Shown here: positions 1 through 64,000 of the stretch, in pieces | Layout: every line of letters starts with the position of its first letter | Numbering within the stretch: position 1 is the stretch's first letter | From: Microbacterium sp. CSI-V | Lineage (GTDB): Bacteria; Actinomycetota; Actinomycetes; Actinomycetales; Microbacteriaceae | Direction of reading: 5' to 3' | Assembly: GCF_001984105.1 (NCBI RefSeq) | Contig: NZ_MTQM01000006.1 | Span: 124,001 to 188,000 of the forward strand | Length of the DNA: 64,000 nt | Notes under the pieces: model-generated | Told to the model about the DNA's origin: nothing | Databases searched by the model: none | The model's input: the letters and a program-made list of their open reading frames with translations, nothing else | Position numbers and translations under genes: made by a program

Positions 1-499
1 GTTCGCGCTCGAACCGGCCGCGACCGACGTCGCCGACATCGTCGCGAGTGCCGTCACCTCGGTGGCGCCGCGCGCGGCGGCGCACGGCATCCGGGTCGAC
101 GCCTCCGGTGTGCGTTCCTGCCCGGCCGTCGTCGACGCGCACCGTCTGCGGCAAGTCGTCGACAACCTCCTGTCCAACGCCGTGAAGTACAACACCAGCG
201 GCGGGGTCGTGCTCGTCTCCGTCGCGCGCGAGGCCGACACCGTCCTCATCACGGTCGCCGACGACGGGCCCGGAATCTCGCCGAGCGAGCAGGGGCGCAT
301 CTTCGAGCGCTTCTTCCGCGCGGACACCGTGCGCAACTCCAGCGTCCACGGCAGCGGCCTGGGCCTGGCGATCAGCCGGGACATCGCGCGTGCCCACGGC
401 GGCGACATCACGATGACGACCGAGCCCGGGGCAGGGTCGGTCTTCACCGTGCATCTGCCGCAGAAGGAAGGAGCGGCGTCATGGTCTTCGACGTCCTGA
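1..499 (+). CDS. Sensor histidine kinase, C-terminal part (5' end outside window)
   Basis: The reading frame is already open at base 2, so only the last ~165 residues are visible. They form a GHKL ATPase domain: an N box (NLLSNAVKYN), a G1 box (ADDGPGIS), an F-box region (IFERFFRADT) and a G2 box (GSGLGLAIS). This is the catalytic half of a two-component sensor kinase, which autophosphorylates a histidine lying upstream of the window. The stop overlaps the next gene by 19 bp, so kinase and membrane protein are probably translated together. A stand-alone receiver lies just beyond on the opposite strand and could be its partner; that is inference from position only. The input domain cannot be judged. 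Confidence 0.9.
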   Translation, partial: FALEPAATDVADIVASAVTSVAPRAAAHGIRVDASGVRSCPAVVDAHRLRQVVDNLLSNAVKYNTSGGVVLVSVAREADTVLITVADDGPGISPSEQGRIFERFFRADTVRNSSVHGSGLGLAISRDIARAHGGDITMTTEPGAGSVFTVHLPQKEGAASWSSTS

Positions 500-1644
500 G
501 CCTGCAGACGGCCTCGTCCCTCGTCATCCTGGTGTCGGCCGTGCTGTACCTGCTCGACACCCTCATGCTGCGCGACGCTCTCCCGGGGCGGCTCTGGGCG
601 ACGGCCTTCCTCGCCGGGGTCTTCTCCGCGGTGTGCTACCTGGTGTGGGTCTCGGTGCCCGGGGCTTTCGTCGCCCTCGCCCTCGGCAACGGGGCGTTCG
701 TCGCGGCGACGGCGTTCATCTGGCTGGGCAGTGTGGCCTTCAACGGGCGACCGCTGCGGATCCCGCTCATCATCACCGCGGTCGGTCTCGCCGTCGTCGT
801 GGTGCTCGCCCTCGTCGACGGGCCTTCGGCGGGCGACTGGGCGGGAGCGGTGGCCCTGTTCCTCGCCAATGCGCTGTTCGCCGTGCTCGGGGCGATCGAG
901 ACGCGACGCGGCGCCATCGGACGACGATGGAGCGCGGCGGCTCTGACGACGATCCTGGCCATCGAGGCCGCCTGGTTCTTCGTCCGCACGATCGTGTTCG
1001 TGTCCCAGGGCCCGGACAGCCCGGTATTCCTGACCTACTTCGGTACCAGCGTCTCCGCCTTCCTCACGATGTCCCTCGTGGTGGCCGCCGTCGTGGTCAC
1101 CTCCGTCCTGCGCACGAGCGAATCCGCCCTGCGCGGCAACCCCGAGACGCGACAGCTCATCGTCGACCGCAACGGAGTCCTGCTCCGCGAGTCGTTCGGT
1201 GCGGTCCTCACCATCCTCGTGGCGCGCGCCCGAGCAGCCGGAGAAGACCTGTGCGTCATCGGCATCCGGGTGGACGATCTGCGGCGGGTGGCCACCGCCT
1301 TCGGTCCCGAAGAGGCGGAGGAGATGGCGCGGGCGTTCCGCGCGTCCGTGCGGCGGCACGCCCCGACGATGGCACTCGTGGGGGAGACGGACGCGACCGG
1401 CCTCGCGGTCGCCTTCTCGACGGCGGGGGCCACCGACCATCGACGGATCGTCCGTGTGCTTCACGAGCGGCTCGTCGCCGACCTCTCGGACCTCGGGACC
1501 TCCGTCGTGCCGGTGGTGGGGATCGGCGTGGCGCTCGCCTCTGTCGACGGCGCGGACGGTCCGATCCTCGTCGACCGAGCGGATGCGAACGCGAGCCACG
1601 CCGCGTCGACGGGCGAGCAGCCCTTCGGCCTCGCGACCGACTGA
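481..1644 (+). CDS. Polytopic membrane protein with degenerate GGDEF-like domain
   Basis: 387 residues. The start ATG is preceded by AAGGAG and lies inside the end of the kinase gene. Residues ~10-210 hold about six to seven hydrophobic segments, giving a membrane sensor-like half. Residues ~225-387 follow the layout of a GGDEF domain: a block IGIRVDDLRRVATAFG like the Mg/substrate strand of diguanylate cyclases, and a C-terminal block (VDRADANASHAASTG) like the usual RADxALYxAK helix. At residues 300-312, where the signature loop belongs, the sequence is VGETDATGLAVAF, so the GGDEF residues are missing. It is therefore unlikely to make cyclic-di-GMP; it may bind nucleotide or act structurally. 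The domain assignment is my reading of motif order and is moderately sure. Confidence 0.75.
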   Translation: MVFDVLSLQTASSLVILVSAVLYLLDTLMLRDALPGRLWATAFLAGVFSAVCYLVWVSVPGAFVALALGNGAFVAATAFIWLGSVAFNGRPLRIPLIITAVGLAVVVVLALVDGPSAGDWAGAVALFLANALFAVLGAIETRRGAIGRRWSAAALTTILAIEAAWFFVRTIVFVSQGPDSPVFLTYFGTSVSAFLTMSLVVAAVVVTSVLRTSESALRGNPETRQLIVDRNGVLLRESFGAVLTILVARARAAGEDLCVIGIRVDDLRRVATAFGPEEAEEMARAFRASVRRHAPTMALVGETDATGLAVAFSTAGATDHRRIVRVLHERLVADLSDLGTSVVPVVGIGVALASVDGADGPILVDRADANASHAASTGEQPFGLATD

Positions 1645-1655
1645 GGGCGGGGCGA

Positions 1656-2033
1656 TCAGTCCTCGTCGTCCGCGGACACGAGGGCGTGCACACGGGCGCG
1701 GAGCTCACGAGGGCGGAACGGCTTCGTGAGGTAGTCGTCGGCGCCGGCCTCGCGCGCGAGCCGTTCTTCCGTGGCATCCACTCGGGCGCTCACCATGAGG
1801 ATGCGCGTCGTGCTGAACTCCCGGATGCGCCGAGCCGTCTCGAAACCGTCGAGTCCGGGCATGCTGACATCGAGCGTGGTGACCGCGGGGTCGGTGCGCC
1901 GGACCGTCTCGATGCCGGTGAGACCGTCGACGGCGGTGTGCACGACGAAGCCCACCGGTTCGAGGGTCGCCGTGAGCAGCGAGCGGATGTCGACGTCGTC
2001 CTCGATGACGACCACGACGTTCGGATTCGGCAT
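1656..2033 (-). CDS. Stand-alone response-regulator receiver protein
   Basis: 125 residues, essentially a single CheY-like receiver. Visible are the acidic pocket (VIEDD, E11-D12-D13), the phospho-acceptor D55 in TLDVSMPG, the switch residue S82 and the conserved K104 in LTKPF. There is no output domain, so it must signal by protein contact or in a phosphorelay. I chose the ATG at 2033 because it gives a canonical receiver N-terminus (MPNPNVVVVIEDD); the upstream in-frame extension is arginine-rich and unlike any receiver. It converges on the kinase/GGDEF-like pair with only 11 bp between stops, which makes a functional link plausible but unproven. Confidence 0.9.
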   Translation of the reverse strand: MPNPNVVVVIEDDVDIRSLLTATLEPVGFVVHTAVDGLTGIETVRRTDPAVTTLDVSMPGLDGFETARRIREFSTTRILMVSARVDATEERLAREAGADDYLTKPFRPRELRARVHALVSADDED

Positions 2034-2143
2034 GATGACACTCTCGCCAACCGGTCGGAGGGCGCGGATGCGGCCTTGATCGAATGGTAGACCACCCCGG
2101 ATGGCACCGGACCCGGGCCTGGCGGCTGTGGCATCCTCGAGGA

Positions 2144-2743
2144 GTGACCCTCCTCGCGCTGACCGGCGGAATCGCGTCCGGAAAGTCCACGATCTCCCGG
2201 ATGCTCGCCGAGAAGGGCGCGGTGATCGTGGATGCGGATGCGATCGTCCGCGAGGTGCAGGCGCCCGGTTCGCCGGTGCTCGCCGCGATCGCCGCAGAGT
2301 TCGGACCCGAGGTGCTGCGGCCCGATGGATCGCTCGACCGGCCCGCGCTGGGAGCACGGGTCTTCGGTCATCCCGAGCGGCTCGCCGCGCTGAACGCGCT
2401 GGTGCACCCCGCGGTGCGGGAGGAGTCGCAGCGGCGATTCCGTGCGGCGCTCTCCGCCGATCCCGGCGCCCTGGTCGTCTACGACGTCCCGCTCCTCGCG
2501 GAATCCCGCGGGACCGGCGAATGGGACCTCGTCGTCGTGGCCCACGCTCCGGCCGAGCTGCGCGTGCGGCGGCTCGTCGATCAGCGCGGGCTCTCCGAGG
2601 CGGAGGCCCGCGCCCGGGTCGCGGCCCAGGCCGGCGACGACGAACGATTGGCGCTCGCGAACGTCGTGATCGACACGGCCGGCGACATGGATGCCACGCG
2701 ACGCCAGATCGACGAACTGTGGGACCGCGTCTCGCGGGACTGA
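2144..2743 (+). CDS. coaE: Dephospho-CoA kinase
   Basis: 199 residues. It catalyses the last step of coenzyme A synthesis, ATP-dependent phosphorylation of the 3'-hydroxyl of dephospho-CoA, in the cytoplasm. The P-loop GGIASGKST sits at residues 8-16, followed by the family features VDADAIVREV and VVYDVPLL. The length is normal for bacterial CoaE. The GTG start at 2144 has AGGA a few bases upstream and places the P-loop at the expected distance from the N-terminus; the 20-residue upstream extension is unlike the family. It lies 144 bp before uvrB, the usual coaE-uvrB neighbourhood of actinobacteria. Confidence 0.96.
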   Translation: MTLLALTGGIASGKSTISRMLAEKGAVIVDADAIVREVQAPGSPVLAAIAAEFGPEVLRPDGSLDRPALGARVFGHPERLAALNALVHPAVREESQRRFRAALSADPGALVVYDVPLLAESRGTGEWDLVVVAHAPAELRVRRLVDQRGLSEAEARARVAAQAGDDERLALANVVIDTAGDMDATRRQIDELWDRVSRD

Positions 2744-2858
2744 GCCGTCACGGTCCCGCCCCCGGGCGGCGATCCCTTCGGAGAGTCGACGAACGCGTCG
2801 CCGGGCGTCGGTCCGTCGACCATTCCGCTCGCGCATGGCGAACAGCGTGCCGCCCCCG

Positions 2859-2881
2859 ATGTCGGAGGCCCCGCCTACGCT
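2859..2881 (+). promoter_or_regulatory. RecA-NDp (PafBC-type) DNA-damage promoter of uvrB
   Basis: ATGTCGGAG (2859-2867), then exactly 8 nt, then TACGCT (2876-2881), then 6 nt to the ATG of uvrB. This fits the published actinobacterial RecA-NDp consensus TTGTCRGTG-N8-TANNNT, recognised with help from PafBC, at 7 of 9 upstream positions plus the exact spacer and both fixed bases of the -10. No ribosome-binding site intervenes, so the transcript should begin at the start codon. The same arrangement precedes uvrA. Confidence 0.7.
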
Positions 2882-2887
2882 GGAATC

Positions 2888-4957
<2,070 letters not shown>

Positions 4958-4990
4958 GCGGCCGACGGCGGGGAGCGACGGGACGCGATC

Positions 4991-5413
4991 ATGGAGCAGA
5001 GGATCTCGCTGATCACCCTCGGCGTCGCCGATCTTCGGCGATCGGTCGCCTTCTACGAGCGCCTCGGCTGGCAGCGGTCGCCGAGTTCGGTCGAAGGGGA
5101 GGTCGCCTTCTTCGATCTGGGGGGCATGGTCCTCGGGTTGTGGTCGCGGGAGACGCTCGCGGCCGACTCGACCGTGACCGACGGGCGCGGATGGGGCGGC
5201 GTGACCCTGGCTCACAACGTGCGCGAGCCCGACGAGGTGGATGCCGTCCTGGCGGAGGCCGTTGCTGCCGGTGCGGCGCTCGGCCGGCCGGGGGCCCCGA
5301 CGGAGTGGGGCGGTTACTCGGGCGTCTTCGTCGATCCGGACGGTCATCCGTGGGAGATCGCGGTCAACCCGGGGTGGCCCCTCGATTCCGATGGACGACC
5401 GCGGCTGCCGTGA
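4991..5413 (+). CDS. VOC-superfamily (glyoxalase/bleomycin-resistance fold) protein
   Basis: 140 residues. The opening RISLITLGVADLRRSVAFYERLGW and closing SGVFVDPDGHPWEIAVNPGW are the paired beta-alpha-beta-beta-beta signatures of the vicinal oxygen chelate fold. Such proteins are metal-dependent isomerases, dioxygenases or drug-binding proteins; nothing here fixes a substrate. It begins 33 bp after uvrB on the same strand without a strong ribosome-binding site, so it may be read through from uvrB. Function beyond the fold is unknown. Confidence 0.85.
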   Translation: MEQRISLITLGVADLRRSVAFYERLGWQRSPSSVEGEVAFFDLGGMVLGLWSRETLAADSTVTDGRGWGGVTLAHNVREPDEVDAVLAEAVAAGAALGRPGAPTEWGGYSGVFVDPDGHPWEIAVNPGWPLDSDGRPRLP

Positions 5414-5442
5414 CGCGACATCGAGCCCGGTGACGAACGCGG

Positions 5443-5556
5443 CCCCACGGCCGCCCAGCCGTCACGGGCAGTGCAGGAGCGGCTTCAGGCCCCGGGGTCA
5501 ACACAGCCCCACGGCCGCGCAGCCGTCACGGGCAGTGCAGGAGCGGCTTCACGCCC
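5443..5556. repeat. Two 50-bp direct repeats, 64-bp period, across the 3' end of the CxxC gene
   Basis: Copy 1 is at 5443-5492 and copy 2 at 5507-5556, with only two mismatches by eye. Copy 2 contains the last ten codons and stop of the small minus-strand gene; copy 1, just downstream on that strand, repeats the same codons and stop. It looks like a recent tandem duplication of the gene's tail. Confidence 0.9.
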
Positions 5557-5762
5557 GACCGGTCGACGCTGTGCTCGGACATCGGGTGACCGCACAGGGG
5601 GCACGGGCGTCCGGTGCGCACCGGTTCGGGTGTCGTCTCGTACGGGCCGACCGATGCGGGTCCGGCGACGCGGATCAGGCGTGTGTTGATGTACTGGTAC
5701 CACCCGCCGGCGGCCCGCACGCGTTCGCGCAGCGGGGGCCGGTCGGCATCCTTTTGTGCCAT
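5526..5762 (-). CDS. Small CxxC (zinc-ribbon-like) protein, unknown function
   Basis: 78 residues from the ATG at 5762; an in-frame ATG at 5768 would add two. I prefer 5762 because a -10 hexamer TACACT lies exactly 7 nt upstream and there is no ribosome-binding site, the pattern of a leaderless gene. The protein has CPLCGHPMSEH in the middle and a C-terminal HCP, enough for a small zinc-binding site. It is divergently transcribed from an OhrR-type regulator, with a palindrome overlapping its own -10, so the regulator probably controls it. I do not recognise a named family. Confidence 0.7.
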   Translation of the reverse strand: MAQKDADRPPLRERVRAAGGWYQYINTRLIRVAGPASVGPYETTPEPVRTGRPCPLCGHPMSEHSVDRSGVKPLLHCP

Positions 5763-5767
5763 GATCA

Positions 5768-5779
5768 TTAGTGTACTAA
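5768..5779. promoter_or_regulatory. Candidate MarR/OhrR operator between divergent genes
   Basis: TTAGT-GT-ACTAA is a perfect 5+5 inverted repeat. It overlaps the -10 hexamer TACACT of the minus-strand gene and lies 18 bp upstream of the MarR-family start codon. AT-rich inverted repeats of this kind are typical autoregulatory sites of MarR proteins; binding is inferred. Confidence 0.6.
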
Positions 5780-5796
5780 GTATTTGAGGAGGGTGC

Positions 5797-6231
5797 GTGG
5801 ACGATCCGCTGCGCTTGGAGAATCAGGTGTGCTTCGCGCTCGTCACCGCCGCGCGCAACGTGGTGTCGATCTACCGTCCCGTGCTCGAACCGCTGGGGCT
5901 CACTCATCCGCAGTACCTCGTGATGCTGGCGTTGTGGGAGCAGGCGCCCCGGTCGCTGAGCGCCCTCGCCGGCGAGCTCGCGATGGAGCCCGCCACCCTC
6001 TCGCCCCTGGTCAAGCGACTCGAAGCGCAGGGGCGGGTGAGGCGCACGCGGCGCGTCGACGACGAGCGCGTCCTGGACATCGACCTCACCGCCGACGGTC
6101 GCGCGCTGCGCGAACGGGCGATCGAGGTGCCCGCGCGGATCATGGAGCGCGTCGGCATCGACGAGCGCGCGCTCATCGCACTGCGTGACGGCCTCGCACC
6201 GTTCGCGGGGAGATTCGACCCGAACGGCTGA
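5797..6231 (+). CDS. MarR-family regulator, OhrR type (thiol peroxide sensor)
   Basis: 144 residues, GTG start with a strong GAGGAGGG ribosome-binding site. The N-terminus (LENQVCFALVTAARNV) and the helix LGLTHPQYLVMLALWE match the OhrR subgroup, where a single N-terminal cysteine, here C12, is oxidised by organic hydroperoxides to release DNA. A winged helix with LAGELAMEPATLSPLVKRLE follows. The downstream half is ordinary MarR. OhrR genes usually sit beside the peroxidase gene ohr, which is absent here; instead a small CxxC protein is divergent. The effector is inferred from the cysteine only. Confidence 0.85.
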   Translation: MDDPLRLENQVCFALVTAARNVVSIYRPVLEPLGLTHPQYLVMLALWEQAPRSLSALAGELAMEPATLSPLVKRLEAQGRVRRTRRVDDERVLDIDLTADGRALRERAIEVPARIMERVGIDERALIALRDGLAPFAGRFDPNG

Positions 6232-6349
6232 GTCCCCGGATCCCGATTCGGCCCGAGCGGGCGAGGGCGCGTCCGCGAGGAAGCCTCGGCCCGCGTGACG
6301 CGGACCCGCACCCTCGCACACATGTGCGCCGGAGGCGAACCCGGGACCG

Positions 6350-6372
6350 ATGTCGGAGGGGGAACCTAGACT
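6350..6372 (+). promoter_or_regulatory. RecA-NDp (PafBC-type) DNA-damage promoter of uvrA
   Basis: ATGTCGGAG (6350-6358), exactly 8 nt, TAGACT (6367-6372), then 6 nt to the GTG of uvrA. The nine-base element is identical to that before uvrB and the identity extends to 13 bp (CCGATGTCGGAGG) at the same distance from the start codon, while the sequence between differs. This is strong internal evidence for a shared promoter type. Confidence 0.72.
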
Positions 6373-6378
6373 TGACGA

Positions 6379-9318
<2,940 letters not shown>

Positions 9319-9321
9319 GCC

Positions 9322-11265
9322 GTGGCATCCCGAGAGCGGGTGTCGCACCTGCCCTATCGTCCCAAGGCGGGGGAGATCCCCACCAATCCGGGGGTCTACC
9401 GCTTCCGGGATGCCGAAGGGCGGGTGCTCTACGTCGGCAAGGCCAAGAACCTCCGCGCGCGGCTGTCGAACTACTTCGCTCCGCTGTACTCGCTGCACGA
9501 GCGCACCCGCCGGATGGTGACGACCGCGGCCTCGGTCGAGTGGACCGTCGTCCCCAGCGACGTCGACTCGCTGCAGCTCGAGTACATGTGGATCAAGGAG
9601 TTCGATCCGCCGTTCAACGTCCGCTACCGCGACGACAAGTCGTACCCGTTCATGGCGATCACCCTCGCCGACGAAGCCCCCCGCGTGATCGTCACGCGCA
9701 ACCCCAAGATCCGTGGGGCCAAGTACTTCGGGCCGTACCCGAAGGTCTGGGCGGTGCACGACACGATCGATCTCATGATCAAGGTCTTTCCGATCCGCAC
9801 GTGCAGCGATGCGTCGTACAAGAAGGCGATGCAGTCGGGTCGGCCGTGCTTCCCGGGGCAGATCGGGCGCTGCGGCGGGCCGTGCTCGATGAAGGTCACG
9901 ATCGAGGAGCACCGCGCGATCGTCGACGATTTCGTCGCGTTCATGTCGGGCGGCGATCAGAGGTTCACCAAGGCGCTCACGGCTCGCATGATGGAGGCCT
10001 CGGCCGCCATGGACTACGAGGCGGCGGCCCGCTACCGCGACAGGCTGCAGGCCATCGACGCCGTCCTCGGCAAGAGCGCCCTGGTCCTGCCGGCCGACAC
10101 GGATGCCGACCTGTTCGGCATCGCCGAGGACGAGCTCGCGGCGACCGTGCAGCACTTCGTCGTGCGCGGGGGCCGTGTCCGGGGGGTGCGGGCGACCACG
10201 ATCGAGAAGGAGATCGACATCTCCGGCGCGGATCTGGTCGACCAGGTGCTGCAGCGCACGTACGGGGACGCGGCGCCCGCCGACATCCCCCGGCAGGTGC
10301 TGGTGCCCGAGCTGCCCGACGACGCCGATCAACTCGAGGCGTGGCTGCGCGACCGACGGGGTCGGCCGGTGTCGCTGCAGGTCGCGCAGCGGGGGTCGAA
10401 GGCCGACCTGCTGAAGACTGCGACGCTCAACGCGCAGCAGGCGCTCATGCTCCACAAGACGCGCCGCACCAGCGACTACGTCGCGCGCTCGCAGGCCCTC
10501 ACCGACCTGCAGGAGGCCCTCGGACTCGCGGAGGCGCCCCTGCGCATCGAGTGCTACGACGTCTCGCACCTCTCGGGCACCAACGTCGTGGCATCCATGG
10601 TGGTCTTCGAGGACGGGCTGCCGCGCAAGGACCAGTACCGCTCGTTCGGCGTCGCCGAGACCACCGATGACACCGACTCGATGTACCAGGTGCTCACACG
10701 CCGGCTGGCCCACCTCGACAGGCCCGAGGACGACGAACGCGAAACCCTGGGCGGCGCGATCGTCGCGGATGCCGAGAGCCCGGAGGCGACGGCCGACGGC
10801 GAGGTCGTGACCACGCGCAAGCGCCCGCGTTTCGCCTACCGCCCGCAGCTGCTCGTCGTCGACGGCGGTCAGCCGCAGGTCGCGGCCGCCGCACGCGCCT
10901 TGGCGGACGCGGGCCACGAGGAGATCGCGCTGTGCGGCATCGCGAAGCGGCTCGAGGAGGTGTGGCTGCCGGGGGAGGATTACCCGGTCATCCTCCCGCG
11001 CACGTCGGAGGCGCTGTACCTGCTGCAGCGGCTCCGCGACGAAGCCCACCGGTTCGCGATCACGCACCAGCGCAAGCGTCGCAAGCGCGACATCTCGAGC
11101 GTGCTCACGGAGGTCCCGGGCCTCGGCGACGCGCGCATCAAGGCGCTGCTGCGGCACTTCGGTTCGGTGACGGCGCTGAAGAACGCGTCGCCCGACGAGA
11201 TCATGGAGCTGCCCGGCATCGGTCCGACCCTCGCCGAGGCCATTCACACCCGCTTGGCTCGGTAG
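9322..11265 (+). CDS. uvrC: Excinuclease ABC subunit C
   Basis: 647 residues. UvrC is the dual endonuclease that cuts on both sides of a lesion held by UvrB. Domains in order: GIY-YIG nuclease ([20 protein letters not shown], residues ~22-41), a cysteine cluster, a UVR helix pair (~230), an RNase H-like nuclease with CYDVSHLSG and VVDGGQPQ, and C-terminal helix-hairpin-helix repeats ([25 protein letters not shown]). GTG start 3 bp after uvrA, hence co-transcribed. The gene ends in TAG, which is also the start of a TAGGCT -10-like hexamer for rapZ. Confidence 0.98.
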
Positions 11266-11268
11266 GCT
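11263..11268 (+). promoter_or_regulatory. Candidate -10 hexamer (TAGGCT) for rapZ, overlapping the uvrC stop
   Basis: TAGGCT fits the actinobacterial TANNNT -10 and begins with the TAG stop of uvrC. Initiation about 7 nt on would leave an ~18-nt leader that includes GAAAGGG before the rapZ ATG. No convincing -35 is visible. Confidence 0.45.
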
Positions 11269-11292
11269 GGAACCCCGACGAAAGGGCGAATC

Positions 11293-12171
11293 ATGCAGGC
11301 GGCACGGGGTGCGCCCGGCGAGGTGCTCATCGTCACCGGGATGTCGGGGGCCGGTCGTTCCACGGTCGCCAACGCCCTGGAGGATCTCGACTGGTACGTC
11401 GTCGACAATCTCCCGCCGCGGATGCTGCGTCCGCTCCTCGACCTCACCGAGCGCGCGGGCGGAGCGGTACCGAGGGTGGCGGTCGTCGTGGACGTCCGAG
11501 GGCGTTCGCTGTTCGGCGACCTGCCCGAGGCCATGCGGTCTTTGCAGGCCGACGGGCAGGTGCGCGTGGTCTTCCTGGATGCCTCCGACGCGGTGCTCGT
11601 ACGCCGGTTCGAGGCCGTGCGGCGTCCGCACCCGCTGCAGGGGGACGGCACGATCCTCGACGGCATCCGTCGCGAGCGCGAGCGATTGACCCCGTTGCGC
11701 GAAGCGGCCGACGTCGTGATCGACACCTCGACGTACAACGTGCATCAGCTCTCGATCCGCACGGTCGAGCTGTTCGGTGAAGAGGGGGCCGCCCGCCACA
11801 CCGTGACACTGATGAGCTTCGGCTTCAAGTACGGACTGCCCACCGACGTCGACCTCGTCGCCGACATGCGGTTCCTCCCGAACCCGTTCTGGAACGAGGA
11901 GCTGCGGCCGCTGACCGGCGAGGATCCGTCCGTGCGGGAATACGTGCTCGGTCAGGAGGGCGCGCGGGAGTTCCTCGACGCCTACGCGGCGGCGCTGCGG
12001 CCCGTCCTCGCGGGGTACGAGCGCGAGAACAAGCGGCATTCGGTCGTCGCGGTCGGCTGCACCGGCGGCAAGCACCGCTCGGTCGTGATGGCCCGCGAAC
12101 TGGCCGCGCGCCTCGGCGAGCTGCCCGGCGTCGCGGTCCGTGTGACTCACCGCGACCTCGGCCGCGAGTAG
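11293..12171 (+). CDS. rapZ: RNase adapter / nucleotide-binding protein RapZ (YvcJ)
   Basis: 292 residues. P-loop GMSGAGRST at residues 16-24 and the family block [12 protein letters not shown] directly after it; the C-terminal half has SFGFKYGLP and [10 protein letters not shown], typical of the RapZ/YvcJ family. In enterobacteria RapZ controls GlmS through small RNAs; in Firmicutes and actinobacteria the role is less defined and involves GTP/ATP binding. A GAAAGGG ribosome-binding site precedes the ATG. It sits in the conserved uvrC-rapZ-whiA order. A glmS paralogue lies ~8 kb away, but a regulatory link is only speculation. Confidence 0.95.
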
Positions 12172-12174
12172 GCT
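12169..12174 (+). promoter_or_regulatory. Candidate -10 hexamer (TAGGCT) for whiA, overlapping the rapZ stop
   Basis: The TAG stop of rapZ again begins a TAGGCT hexamer, exactly as at the uvrC stop. Initiation would give a leader of roughly 75 nt before the GTG of whiA. The -35 region is not recognisable. Confidence 0.4.
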
Positions 12175-12255
12175 GTACCCTCGTCCCCGCCGCTTCGATA
12201 GCCTCACCCCGTGCTGTCCTGAGCGTTGCCCCATCGTCCTGAACCGAGGAGAACC

Positions 12256-13233
12256 GTGCCGCTGACCGCCGACGTGAAGGCCGAGCTGATCACCGTACGC
12301 GACCCGCGTCCGACGGCGCGCGTCGCCGAGCTCACGGCGATCCTGCGCTTCTCGGGTGGCCTGCACTCGATCGCGAACCGCGTGGCGGTCGAGGCCGAGC
12401 TGGACTCCGACGTCCTCGCCCGCCGCGTCGCCCGCGACCTCATGGAGCTCTACGGCGTGCGCCCCGAGCTGCACCACGTGCAGGGCTCCGGAGGGCGCAC
12501 CGGCGGCCACTTCGCCGTTCGCGTCATCGAGGCCGGCGAGACCCTCGCGCGCCAGACCGGACTTCTCGATCAGCGTCGCCGTCCGGTGCGGGGCCTCCCC
12601 AACAAGCTCACCACCGGGTCGCGCCCCGACCTCAGCGCCATCTGGCGCGGCGCGTTCCTCGCGAGCGGTTCGCTCAGCGACCCGGGCCGTTCCGCGGCCC
12701 TGGAGATCTCGTGCCCCTCGTCGGAGGCGGCCATGGCGCTCGTCGGCGCCGGCCACCGCATCGGCATCCCGGCGAAGGCCCGCGAGGTGCGCGGTGTGCC
12801 CCGCGTCGTCGTGCGCGACGGCGAGGCGATCCGCGGCGCCCTGTACGAGATGGGTGCCCGCCGCACCGCGGGGGAGTGGGACCAGATGCGCCAGCGCCGC
12901 GAGGTGCGCGCGGGCGTGAACCGCCTGGTCAACTTCGACGACGCCAACCTCCGCCGGTCCGCCCAGGCCGCGGTGGCCGCGTGCGCCCGTGTCGAGCGCG
13001 CGCTCGAGATCCTCGGCGACGAGGTGCCGGATCACCTGCAGCAGGCCGGCGAGCTGCGCCTGGCGCACCGCGACGCGAGCCTCGACGAGCTCGGCCACCA
13101 CGCCGATCCGCCGCTGACGAAGGACGCCGTCGCCGGACGCATCCGCCGCCTCTTGGCGATGGCCGACAAGAAGGCCGAGGCCGAGGGCATCCCCGGCACC
13201 GAGTCCGCGGTGCCGGTCGGCGCCGACGACTAG
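12256..13233 (+). CDS. whiA: DNA-binding protein WhiA (sporulation/cell-division regulator homologue)
   Basis: 325 residues. WhiA couples a degenerate LAGLIDADG homing-endonuclease-like N-terminal domain ([26 protein letters not shown]) to a C-terminal helix-turn-helix domain ([34 protein letters not shown]). In Streptomyces it controls sporulation septation with WhiB; in non-sporulating actinobacteria it affects division and growth. The GTG at 12256, preceded by GAGGAG, gives the standard N-terminus [12 protein letters not shown] strong terminator follows. The YvcK/CofD-like gene that often separates rapZ and whiA is absent here. Confidence 0.96.
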
Positions 13234-13253
13234 CCCGCACGAGCCCCATCACG

Positions 13254-13288
13254 AACGGATGCCATGGTTTATGGCATCCGTTTTCGTT
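13254..13288 (+). terminator. Rho-independent terminator after whiA
   Basis: A perfect 12-bp stem (13254-13265 with 13271-13282), a 5-nt loop and a TTTTCGTT tail. Each arm contains one orientation of the over-represented heptamer GGATGCC/GGCATCC. Confidence 0.9.
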
Positions 13289-13339
13289 ATCCCTCGTCAT
13301 TCGGGGAAGCAACCCCGTGGTCCGTGCGTTGCCGCTCAG

Positions 13340-13345
13340 TAGGAT
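13340..13345 (+). promoter_or_regulatory. Candidate -10 hexamer for sodA
   Basis: TAGGAT fits TANNNT and would give a leader of about 54 nt. No clear -35 is seen. It lies in the gap after the whiA terminator, so a promoter is required in this stretch. Confidence 0.4.
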
Positions 13346-13405
13346 GAACACGTCACCCTCGCTGCGCCGAGGCTTCGGTGCAGCGCCGATTCGGAAGTAG
13401 AGAAC

Positions 13406-14032
13406 ATGGCGAAGTACACGCTGCCCGAACTGCCCTACGACTACTCCGCGCTGGAGCCGCACATCAGCGCGACCATCATGGAGCTGCACCACAGCAAGCA
13501 CCACCAGACGTACGTCAACGGCGCGAACACCACGCTCGACCTCCTCGCCGAGGCGCGCGAGAAGGGCGATTTCGCGAACATCAACCGCCTGCAGAAGGAC
13601 CTCGCGTTCAACCTCGGCGGCCACACGAACCACTCGATCTTCTGGACGAACCTCTCGCCCAACGGCGGCGACAAGCCCACCGGCGACCTCGAGGCCGCGA
13701 TCGACGACCAGTTCGGGTCGTTCGACGCCTTCCGTGGCCAGTTCACCGCCGCGGCGCTCGGCGTGCAGGGCTCGGGCTGGGCCGGCCTGTTCTGGGACTC
13801 GATCGGTCAGAACCTGATCATCCAGCAGTTCTTCGACCAGCAGGGCCAGATCGTCGCGGGCACCGTCCCGCTGCTGCTCCTGGACGTCTGGGAGCACGCG
13901 TACTACCTCGACTACAAGAACGTCCGCGCGGACTACGTGAAGGCGTTCTGGAACATCGCCAACTGGGCCGATGCGCAGGAGCGTTTCGCGGCCGCCCGTG
14001 AGAAGACCACGGGTCTGCTGGTACTGTCGTAA
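13406..14032 (+). CDS. sodA: Superoxide dismutase (Mn/Fe type)
   Basis: 208 residues. It dismutates superoxide to peroxide and oxygen in the cytoplasm. The metal-binding and active-site blocks of Mn/Fe superoxide dismutases are present: [13 protein letters not shown] (ligand H28), [10 protein letters not shown] and [11 protein letters not shown] (ligands D and H). [15 protein letters not shown] glycine/glutamine spacing ([12 protein letters not shown]) favours manganese, though metal choice cannot be proved from sequence. It is monocistronic: terminators flank it on both sides. Confidence 0.97.
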
Positions 14033-14040
14033 ACGGCGTG

Positions 14041-14079
14041 GGCGTCCCGACGGGACACCCCGTCGGGACGCCGTTGTCC
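14041..14079 (+). terminator. Hairpin terminator after sodA
   Basis: A perfect 14-bp GC-rich stem (14041-14054 with 14059-14072) with a 4-nt loop, followed by a short GTTGTCCG tail without a true U-tract. Confidence 0.75.
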
Positions 14080-14121
14080 GCCAGCGAACACCGCAATCAC
14101 GCGCTTCTCGCGCACAACTGA

Positions 14122-15147
<1,026 letters not shown>

Positions 15148-15153
15148 CCCTCC

Positions 15154-16358
<1,205 letters not shown>

Positions 16359-16368
<10 letters not shown>

Positions 16369-17147
16369 ACCGCACCCCCCTCATCGCGGGCAACTGGAAG
16401 ATGAATCTCGACCACCTGCAGGCGGTCGCGTTCGTCCAGAAGCTGCACTGGACGCTGAAGGATGCGAAGCACGAGAGCGGCAGCGTGGAGGTGGCGGTCT
16501 TCCCGCCCTTCACCGACCTGCGCACCGTGCAGACGCTTCTCGACGCCGACAAGATCGAGTTCGCCCTCGGCGGTCAGGACCTCTCGGCCCATGACTCCGG
16601 CGCGTACACGGGCGAGATCTCGGGTCAGTTCCTCGCCAAGCTCGACGCGCGCTACGTGATCATCGGTCACTCGGAGCGCCGGCAGTTCCACCACGAGACC
16701 GACGAGGTCGTCGCGGCCAAGACCCAGGCGGCGCTCCGCCACGGCCTGGTCCCGGTCATCTGCGTCGGTGAGACCTCCGAAGACCTCGAGAAGTTCGGCG
16801 CCAGCGCCGTTCCCGTGGGTCAGCTCGAGGTCGCGCTCGAGGGCGTGGCATCCGATGCCGACATCGTCGTGGCGTACGAACCGGTCTGGGCCATCGGCTC
16901 CGGCCAGGCCGCCACGCCCGACCAGGCGCAGGAGGTCTGCGCGAAGCTGCGTGCCGTCGTGGCCGACAAGCTCGGTGCCGATGCGGCAGCGCGCACGCGC
17001 ATCCTCTACGGCGGTTCGGTGAAGTCGGGCAACATCGCCGGCTTCATGCGCGAGCCCGACGTCGACGGTGCGCTGGTGGGCGGCGCGAGCCTCGTCGTGG
17101 ACGAGTTCGCGGCGATCATCCGCTACCAGAAGCACGTCGGAGTCTGA
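16359..17147 (+). CDS. tpiA: Triosephosphate isomerase
   Basis: 262 residues. It interconverts dihydroxyacetone phosphate and glyceraldehyde 3-phosphate. Catalytic residues are visible: K14 in GNWKMN, the electrophilic histidine in IIGHSERR, and the general base glutamate in AYEPVWAIG; LYGGSVKSGN is the phosphate loop. The ATG at 16359, inside the end of pgk, gives the standard N-terminus (MVLNRTPLIAGNWKMN). A long hairpin terminator closes the operon. Confidence 0.98.
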
Positions 17148-17150
17148 CCG

Positions 17151-17191
17151 ACACGGGATGCCCGCGGCCTCGCGCCGCGGGCATCCCGTGT
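17151..17191 (+). terminator. Long hairpin terminator after tpiA
   Basis: A perfect 18-bp stem (17151-17168 with 17174-17191) with a 5-nt loop, starting 3 bp after the tpiA stop. There is no U-tract. As with the whiA terminator, the two arms carry GGATGCC and GGCATCC. Confidence 0.8.
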
Positions 17192-17208
17192 GTCCGGCCG
17201 CCTCCCCG

Positions 17209-17214
17209 TATACT
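17209..17214 (+). promoter_or_regulatory. -10 hexamer TATACT of secG
   Basis: A near-consensus -10 located between the tpiA terminator and secG, giving a leader of about 40 nt that includes AAAGG before the GTG. The -35 is weak. Confidence 0.55.
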
Positions 17215-17260
17215 TGACGCTTGTGCGGTCCGATCCGACCGCCGCGAAAGGCTTTCGACA

Positions 17261-17509
17261 GTGCAGATTCTCGAGTTCGTCCTGCAGGTGTTCCTGGGCG
17301 TGACCAGCCTCCTGCTGACCCTGCTCATCCTGCTCCACAAGGGACGTGGAGGCGGCCTCTCCGACATGTTCGGCGGCGGCATGAGCTCGGCTCTCGGCTC
17401 GTCGGGCCTCGCCGAACGCAACCTCAACCGATTCACGATCGTCCTGGCCCTGGTGTGGTTCATCACCATCGTCGGTCTCGGTCTCCTCACCAAGTTCGCG
17501 GAGCTCTGA
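17261..17509 (+). CDS. secG: Preprotein translocase subunit SecG
   Basis: 82 residues with two transmembrane helices (residues ~4-26 and ~55-77) separated by the conserved glycine-rich cytoplasmic loop LLHKGRGGGLSDMFGGG. SecG is the small auxiliary subunit of the SecYEG channel in the cytoplasmic membrane. The GTG start follows AAAGG. The tpiA-secG order is common in Gram-positive genomes. Its stop is 1 bp from the start of rbpA. Confidence 0.97.
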   Translation: MQILEFVLQVFLGVTSLLLTLLILLHKGRGGGLSDMFGGGMSSALGSSGLAERNLNRFTIVLALVWFITIVGLGLLTKFAEL

Positions 17510-17510
17510 C

Positions 17511-17864
17511 ATGGCCACTGGCGGCAACGCCATCCGCGGCACGCGCGTCGGCGCGGGCCCGATGGGAGAACAGGACCACGGCTTCCACGCCGATCGCGTC
17601 GCGGTCTCGTACTGGGACGCCCTCGGCAACGAGACCGTCCGCTACTTCGCGGCGGGCATCCCCGACGACGAGATCCCCGAGACGATCGACTCTCCGCACT
17701 CCGGTCTTCCCGCCGGCCGCGACAAGAACAACCCGCCGGCCCTGGCCAAGACCGAGCCCTACAAGACGCACCTGGCCTACGTGAAGGAGCGCCGTACCGA
17801 CGAGGAAGCGGCGTCGCTCCTCGACGACGCGCTGCAGCAGCTGCGCGAGCGCCGGGGCCAGTAA
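17511..17864 (+). CDS. rbpA: RNA polymerase-binding protein RbpA
   Basis: 117 residues. RbpA is an actinobacterial factor that binds the primary sigma factor and stabilises the open promoter complex. The N-terminal RGTRVGAGPMGE, the central IPETIDSPHSGLPAG and the C-terminal helix KTHLAYVKERRTDEEAASLL match the family. Positions where zinc-binding RbpA proteins carry cysteines (the WxCPxxG region) are here DSPHSG, and the protein contains no cysteine at all, so it belongs to the zinc-free type. It is coupled to secG. Confidence 0.93.
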   Translation: MATGGNAIRGTRVGAGPMGEQDHGFHADRVAVSYWDALGNETVRYFAAGIPDDEIPETIDSPHSGLPAGRDKNNPPALAKTEPYKTHLAYVKERRTDEEAASLLDDALQQLRERRGQ

Positions 17865-17876
17865 GACCTTCCGTTC

Positions 17877-18626
17877 TCACCGGACCGGGCTGGTCGTCAC
17901 GATCCTGGTCCACGGTCCGTCCGGGACGTCGTCCTCGTCGACGAACGCCCAGTCGACGCGGTCGTCTTCGCCGTCGAGCTCGCGGAAGCCCAGGCAACCG
18001 TTGAGCGCGGGGGAGACATCGAGACCGGCGCCGTTGAACCGCGTGTTGTCCGGACGACGATCGTCGGAGCCGAAGACGTAGGCGGCGTCGCGGTACTCGC
18101 CGGGACCGGCGTCTTGGATCTGGCCGTAGCACAGCCGGTCGCCCTTGCGCAGCACCACCCAACGGTTCTTCATCAGGCTGACCGTCGGGTCGGCGACGTC
18201 GGCGGCGTACGGCGCCTCCGAAGCCCACGGGATCACTTTCCCGCGCTCGGCGAAGCCCACGTCGTCGTTGACGTCGTCGTACGGCAGATCGAGGTAGAAG
18301 GGGTTCTCGAGGGGCGTCATCCGCGTCGGGAAGTACCCGTTCTCCGCCGTGCGCGGTTCCGTGCGGCACTGCGTGCCCTCGGACACCCCGTCGCAGCCCC
18401 CGTACGACGCCAGCCATCGCGAGTCGTAGGTCGACAGACGCTGGCTGCCGTCGGACGCGCTCGGGTCGAACACCTCGCCGACCCAGAAGGTCGTCGCCAC
18501 GATGTCGGTGTGCCACGGGTACCCGGTGTCGGGAAGCGGAGCGGGCGCGGTCGCGGGCGCGCATGCCACGACGCCGGCGGCGACGAGCACCCCGAGGGCA
18601 CCCGCCGCCGCCGCGCGGCGTGTCAT
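17877..18626 (-). CDS. Secreted lipoprotein, possibly double-psi beta-barrel; last gene of polysaccharide operon
   Basis: 249 residues. An N-terminal signal ends in a lipobox (GVVAC), so the mature protein should be anchored to the outer face of the membrane. The C-terminal half (NRWVVLRKGDRLCYGQIQ, then GLDVSPALNGCLGF and WAFVDEDDVPDGPW) recalls the double-psi beta-barrel of expansin/RlpA-like wall proteins, where a conserved aspartate lies in an LDxS-type turn; that is inference. Several cysteines could pair outside the cell. Its ATG overlaps the deacetylase stop (ATGA), so it is co-translated with it. Function is unknown; context suggests binding or trimming of the exported polysaccharide. 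Confidence 0.75.
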   Translation of the reverse strand: MTRRAAAAGALGVLVAAGVVACAPATAPAPLPDTGYPWHTDIVATTFWVGEVFDPSASDGSQRLSTYDSRWLASYGGCDGVSEGTQCRTEPRTAENGYFPTRMTPLENPFYLDLPYDDVNDDVGFAERGKVIPWASEAPYAADVADPTVSLMKNRWVVLRKGDRLCYGQIQDAGPGEYRDAAYVFGSDDRRPDNTRFNGAGLDVSPALNGCLGFRELDGEDDRVDWAFVDEDDVPDGPWTRIVTTSPVR

Positions 18627-20071
18627 CCGGTGACGTCGCTCTCGGTGGGCTGGAAGAGCTCGACCGGACCCTGGGGCGGCGTCGTCGTGTCGGGGGCGAC
18701 GCGGCTGACGCCGGCGACCGGGGAGAGGGGTGGCGCCCCGGCGCTGTCGTAGAGCGCGAGGTCGTCCGTGCGCAGCGTCCCGTTGCCGAAGATCGTCAGC
18801 GCGAAGCTGATCCCGTTGTACCCGTCCGGGATCGCCGGCGTCGTCCAGTCGGCCTCGGTCCAGTCGGTCGCCGAGGCGTACCAGGGGCTCGAGGTCCAGT
18901 ACGACCATGCCCCCGCGGTCGAGCGCAGATACACGGCGAACTGCGTCACGCCGCTGGCGCGGTACCACTCGCGGAGCGTGTACGTGCGGCCCGGCGTCAC
19001 CGTCGGAGCGCACTGGCCCAGATCGAACTGCGGGAGCAGCTTCGCGTCGCCGTCGACGTACCCGGTCATGGTGATCCCGCTCGAGATGGCGCCGCCGTGC
19101 GCGGGCGATCCCGTCTCGAAGGCGGGGGTGTTGGTGCCCCAGCCGCCGCGCATCCAGCAGTCCGGCGCCCCCTGCTCCATGCCGGGGTTCACGATGCCGT
19201 TGGTCGAACCGGTCGGGGCGGGCACCGACGGCCCGTCGACGAGCGGCTTGGTCGTCCCGCCGATGACGCTGCCGATCGTCTTGACGACGGTTCCGGCAGC
19301 CTGCCGCGTCTTCAGCCACGAGACGAACTGCGAGAACACGGTCGGGGTGATGGCAAGATCGCTGCACGCGTCGGCGCAGATGTCGTGGAACGTGTACTGC
19401 ACCCAGCCGCCGCCGTTCTTCTCGGCGTTGGTGACCCCCTGCTTGAGATCGTCGAGCGTCCAGGTCGCATCGACCTGGTCGAGCGCCTTGAGGGCGAACG
19501 GAGCCGCGGGCTTGGTCGATTCGGCGTACGCGCAGTCCGGGCACCCGAAGCGACTGCGGATGTCTCCCAGCAGCCGGGCGCTGTTGTAGCCGCAGTCGGC
19601 CGCGGCCTTCTCGACGTCGGGAGTGCTGGAGGCGAACGGGTACGCGAAACTGCGGACCGTGAAGCCCCACGACGTCAGGTTCTTCCGGTCGGTGCAGATC
19701 TGCCGCTTCGCCTCGTCGACGCTCACCTGCGCGAGATCGGGGTGGTTCACCGTGTGGCCGCCGATCTCGTGCCCCGCACTCGCGAGGTTCGTCAGGTCGG
19801 CGCGGGTCATATGTCCGGCCGCGCCGATGAAGCCTGACGGGACGTAGAACGTCGCCTTCATCCCGTTCGCCTTCAGCGCCGGCAGAGCGTTCAGTTGGTT
19901 GGCGTTGGCGTCGTCGAACGTGAGACTCACGACCGTGCGCGTGGCCGCCTGAGCGGGGGACGGCGCGACGGCGACGAGACCGGCGAGAGGGATCGCCGCG
20001 AGGGCGACGGCGGCGATCGTGAGACGCAGGCGACGCCGTCGTCGGTTCGGAGTGGGGGGAGCGGGGACCAT
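18623..20071 (-). CDS. Secreted polysaccharide deacetylase (NodB domain) with C-terminal carbohydrate-binding-like region
   Basis: 482 residues from the ATG at 20071, which has GAGAAAGG 8 nt upstream. An in-frame ATG at 20119 would overlap the glmS stop (ATGA) and add 16 residues. A signal peptide (arginine-rich start, hydrophobic core, cleavage near AQA-AT, residue ~42) exports it. The NodB domain shows TFDD (51-54) and the metal motif HTVNH (106-110), so it should be a metal-dependent de-N-acetylase. After ~residue 290 a beta-rich module (NGIVNPGMEQ, LREWYRASG, WTEADWTTPAIPDGYNG) looks like a carbohydrate-binding jelly roll. It probably modifies the polymer made by the divergent GT2 enzyme. 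Confidence 0.88.
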   Translation of the reverse strand: MVPAPPTPNRRRRRLRLTIAAVALAAIPLAGLVAVAPSPAQAATRTVVSLTFDDANANQLNALPALKANGMKATFYVPSGFIGAAGHMTRADLTNLASAGHEIGGHTVNHPDLAQVSVDEAKRQICTDRKNLTSWGFTVRSFAYPFASSTPDVEKAAADCGYNSARLLGDIRSRFGCPDCAYAESTKPAAPFALKALDQVDATWTLDDLKQGVTNAEKNGGGWVQYTFHDICADACSDLAITPTVFSQFVSWLKTRQAAGTVVKTIGSVIGGTTKPLVDGPSVPAPTGSTNGIVNPGMEQGAPDCWMRGGWGTNTPAFETGSPAHGGAISSGITMTGYVDGDAKLLPQFDLGQCAPTVTPGRTYTLREWYRASGVTQFAVYLRSTAGAWSYWTSSPWYASATDWTEADWTTPAIPDGYNGISFALTIFGNGTLRTDDLALYDSAGAPPLSPVAGVSRVAPDTTTPPQGPVELFQPTESDVTG

Positions 20072-20115
20072 GCGGGCGGCCTTTCTCGGGAGGGGAAGCC
20101 GAGCCGGGGGCGTCG

Positions 20116-21918
20116 TCATGCGACGGTCACCGACTTGGCGAGATTGCGGGGCTTGTCGACGTTGCGCTGGAGACGCAGAGCCAGCTCGCGGGAGAACAGC
20201 TGCAACGGCACGACCGTCTCCAACGGCCCCCAGGACGGGCCGGTGCGCGGCAGCTGGAGCGGGAGGCCCCCCACCCGCAGGGCCCGTTCGCCCACGCGGA
20301 TCACCCGCCCACCGCGGGCCTCGACCTCGGCGATGTCGACGTCCAGGCGCGGGTCGCCGTCGTCGACGACGAACACCGGGGTCCCGGCATCCACCAGGGC
20401 CAACGGGCCGTGCTTCAGCTCGCCCGCGGCGTGATGCTCCGCCCAGCGGTACGAGAGCTCCTTCAGCTTCAGCGCGCCCTCGGCGGCGTACACGAGACCC
20501 GCGCCGCGACCGAGGAACAGGAACCCGGAGGCCGTCACCAGATCGGCGGCGAGATCCGCGGCTCGATCGCGCCAGGCGTGCAGGGCTCCCGAGAGGGCGT
20601 CGGGCGTCGCGGCCAGCGCGTTCAGGTCGGCGTCGAGGACGGCGGCATCCGCGCGCCCCGACATGGACAGCCCCGACAGGGCTACGCACGCGCCCGTGAG
20701 CACCTGCGCCACGAACGTCTTCGTCGCTGCGACACCGATCTCGGGCCCCGCGAGACAATCGAACACGGCGTCCGCTCGACGCGCCAGAGACGACGCGGTG
20801 TTGTTGGTGAGGGCCAGCACCGTGCCGTGACCGGACGGCAGTCCGTCCAGCGCACGCAGCACGTCGGCGGTCTCGCCGGATTGACTCATCGCCACCACGA
20901 GGGTGCGCGGCTCCCACACCTCGTGCGCGGCCTCGCTCGCCGTCAGTGCGCGCGTGGGGATGCGTCCCACCCGCGCGAACACCCCGGCGAGCGCTCGTCC
21001 GGCGTGCAGCGACGTGCCGCAGCCGAGGACCGCCACCCGGTCGATCTCCTCCACCGGGGGGAGCCCCAGACGGTTCCACAGGGCGCCGTCGCGGATGCTC
21101 GGGGCCAGGGCGTCGAGCACGCGTCGAGCGACCACCGGCTGCTCGTCGATCTCATTGCCCATGTGGTCGTCGTGCCGGCCGCCGCGGGACAGCAGCGTCA
21201 CCTCGGGAACCGGCCAGAGTCCGCGCGGCCGGTCGCTCCCGCCCGAACGGTGCCAGTGCGCGCCGGCCGCGTCGATGTCGACGACGTCGTCGTCTTCGAG
21301 CACGCGGAACGCGGACACGAACGGCGCGACCGCGCCGACATCGCGCGCGAGATACACCCCGTCGCCGCCGTCCGCGAGGATCAGCGGCGATCCGTGGGCG
21401 GTTCCGGCCAGCGCACCGGTCCGGGAGTCCAACGCGACCACGGCCCACGACCCCACCAGATGGGTCGCCGTGTCCGCGAGCGCCTCACCGAGATCCATGC
21501 CGACGCTCACCGCCTCCTCGAGCAGATGGACGATGACCTCGGTGTCGACGTCGGTCGCGAGACGGTGGCCGGCCGACCGCAGGCGTTCCCGCAGCGCACC
21601 CGCGTTCTCGACGATGCCGTTGTGGACCACGAACAGACGGCCCCCGCAATCCTCGAGGGGGTGCGCGTTGCGTTCGCTCACGCCGCCGTGGGTGGCCCAC
21701 CGGGTGTGGCCGATCGCCGCGGTGGTGGCATCCGTGTCCGACTCGACGGCGTCGGCAAGCGCCTCCACGCCGTCCAGGGTGCGCACGTGCATCGCCGTTC
21801 CGTCGGGGCGGCGGGCGGCGATGCCCGCGGAATCGTAGCCGCGGTACTCCAGTCGGGCGAGGGCCACGCGCGCGTGGGTCGCCGCGGACGGGCCCCGGAA
21901 CGCGGTGATGCCGCACAT
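20116..21918 (-). CDS. glmS: Glutamine--fructose-6-phosphate aminotransferase (isomerising)
   Basis: 600 residues. It makes glucosamine 6-phosphate from fructose 6-phosphate and glutamine, the entry step to UDP-GlcNAc. The N-terminal nucleophile is C2 (MCGITAF), followed by the amidotransferase blocks GYDSAGIA and HTRWATHGGVSERNAHP; two SIS domains follow (GCGTSLHAGRAL, SQSGETADVL) and the conserved end NLAKSVTVA closes it. Because it sits inside a polysaccharide operon it may be a second, dedicated copy; that needs the rest of the genome. Its start overlaps the epimerase stop by 1 nt (TGATG). There is no glmS ribozyme upstream, which would not fit within the overlap. Confidence 0.95.
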   Translation of the reverse strand: MCGITAFRGPSAATHARVALARLEYRGYDSAGIAARRPDGTAMHVRTLDGVEALADAVESDTDATTAAIGHTRWATHGGVSERNAHPLEDCGGRLFVVHNGIVENAGALRERLRSAGHRLATDVDTEVIVHLLEEAVSVGMDLGEALADTATHLVGSWAVVALDSRTGALAGTAHGSPLILADGGDGVYLARDVGAVAPFVSAFRVLEDDDVVDIDAAGAHWHRSGGSDRPRGLWPVPEVTLLSRGGRHDDHMGNEIDEQPVVARRVLDALAPSIRDGALWNRLGLPPVEEIDRVAVLGCGTSLHAGRALAGVFARVGRIPTRALTASEAAHEVWEPRTLVVAMSQSGETADVLRALDGLPSGHGTVLALTNNTASSLARRADAVFDCLAGPEIGVAATKTFVAQVLTGACVALSGLSMSGRADAAVLDADLNALAATPDALSGALHAWRDRAADLAADLVTASGFLFLGRGAGLVYAAEGALKLKELSYRWAEHHAAGELKHGPLALVDAGTPVFVVDDGDPRLDVDIAEVEARGGRVIRVGERALRVGGLPLQLPRTGPSWGPLETVVPLQLFSRELALRLQRNVDKPRNLAKSVTVA

Positions 21919-22982
21919 CAGAGCACCCCGCGGAAGGATCCCGTGCCGGCGAGGGGCATGGCGTCGGAGGCGAGGCGCTCGCGGGCGAGCAGATCGGCGG
22001 CGACCCGGAGGATCGTCGTGGTCAGCGACGTCTGCGGCTCGTAGCCGACCAGGTCGTTGGCCTTGGTGTTGTCGGGAACCCGGCGACGCATGTCCTCGAA
22101 CCCCGGGGCGTAGGCCTGGTCGTAGGGGATCAGCTGGATCTCGCTCCGGCTGTCGAGCGTGCGGACGATCTCGTGGGCGAGGTCCAGGATCGAGATCTCC
22201 CGAGCCCCGCCGAGGTTGCACGCCTGCCCGCGTGCGCGCGGATCGCGTTCGATGCGCACCATGGCGGGCACGACGTCCTCCACCGCCGAGAAGCATCGGG
22301 TCTGCTGCCCGTCGCCGAACACGGTCAACGGGTGCCCCCTGAGCGCCTGGCCGACGAGGTTCGGGAAGACCATCCCGTATCGACCGGTCTGCCGCGGGCC
22401 CACGGTGTTGAAGAGTCGGACGATCGCGACGTCGAGGCCCTCCTGATCGCAGTAGGCCTTCGCGAAGGCCTCGTCGATGCCCTTCGCGCCGGCGTACGTC
22501 CACCGCGAGAGGAGGGGGTCGCCGAGGATGCGGTCGGAGTCCTCCCGCAGGCGGTCGGCGGTGTTCTTGCCGTAGACCTCGCTCGTGGACACCAGGAGGA
22601 CCGACGCCTGCCGCTCGATCGCCGCGGTGAGGACGTTCTCGGTGCCGTGGATGTTGATACGGAGGCCGCGCAGCGGCTGCTCGACGATGAGCTTCACGCC
22701 GACGGCGGCCGCGAGGTGGAACACCCGGTCGCAGGATTCCATGGCCTGGCCGACCGTCTTGGTGTTGAGGATCGAGCCGTGGATCATCTGCAGGCGCGGG
22801 TTGTCGGCGACCCCGGCCAGGTTGCGCGCCGACCCGGTCGAGAGGTCGTCGAGGACGGTGACCTCGTCCCCGGCGGCCAGCAGGTGCTCGACGAGGTGGC
22901 TGCCCACGAAGCCGGCGCCACCGGTGACGAGGGTGCGGTGCGCCGTGCGGTCGCCCGACGGGTAGATCGGGACCCCGCTCAC
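21918..22982 (-). CDS. NAD-dependent nucleotide-sugar epimerase/dehydratase (extended SDR)
   Basis: 354 residues. The Rossmann motif GGAGFVGS (residues 21-28) and the catalytic set VSTSEVYG with Y163-AGA-K167 (YxxxK) define an extended short-chain dehydrogenase acting on a UDP- or dTDP-sugar. The block LFNTVGPRQTGRYGMVFPNLV is typical of UDP-hexose 4-epimerases and UDP-glucuronate decarboxylases; which of these cannot be settled by motif. The GTG start overlaps the stop of the preceding dehydrogenase (GTGA). The dehydrogenase-epimerase pair resembles TviB/TviC or WbpO/WbpP, which make UDP-GalNAc-uronic acid; this is a hypothesis. Confidence 0.88.
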   Translation of the reverse strand: MSGVPIYPSGDRTAHRTLVTGGAGFVGSHLVEHLLAAGDEVTVLDDLSTGSARNLAGVADNPRLQMIHGSILNTKTVGQAMESCDRVFHLAAAVGVKLIVEQPLRGLRINIHGTENVLTAAIERQASVLLVSTSEVYGKNTADRLREDSDRILGDPLLSRWTYAGAKGIDEAFAKAYCDQEGLDVAIVRLFNTVGPRQTGRYGMVFPNLVGQALRGHPLTVFGDGQQTRCFSAVEDVVPAMVRIERDPRARGQACNLGGAREISILDLAHEIVRTLDSRSEIQLIPYDQAYAPGFEDMRRRVPDNTKANDLVGYEPQTSLTTTILRVAADLLARERLASDAMPLAGTGSFRGVL

Positions 22983-24310
22983 AGCAGCACCCGCCCGGGG
23001 ATGTCGGAGCTGCGATACGTGCCGTCCAGGACGACGGCGTCGCCGTCGAGCCAGTTCAGATCGGAGTCGTGGTGGCGCGTGTGGACGAGGACGACGTCGG
23101 GGTGGAAGGCCGCCGGGTCGGTGAGCGAATCCCGTTCGCGTCCGGAGCCGAGATGGATGTGCGGCGCGTGGGTGTCCACGTACTGCACCTCCGCGCCGGC
23201 GTCGATGAGTCCGTCGATGATCTCCAGCGCGGGGGACTCGCGGAGGTCGGCGACGTCGGGCTTGTACGTGACGCCGACGATCAGCACCCGGGCGCCGAGC
23301 GTGCCCTTCCCGGCCCGGCCGAGGACGTCGCGCACGCGGTCGACCACGCGCCGGGGTCGCGCGGCGATGCGGGTCATCGCTTCGGTGATCACCCCGGCAT
23401 CCACGTGGAGGGCCTTCAGCTGCCACAGCAGGTAGTGCGGGTCGCACGGGATGCAGTGTCCGCCCACCCCCGGTCCGGGATAGAAGGCCATGAAGCCGTA
23501 CGGCTTGGTGCTGGCCGCCTCGATCACCTCGGTGACGGGGACGTCGAGCGCCCCGCAGATGTCGGCGAACTCGTTGGCGAGCGCGATGTTCACCGCGCGG
23601 AAGGTGTTCTCGAGCAGCTTGGTCATCTCGGCCGTCGCCAGACTCGACACGGGGTGCACGCGCGCGGCGTATCGCGAGAGCAGACGCACGCCCTCTTCCT
23701 GGCACTGCGGCGTGGCGCCGCCGACGACGCGGGGCACCACCTCCTGCGCGAAACCGACGTTCCCGGGGTCGATACGCTCGGCGCTGAAGGTGACGAAGAC
23801 GTCCCGGCCGACCTCCAGCCCCCGCTCGCGAAGCGGCTGCTCGACGAGGTCGTGGGTGCAGCCGACGTAGGTCGTGGAGGTCAGCATGATCAGCTGGCCG
23901 GGGCGAGCCGCGGCGACGACGGTGGCGCACGCCGCCCGCAGCGGGGCGAGATCGGGGACCTGCTGGTGGTCGACGGGGGTCGGCACGCACACGACGATCG
24001 CGGCGGCCCGGGCGAGCTCCGAGACGTCGCTGGTGAGACGGAACTCCCGCGGCGCGCGCAGGGCGGCTTCGAGGCGGTCGCGGTCGGAGTCGATCAGGTC
24101 GGCGCCGCGGGCGGCGATGGTGCGCAGCCGCCGGGGCGAGGCATCCAGCGCCAGGACCCGCGAGCCGCTCGCCCGGTAGGCGAGAGCCGTGGGCAGACCC
24201 ACGTAGCCGAGTCCCACGATCGCGACGTCGAAGTCGAACGGTGGGGGAGCAGCCGGCTCCGTCGCGGCCGTCGACAGCGGCGCGGTCGCACGGACATCGA
24301 GTGTGGACAT
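22979..24310 (-). CDS. UDP-sugar 6-dehydrogenase (WecC/WbpA/TviB-like)
   Basis: 443 residues. It oxidises the C6 hydroxyl of a UDP-hexose or UDP-N-acetylhexosamine to the uronic acid in two NAD-dependent steps. NAD site GLGYVG at 33-38; central domain with STTYVGCT, FSAERIDPGN and TKLLENTFRAVNIALANE; catalytic cysteine C286 in GVGGHCIPCDPHYL; C-terminal GVTYKPDVADLRESP. The GGHCIPCDP context fits the UDP-N-acetylhexosamine dehydrogenase branch better than UDP-glucose dehydrogenases, but specificity is inferred. GGAGG lies 6 nt before the chosen ATG. It is first in the five-gene operon. Confidence 0.9.
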   Translation of the reverse strand: MSTLDVRATAPLSTAATEPAAPPPFDFDVAIVGLGYVGLPTALAYRASGSRVLALDASPRRLRTIAARGADLIDSDRDRLEAALRAPREFRLTSDVSELARAAAIVVCVPTPVDHQQVPDLAPLRAACATVVAAARPGQLIMLTSTTYVGCTHDLVEQPLRERGLEVGRDVFVTFSAERIDPGNVGFAQEVVPRVVGGATPQCQEEGVRLLSRYAARVHPVSSLATAEMTKLLENTFRAVNIALANEFADICGALDVPVTEVIEAASTKPYGFMAFYPGPGVGGHCIPCDPHYLLWQLKALHVDAGVITEAMTRIAARPRRVVDRVRDVLGRAGKGTLGARVLIVGVTYKPDVADLRESPALEIIDGLIDAGAEVQYVDTHAPHIHLGSGRERDSLTDPAAFHPDVVLVHTRHHDSDLNWLDGDAVVLDGTYRSSDIPGRVLL

Positions 24311-24599
24311 CGTCATCCTCCAAGGGGGAGGTCCCGTGACAGACGGCGACCTGCCGCGTGCGAGGGACGTTCGGGTGATCCGGGGCGGGGCATCCGAACG
24401 AGCGTCGGTGCTGATCCGGGGCCCACCCTCCGCCGGGCCCGGGGGAGCGGTCAAGCGATCGCGGCCGATCCTGCGGGATGCCGCGCCCCGCACGCCGGTG
24501 TGCGGGAAACCGCAAGCGCGCATGCGGGCCGTGCGGGCGCCGGCGGAGCCGAGAACGCGTACGGTCGTGGCACTGACCGCCTCCGGACGAAGGGATGCC
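24311..24599. other. Divergent intergenic region controlling the polysaccharide locus
   Basis: 289 bp between the dehydrogenase (minus) and the GT2 synthase (plus). A TACGGT -10-like hexamer at 24560-24565 could start the GT2 transcript with a ~27-nt leader containing AAGGGA. Around 24480-24540 there is a GC-rich patch with a near-palindrome (CCGCACGCC/GGTGTGCGG) and repeated TGCGGG words, possible regulator-binding sequence. I see no clear promoter for the minus-strand operon and no gene. Confidence 0.5.
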
Positions 24600-25955
24600 A
24601 TGACCCTCGCGCTCGCGCTCCTCGTCGCCGTCTGCACGATCGGGGTCTCCACGCTCGTGTGGGGCACTGTCGCCCTCGGCCGCCTCGCCTGCGAGCGGCG
24701 CCCGCGTCCGTCGCTGCTCGCACCGTCGATGTACTTCCGGTCGACGGAGGTCGCGGTGCTCATCGCCGCGCACGACGAGGAGCTCGTCATCGCCGACGCG
24801 GTGCGCGCCGCCCGGGCCCTCGTGCCGGCCCGGAACGTGTTCGTGGTGTCGGACGGGTCGGGGGACGCGACGGTGGAGCGGGCGCGCGACGCGGGCGCGT
24901 CGGTGTGGGACCTCTTCCCGAATCGCGGCAAGGCGGGCGCCATCCGGGCGGGACTCGAGCGCTTCCGGATCCCCGAGCGGTTCCCCCTCCTGCTCCTCCT
25001 GGATGCCGACTCCCGCCCGCGCCCGGACTACCTGCGCACGGGCCTGCCGCTGTTCACCGACCCGGACGTGGTGGCCGTGGCGGGACGCGCGACGACCGCC
25101 GCGGACGCCCCGGCGACTCGCACGGGGCGCCTGCTCACGACCTACCGGGAACGCACGTACGTGTGCACCCAGTACCTCCACAAGTTCGGCCAGGCGGCGC
25201 GCGCCGCAGACGCCGTCGCCATCGTGCCCGGCTTCGCGAGCCTGTATCGCACGGACGTGCTGGACCGGATCGACATCGACGCCCCCGGGCTGTCGATCGA
25301 GGACTTCAACATGACCTTCGAGGTCCACGCCAAGCGCCTCGGCCGGATCGCCTTCCACCCGGAGTGCGCGATCGCCGAGACGCAGGATCCGGCCGTCCTC
25401 CGCGACTATTCGGCCCAGATGCGCCGCTGGAGCCTCGGCTTCTGGCAGACCGTGCGGCGGCACGGCATCCGGCCCGGGCTGTTCTGGACGTCCGTGGGCG
25501 TCTTCGCCGCCGAGACCGCCGTCGCGAGCCTGGTGATCGCGGCGGTCGTGCCCGCGCTCGTCGTGGGGGCTCTCGCCGCCCTGGGCGGTCGGCTGTTGAG
25601 CGGGAGCGCGGCAGGCGTCGCCGATGCCGTGGCCGCGGCGATCCCGACGGTTCCTCTGCTGGTGGGGTTCCTCCTCGTGGACACCGTGATGACGGTCTTC
25701 CTGTGCGCGGTCACGCGGCAGCCTCCGCGCGTGTCGATGCTCCTGTTCCCGCTGCTGCGCGTCTGGGACGCGGTGCTGTGCCTGCGAGCCCTGGTCGCCG
25801 CTCTCGGGCGGCCGTCGGACGGCCGATGGAAGAGCCCGGACCGCCGGACGGCCGGGGGCGGGGCGACCGGGCCGGCACCCGGGCCCCTGGCATCCGCTCG
25901 TTCGAGGTCAGGCGGAGGCCTCCCCGTGCAGGTGGGCGACGAGCTGCGCGCGTGA
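24600..25955 (+). CDS. Processive family-2 glycosyltransferase (polysaccharide synthase)
   Basis: 451 residues. One N-terminal membrane helix, a cytoplasmic GT-A domain, then at least three C-terminal helices (~290-420). Catalytic elements are all visible: AAHDE near 57, DGSGD, the D135-A-D137 metal motif, the ED pair at 234-235 and QMRRW (273-277), the QxxRW signature of processive synthases such as PgaC/IcaA, hyaluronan and cellulose synthases. It should both polymerise and extrude a beta-linked glycan. The tail after ~residue 420 is disordered and overlaps the convergent regulator gene by 48 bp. The polymer is unknown; neighbours point to an amino-sugar or uronic-acid polymer. Confidence 0.9.
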   Translation: MTLALALLVAVCTIGVSTLVWGTVALGRLACERRPRPSLLAPSMYFRSTEVAVLIAAHDEELVIADAVRAARALVPARNVFVVSDGSGDATVERARDAGASVWDLFPNRGKAGAIRAGLERFRIPERFPLLLLLDADSRPRPDYLRTGLPLFTDPDVVAVAGRATTAADAPATRTGRLLTTYRERTYVCTQYLHKFGQAARAADAVAIVPGFASLYRTDVLDRIDIDAPGLSIEDFNMTFEVHAKRLGRIAFHPECAIAETQDPAVLRDYSAQMRRWSLGFWQTVRRHGIRPGLFWTSVGVFAAETAVASLVIAAVVPALVVGALAALGGRLLSGSAAGVADAVAAAIPTVPLLVGFLLVDTVMTVFLCAVTRQPPRVSMLLFPLLRVWDAVLCLRALVAALGRPSDGRWKSPDRRTAGGGATGPAPGPLASARSRSGGGLPVQVGDELRA

Positions 25956-28436
25956 ACCGACACCGAGCTTCCGGTAGACGCGCGTGAGACGCAACTCCAC
26001 GGATCGCAGGGAGATGAACAGGGTCGCGGCGATCTCGCGATTGCGCAGACCCCGCTGGACCAGGGCGACGACCTCCTGCTCGTCGGGCGAGAGGACGGTG
26101 TCGGCTCGAGCGTCGTAGCCGACCCTGCGCAGGACGCGGTACTCATCCGCCGGAACGCACCGCTCGCGAGCCGCGCGCAGGCGCGCGTACTCGTGGGGCG
26201 AGTCGTCGGTGCGATAGAGGGCCTGCGCCTCGTCGAAGGCGAGTCGGCCCTCTCGACCCGACCGGCACACGGCGCGGGACCGGGCCACCGCCAGCGTCGT
26301 CCACCGGCGGGGGCGCGCCGCGAGCGCGATCTCCAACCGCGCCGTCTCGGAACGGGCCTCGACGACCCGATCGCTCAGCCACAGCGCTTCGATCAGGTCG
26401 GCGTCGGTCCGCATCAGCGCCGGGTCGTTCCCCGGTCCGGCGGCCCGCGCGGCCTGCAGACTGCCGACCGCGTCGTCGAAACGTCGCTCCGTCAGAGCGA
26501 GGCCTCCCTCGATCGCCGCGAAGAAGGGCAGGAGCGTCGGCGTTCCCTCTCTCCGACATAGTTCCCTGCCGCGGCGCACGAGGTCGTGGGTCGTCGGATC
26601 GGACGGGTCGATGGCGGCGGCCTGAGCCAGCAGCAGAGTGCGGGCGGCATCCGGTCCGCGTCCGGGGAGCCATTCGTGTCGCCACGCCGCCACGGCGTGC
26701 CGGGCCGCGAGGGGATCGCCTCCGCGTACCTCGGCGGCGACGACGATGCGCAGGAGACGCTCCCGCCACATCGGGGCAGGGCGCGGCATGCTGCTGAGCA
26801 GCGTCTCCGTGACGCGCCGGACCTCCGCGTACCGTTCGTCCAGGAGCAGCACGGTCACCGCGAGGCTGGCGAGTTCGATCGGAGCGTCCGGGCTGAGCCC
26901 GACCTCGAGGTCGACGGTGTCCGGGAGATCGTCGGCAACCTCCATCCCCATTCCCCGCAGGATCGCGGCAAGCAGCAGTGTCTCCTCGGACGCGGCCCCG
27001 CGCTCGACGACCGCGGAGACCCGCGCGACCGCCTGATCCAGCTCCCCGCGGGAGAGATGCAGACGTGCGCTCTCGCACAGGAGGCGTTCGGTGGAGACGG
27101 CGTCGTCCTCCCATTCGACGGAGTCGGGAAGGGCGTCGCGCACGACGTGATCGACGCGGGCGCCGGCACGCAGAGCCGCGATCGTCGCCCGCACGCGGAC
27201 ATCCGCCGCGGCCGTGTCGAGGGCGCGATCGAGATAGTGCTGTCCGAGCAGGTCGTGTCCGCCGAGGACGAGGGCGTCGCCCAGCTCGACGAGTCCGCGA
27301 TCCCGCTGGATCGGGTCCAGCTCACCGCCCAGGGCGCGCTCGGCGAACTCGATCGCGGCGAACGTGTCACCCCCGCGGGACAGTTCGACGGCGGCGGCGA
27401 GGAGCGGGAGCCGGTCGCCCGTGGGGTCGAGGAAGCTGGCGTGCCACAGATACGTCGCCGGGTCCTGCTGCCGGTGGTCGCTCGCCGACCGGGCGTGCAG
27501 CCGCCGACGCTCGTCGGGGGACAGCGCCGCGTGATGGCGGAGGCGGAGGGCGGGGTCGGAGACGCGCGCGCGGTCGCCGTGCACGCTCACGAGACCGCGG
27601 TCGATCAGCTCGTCCAGCTCGATACCGATCTCGGCGGCCGCCGATCGGAGGTGCTCGTAGTCGTAGAGGGGCCCCATCGAGAGCAGGTCGAGGACGGCCG
27701 ACACCCGGGGATCCTCGGAGCACCGCGGCATACTGCGCTGGCGCCGGACCGAGGGGCGGACGACGCGCAGAGGCAGCGGCAGCGCGGCGTCGCCGGCCGC
27801 CTCGCCGGGAGTCAGCCGGACACGCGCGATCAGCCCGGGGTCACCGCCCGTCGATGCGGCCACGATGTGCGTCACGGCCGGGCTGGTGCCCGCGCCGATC
27901 GTCGCGCGGGCGAGCTCGACCGACTCGTCGAAGGAGAGCCGTTCGATGTGGATGTGGGTCACCCCGGCGAAATCGTGGCGCCCCTCCGGGGTTCGCACGG
28001 TCGCGACCACGCTGACCCCGGTACCTCGGAGCCGAGCGCACACGAACGCCAGGATGCTGAGGCTCGCGCCGTCCATCTCGTCCAGGTCGTCGATGACCAG
28101 CACGCGGGGCTCGTCCTGAACGAGGTGGAGAGTGCGGCTGATCTCCTCCGCCAGCAGGTGTTCCGGCCAATCGCGTCCCCGGGACAGAACCGCGTCGAGG
28201 GCGCTGCTCCGCGACCCCGCCAGCCCGGCGGCGAAGGCGGAGACACCCGACAGGGGCCACATCCGTTCGCTCGGACTCACCGCGACGACCGCGGTGTCGT
28301 GTCGTCGGGCGATCTCCCTGAGGAGGGCCGTCTTGCCCACCCCGGTGTCGCCGACGAACACGCACGCGGCCCCCTCCCGCATGCCGATCATCGCCTCGGC
28401 GACCTGGATTTCCCGTTCGCGCCCAAAAAACTGCAT
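25908..28436 (-). CDS. Large LuxR-family ATP-binding transcriptional regulator (LAL/MalT-like)
   Basis: 842 residues. An N-terminal AAA/STAND ATPase has Walker A GDTGVGKT (29-36) and Walker B VLVIDDLDE (D116-D117). A long alpha-helical middle follows, probably TPR-like by analogy with MalT. A C-terminal LuxR helix-turn-helix ends the protein (LSPDEQEVVALVQRGLRNRE...SVELRLTRVYRKLGV). Such proteins sense a small ligand or partner and activate transcription. The ATG at 28436 has GGGAGCG 8 nt upstream and places the P-loop normally. It converges on the GT2 synthase with 3' ends overlapping 48 bp. The most likely target is the adjacent polysaccharide locus, by position only. Confidence 0.9.
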   Translation of the reverse strand: MQFFGREREIQVAEAMIGMREGAACVFVGDTGVGKTALLREIARRHDTAVVAVSPSERMWPLSGVSAFAAGLAGSRSSALDAVLSRGRDWPEHLLAEEISRTLHLVQDEPRVLVIDDLDEMDGASLSILAFVCARLRGTGVSVVATVRTPEGRHDFAGVTHIHIERLSFDESVELARATIGAGTSPAVTHIVAASTGGDPGLIARVRLTPGEAAGDAALPLPLRVVRPSVRRQRSMPRCSEDPRVSAVLDLLSMGPLYDYEHLRSAAAEIGIELDELIDRGLVSVHGDRARVSDPALRLRHHAALSPDERRRLHARSASDHRQQDPATYLWHASFLDPTGDRLPLLAAAVELSRGGDTFAAIEFAERALGGELDPIQRDRGLVELGDALVLGGHDLLGQHYLDRALDTAAADVRVRATIAALRAGARVDHVVRDALPDSVEWEDDAVSTERLLCESARLHLSRGELDQAVARVSAVVERGAASEETLLLAAILRGMGMEVADDLPDTVDLEVGLSPDAPIELASLAVTVLLLDERYAEVRRVTETLLSSMPRPAPMWRERLLRIVVAAEVRGGDPLAARHAVAAWRHEWLPGRGPDAARTLLLAQAAAIDPSDPTTHDLVRRGRELCRREGTPTLLPFFAAIEGGLALTERRFDDAVGSLQAARAAGPGNDPALMRTDADLIEALWLSDRVVEARSETARLEIALAARPRRWTTLAVARSRAVCRSGREGRLAFDEAQALYRTDDSPHEYARLRAARERCVPADEYRVLRRVGYDARADTVLSPDEQEVVALVQRGLRNREIAATLFISLRSVELRLTRVYRKLGVGSRAQLVAHLHGEASA

Positions 28437-28514
28437 CCGAACGCTCCCAACTGCGTCGGTGGATGGCGCGGCGGGCGATTCGCCGCATCCGTCCTGGATG
28501 CCCCCAGGCCGCCA

Positions 28515-28543
28515 CTGTAAGCAACGGTGCCGGACGAAGACAA
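28515..28543 (-). promoter_or_regulatory. Candidate promoter of the LuxR-family regulator
   Basis: Read on the minus strand: TTGTCT (28543-28538), a 17-bp spacer, then TTACAG (28520-28515). Spacing is ideal and both hexamers are reasonable, leaving a leader of about 70 nt. Confidence 0.45.
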
Positions 28544-28568
28544 GAGGAGATTTTCCCCGTTGACGGCG

Positions 28569-28601
28569 GAGGGGGCCGCGTGCATCGCACGTGGCCCCCT
28601 C
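28569..28601 (-). terminator. Hairpin after pgl
   Basis: A 15-bp stem with one G-T pair (28569-28583 with 28587-28601) and a 3-nt loop, 24 bp past the pgl stop. There is no U-tract. It would end the pentose-phosphate operon before the regulator gene. Confidence 0.6.
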
Positions 28602-28624
28602 GGATTCCCGATGGAAATCCGGTG

Positions 28625-29416
28625 TCAGTACTCGCGGTCGATGAGCTGCGGCGGGACCTGGTCGGCCGCGGCCTCGTCGACGAAGAACGCCGTACGACGG
28701 CGCCCCTTCGCCCCGGCCGCGGGGACGCTCTGATAGCTCGCACCGGCGAGGGCGAGGCCGAGAGCTGCGGCTTTGTCCGCCCCGGCGATGACCATCCACA
28801 CGCGCTTGGACGAGTTGATGACCGGACGCGTGAGCGAGATGCGCTCGGGCGGTGGCTTCGGGGAGTCGCGCACCGGCACGGTCGCCCGGTCGGTCACCGA
28901 GATCTCGGGCCGGTCGGGGAAGAGCGACGCGATGTGCGCATCCGGACCGACACCGAGGAAGCAGATGTCGAACGACGGCCACGGGCCGGTCTCACTGCGA
29001 TCCGACGGAGCGAACTGCGCCAGCTCATCGGCGTACGCGATGGCCGCGGAGTCGAGGTCGAGGCCGTCGTCGGTCGACGCGACCGTGTGGATGTTCTCGG
29101 CGGGGACGGCCAGAGCATCCAACAAAGCCGCACGCGCCTGCCGGTCGTTCCGGTCGTCCGAGTCACGGGCCACGAACCGTTCGTCCCCGAACCAGAAGTG
29201 CACGAGCGACCAGTCGATGTCCGCAACGCGCGGATCGAGTGCCGCGGCGCGCAGCACGGCGCCGCCCATCGTTCCGCCCGTCAGGCAGATGTGCATGCGC
29301 TTGCCCTCGGCCACGCGCTTGACGACGCGATTGACGAAACGCGTCGCGACGTAGTCGGCGAGGGTCGCGGCATCCTTCTTGATGATGACCTGCTTGGCCG
29401 CACCGTTCTCGGTCAT
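28625..29416 (-). CDS. pgl: 6-Phosphogluconolactonase
   Basis: 263 residues. It hydrolyses 6-phosphoglucono-lactone, the second step of the oxidative pentose-phosphate pathway. Family blocks seen are ICLTGGTMG (sugar-phosphate isomerase-like fold), HFWFGDERFV and FLGVGPDAHIASLFP, the last holding the catalytic histidine. The ATG overlaps the opcA stop (ATGA). It is the last gene of the tkt-tal-pgi-zwf-opcA-pgl operon. Confidence 0.96.
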   Translation of the reverse strand: MTENGAAKQVIIKKDAATLADYVATRFVNRVVKRVAEGKRMHICLTGGTMGGAVLRAAALDPRVADIDWSLVHFWFGDERFVARDSDDRNDRQARAALLDALAVPAENIHTVASTDDGLDLDSAAIAYADELAQFAPSDRSETGPWPSFDICFLGVGPDAHIASLFPDRPEISVTDRATVPVRDSPKPPPERISLTRPVINSSKRVWMVIAGADKAAALGLALAGASYQSVPAAGAKGRRRTAFFVDEAAADQVPPQLIDREY

Positions 29417-30360
29417 CGCGTGCTCAGCTCGTCGAGCGTGCCGAGCAACTCGGTGCACTGGGTGAGGACGCGGCCGTAGAGCACATCGGGGTCGAGGCGA
29501 CGCAGCTCCTCGGCCAGGCACTCGCGCAGAGTCCGGCGCGGGAAGTCGAGTTCGTGCGTCGGCTGCCCCGGCTGGGTGAGCACCGCCACGCCCGGGACCG
29601 GGCGCTCCAGCAGCGTGTCGCCGCTCTCGCGGGTCAGACGCACCGACTTGATGCCGCCGGCCCACTCCTCCTCCGGCAGGTACGTGTATGCGACCGGGAC
29701 CTCGAGCTTGAGACCCAGCCACGCCGCGAGAAGAGCGGTGGAGGGGGAGTCGCTCGAACCCGCGACCTCGATGGAGGTCACCGGCTCGTACGGCGGCTGG
29801 TCGAGCACGGCCGCGAGCTGCTCGCGCCACCGCGTGACGCGGGTCCACGCGAAGTCCGTGTCGCCGGGCGCGTAGTGCTCGCCGAGGTGGGCGACCCACG
29901 ACGTCGGGTCGGCCTGCGACGACGCGTCGGTGATGCGGCGCTGGGCGATCCGGCCGATCGCGGAGAGCGCGGGATCCTCCGGCGCCTCGGCGGGCCACCA
30001 AGCCACGACGGGGGCGTCGGGCAGAAGAAGACCCGTCACGAGGCTCTCGGCGTTGGACCCGGCCGCTCCGTGGGCCCGCAGCACCACGACCTCGCTCGCG
30101 CCGGCGTCGCCGCCCACGCGAATCTGGGCGTCGAGGCGCGGCTCTTCGCCCTCGTCGCCGAACAGCACCGCGATCACGCGCATCGGGTGCTCGCGCGAGG
30201 CGTCGTTCGCGGCCTCGATGACCTCTTCCTCGGCACCGTGGCGGGTCACGATGATGAGGGTCAGCACGCGACCGAGGGCGACGGCGCCGCCCTCTTCTCG
30301 AACGCTGACGAGCTTCTTCGAGATCGCGCTGACGGTGGTGTCGGGCAGATCGATGATCAC
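29413..30360 (-). CDS. opcA: Glucose-6-phosphate dehydrogenase assembly protein OpcA
   Basis: 315 residues. In actinobacteria and cyanobacteria OpcA binds and activates glucose-6-phosphate dehydrogenase. Visible family features are MIIDLPDTTVSAISKKL at the N-terminus and PDAPVVAWWPAEAPEDP in the middle. The GTG at 30360 overlaps the zwf stop (GTGA) and gives the canonical N-terminus; the longer upstream frame is arginine-rich zwf sequence read out of frame. Zwf and OpcA are thus made together, fitting their complex. Confidence 0.95.
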   Translation of the reverse strand: MIIDLPDTTVSAISKKLVSVREEGGAVALGRVLTLIIVTRHGAEEEVIEAANDASREHPMRVIAVLFGDEGEEPRLDAQIRVGGDAGASEVVVLRAHGAAGSNAESLVTGLLLPDAPVVAWWPAEAPEDPALSAIGRIAQRRITDASSQADPTSWVAHLGEHYAPGDTDFAWTRVTRWREQLAAVLDQPPYEPVTSIEVAGSSDSPSTALLAAWLGLKLEVPVAYTYLPEEEWAGGIKSVRLTRESGDTLLERPVPGVAVLTQPGQPTHELDFPRRTLRECLAEELRRLDPDVLYGRVLTQCTELLGTLDELSTR

Positions 30361-31907
30361 GGGCGCCTCCACGTGCGGCCATCGCGGGCGAGGAGCTCGT
30401 CGGCGGATGCCGGCCCCCACGACCCGGGTGAATACTGTTCGAGCGGGCCACCCTGAGCCGCCCAGAACTCCTCGATCGGGTCGAGGATCTTCCAGCTGAG
30501 CTCGACCTCTTCGTGGCGCGGGAAGAGCGGCGGGTCTCCCAGCAGCACGTCGAGGATGAGCCGTTCGTAGGCCTCGGGGCTGGCCTCGGTGAAGGCGTGG
30601 CCGTACCCGAAGTCCATCGTCACGTCGCGCACCTGGGTGCCGTCGCCCGGGACCTTCGAACCGAAGCGGATGGTGACGCCCTCATCGGGCTGCACGCGGA
30701 TGACGAGCGCGTTCTGACCCAGTTCCTGGGTCTGGCTGCGCGAGAACAGCTGCTGCGGCGCACGCTTGAACACCACGGCGACCTCGGTGACACGGCGTCC
30801 GAGCCGCTTGCCGCTGCGCACGTAGAACGGCACCCCGGACCAGCGGCGCGTGTTGATCTCGAGCTTGATCGCGGCGTAGGTCTCGGTGACCGACTCCGGG
30901 TTCATGCCGTCTTCCTCGAGGAAGCCGAGCACCTTCTCGCCACCCTGCCATCCGCCGGCGTACTGCCCGCGGGCGGTCGCCTCGGCGAGGTTCTCCGGCA
31001 GGCGGACGGCCGCGAGCACCTTCTCCTTCTCGGCGCGCAGGTCTGCTGCGTTGAAGCTGATCGGCTCCTCCATCGCCGTGAGGGCGAGGAGCTGCAGCAG
31101 GTGGTTCTGGATGACGTCGCGAGCCGCGCCGATCCCGTCGTAGTAGCCCGCGCGACCGCCGACGCCGATGTCCTCGGCCATCGTGATCTGCACATGGTCG
31201 ACGTAGTTGCGGTTCCAGATCGGCTCGTACAGCTCGTTGGCAAAACGCAGCGCCAGGATGTTCTGCACGGTCTCTTTGCCGAGGTAGTGGTCGATCCGGA
31301 AGATCGAGTCGGCGGGGAACGCGCTCTCGACGACCTCGTTCAGCTCGCGCGCGGAGGCGAGGTCGTGACCGAAGGGCTTCTCGATCACGACACGGCGCCA
31401 GCCGGCCGGCTTCTGATCGCCCTCGCCCACGAGCCCGGACGCCTTGAGCTGCGTCGTCACCAGGGGGAAGGCCTTCGGCGGGATGGAGAGGTAGTACGCG
31501 TGGTTGCCCATCGTGCCGCGCTCGACGTCGAGCTTGTCGACGGTCTCACGCAGACGACGGAACGCCTCGGGATCGTCGAACTCGCCCTGGACGAAGCGGA
31601 TGCCCTCGAGCAGCTCCTGCCACGTCTCCTCGCGGAACTCGGTGCGGGCGTACTGCTTGACCGATTCGTGCACGACCTTCGCGAAGTCCTGGTCCTCCCA
31701 GTCGCGACGGGCGAAGCCGACCAACGCGAATCCGGGGGGCAGGAGGCCGCGGTTGGCGAGGTCGTAGACGGCCGGCATGAGCTTCTTGCGCGACAGGTCT
31801 CCTGTCACGCCGAAGATCACCAGCGCGCTGGGACCCGCGATGCGGTTGAGCCGGCGATCCTCGGGATCGCGGAGGGGATTGTGACCGGGTGTGATCTCTA
31901 CGACCAT
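30357..31907 (-). CDS. zwf: Glucose-6-phosphate 1-dehydrogenase
   Basis: 516 residues. It oxidises glucose 6-phosphate with NADP to start the oxidative pentose-phosphate pathway. Dinucleotide site IFGVTGDLSRKKLMPA, active-site block RIDHYLGKETVQN (the histidine that abstracts the proton follows in the same domain) and substrate loop EKPFGHD are all present. The ATG at 31907 is only 4 bp after the pgi stop, so it is cotranscribed. The extended upstream frame belongs to pgi read out of frame. Confidence 0.98.
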   Translation of the reverse strand: MVVEITPGHNPLRDPEDRRLNRIAGPSALVIFGVTGDLSRKKLMPAVYDLANRGLLPPGFALVGFARRDWEDQDFAKVVHESVKQYARTEFREETWQELLEGIRFVQGEFDDPEAFRRLRETVDKLDVERGTMGNHAYYLSIPPKAFPLVTTQLKASGLVGEGDQKPAGWRRVVIEKPFGHDLASARELNEVVESAFPADSIFRIDHYLGKETVQNILALRFANELYEPIWNRNYVDHVQITMAEDIGVGGRAGYYDGIGAARDVIQNHLLQLLALTAMEEPISFNAADLRAEKEKVLAAVRLPENLAEATARGQYAGGWQGGEKVLGFLEEDGMNPESVTETYAAIKLEINTRRWSGVPFYVRSGKRLGRRVTEVAVVFKRAPQQLFSRSQTQELGQNALVIRVQPDEGVTIRFGSKVPGDGTQVRDVTMDFGYGHAFTEASPEAYERLILDVLLGDPPLFPRHEEVELSWKILDPIEEFWAAQGGPLEQYSPGSWGPASADELLARDGRTWRRP

Positions 31908-31911
31908 GCTT

Positions 31912-33537
31912 CTACTGCGCCGCCTCGAAGAGTGAGAGCACCTCGACCTGCGGGTCGGTGAGCGTGAGCGTGACGACGGGGCGGCCGTGGCCCTCCGCCA
32001 GCACGCTCGCGTCGCCCGCGGCCTGTGCGTTGATGAGCTGACCGAACGTGAACGGGCGACCGGGGATCTCGAGGTCGACGTCGGTGCGTTCGGTGATCTG
32101 GAGGAAGACACCGGTGGCGGGTCCGCCCTTGTGGTACTGGCCCGTGGAGTGGAGGAACCGGGGTCCCCATCCGAACGTCGTGGGTCGACCGGAATCCGCG
32201 GCCACCAGTTCGCGCAGCCCCGCGAGCTGCGGCAGATCGAGTCGGTTCACGTAGGCCTGGATGCTCACGTAACCGTCGGCCGGCACGGACGCCCACAGGG
32301 CGTCCAGGACGCTCGCCAGGGTGCCACCGGATGCCAGGGCGGGGTCCGAAACGCGAACCTCGACGCCGTCGAACACGAGCGCCGGGGCGGTCTCCTCCGG
32401 GCGCGCGTCGAGCAGCCCGCGGGCGGCGACCTTCGCCGACTCCACGTCGGGCTGATCGAACGGGTCGATGCCGAGCAGGCGTCCGGCGATGGCGGTGGCG
32501 TACTCCCACACGATGAACTGCGCACCGAGGGAGCCGCTCACCAGGACCTCGCCCTCGTGACGCTCGAACAGGTGGAACGCGTCGGCGTGGTCGACGAACC
32601 TCACGACCTGCAGGTCTGTGGGTCGGGTCTCCAGCTCGGGCGAGACGGGCAGCAGCACGACGGGGAGGATGCCCGTGCCGTCCTTGCCGGTCGACTCGGC
32701 GACGAGCTGCTCGATCCAGTCCGGGAGGCCCGGGAGGTGGCTGCCGTCGGTGACGAGGCCGAGCTTGTCGCGGCGCTGCGCGCCGCCGCCCGCGATCGCC
32801 GCCGCCAGGACCAGGGCCGGATTCTCGGGGGAGTCGATCGCGACCTCGAGGAGGGTGGAATCCGCCTCGTCGAGCAGGTCGTCGATGTCGACGCCGGCGA
32901 GGCCCGCCGGCACGAGGCCGAAGGCGGTGAGCGCCGAATACCGGCCGCCGACGGTGGGGTCGGCGGTGAACACCCGGTAGCCGTCGGCGCGCGCCGCCTG
33001 ATCGAGCGGCGAGCCGGGGTCGGTGACGACGACGATGCGATCGGCCGGGTCGATGCCCAGGTCGCGGAAGGCGGCCTCGAACGCGCGCTTGGCCGAATCC
33101 GTCTCGATGGTCGAGCCGGACTTGCTCGAGACGACCAGGACGGTCTCGCGCAGGCCACCGGCTTCGGCGTCGCCGTCGATCGCGGCGAGCACCTGCCCGG
33201 GGGCGGTGGAGTCCAGGATCACCAGCGGCACGCCCGCGGAACGGGCGATCACCTCGGGTGCGAGGGAGGAGCCCCCCATTCCGGCCAGGACGACGCGGGT
33301 CACGCCCTGCGCGACGAGCTCGTCGCGCAGGGCGGTGATCTCGGGCACGAGCGGGCGCGAGACGGAGACCGCCTGCACCCACCCGAGCCGACGGGATGCC
33401 TCTTCCTCGGCCGCGGGACCCCACAGCGTGGGGTCGCCCGCCGTGATGCCGGACGCGACCAGGGAGCCGACCAGGTCGGGCAGCTCCGAGTCGACGACCG
33501 ACTTCACCTGGCCGGTGACCTTGACGGCGAAGGTCAC
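31912..33537 (-). CDS. pgi: Glucose-6-phosphate isomerase
   Basis: 541 residues. It interconverts glucose 6-phosphate and fructose 6-phosphate. SIS-domain signatures [11 protein letters not shown] and [12 protein letters not shown] bind the phosphate, and [19 protein letters not shown] near the end matches the actinobacterial Pgi subfamily found in pentose-phosphate operons. It differs from the E. coli type, so it could also be annotated as a Pgi-like/bifunctional family member. The GTG start overlaps the tal stop (GTGA). Confidence 0.93.
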
Positions 33538-34655
33538 TTCGCGGCCTGGGCGCTTCCGGCCTCGAGCGCCGTGGCGACGGTGTCCTGCAGCTCGTGCCAC
33601 GAGGCGATGAACTTCTCCACGCCTTCGTCCTCGAGCACCTGGGTCGCGTCGGCGAAGTCGACGCCCGCGGCGGCGAGCTGGTCGAAGACCTCGTGCGCCT
33701 CGGCGTAGGCGCCGGTGATGGTGTCACCGGTGATCACGCCGTGGTCGAAGGTCGCCTCGAGCGTCTTCTCGGGCATGGTGTTGACCGTGCCGGGAGCGAC
33801 GAGCTCGGTGACGTAGAGCGTGTCCGGCAGGGCCGGGTCCTTCACGCCCGTGGAGGCCCACAGGGGGCGCTGGACGGTGGCGCCGGCGGCGAGCAGCTCC
33901 TTCGCGCGGTCCTCGGCGAACTTCTGCTCGTAGAGCTCGTACGCCAGACGCGCGTTGGCGAGGCCCGCCTTGCCCTTGAGCGCGGCCGCCTCGTCGGTGC
34001 CGATCGCGGCGAGGCGCTTGTCGACCTCGGTGTCCACGCGCGAGACGAAGAACGACGCGACCGACTGGAGGGTCGAGATGTCGTGCCCGGCCGCGTGGGC
34101 CTTCTCGACGCCCGCGAGGTAGGCGTCGATGACCTCGGCGTAACGCTCGAGGCTGAAGATCAGCGTCACGTTGACGGAGATGCCGGCGCCGATGACCTCG
34201 GTGATCGCGGGGAGCCCGGCCTTGGTGGCGGGGATCTTGATCAGCACGTTCGGGCGGTCGACGCGCGCGGACAGATCCTTCGCCTGCGCGACGGTGGCCT
34301 CGGTGTCGTGCGCGAGGTCGGGGGAGACCTCGATCGACACGCGGCCGTCGACGCCCCCGGTGGACTCGAAGACCGGGAGGAAGATGTCGCAGGCGTCGCG
34401 CACGTCGTCGGTGGTGATCGAGAAGATCGCCTCGTCGACGCCGGCGCCCTGGGCGGCGAGCTCGCGGACCTGGCCCTCGTACGCCTCGCCCTTGGACAGG
34501 GCACCGGCGAAGATCGTCGGGTTCGTGGTGACGCCCGAGACGTTGCGCTTCTCGATGAGTTCGGCGAGGTTGCCGGACTGGATGCGCTGACGGGACAGGT
34601 CGTCGAGCCAGATGCTGACGCCTGCGGCGGAAAGCTGTTCGGTGGGAGTGCTCAT
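33534..34655 (-). CDS. tal: Transaldolase
   Basis: 373 residues. It moves a three-carbon unit between sugar phosphates in the non-oxidative pentose-phosphate pathway. Motifs seen are [20 protein letters not shown] and [12 protein letters not shown], the last with the Schiff-base lysine region, and the length is right for the longer actinobacterial type. It starts 18 bp after tkt and overlaps pgi, inside one operon. Confidence 0.97.
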
Positions 34656-34673
34656 GTCTGTTCTCCTGGTCTC

Positions 34674-36773
34674 TTACTTCGCGGCGGCGATCGACTCGTG
34701 CGCGGCCGCGACGACGGCCTCGGCGGTGATCCCGAACTTCTGGAAGAGGGTCTTGTAGTCGGCGGAGGCGCCGAAGTGATCGATCGCGACGGAGCGGCCG
34801 GCGTCGCCGACGATGCCCGCCCACGTGAGGGCCGAACCGGCCTCGACGGACACGCGTGCCTTCACCGAGGAGGGCAGCACCGACTCGCGGTAGGCCTCGT
34901 CCTGCTCGGCGAACCACTCGAGCGACGGTGCCGACACGACCCGGGCGTGGATGCCTTCGGCGGCGAGCGTCTCGCGCGCCTGGACGGCCAGCTGCACCTC
35001 GGAGCCCGTGGCGATGAGGAGGACGTCCGGCTCGCCGTTCGCGGCCTCGGCCAGCACGTAGGCGCCCTTGACGGCGTTCGCCGCGGAGGCGAACTCCTCG
35101 CCCGAGGCCTCGCCGGCGCCGCGCTCGAACACCGGGATGTTCTGACGCGTGAGGGCGATGCCCGCGGGACCCTCCGTGCGACGCAGCATCTCGAGCCAGA
35201 CCACCGAGGTCTCGTTGGCGTCCGCCGGTCGCACGACGGCGAAGTTCGGGATGGCGCGGAGCGTGGCGAGCTGCTCGATCGGCTGGTGCGTCGGGCCGTC
35301 TTCGCCGAGGGCGACGGAGTCGTGCGTCCAGACGAAGATCGTCGGGATGTTCATCAGGGCGGCCAGACGCACCGGCGGCCGCATGTAGTCGCTGAAGATG
35401 AGGAACGTGCCGCCGAACGGGCGCGTCGGACCGTGCAGCACGATGCCGTTGAGGATCGCGCCCATCGCGTGCTCGCGGATACCGAAGTGGAGCACCCGGC
35501 CGTAGGGGTCGCCCGACCACTCGTGCGTGGACCACGACTCGGGGATGAAGGATTTGGCGTCCTTGATCGTGGTCAGGTTGGACTCGGCGAGGTCGGCCGA
35601 TCCGCCCCAGAGCTCGGGGAGTTCCGCGGCCAGCGCGTTGATGACCGTGCCGGAGGCGGCGCGGGTGGAGACATCCTTGCCGGCTTCGAAGGCGGGGAGC
35701 GCCTCGGCGATGTCGGCGGGGAGCTCGCGGGCCTGCAGGCGGTCCCACAGCTGCTTGCGCTCGGGGTGGGCCTCGGCCCAGGCGTCGAACTTCTGCTGCC
35801 AGGCGGCCTTCTCGGCCTCGCCGCGCTTCACGAGTTCGCGGGTGTGGGCGATGACGTCGTCGGCGACCGCGAAGTGCTGCTCGGGGTCGAAGCCGAGGAC
35901 CTCCTTCGTGGCCTTCAGCTCGTCTGCGCCGAGGGCGGAGCCGTGGATCTTGCCCGAGTTCTGCTTGCCGGGGGAGGGCCAGCCGATGATCGTCTTGAGG
36001 ATGATGAGCGAGGGCTTGCTCGTCTCGCCCTGGGCGGCCTCGATCGCGGAGTGGAGCTCGGCGACGTCCTCGACGTACTGGCCGGTCTTCTTCCAGTCGA
36101 CGGTCTGGACGTGCCAGCCGTAGGCCTCGTAGCGCTTCTGCACGTCCTCCGTGAAGGCGACGTTGGTGTCGTCCTCGATCGAGATCTGGTTGGAGTCGTA
36201 GATCGCGATGAGGTTGCCGAGCTCCTGGTGGCCGGCGAGGGAGGAGGCCTCGCTGGTCACGCCCTCCTGCAGGTCGCCGTCGCCGGCGATGACGTACACG
36301 TAGTGGTCGAACGGGCTCTCGCCGGCGGGCGACTCGGGGTCGAACAGGCCGCGCTCGTAGCGCGCCGCATAGGCGAAGCCGACCGACGAGGCCAGGCCCT
36401 GACCGAGCGGACCCGTCGTGATCTCGACGCCGTCGGTGTGCCCGTACTCGGGGTGGCCGGGGGTGAGCGAGCCCCACGTGCGGAGCGCCTCGAGGTCCCT
36501 CAGCTCGAGGCCGAAACCGCCGAGGTAGAGCTGGATGTATTGGGTGAGCGAGGAGTGCCCCACCGAGAGGATGAAGCGGTCGCGGCCGGGCCAGTGCGTG
36601 TCGGCCGGGTCGTGGCGCAGGACGCGCTGGTACAGCAGGTAAGCGGCCGGTGCGAGAGACATCGCGGTGCCGGGGTGACCGTTCCCCACCTTCTCGACGG
36701 CGTCCGCCGCCAGAACGCGTGCGGTGTCCACCGCGCGCCGATCGATCTCATCCCATTCGAAGTCCGACAACAC
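34674..36773 (-). CDS. tkt: Transketolase
   Basis: 699 residues. This thiamine-diphosphate enzyme transfers two-carbon units between sugars. Family blocks include GNGHPGTAMSLAPAAYLLYQ, the thiamine-diphosphate motif GDGDLQEGV...NLIAIYDSNQISI, and the pyrimidine-domain FVWTHDSVALGEDGPTHQP. The GTG at 36773 with GAGAAAGG upstream gives the expected N-terminus (VLSDFEWDEIDRRAV). It is the first gene of the operon, divergent from ctaB. Confidence 0.97.
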   Translation of the reverse strand: MLSDFEWDEIDRRAVDTARVLAADAVEKVGNGHPGTAMSLAPAAYLLYQRVLRHDPADTHWPGRDRFILSVGHSSLTQYIQLYLGGFGLELRDLEALRTWGSLTPGHPEYGHTDGVEITTGPLGQGLASSVGFAYAARYERGLFDPESPAGESPFDHYVYVIAGDGDLQEGVTSEASSLAGHQELGNLIAIYDSNQISIEDDTNVAFTEDVQKRYEAYGWHVQTVDWKKTGQYVEDVAELHSAIEAAQGETSKPSLIILKTIIGWPSPGKQNSGKIHGSALGADELKATKEVLGFDPEQHFAVADDVIAHTRELVKRGEAEKAAWQQKFDAWAEAHPERKQLWDRLQARELPADIAEALPAFEAGKDVSTRAASGTVINALAAELPELWGGSADLAESNLTTIKDAKSFIPESWSTHEWSGDPYGRVLHFGIREHAMGAILNGIVLHGPTRPFGGTFLIFSDYMRPPVRLAALMNIPTIFVWTHDSVALGEDGPTHQPIEQLATLRAIPNFAVVRPADANETSVVWLEMLRRTEGPAGIALTRQNIPVFERGAGEASGEEFASAANAVKGAYVLAEAANGEPDVLLIATGSEVQLAVQARETLAAEGIHARVVSAPSLEWFAEQDEAYRESVLPSSVKARVSVEAGSALTWAGIVGDAGRSVAIDHFGASADYKTLFQKFGITAEAVVAAAHESIAAAK

Positions 36774-36960
36774 GGTGCCTTTCTCGTCACTTTGCGCCCG
36801 GGTCACGATCCGACGCCGCACTCGACGCCGTAGGGGCGGGAGTGGGGTGGGGTGGTCGGCGCGGGGCGCGCGTTCATCGCCAGCATAGCGAGAACGCGCC
36901 GGCGCCCGAGACTGTTCCCGAGGGGGTCGACAGGCGGCCGGGCGTGTGTACGGGATGCCA

Positions 36961-36966
36961 TAGAAT
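36961..36966 (+). promoter_or_regulatory. Candidate -10 hexamer for ctaB
   Basis: TAGAAT, matching TANNNT, lies 33 bp before the ctaB ATG in the 226-bp gap divergent from tkt. The rest of the gap is GC-rich; no convincing -35 and no minus-strand -10 for tkt are evident. Confidence 0.45.
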
Positions 36967-36999
36967 CGGAGGGATACGCACGCTCTACCCCGGGGGACG

Positions 37000-37926
37000 A
37001 TGGACATCTCGACGACGTCGCACGTCACTGCGACGACCGATCGGCGCTCTCTCGGACGCACGGTTCGCGCCTACGTCGCGCTGACGAAGCCGCGCGTGCT
37101 GGAACTGCTGCTGGTCACGACCGTTCCGGTCATGATCCTCGCCGCGCGGGGCCTGCCCGACCTCTGGCTGATCTTCGCCACCGTCATCGGCGGATCGCTG
37201 AGCGCCGGTTCGGCGGCGGCTTTCAACATGTACCTCGACCGCGACATCGACGCGCACATGCAGCGCACCGAGAATCGGCCGCTGGTCACCGGCGAGGTGT
37301 CGCCCCGCGGCGCCCTCACGTTCGCGTGGACGCTCGCCGCCGTGTCGACGGTGTGGCTGTGGGTCTTCACCAACCCGCTCGCCGCCGCCCTCTCGGCCAT
37401 CGCGATCTTCTTCTACGTCGTCATCTACACGATGATCCTCAAGCGCCGCACCGAGCAGAACATCGTGTGGGGCGGCATCGCCGGCTGCTTCCCGGTGCTC
37501 ATCGGCTGGTCCGCCGTGACCGGTTCGCTCTCCTGGGCGCCGCTCATCCTGTTCGCGCTGGTCTTCCTGTGGACGCCGCCGCACTACTGGCCGCTGTCGA
37601 TGAAGTACGCCGCCCAGTACGACGAGGTCGATGTCCCGATGCTCGGTGCCACGCGCAGCGGCTCGCAGGTCGGACTCCAGGTCATCCTCTACGCGTGGGC
37701 CACCGTCGCGTGCTCCCTGCTGCTGATCCCCGTGGCATCCATGGGTCTCGTCTACAGCGTGTCGGCACTCGTGTTCGGCGGCTGGTTCGTCTACGAGTCG
37801 CACCGCCTGTACTCCCGGGCCGTCCAGGGGGGCGAGCCTCGACCGATGCGCGTCTTCCACGCGTCGATCACCTACCTGACGCTGCTCTTCGTGGCCATCG
37901 CGGTCGACCCGCTCCTGCCGTTCTGA
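37000..37926 (+). CDS. ctaB: Protohaem IX farnesyltransferase (haem O synthase)
   Basis: 308 residues, about eight to nine membrane helices. It attaches a farnesyl group to haem B to give haem O for cytochrome oxidase. The prenyltransferase UbiA-family signature [20 protein letters not shown] carries the aspartates that bind the prenyl diphosphate via magnesium; [12 protein letters not shown] is the second conserved loop. The ctaB-tkt divergent layout is conserved in actinobacteria. A hairpin terminator follows. Confidence 0.97.
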
Positions 37927-37938
37927 GTCGCCGACTCC

Positions 37939-37984
37939 ACGAAGAACGCCCGCCCCCCTTTCGGGAGCGGGCGTTCTTCGTCTT
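37939..37984. terminator. Bidirectional hairpin terminator between ctaB and the convergent membrane-protein gene
   Basis: A 15-bp perfect outer stem (37939-37953 with 37967-37981) around a 13-nt loop, ending in TCTTACGG. It lies 13 bp after the ctaB stop and 12 bp before the stop of the convergent gene. Confidence 0.85.
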
Positions 37985-37995
37985 ACGGGCCGTGC

Positions 37996-38478
37996 TCAGG
38001 AACGCGGGTGCTCGTCACCCGTGTCGAGCTTCGGCGCGTCGTGCGCCGCCTGCGGCGGGGCGGGGGTGTCGGAGGTGGTCTCGACGTCCGCGTCCTCGAG
38101 CACGAGGGGTGCGGCGGGGGCGGTCGTCGCGGCGGCGGCGACGGTGGGGGCGGCCGCGAACGGGGCGCTCTCGTCGTCGCTGTTCCAGTCGATCGTCTCG
38201 ACGGCGACATCGGGGCGCGGACGCGTGGACACCGCGGTGGCGACGGCGAGCGTCGCGACGAGTCCGATGGCACCGGCACCGAGCACCGCGGCACCGACGA
38301 TCGCCCACGACTGGGCGACGTAGACCGTGACGACGGTCGCGTTCGGGTCGTTCAGCACCGCTTGCATCGCGTCGATCTGCTGGAAGACGATGACCAGTCC
38401 GCCGATCACGGAGGCCAGGGAAAGCACCAGGAGCACCCAGAACGGGATGCTGGTCACCAGGCGGGGGCGGGTCTGCAT
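37996..38478 (-). CDS. Small membrane protein with two TM helices, unknown function
   Basis: 160 residues from the ATG at 38478, which has AAGGAG 8 nt upstream. Two hydrophobic helices (residues ~10-32 and ~56-80) are followed by an alanine/proline-rich, acidic cytoplasmic tail. I do not recognise a conserved domain. It lies between ctaA and ctaB on the minus strand, so a role linked to the respiratory membrane is possible but unsupported. Confidence 0.75.
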   Translation of the reverse strand: MQTRPRLVTSIPFWVLLVLSLASVIGGLVIVFQQIDAMQAVLNDPNATVVTVYVAQSWAIVGAAVLGAGAIGLVATLAVATAVSTRPRPDVAVETIDWNSDDESAPFAAAPTVAAAATTAPAAPLVLEDADVETTSDTPAPPQAAHDAPKLDTGDEHPRS

Positions 38479-38590
38479 GGAAGAACTCCTTCGATCTCCG
38501 GGCACGGTCGGCACCGGAGCGTCCACAGTCTCGCACCCATCAGTGCGGGGACTCTGGGCTCTCGATGAAATCCCTATGAACGCGCTAAGG

Positions 38591-39559
38591 TCAGCGCCGC
38601 GCGGCTCCGACGGCGTCGAGCCGATCGACGGAACCGACGGCGACCGGGGCCTTGAGTCGGAGGACGACGACCGTCATCGCCGCGGCGGCGAGGGCGGCCA
38701 GGACCATGTGCACGCCGACGGCGAGCTCGGGCAGGCCGTTGCGGGCCTGGTACAGACCGACGGCGATCTGCACCACTTCGACCGCCAGCAGCGCCGTCGC
38801 CCAGCGGCGCACGGGCAGCCGCAGGCGCCACGCGAGCACGACGATGGCGGTGGTCAGCACGAACAGGGCGTAGCCGGGCCAGGAGTGCACGTGCTCGAGG
38901 ACTTCGGCGTCGAAGCCGTTGCGCTGCACCGCCGCCGCGTCGCCCGAGTGGGGGCCGGCGCCGGTGGTGAGGACGCCGAAGACGACGGTGAGGGCGAGCA
39001 CGCCGGTCGTGGCATGCACCAGTCCCGCGAACCAGGCGGGCACGACGCGCTCGCGCGGCCCCGCCGGCAGGTACATGAGGGTCAGGAACGCCGCGCACAC
39101 GGTGACGAGGGCGACCGAGGCGATGTAGTGGAAGCCCACGATGAAGGGGTTCAGGCCCGTGAGGACCGTGATGCCGCCCACGACGGCCTGCGCGACGATC
39201 CCGCCGAGCACGACGACGGCGAGGACGAACATCACGCGCCGCTCGTGACGCAGACGCCACATCAGGACGACGACGGCCAGGGCCAGGATGCCGACGACGC
39301 CGGTGAGCGTCCGATTCCCGAACTCGATGATCCCGTGGATCCCCATCTCGGGGGTGTTCACGAGCGAGTCGGGCGTGCAGCGCGGCCACGTGGGGCAGCC
39401 GAGGCCCGAACCGGTCAGGCGCACCGCGCCGCCGGTGCCGATGATGAGCACCTCGGCGACGAACGACAGCCACGCGAAGACACGGATGCGGCGGTCGATG
39501 CGGGCCGGCAGCCAGTCGAGGACGCGACGGAGCGCGCGGGGGGACGAAGCGGTGGACAT
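38591..39559 (-). CDS. ctaA: Haem A synthase (COX15/CtaA)
   Basis: 322 residues with about eight membrane helices. It oxidises haem O to haem A for aa3-type cytochrome oxidase. Conserved features include GGAVRLTGSGLGCPTWPRC with its cysteine pair, IIEFGNRTLTG, and histidines in helix loops (GFHYIAS, EHVHSW) that bind haem. The ATG is preceded by CAGGAGG. It is divergent from the suf operon, as in many actinobacteria. Confidence 0.95.
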   Translation of the reverse strand: MSTASSPRALRRVLDWLPARIDRRIRVFAWLSFVAEVLIIGTGGAVRLTGSGLGCPTWPRCTPDSLVNTPEMGIHGIIEFGNRTLTGVVGILALAVVVLMWRLRHERRVMFVLAVVVLGGIVAQAVVGGITVLTGLNPFIVGFHYIASVALVTVCAAFLTLMYLPAGPRERVVPAWFAGLVHATTGVLALTVVFGVLTTGAGPHSGDAAAVQRNGFDAEVLEHVHSWPGYALFVLTTAIVVLAWRLRLPVRRWATALLAVEVVQIAVGLYQARNGLPELAVGVHMVLAALAAAAMTVVVLRLKAPVAVGSVDRLDAVGAARR

Positions 39560-39637
39560 GCGCGCAGCCTCCTGGCGGCGGGGCGCTCGGGCCGGTGCGA
39601 GGGGTGCGCGTGCCGTGCCGGGAGCGGGCGTTGCCTG

Positions 39638-39815
39638 TAGAATCGAAGGGTCTTCCGGTGCAGCGCTCGCGCGTCTCGCACCTCTGACAGTCTAGGCGCG
39701 CAGCCAGCGCCTTCGAGCGGGCCCACCAGCGACGTTCCTGTGACTCCGACCGGAGTCCGTCGCGGAATGTTGGGGCGGATGACACCGTTGAGGCCCGAGA
39801 AGGAGAGTGACCACC
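39638..39815 (+). promoter_or_regulatory. suf operon promoter and long leader
   Basis: A TAGAAT -10-like hexamer at 39638-39643 would give a leader of ~165 nt. The leader holds a small hairpin (GACTCC-GACC-GGAGTC, 39742-39757) and ends with AAGGAGA before the sufB start. No SufR gene or clear regulator site is visible, so control is unknown. Confidence 0.4.
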
Positions 39816-41234
39816 ATGTCCGATGTACTCATCGACCGACCAGAGCTCGAAAGCCTGGGGCAATACGAGTTCGGCTGGCACGACACGGATGCCGCGGGCG
39901 CGATCGCGCAGCGGGGCATCAACGAAGACGTCGTGCGGGGCATCTCCGCCCTCAAGTCCGAGCCCGAGTGGATGCTGAAGACGCGTCTCAAGGGCTATCA
40001 GCTCTTCGGTCGCAAGCCCATGCCCACCTGGGGTGCCGACCTGTCGGAGATCGACTTCGACAACATCAAGTACTTCGTGCGCTCGACCGAGAAGCAGGCG
40101 CAGTCGTGGGAGGACCTCCCCGAGGAGATCCGCAACACCTACGAGAAGCTCGGCATCCCCGAGGCTGAGCGTCAGCGTCTCGTCGCCGGTGTCGCCGCGC
40201 AGTACGAGTCCGAGGTGGTCTACCACCAGATCCGCGAGGACCTCGAGCAGCAGGGTGTCATCTTCATGGACACCGACACGGCGCTGCGCGAGCACCCCGA
40301 GTTCTTCGAGGAGTACTTCGGCACGGTCATCCCGGCCGGTGACAACAAGTTCGCGGCGCTGAACACGGCCGTGTGGTCGGGCGGCTCGTTCGTGTACGTG
40401 CCCAAGGGTGTGCACGTCGAGATCCCGCTGCAGGCGTACTTCCGCATCAACACCGAGAACATGGGCCAGTTCGAGCGGACCCTGATCATCGCGGACGAAG
40501 ACAGCTACGTGCACTACATCGAGGGCTGCACGGCCCCGATCTACAAGAGCGACTCGCTCCACTCGGCCGTGGTCGAGATCATCGTGAAGAAGAACGCGCG
40601 CGTACGCTACACGACGATCCAGAACTGGTCGAACAACGTCTACAACCTCGTCACCAAGCGCGCAGTGGCCCACGAGGGCGCGACGATGGAGTGGGTCGAC
40701 GGCAACATCGGCTCCAAGGTGACGATGAAGTACCCGTCGATCTACCTCATGGGCGAGCACGCCAAGGGCGAGACGCTCTCGGTCGCCTTCGCGGGTCCCG
40801 GTCAGCACCAGGACGCCGGCGCGAAGATGATCCACATGGCTCCGTACACGCAGTCCTCGATCGTGTCGAAGTCCATCGCCCGCGGCGGCGGTCGCGCGGG
40901 CTACCGCGGCGAGGTCCGCGTGGATGCCAATGCCCACCACTCCGCGAACACCGTGCGGTGCGACGCGCTGCTGGTGGACACCATCTCGCGCTCGGACACG
41001 TACCCGGCGATCGACATCCGCGTCGATGACGTGCAGCTCGGCCACGAAGCCACCGTCTCGAAGGTCAGCGAGGAGCAGCTGTTCTACCTGCAGTCCCGCG
41101 GCCTGCCCGAGGACGAGGCCATGGCCATGATCGTGCGCGGCTTCATCGAGCCGATCGCCCGCGAGCTGCCCATGGAGTACGCCCTCGAACTGAACAAGCT
41201 CATCGAGATGGGCATGGAAGGATCCGTCGGTTAA
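39816..41234 (+). CDS. sufB: Fe-S cluster assembly scaffold SufB
   Basis: 472 residues. SufB is the scaffold on which Fe-S clusters are built in the SufBCD complex. Family blocks seen are [47 protein letters not shown] with its cysteine, and [17 protein letters not shown] with the conserved C-terminal cysteine. AAGGAGA directly touches a GTG at 39807, so the ATG at 39816, about 10 nt downstream, is the better start. sufD follows with no gap. Confidence 0.97.
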
Positions 41235-42428
41235 ATGACGACTGCGACCCAGACCCCCGCCGGCACGGCGGAGGGTCACATCGATCCTGCCGCCCTCGTG
41301 GCATCCGTCGTTCCCGTCCAGACGCGGTCGGAGCGTCCGACGTCGTTCGACCCGAAGGATTTCGGCACCCCGACCGGCCGCGAGGTCAACTGGAAGCTGA
41401 GCCCGGTCGACCGGCTCGCACCGCTCTTCGTGGACGAGGCGGGCGCGGAGGGCATCATGCGCGTCGAAGTGAGCGCGCCCGACGCGGTCGAGCAGCTGCG
41501 CCTGGCCGTCGGCGACGCCCCGCGCGGCGAGCACTTCCGACCGGAAGACCTCCCGGCAGCGCTGGCATGGGTGCACGAGCCCGAGGCGCCGCTGCTGCGC
41601 ATCCCCGCGAACGTCGAGCTCGATGAGCCGATCGTCGTGCGGTTGACCGGCACGGGCGGCCTCGCGCACGCCCACGTCGTCATCGAGGCGCAGCCGAACT
41701 CCCGCGGCACCGTGGTGCTGCGGCACGAGGGCAGCGCGCAGCACGCGCAGAACGTCGAGATCCTCGTCCGCGACGGCGCCGAGCTGACGGTCGTGTCGGT
41801 GCAGCGCTGGGACGACGACGCGATCCACGCGGCGTCGCACCAGGCGCGGGTCGACCGCGACGCGAAGCTGACCCACGTGGTGGTGAGCTTCGGCGGCGGC
41901 GTCGTCCGCGTGAACCCGTCGGTGGAGCTCGCCGGATCCGGCGCCGAGGGTCGGCTGTACGGCCTGTCGTTCGCCGACGCCGGCCAGCACCTGGAGTCGC
42001 AGGTCTACCTGCACCACAAGGGTCCCCACACCGTCGGCGACGTCCTCTACAAGGGCGCGCTGCAGGGTGCGAGCGCCCGCAGCGTCTGGATCGGCGACGT
42101 GCTCATCGGATCGGATGCCACCGGGACCGACTCGTACGAGGCGAACCGCAACCTCGTGCTGACCGACGGCGCCCGCGCCGACTCGATCCCGAACCTCGAG
42201 ATCGAGACCGGCGACATCCAGGGCGCCGGGCACGCGAGCGCGACCGGTCGCTTCGACGACGAGCAGCTCTTCTACCTGCAGGCCCGCGGCATCGCCGAGG
42301 ACGAGGCGCGGCGTCTCGTCGTGCTCGGGTTCCTCAGCGAGATCGTCCAGCGCATCGGCATCCCCGAGCTCGAGACCGAGCTCATCGAGGCGATCGAGCG
42401 CGAGCTGGCCGAGGGGGCCGCGGCGTGA
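41235..42428 (+). CDS. sufD: Fe-S cluster assembly protein SufD
   Basis: 397 residues. SufD is the paralogue that pairs with SufB on the SufC ATPases. The beta-helix core and the block SARSVWIGDVLIGSDATGTDSYEANRN with NLEIETGDIQGAGHASATG are typical. The start codon directly abuts the sufB stop, and the stop overlaps the next start (GTGA), so translation is coupled across three genes. Confidence 0.96.
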   Translation: MTTATQTPAGTAEGHIDPAALVASVVPVQTRSERPTSFDPKDFGTPTGREVNWKLSPVDRLAPLFVDEAGAEGIMRVEVSAPDAVEQLRLAVGDAPRGEHFRPEDLPAALAWVHEPEAPLLRIPANVELDEPIVVRLTGTGGLAHAHVVIEAQPNSRGTVVLRHEGSAQHAQNVEILVRDGAELTVVSVQRWDDDAIHAASHQARVDRDAKLTHVVVSFGGGVVRVNPSVELAGSGAEGRLYGLSFADAGQHLESQVYLHHKGPHTVGDVLYKGALQGASARSVWIGDVLIGSDATGTDSYEANRNLVLTDGARADSIPNLEIETGDIQGAGHASATGRFDDEQLFYLQARGIAEDEARRLVVLGFLSEIVQRIGIPELETELIEAIERELAEGAAA

Positions 42429-42754
42429 GCGCGTCCCGCGTGTGCGGCCTCAGCGAGCTCGTGCAGGACGAAGCCCGCCGGGTCGAGGTCGACGGCATCG
42501 CCATGGCTGTCGTGCTCGACGGCAACGGCGAGGTCCACGCCATCGGCGACGTCTGCACGCACGGCGACATCTCGCTCTCCGACGGTTTCGTCGAGGGCGA
42601 CACGCTCGAGTGCTGGGCGCACGGATCCGCGTTCTCGCTGAAGACCGGCCACCCCCTGAACCTGCCGGCCTTCGAGCCGGTCCCCGTGTACGAGGTCGTG
42701 ATCGACGGCGACGACGTGCTCATCGACCCCGCCGTCACCAAGGCGTCGGCCTGA
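42425..42754 (+). CDS. Rieske-type [2Fe-2S] ferredoxin in suf operon
   Basis: 109 residues. The two Rieske ligand pairs are plain: C44-T-H46 and C63-W-A-H66, separated by 16 residues. Soluble Rieske ferredoxins usually pass electrons to oxygenases; here position inside sufBDC suggests it supplies electrons for cluster assembly or acts as an early cluster acceptor. This gene occurs in the suf operon of many actinobacteria, but its role there is not established to my knowledge. GTG start, 4-bp overlap with sufD. Confidence 0.92.
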   Translation: MSASRVCGLSELVQDEARRVEVDGIAMAVVLDGNGEVHAIGDVCTHGDISLSDGFVEGDTLECWAHGSAFSLKTGHPLNLPAFEPVPVYEVVIDGDDVLIDPAVTKASA

Positions 42755-42800
42755 CCGCCGCGCCACCATCGACTCCCCGAACTACCGAGTAAGGAACACC

Positions 42801-43571
42801 ATGTCTGTCCTCGAGATCCGCGACCTCTACGTGACGGTCGAGACGGATGCCGGCACGACCCCGATCCTCAACGGCGTGACGCTGACGCTGCGCACCGGCG
42901 AGACCCACGCCATCATGGGCCCCAACGGGTCCGGCAAGTCGACCCTGGCGTACACGATCGCCGGTCACCCGAAGTACACCGTGACCAGCGGCTCCATCAC
43001 CCTCGACGGTGAGGACGTCCTCGAGATGAGCGTCGACGAGCGCGCCCGCGCCGGACTCTTCCTCGCGATGCAGTACCCGGTCGAGATCCCCGGCGTCACC
43101 GTGACGAACTTCCTCCGCACCGCCAAGACGGCGATCGACGGCGAGGCGCCGGCGATCCGTTCGTGGACCAAGGACGTCAAGGGCGCCATGGAGAACCTGC
43201 GGATGGATGCCAAGTTCGCGTCGCGCAACGTCAACGAGGGATTCTCGGGCGGCGAGAAGAAGCGTCACGAGATCCTCCAGCTCGAGCTGCTCAAGCCGAA
43301 GATCGCCGTGCTCGACGAGACCGACTCGGGGCTGGACGTCGACGCGCTGAAGATCGTGTCGGAGGGCGTCAACCGCGCCAAGGAGACCACCGATCTCGGC
43401 GTGCTGCTCATCACGCACTACACGCGCATCCTCCGCTACATCCGCCCCGACTTCGTCCACGTCGTGGTCAAGGGCCGGATCGTAGAAGAGGGCGGCCCCG
43501 AACTCGCCGACCGGCTCGAAGAAGAGGGTTACGACCGCTTCCTCGAGGCCGGTACGCCGGTCGACGCGTAA
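42801..43571 (+). CDS. sufC: Fe-S cluster assembly ATPase SufC
   Basis: 256 residues. SufC is the ABC-type ATPase that drives shape changes in SufBD. Walker A GPNGSGKST (40-48), signature FSGGEKKRHEI, Walker B IAVLDETDSGLDVDAL and the switch histidine in LLITHYTRIL are all present. AAGGAA precedes the ATG. It follows the Rieske gene by 46 bp. Confidence 0.97.
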   Translation: MSVLEIRDLYVTVETDAGTTPILNGVTLTLRTGETHAIMGPNGSGKSTLAYTIAGHPKYTVTSGSITLDGEDVLEMSVDERARAGLFLAMQYPVEIPGVTVTNFLRTAKTAIDGEAPAIRSWTKDVKGAMENLRMDAKFASRNVNEGFSGGEKKRHEILQLELLKPKIAVLDETDSGLDVDALKIVSEGVNRAKETTDLGVLLITHYTRILRYIRPDFVHVVVKGRIVEEGGPELADRLEEEGYDRFLEAGTPVDA

Positions 43572-43580
43572 GATCGTTAC

Positions 43581-43910
43581 ATGACCGCAACGCTCGCGCC
43601 CGAGAAGTACGACGAGGTCACCGAGGCCCTGAAAGACGTCATGGACCCCGAGCTGGGGATCAACGTCGTCGACCTGGGGCTGATCTATGACCTCGCGTGG
43701 GACGACGAGAACGACGCGCTCGTCATCCACATGACCCTGACGTCGGCGGGGTGCCCCCTCACCGACGTGCTCGAGGAGCAGACCGCTCAGGCACTCGACA
43801 ACGTCGTGGACCGGTTCCGCATCAACTGGGTCTGGATGCCGCCGTGGGGTCCGGAGCGGATCACCGACGACGGACGCGACATGATGCGCGCCCTCGGCTT
43901 CGCGATCTGA
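43581..43910 (+). CDS. sufT: Fe-S assembly factor SufT (DUF59/MIP18 family)
   Basis: 109 residues. DUF59 proteins help mature Fe-S proteins. Family landmarks are DPELGINVVDLGLIYD and the conserved cysteine C58 in TSAGCPLTDVL. It starts 9 bp after sufC and a strong terminator follows, so this is the end of the operon. In many actinobacteria sufS and sufU lie between sufC and sufT; neither is present here. Confidence 0.95.
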   Translation: MTATLAPEKYDEVTEALKDVMDPELGINVVDLGLIYDLAWDDENDALVIHMTLTSAGCPLTDVLEEQTAQALDNVVDRFRINWVWMPPWGPERITDDGRDMMRALGFAI

Positions 43911-43918
43911 CACTTCTT

Positions 43919-43949
43919 GAACGCCCATCCCGACACGGGGTGGGCGTTC
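43919..43949 (+). terminator. Rho-independent terminator of the suf operon
   Basis: A 13-bp stem with one G-T pair (43919-43931 with 43937-43949), a 5-nt loop, then GTGTTTCCC. It begins 9 bp after the sufT stop. Confidence 0.88.
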
Positions 43950-44009
43950 GTGTTTCCCTCTCTGACGCCCGGATTCCCCGGCATCCGGGGCTCTCATTAG
44001 GCTTTCGGG

Positions 44010-45167
44010 ATGAGCGTCCCCCCTCTCCAAGCCCTGCCGCTCGAACTGCTGCGTCAGCGTTCGAGTACGAAGTGGCGATCGTACGGGGACGACGTGATCC
44101 CGATGTTCGTGGCCGAGACGGACTTCCCGCTCGCGCCGGCGATCACCGCCGCCCTGACCCGTGCGGTCGAGATCGGCGACACCGGTTACACCCCGCCGCG
44201 GCCCGGCATCGATCTCGACTTCGCCGACTTCGCCGAGCGCCGGTGGGGGTGGCGCCCCGACCCCGCGCGCATCCGCTGGACCGGTGACGTCATGATGGGC
44301 GTCGTCGAGGTTCTGCGGGCCGTCACCTCGCCGGGCGACCGCGTCGTGGTCACGCCGCCGGTCTACCCGCCGTTCTACGACACCGTCGAAGAGGCGGGTG
44401 CCGTCGTCGAGCGCGTGCCGTTGCGCGACACGGGGGAGCGCTGGGAGCTCGACCTCGACGGGATCGGCGAGGCGCTGGCATCCGGGGCCACGGCTGTTCT
44501 GCTGTGCAACCCGCACAATCCGACCGGCACGGTGCACTCGCGGGAGTCCCTCGCCGAGCTGGCGCGCCTCGCCGCGCGCCACGGAGCCGCGGTCGTGAGC
44601 GACGAGATCCACGCGCCGCTGACCTTCGCGCCCTCGGTGTTCACCCCGTTCCTCGACGCCGCGCCCGAGGCGGCGGCCGTCGGGTACACCGTGACGAGCG
44701 CGAGCAAGACGTACAACCTGGCCGGGCTCAAGTGCGCCGTCATCGTCACGGGGTCGGAGGAGACCGCCGCGGTCGTGCGGGCGCTGCCGTGGGAGGTCGA
44801 GTGGCGGGCGGGCCTGTTCGGGGTCATCGCCAACCGCGCCGCGTTCGCGCCGGAGAGCGACGCGTGGCTCGCGCAGCTGCTCGTCGCGCTCGACGACAAC
44901 CGCCGGCTCCTCGCCGACCTGCTCGCCGAGCACCTGCCGCTCGCGCGCTATCGCGTGCCGGAGGCCGGCTTCCTCGCCTGGGTGGACGTCTCGGCGTACG
45001 GGTGGGGCGACAACCCCGCCCCGTTCGTCCGCCGCGAGGCGAAGGTCGCGCTCCACCACGGGCCGCTGTTCGGGACCGAGGGCCTGGGGCACGTGCGGAT
45101 CAACGTCGGCTGCGCGCCGGAGGTCCTGGAGGACGCGATCCGTCGCATCGGCGCGCTCGTCGAGTAG
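44010..45167 (+). CDS. PLP-dependent aminotransferase-fold C-S lyase (MalY/PatB type)
   Basis: 385 residues. Fold-type I PLP enzyme with the PatB/MalY opening MFVAETDFPLAPAI, PLP ring-stacking aspartate D198 in VSDEIHAPL and the Schiff-base lysine K233 in TSASKTYNLAG. Members cleave cystathionine or cysteine S-conjugates, and some regulate transport genes. Substrate is uncertain. A TAGGCT hexamer 6 nt before the ATG and the lack of a ribosome-binding site suggest a leaderless transcript, separate from the suf operon because of the terminator. Confidence 0.92.
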   Translation: MSVPPLQALPLELLRQRSSTKWRSYGDDVIPMFVAETDFPLAPAITAALTRAVEIGDTGYTPPRPGIDLDFADFAERRWGWRPDPARIRWTGDVMMGVVEVLRAVTSPGDRVVVTPPVYPPFYDTVEEAGAVVERVPLRDTGERWELDLDGIGEALASGATAVLLCNPHNPTGTVHSRESLAELARLAARHGAAVVSDEIHAPLTFAPSVFTPFLDAAPEAAAVGYTVTSASKTYNLAGLKCAVIVTGSEETAAVVRALPWEVEWRAGLFGVIANRAAFAPESDAWLAQLLVALDDNRRLLADLLAEHLPLARYRVPEAGFLAWVDVSAYGWGDNPAPFVRREAKVALHHGPLFGTEGLGHVRINVGCAPEVLEDAIRRIGALVE

Positions 45168-45210
45168 TACGGCGGCGACCTATCGCGACGGCTCGGCGTG
45201 GCATCCGAGG

Positions 45211-45229
45211 ATAGGTAAGGATATCCTTA
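45211..45229. promoter_or_regulatory. DtxR/IdeR-like iron box over the promoter of the siderophore-interacting protein
   Basis: The 19-bp box matches the DtxR/IdeR consensus TTAGGTTAGSCTAACCTAA at about 14 positions by eye and has a perfect 14-bp palindrome core TAAGGATATCCTTA (45216-45229). It overlaps a TATCCT -10 (45222-45227) and ends 4 bp before the start codon, so a bound repressor would block initiation. Confidence 0.75.
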
Positions 45230-45233
45230 TCCG

Positions 45234-46160
45234 GTGAAGACAGCCACGCGTCCCGCCTACCGCCCGTACGTCGCCGTGGTGAAGGAGGCCCGTCGGCTGT
45301 CTCCGCACTTCGCGCGGATCACCTTCACGTCACCCGACTTCGAGGTCTTCGGCACCGACCGCCGCGACCAGCGGATCAAGCTCGTGCTGCCCGGACCCGA
45401 CGGTCGGCTGTGCGACATCGGGCAGGACGATCCCGTGGCCATCGACAACGGCGAGTGGTACACCCGCTGGCGCGACCTCCCCGACGAGGAGCGGATGCCG
45501 TTCCGCACCTACACCGTGCGCCGGATCGACCCCGAGGCGCTCGAGCTCGACATCGACTTCGTCCTGCATCACGACGCCGGTCCCGCGGGGGCGTGGGCCG
45601 AGGTCGCCGCGATGGGCGACCGGATCCTCGTGGTGGGACCCGACGCGCGCAGCGCCGAGTCCGCGCAGGGCATCGACTTCCACCCCGGCACCGCGCAGCG
45701 ACTGCTGCTCGCGGGCGACGAGACCGCCGCCCCGGCGATCTGCGCGATCCTCGAGGGGCTGGGGTCCGGTTTCGTCGTGGATGCCTTCATCGAGGTGCCC
45801 ACGGCCGATGACGCGCTCCCCGTGGTCGGGGGAGCAGGGGTGCGGTGGCTCGCCCGCGACGACCGTCCCCACGGCGAGGCCCTGATCGAGGCCGTCGAGG
45901 CCTGGACCGCGGCATCCGGCGACGTGCTCGCCCGCGCCGCCGCGCCCCGCCCCCAGGAGCTCGACGACATCGACGTCGACGTCGAGCTGCTGTGGGACAG
46001 CCCCGCCGACGCGGAGGGCGAGTTCTACGCGTGGATCGCGGGGGAGTCGCAGGCCGTCAAGGTACTGCGGCGACTCCTCGTCCAGGGCTGCGGCGTCGAC
46101 CGCAAGCGCGTCGCGTTCATGGGCTACTGGCGCGCCGGCCAGGTCGAGCGCACGGTCTGA
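45234..46160 (+). CDS. Siderophore-interacting protein (FAD-dependent ferric-siderophore reductase)
   Basis: 308 residues. ViuB/SIP-family flavoprotein that reduces imported ferric-siderophore in the cytoplasm. FAD-binding block FRTYTVRRID, LLLAGDETAAPAICAIL, and the C-terminal EFYAWIAGESQAVKVLRR...GYWRAGQ are family marks. The GTG start is 6 nt after a TATCCT -10 with no ribosome-binding site, so it is probably leaderless and iron-repressed. It converges on the iron ABC transporter operon, with which it should work. Confidence 0.95.
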   Translation: MKTATRPAYRPYVAVVKEARRLSPHFARITFTSPDFEVFGTDRRDQRIKLVLPGPDGRLCDIGQDDPVAIDNGEWYTRWRDLPDEERMPFRTYTVRRIDPEALELDIDFVLHHDAGPAGAWAEVAAMGDRILVVGPDARSAESAQGIDFHPGTAQRLLLAGDETAAPAICAILEGLGSGFVVDAFIEVPTADDALPVVGGAGVRWLARDDRPHGEALIEAVEAWTAASGDVLARAAAPRPQELDDIDVDVELLWDSPADAEGEFYAWIAGESQAVKVLRRLLVQGCGVDRKRVAFMGYWRAGQVERTV

Positions 46161-46241
46161 GACCGCACCCGCCCGGCGGGTGGGCCTGCTTGCAGCGCAG
46201 ATGGCCGGCGCTCCGACGGTGAGCCCTCGACCGCACCCGCG

Positions 46242-47066
46242 TCAGCGGGCGACCTGCTCCGGTTCGACCACGGTGTGATGACGCCCGATCGGGATGACCA
46301 TCGGTCGCCCCGTCAACGGGTCGGGGACGACGCGGCTGTCGAGGCCGAACACGTCGCGCACCGTCTGCTCGGTGATGACCTCGCCGGGATCTCCCGCGGC
46401 GATCACCCGTCCGCCCGCCATGGCGACGAGGTGGTCGGCGTACCGCGCGGCGAGGTTGAGGTCGTGCAGCACCATCGCCACCGTCGTGCCGCGTTCGCGG
46501 TTGAGGTCGGTCAGCAGGTCGAGCACGTCGATCTGATGGCTGATGTCGAGGAACGTCGTGGGCTCGTCGAGCAGCAGCACGTCGGTCTCCTGGGCGAGCG
46601 CCATCGCGATCCACACGCGCTGGCGCTGGCCGCCGCTGAGTTCGTCGACGTGCCGATCGGCGAGGTGCGCGGTGTCGGTGGCCTCCAGGGCCCGGGCGAC
46701 CGCGGTGTCGTCGGCGCGGGTCCAGCGCGACAGGGCGCCCTGGTGGGGATGCCGCCCCCGGCTGACGAGGTCGGACACGGCGATGCCGTCGGGCGCCACC
46801 GGCGACTGGGGGAGGAGACCCAGAACGCGCGCGACCTGCTTCGTCGGCATCCGATGGATGGCTTTGCCGTCGAGGAGCACATGACCGCTCGTCGGGGTGA
46901 GCAGCCGGGCCATCGCCTTCAACAGCGTCGACTTGCCGCAGGCGTTGGCGCCCACGATCGCGGTCACCCGCCCGGGGGGAAGGCGGAGGTCGAGCGTGTC
47001 GACGATCGTGCGGTCGCCATAGCCGAGGGTGACGGCTTCGGCGTGGAGAGTGCGTTCCGCGGTCAT
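46242..47066 (-). CDS. Iron-siderophore ABC transporter, ATP-binding protein (FecE/FepC family)
   Basis: 274 residues. Walker A GANACGKST (note cysteine in the loop), signature LSGGQRQRVW, Walker B DVLLLDEPTTFLDI and switch histidine in VLHDLNLAARYADH. It powers the two permeases. Its ATG overlaps the permease stop (ATGA), and it is last in the operon. A small hairpin at 46166-46182 lies in the 81-bp gap to the convergent siderophore reductase. Confidence 0.96.
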   Translation of the reverse strand: MTAERTLHAEAVTLGYGDRTIVDTLDLRLPPGRVTAIVGANACGKSTLLKAMARLLTPTSGHVLLDGKAIHRMPTKQVARVLGLLPQSPVAPDGIAVSDLVSRGRHPHQGALSRWTRADDTAVARALEATDTAHLADRHVDELSGGQRQRVWIAMALAQETDVLLLDEPTTFLDISHQIDVLDLLTDLNRERGTTVAMVLHDLNLAARYADHLVAMAGGRVIAAGDPGEVITEQTVRDVFGLDSRVVPDPLTGRPMVIPIGRHHTVVEPEQVAR

Positions 47067-48121
47067 AGCGTGGTTCCTCCGGATCGACTGCTGCGCACGA
47101 GCAGGTAGATGAGATAGGGCGCCCCGAGCACGCCGGTGATGACGCCGACGGGGAGTCGTGTGCCGAACGCGTACTGCGCGCAGAAGTCCGCCACGAGGAC
47201 GAGGAGGGCTCCGACGAGGCCGGCGGGGAGGACGGGAGAACCCACGGGGCCGAGGATGCGGACGGCGATCGGGCCGGCCAGGAACGAGACGAACGCGATA
47301 GGCCCCGCCGCGGCGGTGCCGAAGGCGAGGAGTCCCACGGCGGCGACGATGAGCAGCAGCCTGCTGCGCTCGACGGGGAGGCCGAGCGCCGCGGCGGTGT
47401 CGTCGCCCATGCGGAGGATCTCCAGACGGCGAGCGAGCACGAGCAGCAGCGGACCCAGGACGATCACGGCGCCGACGACCGGGAGGGCGCGAGCCCACGT
47501 GGCGTCGTTGAGGTTGCCGGTGATCCACCGCATCGCTGCCGGGAGGTCGTACTCCGCGGCGCGCGCGATCACGTACGACACCACGGCCTGGCACATCGCC
47601 GCGACGCCGATGCCGACGAGGATGAGCCGTGCCCCCGACCCGCCGTCGCGGTAGGCGAGCAGGTAGATGGCGAGAGCCGCGGCGAGGGCCGCCGCCATCG
47701 CCAGGAAGGACACCGCCGTCTCGTTCAGCCCGAGCACGACGATCCCGATGACGGCCGCGGCGCTCGCGCCGGTGTTGATCCCGATGACGTCGGGGCTGGC
47801 GAGGGCGTTGCGCAGCATCGTCTGGAAGACGACACCGCCCATGCCGAAGCACAGTCCCGTGAACAGGGCCGTGGTCGCGCGGGGGAGCCGCAACTCGCCG
47901 ACGGTGAACGACGCGCCCGCGACGCGGTGGCCGGTGAGGACGCCCCACACCTCGGCGGGCGAGTAGTTCGTCTGCCCGAGCATCAGCGACAGGGCGAACG
48001 CGACGATCACGAGGAGCGCCAGGATGCCGGTGACCAGCGCCCAGCGTCGACGTCGACGTCGCCGCCCGGTGGTGACGGATGCCAGGGCGGAGGGAGCGGG
48101 GGGAGTCAGGGTTCCGGTCAC
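47063..48121 (-). CDS. Iron-siderophore ABC transporter, permease (FecCD family)
   Basis: 352 residues with about nine to ten membrane helices after an arginine-rich start. FecCD marks include LRLPRATTALFTGLCFGMGG, RNALASPDVIGINTGAS and GPIAFVSFLAGPIAVRILG. GTG start overlapping the preceding permease stop (GTGA). It pairs with the next-listed permease to form the channel. Confidence 0.94.
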   Translation of the reverse strand: MTGTLTPPAPSALASVTTGRRRRRRRWALVTGILALLVIVAFALSLMLGQTNYSPAEVWGVLTGHRVAGASFTVGELRLPRATTALFTGLCFGMGGVVFQTMLRNALASPDVIGINTGASAAAVIGIVVLGLNETAVSFLAMAAALAAALAIYLLAYRDGGSGARLILVGIGVAAMCQAVVSYVIARAAEYDLPAAMRWITGNLNDATWARALPVVGAVIVLGPLLLVLARRLEILRMGDDTAAALGLPVERSRLLLIVAAVGLLAFGTAAAGPIAFVSFLAGPIAVRILGPVGSPVLPAGLVGALLVLVADFCAQYAFGTRLPVGVITGVLGAPYLIYLLVRSSRSGGTTL

Positions 48122-49164
48122 AGTGCACGCATCTTCTGTCGGCGCACGAGCGCGATGAAGAACGGGGCCCCCACGAGGGCTGTGACGATGCCCACCTCGA
48201 TCTCCTCGGGGCGGGCGACGACCCGACCGATCACGTCGGCGAGGGTCAGGAGGGCTGCCCCGCCGAGGGCGGAGACCGGGAGGAGCCAGCGGTGGTCGAC
48301 GCCGACGACGAGCCGGATCATGTGCGGGACGACGAGCCCGACGAAGCCGATCGGGCCGGCGACCGCGGTGGCCGCACCGCACAGGATCACGGCACCGGCG
48401 GAGGAGACGAGGCGTGCGGTGCGCACACGGGCACCGAGTCCGGCGGCGAGCTCGTCGCCGAGGGCGAGGGTGTTCAGTGCGGAGGCGCTGGCCAGGCACA
48501 CCACGAGGCCCGCGAGGAGGAAGGGGAGGACCTGGAGGATCGTGTCGAAGGTCGCCCCGCCGACACCGCCGATCTGCCAGAACCGGAACTCGTTCATCAC
48601 GTTGATGCGCGGGAGCAGGATGGCGCTCGTGAGCGAACTGAAGGCCACCGCGGTGACGGCGCCGGCGAGGGCCAGCCGCAGGGGAGTGGCTCCGCCGCGA
48701 CCGAGCGAGCCGACGGCGTAGACGAGGACGGCGGCCGCCGCCGCGCCGATCATGCCGACCCAGATGTAGGCCGTGGCCGAGCCGAGCCCGAAGAACGCGA
48801 TGCCGATGACGATGGCGAGTCCCGCGCCGCCGTTGATGCCGAGGATCTGCGGATCGGCGAGCGGGTTGCGCGTGGCGCCCTGCAGGACGGCGCCGGAGAC
48901 GGCGAGGGCGGCGCCGACGAGGATGGCGAGGAGTGTGCGGGGCACGCGCTTGGCGACGGCGGCCGCCGACGCGGTGTCGGTCGAGCCGGTCAGGCCCGCC
49001 CACACGTCCGCGGGAGCGACGTCGCGGGCGCCGAAGGTCACCGACAGCACGGCCGCGGCGACGAGCACGAGCACCAGGGCCGTCACTCCCACGACCCGCC
49101 GCCGCCCCCAACGACGCGGACGCGCGTCGCCGGGGGCGGCGGGGGCCGGAGCGAGAACGGTCAT
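48118..49164 (-). CDS. Iron-siderophore ABC transporter, permease (FecCD family)
   Basis: 348 residues, about nine to ten membrane helices. Conserved features are VPRTLLAILVGAALAVSGAV, TRNPLADPQILGINGGAG and GPIGFVGLVVPHMIRLVVG. It begins 25 bp after the binding-protein gene, second in the operon. The two permeases are clearly diverged from each other, as expected for a heterodimeric importer. Confidence 0.94.
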   Translation of the reverse strand: MTVLAPAPAAPGDARPRRWGRRRVVGVTALVLVLVAAAVLSVTFGARDVAPADVWAGLTGSTDTASAAAVAKRVPRTLLAILVGAALAVSGAVLQGATRNPLADPQILGINGGAGLAIVIGIAFFGLGSATAYIWVGMIGAAAAAVLVYAVGSLGRGGATPLRLALAGAVTAVAFSSLTSAILLPRINVMNEFRFWQIGGVGGATFDTILQVLPFLLAGLVVCLASASALNTLALGDELAAGLGARVRTARLVSSAGAVILCGAATAVAGPIGFVGLVVPHMIRLVVGVDHRWLLPVSALGGAALLTLADVIGRVVARPEEIEVGIVTALVGAPFFIALVRRQKMRAL

Positions 49165-49189
49165 CGCGCCGACGGGACGATGATCCGCA

Positions 49190-50224
49190 TCAGGACGCGG
49201 CCTTCTCGGCCGCGGCGCCGACGAGACCGATGTACTCGTCGTTGTAGCTCGTGCCGATGTTCAGCGGAGTCGGCGTGATGGCGGACGACAGGGTCGAGCC
49301 GCCCTCGACCACCGCGATCGCGCCCTTCGTCACCGCGGGGATCTTCGACAGAAGCGGGTCGGCCTGCATGGCGGCGATCGTGCTGTCGTCTCCGTAGGCG
49401 ACGATCATCTCGACGTCGGCGAAGTTCTCGATCTGCTCGGTGCTGGGGGTGAACCAGAAGGTCTCGGAGCCCGACGACTGCGAAGCGACGTAGGACGACG
49501 GGGTCAGTCCGAGCTCCTCGAGGTAGCCGACACGCGGGTCGAGCGTGCTGTAGAAGCCGAGGGTCGACAGGTTCGTCGGGTCGAAGTAGGTCAGGAGCGA
49601 CTTCTTGCCGGCGAGAGCGGGGTACTTCGCCGCTTCGTCCGCGATGTGCTGCTCCTTCTCGGCGATGAGCTTCTCGGCGTCGTCCTTGAGTCCCAGGGCC
49701 GTCCCGTCGAGGAGGGTCATGTCCTGCCAGGTGGTGCCCCAGGCGACGCTCTGGTACGTCACGACGGGTGCGATCTTGCTCAGGGTGTCGTACTGCTCCT
49801 GCGTCATGCCCGAGTAGGCGGCGAGGATGACGTCGGGCTGCGCGTCGGCGATCGCCTCGTAGTCGTACCCGTTCGTCTCGTCCATGAGCGTGGGCGTCTC
49901 CGCACCGAGCTCGGCCAGCTTGTCCTTGGTCCAGGGCAGCAGGCCGTCGCCGTCCTCGTCGCCGTACGTCACCTTGGGCATGGCCACGGGGACGATGCCG
50001 AGCGCCAGCGCGACATCCTGGTTGCCCCAGTCCACCGTGACGACGCGCTCGGGCTTCGCCTCGATCGTCGTGTCGCCGAAGACGTTGGCGATGGTGACGG
50101 GGAAGGAGCCGTCGGCGGCCGTGGAGGCGTCCTGCGCCCCGGGGGTGGCGGAGGTGCCGGCGCAGCCGGTCAGGACGAGGGCCGTGGCGGCGGCGAGAGC
50201 AGCCAGCGCGCGGAAACGGGACAC
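49190..50224 (-). CDS. Iron-siderophore ABC transporter, substrate-binding lipoprotein
   Basis: 344 residues. Signal peptide with lipobox LVLTGC, lipidated cysteine C21, so it sits on the outer face of the membrane. Class III binding-protein features: RVVTVDWGNQDVALALGIVP and DAQPDVILAAYSGMTQEQYDTLSKIAPVV. Tryptophans and tyrosines throughout suit a catecholate or hydroxamate complex, but the ligand is unknown. GTG start with AGGAGG; an iron box lies 18 bp upstream. Confidence 0.95.
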   Translation of the reverse strand: MSRFRALAALAAATALVLTGCAGTSATPGAQDASTAADGSFPVTIANVFGDTTIEAKPERVVTVDWGNQDVALALGIVPVAMPKVTYGDEDGDGLLPWTKDKLAELGAETPTLMDETNGYDYEAIADAQPDVILAAYSGMTQEQYDTLSKIAPVVTYQSVAWGTTWQDMTLLDGTALGLKDDAEKLIAEKEQHIADEAAKYPALAGKKSLLTYFDPTNLSTLGFYSTLDPRVGYLEELGLTPSSYVASQSSGSETFWFTPSTEQIENFADVEMIVAYGDDSTIAAMQADPLLSKIPAVTKGAIAVVEGGSTLSSAITPTPLNIGTSYNDEYIGLVGAAAEKAAS

Positions 50225-50241
50225 AGAGGACCTCCTGCGGG

Positions 50242-50260
50242 TTAGGTAAGGATAGGCTTA
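50242..50260. promoter_or_regulatory. DtxR/IdeR-like iron box upstream of the iron ABC operon
   Basis: TTAGGTAAGGATAGGCTTA agrees with the DtxR/IdeR consensus at about 14 of 19 positions by eye. The 12-base word TAGGTAAGGATA is identical to the box before the siderophore reductase gene, so one iron repressor should control both. It lies between the divergent binding-protein and ABC-F genes. Confidence 0.78.
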
Positions 50261-50349
50261 GTTTAGATCACGGCCCGACGGTGACCGCAAACCCGGAGGC
50301 CCTCCACCCCCGGCGAACCTCTCGACGGCGAGGTAACAGCGGCTCGTCG

Positions 50350-50355
50350 TATACT
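50350..50355 (+). promoter_or_regulatory. -10 hexamer TATACT for the ABC-F gene
   Basis: Near-consensus -10 giving a leader of about 50 nt before the GTG at 50412. I see no ribosome-binding site near that GTG. The -35 is not clear. Confidence 0.5.
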
Positions 50356-50411
50356 GGGTGGCTGGCCATCCTCGGCCTTTCTCCCTCCCCTTCGACGAAC
50401 GGACGTCTGCT

Positions 50412-52010
50412 GTGCTCGCCGTGCACGATCTCGAGATCCGCGTCGGCGCGCGCGTGCTCATGTCGGAGGTGTCGTTCCGCGTCTCGGGCGGCGACAAGAT
50501 CGGTCTGGTCGGCCGCAACGGTGCCGGGAAGACGACGCTCACCAAGGTCCTCGCCGGCGACCTGCTGCCCGCGAACGGCGGAGTCGACCGCAGCGGCGAA
50601 CTCGGCTACCTTCCGCAGGATCCCCGTTCCGGCGACCCCGAGATGCTCGCTCGCACGCGCATCCTCGACGCCCGCGGCCTCGGGTCCCTCGCCCTCGGCA
50701 TGCACGAGGCGTCGATGGCGATGGGCGACGACGACCCCGCCGTCGCGGCGAAAGCGATGAAGAAGTACGGCCGGCTCACCGAGGAGTTCGAATCCGCGGG
50801 CGGCTACGCGGCCGAGGCCGAGGCGGCATCCATCGCCCACAACCTCTCGTTGCCGGACCGCATCCTCGACCAGCCGCTGAAGACCCTGTCGGGCGGTCAG
50901 CGTCGCCGTATCGAACTCGCGCGCATCCTGTTCTCGGACGCGCAGACCATGATCCTGGACGAGCCCACCAACCACCTCGACGCCGACAGTGTCGTGTGGC
51001 TGCGCGAATTCCTCAAGGGGTACAAGGGCGGGCTCATCGTGATCTCGCACGACGTCGAGCTCGTCGGCGAGACGGTGAACCGGGTGTTCTACCTGGACGC
51101 CAACCGCCAGGTCATCGACGTCTACAACATGAACTGGAAGAACTACCTGCGCCAGCGGGTGGCCGACGAGGAGCGCCGCAAGAAGGAGCGCGCCAACGTC
51201 GAGAAGAAGGCCACGGCCCTGCAGCTCCAGGCCGCCCGGTTCGGCGCGAAGGCCTCCAAGGCCGCCGCCGCGCACCAGATGGTCGCGCGCGCCGAGAAGA
51301 TGCTCCAGGGTCTCGACGACGTCCGCCAGGACGAGCGCGTCGCCAAGCTCCGGTTCCCCAAGCCCGCCCCGTGCGGCAAGACCCCGCTCATGGCATCCGG
51401 TCTGTCGAAGTCGTACGGATCGCTCGAGATCTTCACCGATGTCGACCTCGCGATCGACCGCGGGTCGCGCGTGGTCATCCTGGGGCTCAACGGTGCGGGA
51501 AAGACGACGCTGCTGCGGATCCTCGCCGGCGTGGATCAGCCCGACACCGGTCAGCTGGAGCCCGGACACGGTCTGAAGATCGGCTACTACGCGCAGGAGC
51601 ACGAGAACCTCGACGTCACGAGGTCGGTGCTGGACAACATGATGTCCGCAGCCCCCGACATCACGGCGACCGAGGCGCGCAAGGTGCTCGGCTCGTTCCT
51701 CTTCGTGGGCGACGACGTGCTGAAGCCGGCGGGCGTGCTCTCGGGCGGCGAGAAGACGCGACTCTCGCTCGCGACGCTGGTCGTGTCGTCGGCGAACATG
51801 CTGCTGCTCGACGAGCCTACGAACAACCTCGACCCCGCCTCGCGCGAGGAGATCCTGGGCGCCCTCGCGCACTACGAGGGTGCGGTCGTGCTCGTGTCGC
51901 ACGACGAGGGCGCCGTCGAGGCGCTGAATCCCGAGCGCGTCCTCATCCTCCCCGACGGGGTGGAAGACATCTGGGGCCGCGACTACGCCGACCTGATCAC
52001 GCTCGCGTAG
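50412..52010 (+). CDS. ABC-F family ATPase (ribosome-associated)
   Basis: 532 residues, two ABC domains without membrane segments: Walker A GRNGAGKTT and GLNGAGKTT, signatures LSGGQRRRIELA and LSGGEKTRLSLA, Walker B TMILDEPTNHLD and MLLLDEPTNNLD. Between them lies a charged linker (ERRKKERANVEKKATALQLQ). ABC-F proteins act on the ribosome, in translation stress or antibiotic protection; the short linker and conserved context suggest a housekeeping EttA/YbiT-like role rather than resistance. GTG 50412 gives the usual N-terminus VLAVHDLEIRVG. Confidence 0.93.
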   Translation: MLAVHDLEIRVGARVLMSEVSFRVSGGDKIGLVGRNGAGKTTLTKVLAGDLLPANGGVDRSGELGYLPQDPRSGDPEMLARTRILDARGLGSLALGMHEASMAMGDDDPAVAAKAMKKYGRLTEEFESAGGYAAEAEAASIAHNLSLPDRILDQPLKTLSGGQRRRIELARILFSDAQTMILDEPTNHLDADSVVWLREFLKGYKGGLIVISHDVELVGETVNRVFYLDANRQVIDVYNMNWKNYLRQRVADEERRKKERANVEKKATALQLQAARFGAKASKAAAAHQMVARAEKMLQGLDDVRQDERVAKLRFPKPAPCGKTPLMASGLSKSYGSLEIFTDVDLAIDRGSRVVILGLNGAGKTTLLRILAGVDQPDTGQLEPGHGLKIGYYAQEHENLDVTRSVLDNMMSAAPDITATEARKVLGSFLFVGDDVLKPAGVLSGGEKTRLSLATLVVSSANMLLLDEPTNNLDPASREEILGALAHYEGAVVLVSHDEGAVEALNPERVLILPDGVEDIWGRDYADLITLA

Positions 52011-52059
52011 ATCCTTTCCGGATCGAGCGGATGCCGCGGCGGCAGCGCTCTGCTCGTGC

Positions 52060-52959
52060 TCAGCGGGCGTCGAGCAGGGCGTCTTCGTCGTCGGCGTCGC
52101 GGTCTTTCGGACGCTTGCGGGAGCGGTGGAGTGCGACGGGGTCGACGCGGCGGCGCTCCGTCGGGACCTTCTCGGGTTCGGGCGTCGGCTCCGGCTCGCC
52201 GCGGAGCTCGGCCTCCTCGGCTTCCTCGCGGCGCAGTCGTCGCTCGCTCACGATGACGTACGTGATGAAACCGAACCCCATCACGGCGAACAGGATCCAC
52301 TGCACCGCGTAGGACAGATACGGGCCCGGGTCGTTGCTCGGCGGGTCGACGGGAGTGGGGGCGGTCGCCGGTGCGGGCGATTCCGACATGAGCAGGCCGT
52401 ACGCACCCTGTTCGATGGGTCCGGTCTGCTCGGCGACGAGACCGAGATTGATCGTCGGCACCTGTCCGGGCTCGGCGGTGCGACCCGAGGTCGGTGCAGC
52501 CTCCTCGGGCCGGAGCCGGACCTCGATGACGACGTCGCCGGACGGGGGCGCCGGGATCTCGTCGGGATCGGCTTGGCGGTTGCCCGGCGGAAGCCAGCCG
52601 CGATCGACGAGGAACGTCCGGCCGTCGACGAGACGGAAGGGGACGAGCTGTTCGAACGCCGCCGTCCCGCCGTGCGCCCGGTTGCGCACGAGCAGCTGTT
52701 CGTCGGCGAGGTATCGCCCTTCCAGCCGCACCGGACGCCACTCGTCGGCGGGGTTCATCTGCGCGTCCGGCGCGAGCAGGTCGGCGAGGGGCACGGGTGC
52801 GGCGTCGTAGTTGTCGGCGACGAGCTGCAACTGCTCGCTGCGATCGGCGTTGCGGGAGAACTGCCAGTTCGACAGGAAGCCGCACGCGATCGCGAACAGG
52901 ATCGCGATCCCGACGTACATGCTCCACCGCGCGGCGGTGGGCATCTCGCGCGCGCTCAC
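52060..52959 (-). CDS. SURF1-family cytochrome oxidase assembly protein
   Basis: 299 residues. Two membrane helices (~13-30 and ~215-240) flank an extracellular domain with SURF1 marks: GFLSNWQFSRN, WRPVRLEGRYLADEQLLVRNR and FLVDRGWLPPG. SURF1 helps insert haem A into cytochrome oxidase, fitting the ctaA/ctaB genes in this window. The C-terminal ~55 residues are a charged cytoplasmic tail. GTG start; an in-frame ATG five codons on is an alternative. Confidence 0.93.
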   Translation of the reverse strand: MSAREMPTAARWSMYVGIAILFAIACGFLSNWQFSRNADRSEQLQLVADNYDAAPVPLADLLAPDAQMNPADEWRPVRLEGRYLADEQLLVRNRAHGGTAAFEQLVPFRLVDGRTFLVDRGWLPPGNRQADPDEIPAPPSGDVVIEVRLRPEEAAPTSGRTAEPGQVPTINLGLVAEQTGPIEQGAYGLLMSESPAPATAPTPVDPPSNDPGPYLSYAVQWILFAVMGFGFITYVIVSERRLRREEAEEAELRGEPEPTPEPEKVPTERRRVDPVALHRSRKRPKDRDADDEDALLDAR

Positions 52960-53088
52960 GACGACGCTCCGCGCGGGGCGGCCCCGGGGCGGGCGCCGCG
53001 GACGCGCAGAGGGCTCCGCGCGGCTCGTGCGTTCACCTCGATCGTCCTGACCACGTCGTCCAGCGTACGTCGGTCGGTGCTCCCGCGC

Positions 53089-53295
53089 TCACGCCGCGTC
53101 GTCCGCCAGTGCGGAGACCTCGACGGGGAAGTCGCGCGCCCTCAGGAACTCGCGCAGGTATCCGACGTGCTCCCCGCACGCGACCCAGGTCTTGCGGCGG
53201 TCGGCGGAGTGGATCCGCGGGTTCCGCCACCGGACTGCCCACTCGGCGGACGCGCGGCAGCCGGCGCGGGAGCATTCGACGGGGGCGTCGGTCAC
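53089..53295 (-). CDS. Small cysteine-containing protein, unknown function
   Basis: 68 residues. The pattern ECSRAGCRASAEWAVRWRNPRIH then TWVACGEHVGYLREFL puts cysteines and histidines in C-x4-C and C-x2-H spacing, consistent with a small zinc-binding fold. Such proteins are common beside DUF3099 genes in actinobacteria but have no assigned function that I know. GTG start overlapping the DUF3099 stop (GTGA), so the two are co-translated. Confidence 0.8.
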   Translation of the reverse strand: MTDAPVECSRAGCRASAEWAVRWRNPRIHSADRRKTWVACGEHVGYLREFLRARDFPVEVSALADDAA

Positions 53296-53660
53296 GACCG
53301 GTCGTCGCGCGGCTGCTCGAGACGCGCCGTCTCGGCGATGCGGATCACGGTCGGCGCCTCCGCGGACGGCGACACGGGAGCGGCCGGCGCGGCCTCGATC
53401 ATGCGCTCGGGGTTCACGGCGTCGACCGTCGCGGCATCCTGCCCCACGTTCGCCACGACCACGGCGAGGTAGGGGAGGAAGATCGCGCCGGCGGCGAAGA
53501 GGAAGGTGTACCAGCCGTACGGGGTCACGAGGAACATCGCTCCGAAGCACGCGAAACGGATCCCCATCATCACCATGTACTTGACGAGACGGGATCCGGC
53601 GTCGTCCCGGGGAGCCTGCGGGAGCGACGTCGCTGACTGGGCGCGGGGCGATGTCTTCAC
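53292..53660 (-). CDS. DUF3099-family membrane protein
   Basis: 122 residues. Two adjacent hydrophobic helices (~37-57 and ~60-80) with the DUF3099 hallmark SLPQAPRDDAGSRLVKYM before them and a proline/alanine-rich tail. Function unknown; found widely in actinobacteria. The GTG at 53660 is chosen because it gives the usual short N-terminus; a TACCCT hexamer lies ~10 nt upstream. Confidence 0.85.
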   Translation of the reverse strand: MKTSPRAQSATSLPQAPRDDAGSRLVKYMVMMGIRFACFGAMFLVTPYGWYTFLFAAGAIFLPYLAVVVANVGQDAATVDAVNPERMIEAAPAAPVSPSAEAPTVIRIAETARLEQPRDDRS

Positions 53661-53703
53661 GGTGAACCCCAGGGTACGCCCGTCTCGCGGGGCGAGGGCG
53701 CGA

Positions 53704-54324
53704 TTAGGCGCCGTATCGAGAGGACTGGCTCGCGGCGATCCCCACGAACACGATGAAGAAGATCGTGAGCAGCAGGATGACACCGATCCCGACCCAGCCG
53801 ATGATGGTGCCCGCGAGCGCCATACCGCGTCCCTGCTCGCCCGTGCGCTTGATCTGCGCGAGCGAGATGTGTCCGGTGATCACACCGGTGATCGGTCCGA
53901 TGACCGGGACCAGCCCGATGAACCCCGCGATGGATGCCACGAGCGAGATGATCGCGAGCACGTTGGTCCGCACGGCGGATCCGTAGCCGCCGGCGACGGG
54001 AGCCGATCCGTACGGGGACTGGCCGTATGCCGGGGTCTGGCCGTACGCCGGTGCCTGGTCGTAGGCCGGGGTGCCGTAGGGCGGCGCCGCGGGTGCACCG
54101 TAGGCGGGGGCTGCGGGGGCGTCGTACGCCGGAGTCGCGGGGGCGTCGTACGCGGGGGCCGCGGGGGCGTCGGAGGTCGGCGGAGCGTACGACGGCGCGT
54201 CCGCGGCGGGCGTGGGCGGGACGGGCGGCGCCGGGGGAGCGGGGTGCGCGGCGGCGTCGTGTGCGCCGGTGGTGGCCGGCGTCTCGCCTTCGCTGCGCGG
54301 GGCGGGGTTCTGGTCGTCGCTCAC
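53704..54324 (-). CDS. DUF4190-type membrane protein with Pro/Ala/Tyr-rich repeat N-terminus
   Basis: 206 residues. The first ~115 are low-complexity, with repeated PAYDAPA, PAYGAPA and PAYGQ units; the rest is a two-helix domain with NVLAIISLVASIAGFIGLVP and ISLAQIKRTGEQGRGMALAG, the DUF4190 pattern. Such proteins are membrane-bound with a disordered cytoplasmic arm; function is unknown. GTG start with GAAAGGGA upstream. Confidence 0.87.
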   Translation of the reverse strand: MSDDQNPAPRSEGETPATTGAHDAAAHPAPPAPPVPPTPAADAPSYAPPTSDAPAAPAYDAPATPAYDAPAAPAYGAPAAPPYGTPAYDQAPAYGQTPAYGQSPYGSAPVAGGYGSAVRTNVLAIISLVASIAGFIGLVPVIGPITGVITGHISLAQIKRTGEQGRGMALAGTIIGWVGIGVILLLTIFFIVFVGIAASQSSRYGA

Positions 54325-54416
54325 GGGGGTCCCTTTCGTCGTGCTCGCGTCCAGGCTTCCAGCGCGGCGCGGGCCGTGTCAAACGCCCGGGGGCCGGGTG
54401 GGACCGAGGTCGTCGG

Positions 54417-54422
54417 TAGGCT
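54417..54422 (+). promoter_or_regulatory. Candidate -10 hexamer (TAGGCT) for fabG
   Basis: TAGGCT 36 bp before the fabG ATG, followed by a CAGGAG ribosome-binding site at 54447-54452. Same hexamer as at rapZ and whiA. Confidence 0.45.
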
Positions 54423-54458
54423 GGGCCGGTTCCGTCCCTCGCACCGCAGGAGTCTCAC

Positions 54459-55169
54459 ATGTCCCAGGACCGCGTCGTCGTCGTCACCGGAGGAAACCGC
54501 GGTATCGGACGAGCCATCGCCGAACGCTTCGTCGCCGAGGGCTGGCGCGTCGCGGTCACCGCGCGTTCGGGCGAGGGACCGGCCGGGACGCTCACGGTCC
54601 GCGCCGACGTCACGGACGCCGCCGCCGTCGACGCTGCGTTCAGTGAGATCGAGGCCGAGCTCGGACCCATCGCCGTCGTCGTCGCCAACGCCGGCATCAC
54701 GAAGGACACGCTGCTGCTGCGCATGAGCGAGGACGACTTCGACAGCGTGGTCTCGACGAACCTCGGCGGTGCCTTCCGTGTCGTCAAGCGCGCGTCGAAG
54801 GGGATGCTCAAGGCGCGCTGGGGTCGCGTCATCCTGATTTCGAGTGTCGTCGGACTGTACGGCTCGGCGGGCCAGATCAACTACGCCGCGTCGAAGAGCG
54901 CCCTCGTCGGGTTCGCCCGATCGCTCACCCGCGAGCTCGGCGGCCGCGGCATCACCGCGAACGTCGTCGCGCCCGGGTTCATCGAGACCGACATGACCGC
55001 CGAACTGCCCGCGGACACGCAGGCCGAGTACAAGAAGAACATTCCGGCCGGCCGCTTCGCGTCGGCGGATGAGGTCGCCGGCGTGGTCACGTGGCTCGCG
55101 GGCGACGACGCCGCCTACATCTCGGGCGCCGTCATCCCCGTCGACGGCGGACTGGGCATGGGGCACTGA
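54459..55169 (+). CDS. fabG: SDR-family 3-oxoacyl-ACP reductase (FabG-like)
   Basis: 236 residues. Classical short-chain dehydrogenase: cofactor motif TGGNRGIG (10-17), NAG at 77-79 and the catalytic S129, Y142 and K146 in NYAASK. The closest pattern is FabG, reducing 3-oxoacyl-ACP with NADPH in fatty-acid synthesis (GITKDTLLLRMSEDDFDSV, VAPGFIETDMT). It stands alone here, not in a fab operon, so a different carbonyl substrate is possible. Confidence 0.85.
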   Translation: MSQDRVVVVTGGNRGIGRAIAERFVAEGWRVAVTARSGEGPAGTLTVRADVTDAAAVDAAFSEIEAELGPIAVVVANAGITKDTLLLRMSEDDFDSVVSTNLGGAFRVVKRASKGMLKARWGRVILISSVVGLYGSAGQINYAASKSALVGFARSLTRELGGRGITANVVAPGFIETDMTAELPADTQAEYKKNIPAGRFASADEVAGVVTWLAGDDAAYISGAVIPVDGGLGMGH

Positions 55170-55210
55170 GCGCAGGTCTACTTCGCAGAGGCCGATGCTT
55201 CTTCGGTGGT

Positions 55211-55250
55211 GTGCGGGGGTGGGGCGAAAGAACCCGACCCGTCCCCGCAC
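55211..55250 (+). terminator. Hairpin after fabG
   Basis: GTGCGGGG (55211-55218) pairs with CCCCGCAC (55243-55250) around a loop that can pair internally. It lies between the convergent fabG and hydrolase genes. There is no U-tract. Confidence 0.5.
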
Positions 55251-55276
55251 CTCCCGGCACCGCCCCGCACCTCCGC

Positions 55277-55948
55277 TCAGCGCACCGCCGCGCGCAGCTT
55301 CTCGGCGAAGGCCTCGGGTTGCGAGAACTGTGGCCAGTGACCGCTGCCGAGCGTCACGACCTCGACGTCGCGGATCCGCGCGAACTCGTCGGCGAACGCG
55401 CCCCACTGGGTCAGGACCTCGCGGACGCCGTCCTCGTCGAGCTGCCCCGACAGCACCGTCACGGGGATGTCGTGGCGACGGTCGTCTGAGAGCGGGATCG
55501 GGTCGGTCGGGACGCTGCCCGGGACGTCGACGACCGCGGCTGCCACGCGTCGGCGCGTCTCGTCGTCGAGGTCGGCGATGTCGGGCTCGTCGAAGAAGTC
55601 CCACCCGGGGAACGGGACGACACCGTCCTGAACGGGGAACTCCGAGATCATCGCGCCGGGCGGCGGGGGCATGGTGTCGACGAAGACGACGCGCGCGACC
55701 CGCTCGGGACGGGCGTCGGCGGCGCCCCACACGACGTTGCCTCCGCCGGAGTGCCCGACGAGCACCACGGGGTCGGTGGCGGCGTCGACCTGAGCGACGA
55801 CCGCGTCGACCCAGTGCTGGATGCCGGCGCCGGGATCGGTCGGAAGGGTCAGCGGGTGCACGCGGTGCCCCGCCTCGGTGAGCGCGGGGGTCACGGCATC
55901 CCACGACGATGCATCGAGCCAGAGGCCCGGAACCAGAATCACGTCCAT
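55277..55948 (-). CDS. Alpha/beta-hydrolase
   Basis: 223 residues. The nucleophile elbow is GHSGGG with S67; the opening VILVPGLWLDASSW gives the oxyanion region and GSGHWPQFSQPEAFAEKL supplies the catalytic histidine. Esterase or hydrolase of unknown substrate. A TACAGT hexamer 6 nt before the ATG and no ribosome-binding site suggest a leaderless transcript. Confidence 0.88.
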   Translation of the reverse strand: MDVILVPGLWLDASSWDAVTPALTEAGHRVHPLTLPTDPGAGIQHWVDAVVAQVDAATDPVVLVGHSGGGNVVWGAADARPERVARVVFVDTMPPPPGAMISEFPVQDGVVPFPGWDFFDEPDIADLDDETRRRVAAAVVDVPGSVPTDPIPLSDDRRHDIPVTVLSGQLDEDGVREVLTQWGAFADEFARIRDVEVVTLGSGHWPQFSQPEAFAEKLRAAVR

Positions 55949-55990
55949 GACGTCACTGTAGGCCGGGCCACCGACATCGCGGAGGGGACG

Positions 55991-56632
55991 TCAGCGTGGG
56001 AGGAGCGGCACCACCGCGGCCAGATCCACGGGGCCGATCACGAGGTCGGCCGCGGCGCGGACGGCGGGCTTGGCGTTGAACGCGAGGCCGAGGCCGGCGG
56101 CCTCCATCATGCGGAGGTCGTTGGCGCCGTCGCCGATCGCGAACGTGAGGTGCGACGGCACGCCGTGCGCCGCGGCCCACTCGCGCAGGGTGTCGGCCTT
56201 GGCGGCGGCATCCACGATCGGACCGTCCACCTCTCCGGTCAGCGCGCCGTCGGCGACGCCGAGGCGGTTGGCGCGCCACACGTCGACGCCGAGGTCGGGC
56301 GCGACGGTGTCGAGCACCTCGTGGAACCCGCCGGAGACCACGCCGACCAGCCCGCCGCGGGCGTGGACCGCGTCGATGAGCGTGCGCACCCCGGGTGTCG
56401 GTTCGATCCGCGCGATCGCGCGGGCGAACGCCTCGATCGGGACCCCGGCGAGCGCGGCGACACGGGACCGGAGGCTGTCGGCGAAGTCGACCTCGCCGCG
56501 CATCGCGGCCTCTGTGGCCGCGGCCACCTCGGCTCCGCGGCCGGCTTCGTCGGCGAGGAGCTCGATGACTTCGTTGCGGATGAGGGTGGAATCGGCATCC
56601 AGGACGACGAGGAAACGGGCGGGCGCAGGCAC
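55991..56632 (-). CDS. serB: Phosphoserine phosphatase
   Basis: 213 residues. HAD-family phosphatase with the nucleophile motif DADST (12-16), SGGFHEVLD for motif II and AIGDGANDLRMM for the magnesium aspartates. It hydrolyses phosphoserine in serine synthesis. It lacks an N-terminal ACT domain, so is the short type. The GTG start is 7 nt downstream of TAGGGT with no ribosome-binding site, so leaderless initiation is likely. Divergent from luxS. Confidence 0.93.
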   Translation of the reverse strand: MPAPARFLVVLDADSTLIRNEVIELLADEAGRGAEVAAATEAAMRGEVDFADSLRSRVAALAGVPIEAFARAIARIEPTPGVRTLIDAVHARGGLVGVVSGGFHEVLDTVAPDLGVDVWRANRLGVADGALTGEVDGPIVDAAAKADTLREWAAAHGVPSHLTFAIGDGANDLRMMEAAGLGLAFNAKPAVRAAADLVIGPVDLAAVVPLLPR

Positions 56633-56734
56633 GGCCTCGACCCTAGCGCGTCACGCGGTGACCCACGCGGCGCCGGTCGGAGCGGCCGCGCGTAGTCTCG
56701 GAGGACACGTGCCCGCCGTTGAAAGGATCACCCG

Positions 56735-57208
56735 ATGGCCGACGTCGAGAGCTTCACGCTCGACCACACCGCCGTTCTCGCCCCCTACATCCGCCTGATC
56801 GGCACGGAGTCGGGCCCACGCGGAGACGTCATCTCGAACTTCGACGTGCGCCTCGTGCAGCCCAACGAGGGGGAGATCCCGACCGCCGGCATCCACACGA
56901 TCGAGCACCTCCTCGCGAGCCTCCTGCGCGACCGGATCGACGGCGTGATCGACATCTCGCCGTTCGGATGTCGCACCGGCTTCCACCTGATCATGTGGGG
57001 AGAGCCCGACCTCGGCGACGTCGTGGCCGCCGTCTCCGACTCTCTCCGCGCGATCGCCGAGGACGTGGAGTGGGAGGACGTTCCGGGCACCGACGCGTTC
57101 AGCTGCGGCAACTACCGCGACCACAGCCTGCACACCGCGCGCGAGTGGTCCAAGCTCGTGCTCTCGCAAGGCATCAGCCGCGACGCGTTCGCGCGCGTCG
57201 GCGTCTGA
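56735..57208 (+). CDS. luxS: S-ribosylhomocysteine lyase
   Basis: 157 residues. It splits S-ribosylhomocysteine into homocysteine and the precursor of autoinducer-2, as part of the activated methyl cycle. The metal-binding HTIEH (H54, E57, H58) and C124 in SCGNYRDH are intact; C79 (FGCRTGF) is the catalytic-cysteine position. AAAGGA precedes the ATG. No AI-2 receptor is visible in the window, so the detoxifying role is the safer reading. Confidence 0.97.
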
Positions 57209-57221
57209 TCCTCCAGGGACG

Positions 57222-57260
57222 CGGAAGGGGCGGTGACCATCGCGGTCACCGCCCCTTCCG
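57222..57260. terminator. Bidirectional hairpin terminator between luxS and glgC
   Basis: A perfect 17-bp stem (57222-57238 with 57244-57260) and a 5-nt loop, in the 62-bp gap between convergent stops. Without a U-tract on the plus side. Confidence 0.85.
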
Positions 57261-57270
57261 GCATCCGGGA

Positions 57271-58515
57271 TCAGACGTCGACGCGGACGTCCTTGCCGAC
57301 CACGGTGATGCCGGTCTCGGTCACGGTGAAGCCGCGCGCGAGGTCGCGTTCGCGGTCGACGCCGATCGTCGCGCCGGGCGCCAGGGTCACGTTCTTGTCG
57401 AGGATCGCGCGGTGGATGCGTGCTCCCGCGCCGACCTGCACGCCGTCGAAGAGGACCGAGTCGGTGATCGTCGATCCGCCGCCCGCGAGCGCCCACGGTC
57501 CGACGACGCTCCGCTCGAGGTGCGTCCCCGACAGCACCGACCCGAGGGACACGATCGAGTCGATCGCGTTGCCGATGCGGCCCACCGAGTCGCGCACGAA
57601 CTTCGCCGGGGGAGCGTTGAAGGTCTGCGAGAAGATCGGCCAGTCGTCGTTGTAGAGGTTGAAGATGGGCAGCGTCGAGATCAGATCCATGTGGGCGTCG
57701 TAGAACGACTCGATCGTGCCCACGTCGCGCCAGTACGAGCGGTCGCGGGACGTCGACCCGGGGACGTCGTTGCGCTGGAAGTCGTACACCGCCGCCTCGC
57801 CGCGGTTGACGAAGTAGGGCACGATGTCGCCGCCCATGTCGTGCGCGGAGGTCGGCAGCTCGCCGTCGTGCGTGACGGCCTCGACGAGCGCGTCGGCGTC
57901 GAAGATGTAGTTGCCCATCGAGGCGAGCACTTCGTGCGGCGCGTCGGCGAGACCCGTGGGGTTCTGCGGCTTCTCGAGGAACTCGCGGATCATCGTCGGG
58001 TCGGAGGGGTCGGTGTCGATGACGCCGAACTGGTTCGCCAGCGCGATGGGCTGACGGATGCCGGCGATCGTGGCCCGCGCGTCGGAGGCGATGTGCGCGT
58101 CGAGCATCTGCTTGAAGTCCATGCGGTACACGTGGTCGGCGCCGATGACGACGACGATGTCGGGCTTCTCGTCGCGGATGAGGTTCATCGACTGCAGGAT
58201 GGCGTCGGCCGATCCCGAGAACCATCGCTTGCCGAGGCGCTGCTGGGCGGGGACGGATGCCACGTACGAACCGAGCATCGGCGACATGCGCCACGTCTGG
58301 GAGATGTGCCGGTCGAGGCTGTGCGACTTGTACTGCGTCAAGACGACGAGCTGTCTCAGGCCCGAATTGATGAGATTCGAGATCGCGAAGTCGATGAGAC
58401 GGTACTGGCCTCCGAAGGGGACGGCGGGTTTGGCTCGATCCGCCGTGAGGGGCATGAGTCGCTTTCCCTCGCCGCCGGCGAGGATGATTCCGAAGACCTT
58501 CGGCGCTGCAGGCAT
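57271..58515 (-). CDS. glgC: Glucose-1-phosphate adenylyltransferase
   Basis: 414 residues. It makes ADP-glucose from glucose 1-phosphate and ATP. Seen are the nucleotide loop [27 protein letters not shown], the catalytic-domain [10 protein letters not shown] and FLEKP, and a C-terminal left-handed beta-helix ([20 protein letters not shown]). A TAGTGT hexamer lies 6 nt before the ATG, suggesting a leaderless mRNA. It is divergent from the glycogen synthase, so both are driven from the same 76-bp gap. Confidence 0.97.
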
Positions 58516-58591
58516 GGCACCACACTAGGGGGCGCGCGCGATCCCGGGAACAGACGCGCGGCAGGGGTTTCGCTGCGCTACGGTTCGTCTC

Positions 58592-59782
58592 ATGCGCGTC
58601 GACGTCGTGACCAAGGAGTACCCGCCGGAGATCTACGGGGGAGCGGGTGTCCATGCGACCGAGCTGGTCCGTGCGCTGCGGGCGGAAGGCACCGAGGTGC
58701 AGGTGCGGGCCTTCGGTGCGCCGCGCGACGAACCCGACACGACGTCGTACGCGGTGCCGACCGAACTGGCTGCCGCGAACGGGGCGATCCAGACCCTCGG
58801 GACCGACCTCGAGATCGTGTCCGATGTCGCCGGCGCGGACGTCGTGCACTCCCATACGTGGTACGCGAACTTCGCCGGGCACCTGGCATCCCTTCTCCAC
58901 GGCATCCCGCACGTCGTCACCGCCCACAGCCTCGAACCGCTGCGGCCGTGGAAGGCCGAGCAGCTCGGCGGCGGCTACGCCGTGTCGAGCTACATCGAGA
59001 AGACCGCCTATGAGGGTGCTGCCGCGGTGGTCGCGGTGAGCGAGGGGATGCGCCAGGACATCCTGCGCAGCTACCCCGCGCTCGACCCCGACAAGGTGCG
59101 CGTCATCTACAACGGCATCGACACCGAGGCCTGGCATCCCGTCTCGGATGACGAATTCCTGGCCTCCGTCGGCATCGACGCCGCGCGGCCCTCGGTGGTG
59201 TTCGTGGGGCGCATCACCCGTCAGAAGGGGCTGCCGTACCTGCTGCGCGCGGCCGAGCAGCTGCCGCCCGACGTTCAGCTCGTGCTGTGCGCGGGCGCCC
59301 CGGACACCCCGCAGATCCTCGCCGAGGTCGAGGAACTCGTCCGCGGTCTCCAGGCCACCCGCGAGGGCGTCGTGTGGATCGATCGGCTGCTGCCCCGCCA
59401 CGAGCTGTGCGCGATCCTCACGGCGGCCACGACGTTCGTCTGCCCGTCGGTGTACGAGCCCCTCGGCATCGTCAACCTCGAGGCCATGGCCTGCGGCGCG
59501 GCGGTCGTCGGCACAGCGACCGGGGGCATCCCCGAGGTCGTCGTGGACGGCGTCACCGGCCGCCTCGTGCCGATCGAGCAGCTGCAGGACGGCACCGGCA
59601 CCCCCGTCGACCCGGAGCGTTTCGTCGACGATCTCGCCCGCGTGCTCACCGAAGTGGTGACGGATGCCGCGCGCGCCGCCGAGTACGGCGAGGCCGGACG
59701 CCGACGCGCGATCGAGGACTTCAGCTGGGCCGCGATCGCCCAGACCACCGCGGCGCTGTACGCGGAGGTCGCGGGGAAGTAA
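58592..59782 (+). CDS. glgA: ADP-glucose-dependent glycosyltransferase, GT4 (GlgA/GlgM type)
   Basis: 396 residues. The start VTKEYPPEIYGGAGVH and the C-terminal YEPLGIVNLEAMACG mark the actinobacterial GT4 glycogen synthase group. Mycobacterial homologues act mainly as maltose-1-phosphate synthase (GlgM) feeding the GlgE pathway, so either elongation of glycogen or maltose 1-phosphate formation is possible. TACGGT lies 7 nt before the ATG with no ribosome-binding site. Divergent glgC provides its substrate. Confidence 0.93.
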   Translation: MRVDVVTKEYPPEIYGGAGVHATELVRALRAEGTEVQVRAFGAPRDEPDTTSYAVPTELAAANGAIQTLGTDLEIVSDVAGADVVHSHTWYANFAGHLASLLHGIPHVVTAHSLEPLRPWKAEQLGGGYAVSSYIEKTAYEGAAAVVAVSEGMRQDILRSYPALDPDKVRVIYNGIDTEAWHPVSDDEFLASVGIDAARPSVVFVGRITRQKGLPYLLRAAEQLPPDVQLVLCAGAPDTPQILAEVEELVRGLQATREGVVWIDRLLPRHELCAILTAATTFVCPSVYEPLGIVNLEAMACGAAVVGTATGGIPEVVVDGVTGRLVPIEQLQDGTGTPVDPERFVDDLARVLTEVVTDAARAAEYGEAGRRRAIEDFSWAAIAQTTAALYAEVAGK

Positions 59783-59847
59783 GGGGCCCTTCCCCAGGCC
59801 GGGGTGGCGCGCCGTTGCCGGTGCGCTGAGGCCGTTAGGGTGGAGGC

Positions 59848-60630
59848 ATGCCGCAGGTTCTGGAGTTCTCCGACGTCGTCGTCCGCCGGAACGCCCGGGA
59901 CATCGTGTCCCACCTCGACTGGACCGTCACCGACGATCAACGCTGGGTGGTGCTGGGCCCGAACGGCGCCGGCAAGACCACGGTCCTGCAGCTGGCCGAC
60001 ACGCTCATCCACCCCACCTCGGGCTCGGTGACGATCCTCGGCGAGCGTCTGGGGCGTACCGACGTGTTCGAGCTGCGCCCGCGCATCGGTTTCGCCTCCT
60101 CGGCGATGGCGCGCCGCGTGCCGCCGGAGGAGACGGTGCTCGACGTCGTCCTGACCGCCGCGTACTCGGTGACCGGTCGCTGGCGCGAGCAGTACGACGA
60201 CATCGACGAGCGCCGCGCGCTGCGCGTCCTCGCGGAGTGGCGCCTCGACCACCTCGCCGACCGCACGTTCGGGACGCTGTCGGACGGCGAGCAGAAGCGG
60301 GTGCAGATCGCCCGGGCCGTCATGACCGACCCCGAGCTGCTGCTGCTCGACGAGCCCACCGCGAGCCTCGACCTCGGTGCCCGCGAAGAGCTCCTCGCCC
60401 TCCTCTCCGGATACGCGCAGGCCCCGACCACGCCGGCGATGATCATGGTCACGCACCACGTCGAGGAGATCCCCGTCGGGTTCACGCACGTCCTCCTGCT
60501 GCGGGACGGGGAGGTCGTGGCATCCGGGCCGCTCTCCGAGGCGCTCACGGCCGAGAATCTGACCGCCACGTTCGGGGTCGAGATCACCCTGAGCCAGGAT
60601 GCCGGTCGCTACGCGGCCCGCGCCTCCTAA
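59848..60630 (+). CDS. ABC transporter-like ATP-binding protein
   Basis: 260 residues. Walker A GPNGAGKTT, an unusual signature LSDGEQKRVQIA (LSxGE with D), Walker B LLLLDEPTASLD and the switch histidine in VTHHVEEI. No permease gene lies next to it, so its partner is elsewhere or it acts alone; the closest family is the ModF/YlmA-like ATPases. TAGGGT is 6 nt before the ATG, suggesting leaderless translation, though a GGAGG sits implausibly close to the start. Confidence 0.9.
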   Translation: MPQVLEFSDVVVRRNARDIVSHLDWTVTDDQRWVVLGPNGAGKTTVLQLADTLIHPTSGSVTILGERLGRTDVFELRPRIGFASSAMARRVPPEETVLDVVLTAAYSVTGRWREQYDDIDERRALRVLAEWRLDHLADRTFGTLSDGEQKRVQIARAVMTDPELLLLDEPTASLDLGAREELLALLSGYAQAPTTPAMIMVTHHVEEIPVGFTHVLLLRDGEVVASGPLSEALTAENLTATFGVEITLSQDAGRYAARAS

Positions 60631-60635
60631 CGGCC

Positions 60636-60653
60636 GCACGACGAGCGTCGTGC
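60636..60653 (+). terminator. Short hairpin after the ABC ATPase gene
   Basis: GCACGAC-GAGC-GTCGTGC, a 7-bp stem 5 bp after the stop, without a U-tract. Weak, but the next promoter starts directly behind it. Confidence 0.45.
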
Positions 60654-60670
60654 GCGGGCCGCAGGCCTGG

Positions 60671-60676
60671 TAGACT
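60671..60676 (+). promoter_or_regulatory. -10 hexamer TAGACT for rpmE2
   Basis: TANNNT hexamer giving a leader of about 70 nt before the L31 start codon. I see no Zur-like box in the leader. Confidence 0.45.
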
Positions 60677-60754
60677 CGTCCTTTGGTGCCTCCGGCGCCG
60701 CAGACTTTGACCGTCCTGGCAGAATCCAGGGCACCACTTCTCAAAGGACTTCCC

Positions 60755-61009
60755 ATGAAGACTGACATCCACCCCACGTACAAGGCTGTCGTGTTCCGCG
60801 ACCTCGGCTCGGGCGAGACCTTCCTCACCCGTTCGACGGTGTCGAGCGACAAGACGATCGAGCTCGACGGTGTCGAGTACCCCGTCATCGACGTGGAGAT
60901 CTCGTCGGCTTCGCACCCCTTCTACACGGGCAAGCAGCGCATCATGGACTCGGCCGGTCGCGTCGAGAAGTTCAACCAGCGCTTCAAGAACTTCGGCGGC
61001 TCGCGCTGA
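60755..61009 (+). CDS. rpmE2: 50S ribosomal protein L31 type B (zinc-independent)
   Basis: 84 residues from the ATG at 60755, which gives the standard [14 protein letters not shown]; a longer upstream frame is not L31-like. The protein contains no cysteine, so it is the C-minus (type B) paralogue that replaces the zinc-binding L31 under zinc limitation in many bacteria, where Zur represses it. [26 protein letters not shown] is the family block. AAAGGA precedes the start; a U-tailed hairpin follows. Confidence 0.97.
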
Positions 61010-61026
61010 GTCGCAGCGGTTCTCGC

Positions 61027-61066
61027 CGGAAGCCCTCGTCCCTCGGGACGGGGGCTTCCGTCATTT
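61027..61066 (+). terminator. Rho-independent terminator after rpmE2
   Basis: A 15-bp stem with one G-T pair (61027-61041 with 61046-61060), a 4-nt loop and a TCATTTC tail, 18 bp after the stop. Confidence 0.85.
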
Positions 61067-61076
61067 CACGGGTCGG

Positions 61077-61634
61077 CTACCAGGCGCGGCCGCGGAGGTC
61101 CGCGGTGCCCGGCGGCCAGGCATCCGCGGGGGTGCGCAGCGGCAGGATCAGGAGCGGCGGGCCGGGCTCGACGACCACCGTCGAGCCGTCTCGCGCCACG
61201 GAGCGTTCGGGGGCGGAGATCCGGTGCCATCCGCACGCCCGGTAGAACGGGACGACGCTTTCGCGGCATCCGAGGAATCCGAAGTCGATGTCGCCGGCGC
61301 CCTTCATCGACACGGCGCAGTCGCCCAGGAGTCGGCGCCCGAGGCCCCGCCCGCGCGCGCGGTCGGCGACGAGGACGCCGCCGACCCCCGCGATGGCGAC
61401 CTCGGTTCCGCCGACGTCGACCCGGCGGCGCGCCCAGCCGACGTGACCGACGAGGCGAGACCCTTCCCACGCGAGGACGTGGACGTCGTGACCCGCATAG
61501 CCGTAGGGCTGTGCCGGATGCCACGGCCCGAACGCGTCGAGGTACTCGTCGTCGAAGAGGGAGCCGAGGGCGACCAGCTCGTCGGGCCCGAGGTCGTCGT
61601 GAGGCACCGCCTCGATCCGAAAGGCGGGCGTCAC
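61077..61634 (-). CDS. GNAT-family N-acetyltransferase (AAC(2')-like)
   Basis: 185 residues. The acetyl-CoA loop is DRARGRGLGRRLL and the later CRESVVPFYRACGWHR is a typical GNAT motif B. The pieces WHPAQPYGY and RLVGHVGWARRRV resemble the N-terminal half of aminoglycoside 2'-N-acetyltransferases, which in actinobacteria are often intrinsic and not resistance genes. Assignment to that branch is tentative. The GTG start overlaps the Lrp stop (GTGA), so it is co-translated with the regulator. Confidence 0.8.
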   Translation of the reverse strand: MTPAFRIEAVPHDDLGPDELVALGSLFDDEYLDAFGPWHPAQPYGYAGHDVHVLAWEGSRLVGHVGWARRRVDVGGTEVAIAGVGGVLVADRARGRGLGRRLLGDCAVSMKGAGDIDFGFLGCRESVVPFYRACGWHRISAPERSVARDGSTVVVEPGPPLLILPLRTPADAWPPGTADLRGRAW

Positions 61635-62086
61635 GGGGCGGGGGAAGCGGCGGGTGTCAGTGGCTTGGACGGGTATTCGCGGAGCACCAGCGCCGTGGTG
61701 ACGGGGCCGAAGCGCGCGAGGGAATCCACCACGCGTTCCAGCCGCGCGGCGTCGACGCAGTGGACGTCGAAGATCAGGCAGTCCTCGCCCGTGACCCGGA
61801 GGGTCGAGGTGACGTCGGCCGTCTGAGCCGCCAGGTGCATCGCGGCGCTCAGTTGCGCGTGCGTCGTGCGCAGCCGGATGACGGCACGGATGTTGAGCCC
61901 GACCGCGGCGGGATCGACGACGGCGCGGTACCCGGCGATGATCCCGGCTCTCTCCATGCGCAGGATGCGGGCGCTGGCGGCGGGCTGGGACAGGCCGACC
62001 CGCCGGCCGATCTCGGCGCCCGTCAACCGCCCGTCCTCTTGCAACAGCGCGAGGATGCGTTGGTCGACGCGGTCGAGTGATTCCAT
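61631..62086 (-). CDS. Lrp/AsnC-family transcriptional regulator
   Basis: 151 residues. N-terminal winged helix (LDRVDQRILALLQEDGRL, GRRVGLSQPAASARI) and C-terminal RAM ligand-binding domain with VTGEDCLIFDVHC. ATG at 62086 with AAGGGAGAA upstream. These regulators sense amino acids or small acids and often control a divergent or downstream gene; here the co-translated GNAT and the divergent hydrolase are the candidates. Confidence 0.93.
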   Translation of the reverse strand: MESLDRVDQRILALLQEDGRLTGAEIGRRVGLSQPAASARILRMERAGIIAGYRAVVDPAAVGLNIRAVIRLRTTHAQLSAAMHLAAQTADVTSTLRVTGEDCLIFDVHCVDAARLERVVDSLARFGPVTTALVLREYPSKPLTPAASPAP

Positions 62087-62210
62087 CGTGTTCTCCCTTC
62101 GGCGCTTTGCGAACGCTTGCCGGGCGTGCCGGCGGTCGATGGTCTCACCATCATGGTTCACGGGGGCGTTCGCGGAACGTCCGATCGGCGATGGAGTGAG
62201 AAGGAGCAGG

Positions 62211-62756
62211 ATGATCGGCTATGTCGTGGTGCCCGGGATCGACGGGTCGGATGACGCGCACTGGCAGTCGCGATGGGAGCAGGCCTGGGGAGAGCGGGCG
62301 GTGCGGATCGAGCCGGGCTCGTGGTCGGTGCCCGAGCTCGACGACTGGGTCCAAGCGATCGAGCGCGGCGTGGGTCTCCTCGACCCGCGGGTCGACGACA
62401 TCGTTCTGGTGGCGCACAGCCTGGGATGCTGGGCCGTCGCGGAATGGCTCGCCACCACCACCCGGCGACCACTCCGTGCTTTCCTCGTCGCACCGCCGGA
62501 CCCGTCGGGCAGTGCCTTCCGATCGGTCGTGACGGCCAGTTTCCTCGGAGTGTCCGCACGCCCGCTGCCGAGCGCGACCGTCCTGGTCGCCAGCGTCGAC
62601 GACCCGTTCTGCGACGTCGACGTGGCCCGGGAGCTCGGACGCCGGTGGGGGAGCGCGTTCGAGGCGGTTCCCGCGGGCGGCCACCTCAATTCCGCGAGCG
62701 GCCTGGGGGACTGGCCGCGCGGCAAGGAGGCTCTGGCGCGGCTGATCGCGCGGTGA
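62211..62756 (+). CDS. RBBP9/YdeN-family alpha/beta-hydrolase
   Basis: 181 residues. YVVVPGIDGSDDAHWQSRWE is the characteristic N-terminal block (GxxGSxxxHWQxxWE), the nucleophile is S70 in AHSLGCWA, and AGGHLNSASGLGDWP holds the histidine. Serine hydrolases of unknown natural substrate. GAAGGAG precedes the ATG. It is divergent from the Lrp gene across a 124-bp gap and may be under its control. Confidence 0.88.
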   Translation: MIGYVVVPGIDGSDDAHWQSRWEQAWGERAVRIEPGSWSVPELDDWVQAIERGVGLLDPRVDDIVLVAHSLGCWAVAEWLATTTRRPLRAFLVAPPDPSGSAFRSVVTASFLGVSARPLPSATVLVASVDDPFCDVDVARELGRRWGSAFEAVPAGGHLNSASGLGDWPRGKEALARLIAR

Positions 62757-62800
62757 GGGGCGGATGACGCTCCCGCGGGGGAGGTGCCGCAGCGGGGGTG

Positions 62801-62926
62801 GCGCTTCCGGTGGTGGGCGTTGCGCGTCGGGGGGTGGGCGGCGTGCCTCGGCTGGCGGGCGTCGCGTGTCGCCTGGCGGGCGTCGTGCCTCGCGTGGCGG
62901 GCGTCGTGCCTTGCGTGGCAGGCCTC
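62801..62926. repeat. Tandem repeat, 21-bp unit, about six copies
   Basis: Units run at 62801, 62822, 62843, 62864, 62885 and 62906; the last four are near-identical, the first two more diverged. The typical unit is of the form GTGCCTCGCGTGGCGGGCGTC or close to it. It fills most of the gap between two convergent genes. A 21-bp period keeps frames open on both strands, but no open frame here has a credible start or protein-like sequence. Confidence 0.9.
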
Positions 62927-62931
62927 GCGCC

Positions 62932-63786
62932 TCAGGCGTCCACCGATGCTCCGGAGGTGACGGTGCCGAGCGTGCGGGGGACTCCGAGATCGTCGCGGCG
63001 GTCGGCCCACATGCGCTGGTGCTCGCGGGCGGCCGCGACGACCGCGGCATCCAGGTCGGCGATCGCCAGGCCCTCCGGAGGGGTGGACGTCGCGGGGGTG
63101 TCGCCGGGGGTCGCGGCGACCACGCCGGTGACGCGGCGGCCGAGCGGGTCGAAGACCGCGGAACCGCCGACGAAGTCGTGGGACCCGCCCGTGAGGCCGC
63201 TGAACACGACGTACATGCCGTTGTCGAGCGCGCGGGCGGCGTAGTGGAGGTCGCGGCGGTGTGCGCCGCCCGGGAAGTACGCGCCACTGTTGACGTAGAC
63301 GTCGGCACCCGCGGCGGCGGCCGCGGCAGCGTGCTCCGGGAAGTTCGCGTCGTAGCAGACCGACAGCGCGAGACGCAGGTCATTCACCACGAACGAGAAT
63401 CCGCCCTCGCCGGCGGTGAAGACGGCGCGCTCGCTGTCGTAGAGGTGCTGCTTGTCGTACGCCATGACCGGGGGCTCGCCCGGGACGACGATCACGTCGG
63501 TCAGCGTGCGGCGGTCGCCGCGGTCGAGGGCGGTGTTGAGGATCGCGACCACTCCGGTGCCGTCGACGGCGCGCTGCACGGGGGCGAGCCACGCGGGAGC
63601 GTCGGCGGAGGGGAGGGAGCCGGCGAACGCGGACTCGTCGTATCCGGTGGTGAACGCCTCGGGGAACACGACGACGTCCGCGCCCCGCTCGGCGGCGCGT
63701 TCGATCCACGTCGCCGCGCTCGACAGGTTGGCCGCGATGTCGCCGGGCGTCGCCTCGGCTTGGACGGTGGCGATGCGGACGGTCAC
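62932..63786 (-). CDS. Carbon-nitrogen hydrolase (nitrilase superfamily)
   Basis: 284 residues. The catalytic triad of the nitrilase fold is visible: E43 in FPEAF, K112 in YDKQHLYD and C144 in SVCYDANFPE. These enzymes hydrolyse amides or nitriles; the order resembles predicted amidohydrolases of the omega-amidase-like/NIT group, with no specific substrate indicated. GTG start without a clear ribosome-binding site. Tandem repeats lie directly downstream and upstream. Confidence 0.92.
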   Translation of the reverse strand: MTVRIATVQAEATPGDIAANLSSAATWIERAAERGADVVVFPEAFTTGYDESAFAGSLPSADAPAWLAPVQRAVDGTGVVAILNTALDRGDRRTLTDVIVVPGEPPVMAYDKQHLYDSERAVFTAGEGGFSFVVNDLRLALSVCYDANFPEHAAAAAAAGADVYVNSGAYFPGGAHRRDLHYAARALDNGMYVVFSGLTGGSHDFVGGSAVFDPLGRRVTGVVAATPGDTPATSTPPEGLAIADLDAAVVAAAREHQRMWADRRDDLGVPRTLGTVTSGASVDA

Positions 63787-63827
63787 CGACGAATTCTCGC
63801 AGGTACGTCGGCGCTGGTGGGTGCCTC

Positions 63828-64000
63828 GATGCGGGATCGGATCGCTGGAGCGGGGCGGGTGCCGCAGAGCGGGATTGGAGGGGCGGAGCGGGGTCGGGGC
63901 CGCAGTGCCGGATTGGAGCGCCGGAGCGGGCTGAGGGCCGTAGTGCGGGATCGGAGCGCTGAAGCGGGGTCGGGGCCGCAGTGCCGTATTGGGTCAGCGG
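63828..64000. repeat. Tandem repeat, 38-bp unit, at least four and a half copies, running off the window
   Basis: Units start at 63828, 63866, 63904, 63942 and 63980; the last is cut by the window edge. Copies differ at several positions but keep GGAT, GGAGCG and a GGGCCGC-like end. There are no unique spacers, so it is not a CRISPR array. The repeat begins about 40 bp upstream of the nitrilase-family gene start. Confidence 0.9.

Follow-up and report, generated by a model that had tools for sequence, protein, structure and literature searches.

Positions 17,877 to 28,436 of the window (the whole stretch of 64,000 nucleotides of Microbacterium sp. CSI-V DNA that was analysed) hold seven genes, and the gene classes proposed in an earlier, sequence-only reading are borne out by Pfam and NCBIfam profiles, the lipoprotein excepted. 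Five of these genes form a run on the minus strand. In order of coordinates, they encode a lipoprotein of 249 aa with the lipobox VVAC and a predicted double-psi beta-barrel of the expansin/GH45 type (17877-18626), a secreted NodB/CE4 polysaccharide deacetylase of 498 aa (PF01522; 18623-20119), a GlmS paralogue of 600 aa (TIGR01135; 20116-21918), an extended SDR of 354 aa that is predicted to be a UDP-hexuronate decarboxylase, namely a UDP-N-acetylxylosamine synthase (21918-22982), and a predicted UDP-N-acetylhexosamine-type 6-dehydrogenase of 443 aa with the motifs ENTFR and GGHC (TIGR03026; 22979-24310). By these coordinates, the genes overlap by 4, 4, 1 and 4 bp at the four junctions; of the "overlaps or a short gap" previously described, the overlaps hold throughout and the gap disappears, provided that NodB starts at 20119.

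Divergent from this run is the plus-strand gene of a membrane GT2 of 451 aa with processive-type motifs (24600-25955), and the gap that separates it from the dehydrogenase gene holds the palindrome TGCGGGAAACCGCA (24501-24514). The GT2 gene is convergent with, and shares 48 bp with, the minus-strand gene of a LuxR-type ATPase regulator of 842 aa (25908-28436), with AAA_16 at the N terminus and a GerE helix-turn-helix at the C terminus. The gene models thus confirm five chained minus-strand genes, divergent from the GT2 and next to a LuxR-family ATPase. A literature search on the locus itself found no paper.

Recurrence and regulation of the gene set

The dehydrogenase, SDR, GT2 and NodB genes all lie within 10 kb of the lipoprotein gene in 64 of the 80 relatives examined, and the same four-gene company is found in 58 of the 68 lipoprotein-gene loci with full flanks. 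Taken singly, the dehydrogenase is present in 72, and the SDR and the GT2 in 71 each, of the 80 loci; the dehydrogenase and the SDR occur together in 71 loci, and in 67 of these the two genes are on the same strand and within 250 bp of each other. Because the set recurs in other genera, the grouping is not a matter of chance. Microbacterium testaceum StLB037 is one of its carriers. Within the family of the window, the Microbacteriaceae, the lipoprotein and the GT2 (E <= 1e-60) are present in the identical 13 of 120 genomes, in each case on a single contig and less than 10 kb apart. A scan of 296 genomes across the phylum, with at most nine lipoprotein and at most five GT2 candidates scored per genome, found the lipoprotein in three (that of the window and two distant ones) and the GT2 in one (that of the window); absence from such a scan is therefore weak evidence. 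The recurrence in relatives and the matched presence in the family support the claim of one co-inherited, polysaccharide-type locus.

GlmS is present in 36 of the 80 loci, and relatives of the LuxR-type protein scoring 100 bits or more are present in 38, counted within flanks of up to 10 kb, beyond which some of these genes may fall; both are optional members of the gene set. To call the locus self-contained was too strong, given these optional members and the need for GlmM and GlmU, which, we infer, would have to be supplied from outside. A GH18 domain above the cut-off was found inside the gene set in 3 of the 4 relatives scanned.

The LuxR-type protein matches AAA_16, AAA_22 and GerE above the Pfam cut-offs, and a MalT model is absent from the 13 NCBIfam rows; the earlier description "MalT-like" refers to no more than the AAA_16 plus GerE architecture. 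Of 44 gaps between divergently oriented dehydrogenase and GT2 genes, 30 contain a perfect copy of the palindrome TGCGG-N4-CCGCA, compared with 0.0014 expected per gap under mononucleotide shuffling. Since the palindrome is conserved between the divergent genes, the regulator is probably part of the locus, as had been proposed, and the palindrome is a candidate operator for it.

Synthase, deacetylase, GlmS paralogue and lipoprotein

The GT2 is predicted to be a processive-type synthase from its motifs D, DxD, ED and QxxRW, each of which is found in 54 or 55 of 55 aligned rows (the window and 54 of the 71 GT2-bearing loci), in keeping with the original assignment; its hydrophobic segments span approximately residues 1-27, 297-334, 337-373 and 380-403. 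The NodB protein (PF01522, 78.3 bits) has a single hydrophobic leader segment and a long C-terminal part, and retains the metal-site residues D69, D70, H122, H126 and H245 (each in 63 to 69 of 69 rows), as befits the secreted CE4 deacetylase it was taken for; R156 is present in only 33 of the 69 rows. The window GlmS scores 474.7 bits against a TIGR01135 cut-off of 418, begins with MCGI and ends with LAKSVTV (the N-terminal Cys and the C-terminal Lys motif), and coexists with a housekeeping copy elsewhere in the genome that scores 772 bits. All but one of the 36 cluster GlmS proteins are nearer to the window GlmS than to this housekeeping copy, and by this sequence comparison the window GlmS belongs to a lineage common to most cluster GlmS.

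In the PNAG systems PgaBC and IcaAB, a membrane GT2 and a CE4 deacetylase produce a surface amino-polysaccharide with one synthase. The locus has this logic in common with them, including the processive motifs of the GT2, and some sources name relatives of the GT2 PgaC. The product could then be a PNAG- or chitosan-like GlcNAc homopolymer, with the GT2 using UDP-GlcNAc, the NodB protein deacetylating, the GlmS paralogue supplying GlcN and, in relatives, a GH18 protein at hand, and with the dehydrogenase-SDR pair serving a side branch or another glycan. However, the pair is as constant as the GT2 itself, and a second conserved glycosyltransferase was not recognised in the gene lists of the relatives, whose ORFs were scanned in part. 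Moreover, the GT2 reaches only 32.3 bits against the PgaC/IcaA model (TIGR03937, cut-off 422.3), so that its membership in the poly-GlcNAc synthase family is rejected, and beyond the PNAG gene content the locus adds the dehydrogenase-SDR pair, the lipoprotein and, in many loci, the GlmS paralogue. We consider the homopolymer unlikely. The Streptomyces MatAB system, as described in an excerpt of PMC5972031, likewise combines a membrane GT2 with a CE4 deacetylase.

The lipoprotein has no Pfam or NCBIfam match. In an alignment of 100 rows, one of them entered twice, D172 (DAGP) and D203 (DVSP) are invariant, and the AlphaFold2 model built from this alignment has a pLDDT of 90.5; an earlier, poor model from 17 sequences (pLDDT 58) was set aside. 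In a fold comparison, the predicted fold matches solved double-psi beta-barrel members, and the model points to an expansin/GH45-type barrel, although Foldseek alone gave no match to it at E <= 0.001 and a search of PDB sequences with a profile of the lipoprotein found none at E 10. The predicted barrel is common to expansins, loosenins and GH45 proteins, from which the lipoprotein differs by long inserts, the lipid anchor and an identity of 6-20% in fold alignments. Its relatives number in the thousands, and 119 of 120 among those listed are without a Pfam domain. This fold and the palindrome are features beyond those in the sequence-only reading.

The dehydrogenase and the SDR

The dehydrogenase (TIGR03026, 352 bits) shares EN[TS]xR and GGHC with all 6 UDP-HexNAc-type references of the TviB/WecC/Cap5O group, whereas CalS8 and three UGD-type references have GGSC instead; GGHC is found in 72 of 73 cluster rows. 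In the dehydrogenase tree, the smallest supported group (98/97) comprises this enzyme, a TviB and one from Streptomyces, although it falls below the model of the Vi antigen TviB (157 bits vs the NF011729 cut-off of 592). The enzyme is thus predicted to be a UDP-HexNAc-type 6-dehydrogenase, in line with the original TviB-like assignment; a UDP-glucose dehydrogenase is disfavoured by motifs and tree alike.

For the SDR, the point of reference is a set of ten residues common to UXS and ArnA decarboxylases, tabulated in Table 3 of PMC12820599 as excerpted. All ten are present in hUXS1, S. meliloti UXS, ArnA and three further UXS-annotated proteins, and eight of them (T118, S119, E120, R144, Y147, K151, N176 and R277, numbered as in human UXS1) in all 62 SDR rows, which comprise the window and 61 of the 71 SDR-bearing loci (ten were not extracted). 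R277 is missing from LegB, GalE, RmlB and Gmd controls, all of which, except Gmd, also lack others of the eight. The tree places the SDR with UXS/ArnA (98/95) and outside GalE. From these sequence features, the SDR is predicted to be a UDP-hexuronate decarboxylase of the UXS/ArnA group.

The two remaining residues are replaced in all 62 rows, Ala79 by Val and Tyr84 by Ile (59), Val (2) or Leu (1). Tyr84 is kept in six UDP-GlcA decarboxylase-type references. The Streptomyces relative also has Ile at this position, and its partner dehydrogenase is GGHC-type as well; a Nocardiopsis SDR with Tyr84 is paired with a GGSC dehydrogenase. The donor predicted from both enzymes is UDP-N-acetylxylosamine. 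Membership of the SDR in the UXS/ArnA group would also fit a route from UDP-glucose, in which UDP-xylose is the product of the pair and xylose takes the place of xylosamine in the polymer, and Tyr84 is not universal in UXS, being absent, along with Ala79, from Mth373 according to PMC12820599. This route is decidedly improbable, given the UDP-HexNAc-type motifs of the dehydrogenase, unlike those of CalS8 and UGD, the replacement of Tyr84 and the GlmS gene within the operon.

In the Vi antigen system, a TviB-type dehydrogenase is followed by an SDR, TviC, and the locus likewise has such a dehydrogenase and then an SDR. On this likeness, the sequence-only reading proposed an epimerase and a polymer that may contain N-acetylhexosaminuronic acid; the grouping of the dehydrogenase with a TviB reference speaks for it. 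The residues of the SDR are, however, decarboxylase-type rather than epimerase-type in all 62 rows: it carries TSE, the usual decarboxylase form according to passages of PMC10338323, with Glu where UDP-GlcA 4-epimerase, for which an excerpt of PMC7984243 reports TSS and draws the Ser-Glu contrast, has Ser. It scores 83.2 bits against the TviC model (NF011728, cut-off 760) and branches outside GalE in a tree that contained neither TviC nor a UDP-GlcA epimerase. The SDR does not look TviC-like, and therefore N-acetylhexosaminuronic acid in the polymer is not supported; we regard a Vi-like product as very unlikely. A LegB-like UDP-GlcNAc 4,6-dehydratase, which would yield a 6-deoxy-4-keto amino sugar and leave the dehydrogenase product to a separate use, is least probable: among NCBIfam models, LegB scores highest for each of the three SDR members tested, yet all score less than half of the cut-off (165.5 bits vs 475, TIGR04180, for the SDR), a LegB from a legionaminate-type cluster is without R144 and R277, and no aminotransferase or reductase was seen among the conserved genes of relatives.

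A predicted route to a surface polysaccharide

The reading that we prefer, tentatively and at slightly short of even confidence, is that this actinobacterial gene set leads from UDP-GlcNAc via UDP-N-acetylxylosamine to a partly deacetylated surface polysaccharide. Gene order, recurrence, motifs, tree positions and the conservation of the palindrome are observed, whereas the donor, all of the reactions, the polymer and where it is located, and the regulation are predictions. The GlmS paralogue would feed the amino-sugar supply; UDP-GlcNAc is predicted to be converted by the dehydrogenase to UDP-GlcNAcA, which the SDR is predicted to decarboxylate to UDP-N-acetylxylosamine. The membrane GT2 likely polymerises N-acetylxylosamine, alone or with GlcNAc, the secreted NodB protein likely strips some acetyl groups from the polymer, and the predicted expansin-like lipoprotein likely binds or loosens it at the cell surface; in some relatives, the GH18 product would cut it. 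The LuxR-type ATPase likely acts at TGCGG-N4-CCGCA between the divergent genes.

In hyaluronan synthase operons, one GT2 works with a dehydrogenase for a UDP-sugar and a supply of amino sugar. The locus shares these three elements, but its dehydrogenase falls outside the UDP-glucose type, and it also has the deacetylase and the decarboxylase-type SDR. The predicted enzyme pairing is the same as in a two-enzyme UDP-N-acetylxylosamine route from Bacillus cereus genes, a UDP-GlcNAc 6-dehydrogenase and UXNAcS (PMC5078965, in excerpt), and in IdnS2/IdnS3, proposed as such a route for incednine (PMC11284099, in excerpt), both likened by description, not by sequence. The B. cereus pair provides the sugar for a flavonoid in engineered E. 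coli and the incednine pair, by proposal, for the antibiotic, whereas here the pair lies beside a polymer synthase. Judging from titles, abstract starts and passages, searches on N-acetylxylosamine listed no paper on a polysaccharide made of this sugar; one passage concerns xylosamine in an antibiotic gene cluster. Among eight plasmid stretches searched for natural dehydrogenase-SDR pairs (five SDR-centred and three dehydrogenase-centred, one of the latter without annotation), none held an annotated pair.

A narrower version is doubtful: an amino-xylan in the form of poly-N-acetylxylosamine, which a single membrane synthase would make, the CE4 enzyme trim and the expansin-like lipoprotein handle, and whose locus the LuxR-type ATPase would switch on at a dedicated palindrome; if true, this polymer would relate to chitin as xylan does to cellulose. 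If the donor is right, a compact, sporadic actinobacterial gene set uses an amino pentose to build a surface polymer, and N-acetylxylosamine, a rare amino sugar, would be an unfamiliar building block of bacterial polysaccharides. The proposed route would then explain a recurrent cluster of Microbacterium, Arthrobacter, Aeromicrobium, Nakamurella, Amycolatopsis and others, and would suggest a function for the large family of lipoproteins to which the window protein belongs.

Composition and distribution of the locus

The locus at positions 17877-28436 of the window consists of five minus-strand genes, encoding a lipoprotein, a NodB-type (CE4) deacetylase, a GlmS paralog (GlmS2), an SDR and a UDP-sugar dehydrogenase (UDH), along with a plus-strand GT2 and a minus-strand LuxR-type ATPase. 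All seven genes listed in the sequence-only reading are present, their classes are upheld by Pfam and NCBIfam, and these five minus-strand genes are indeed chained, overlapping at every junction (by 4, 4, 1 and 4 bp); the observation of the locus is sound. The left end lies 12 bp from a gene that we take to be rbpA, and the right side is 188 bp from the end of a presumed pgl. The gene matching this rbpA adjoins the lipoprotein gene in 19/19 nearest loci (18 titled Microbacterium, 1 Microbacteriaceae), and the closest proteins to both the lipoprotein and GT2 come from Microbacterium. The convergent GT2 and LuxR-type genes overlap by 48 bp (25908-25955), as they do similarly in L014, a locus from another genome.

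Scanning the lipoprotein alignment against GTDB species genomes yielded 174 relatives, and the other locus genes were sought by tblastn in the best 80 of these 174 loci, with matches for UDH in 72, SDR, GT2 and NodB in 71 each, LuxR in 38 and GlmS in 36. Genera represented among the loci include Microbacterium, Herbiconiux, Compostimonas, Curtobacterium, Cryobacterium, Subtercola, Arthrobacter, Aeromicrobium, Prescottella, Nakamurella, Modestobacter, Amycolatopsis and Lentzea. Eight of the 80 have none of UDH, SDR and GT2; four of these end at contig ends and four have full flanks (L038, L062, L066, L081). UDH, SDR, GT2 and NodB occur together in 64 of the 80 loci. Gene order varies between genus groups, so that the co-occurrence is not merely the descent of one frozen block. 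In the window's family, the lipoprotein and GT2 (E <= 1e-60, at most 14 GT2 candidates scored per genome) are found in the same 13 of 120 genomes, and the lipoprotein is present in 12 of 149 genomes of the genus; this is an accessory locus. In one family genome (G073:C9:52032-58465), the lipoprotein and GT2 frames each carry one TAG, so this copy may be decaying.

Among the cluster GlmS, 35 of 36 (the exception is L046) are nearer to the window GlmS2 (47-93%) than to the housekeeping copy of the window genome, the one housekeeping GlmS compared (35-41%); most thus appear to form one lineage. Five Microbacterium loci (L023, L025, L028, L029, L031) have no GlmS2 between SDR and NodB, which suggests gain or loss within the genus.

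Several Arthrobacter or Pseudarthrobacter loci, L043, L050, L055, L065 and L080 among them, carry a second lipoprotein gene on the opposite strand, 51-56% identical to that of the window; some have a second NodB gene, and L050 has two large LuxR-type ATPases in tandem. A genome with a protein on record as Candidatus Solincola sediminis encodes three lipoprotein relatives with 34-36% identity (L094:9015-9761, L095:9610-10759, L096:9320-10003), with none of the other locus genes in the surrounding DNA. The wider lipoprotein family, nearly always without a Pfam domain, includes members from Patescibacteria, an archaeon and Marinitoga.

A palindrome between the divergent genes

The gap between the divergent UDH and GT2 genes contains TGCGGGAAACCGCA, an exact 14-mer that occurs once in the window genome; a single match in the window alone is within chance. 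Across loci, 30 of the 44 gaps between divergent genes contain a perfect TGCGG-N4-CCGCA (that of the window, 18/18 from Microbacterium and 11 from other genera), and 40 agree with it in at least 9 of its 10 bases, against a chance expectation of 0.0014 perfect palindromes per gap in mononucleotide shuffles, these counts coming from related, hence not independent, rows. Four divergent loci have no LuxR-type match: the palindrome is worst, at 7/10, in L045 and L046, and matches at 9 bases in L070 and at 10 in L040, whose LuxR gene may be located past the end of the locus. Of 28 loci in which the genes are arranged differently, 24 lack a match to the window LuxR gene, although Arthrobacter loci have other LuxR-type ATPases. 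We infer that the palindrome is a candidate operator bound by the LuxR-type regulator.

The predicted donor

The window UDH reaches 201, 193 and 157 bits with UDP-HexNAc models of NCBIfam, compared with 103, 96 and 45 bits for UDP-glucose models, in each case below the equivalog cut-off, and shares EN[TS]xR and GGHC with 6/6 UDP-HexNAc references (solved or annotated). GGSC is found in CalS8, three UGD-type enzymes and a Nocardiopsis dehydrogenase paired with a Tyr84-type SDR; a second, UGD-type dehydrogenase of the window genome has GGGC. On a Streptomyces plasmid (L109:10566-12972), genes for a GGHC-type dehydrogenase and an SDR with 52% identity to the window SDR are divergently oriented and adjoin MraY-type, TagA-type, LCP and GH20 genes, which puts the same sugar pair in a wall-polymer-like setting.

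The SDR, previously read as an epimerase, has human UXS1 as its nearest solved structure (168 bits). It carries 8 of the ten residues common to human UXS and ArnA in Table 3 of PMC12820599, with Tyr84 replaced by Ile and Ala79 by Val (UXS1 numbering); Mth373, an archaeal UDP-xylose synthase in that table, also departs at both positions, which are therefore no strict markers. With respect to the eight residues, the LegB control has Gln and Leu at the two Arg positions, Gmd lacks R277 only, and three or four are absent from GalE and RmlB. Most of the eight are also missing in two archaeal SDRs that came from the same tblastn list. In a 17-row tree, for which the program flagged long branches, the SDR groups with UXS and ArnA at 98/95 support. 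Together, the UDH motifs and scores and the SDR residues and tree predict that the dehydrogenase would convert UDP-GlcNAc to UDP-GlcNAcA, and the SDR would convert the latter to UDP-N-acetylxylosamine, a specific prediction to which we give about an even chance. The same two steps appear in a route from B. cereus genes set up in E. coli (PMC5078965) and in one proposed for incednine (PMC11284099).

Predicted polymer synthesis and processing

Among 55 GT2 rows, 54 or 55 retain the D, DxD, ED and QxxRW motifs at each column, and the protein has hydrophobic segments at both ends; by model score, it is not a PgaC, the PNAG synthase type to which it had been likened. No second conserved glycosyltransferase was recognized in the gene lists of the loci (part of the ORFs scanned), so the UDH-SDR product would most simply be the donor for GT2. 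Of 69 NodB rows, between 63 and all 69 retain the individual CE4 Asp and His residues, and 33 retain the motif 3 Arg. On a Haloferax plasmid (L127:5925-6920), a polysaccharide deacetylase gene adjoins wecB and a nucleotide sugar dehydrogenase gene.

In one Prescottella and two Nakamurella loci, the gene set encloses GH18 genes, scoring 97-104 bits versus a cut-off of 29.6; an Arthrobacter locus protein scores 21.3, under this cut-off. GH18 catalysis works through the 2-acetamido group, which N-acetylxylosamine retains. Searches of open-licence publications for this gene combination returned no paper on it. One membrane synthase with a CE4 enzyme is an already known kind of system. The locus likely makes a polymer of the proposed polysaccharide class. 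The boldest reading, which we consider improbable as a whole, is that the product is an amino-xylan, a poly-N-acetylxylosamine made by one synthase and trimmed by the CE4 enzyme, with an expansin-like lipoprotein and a LuxR-type switch at the palindrome.
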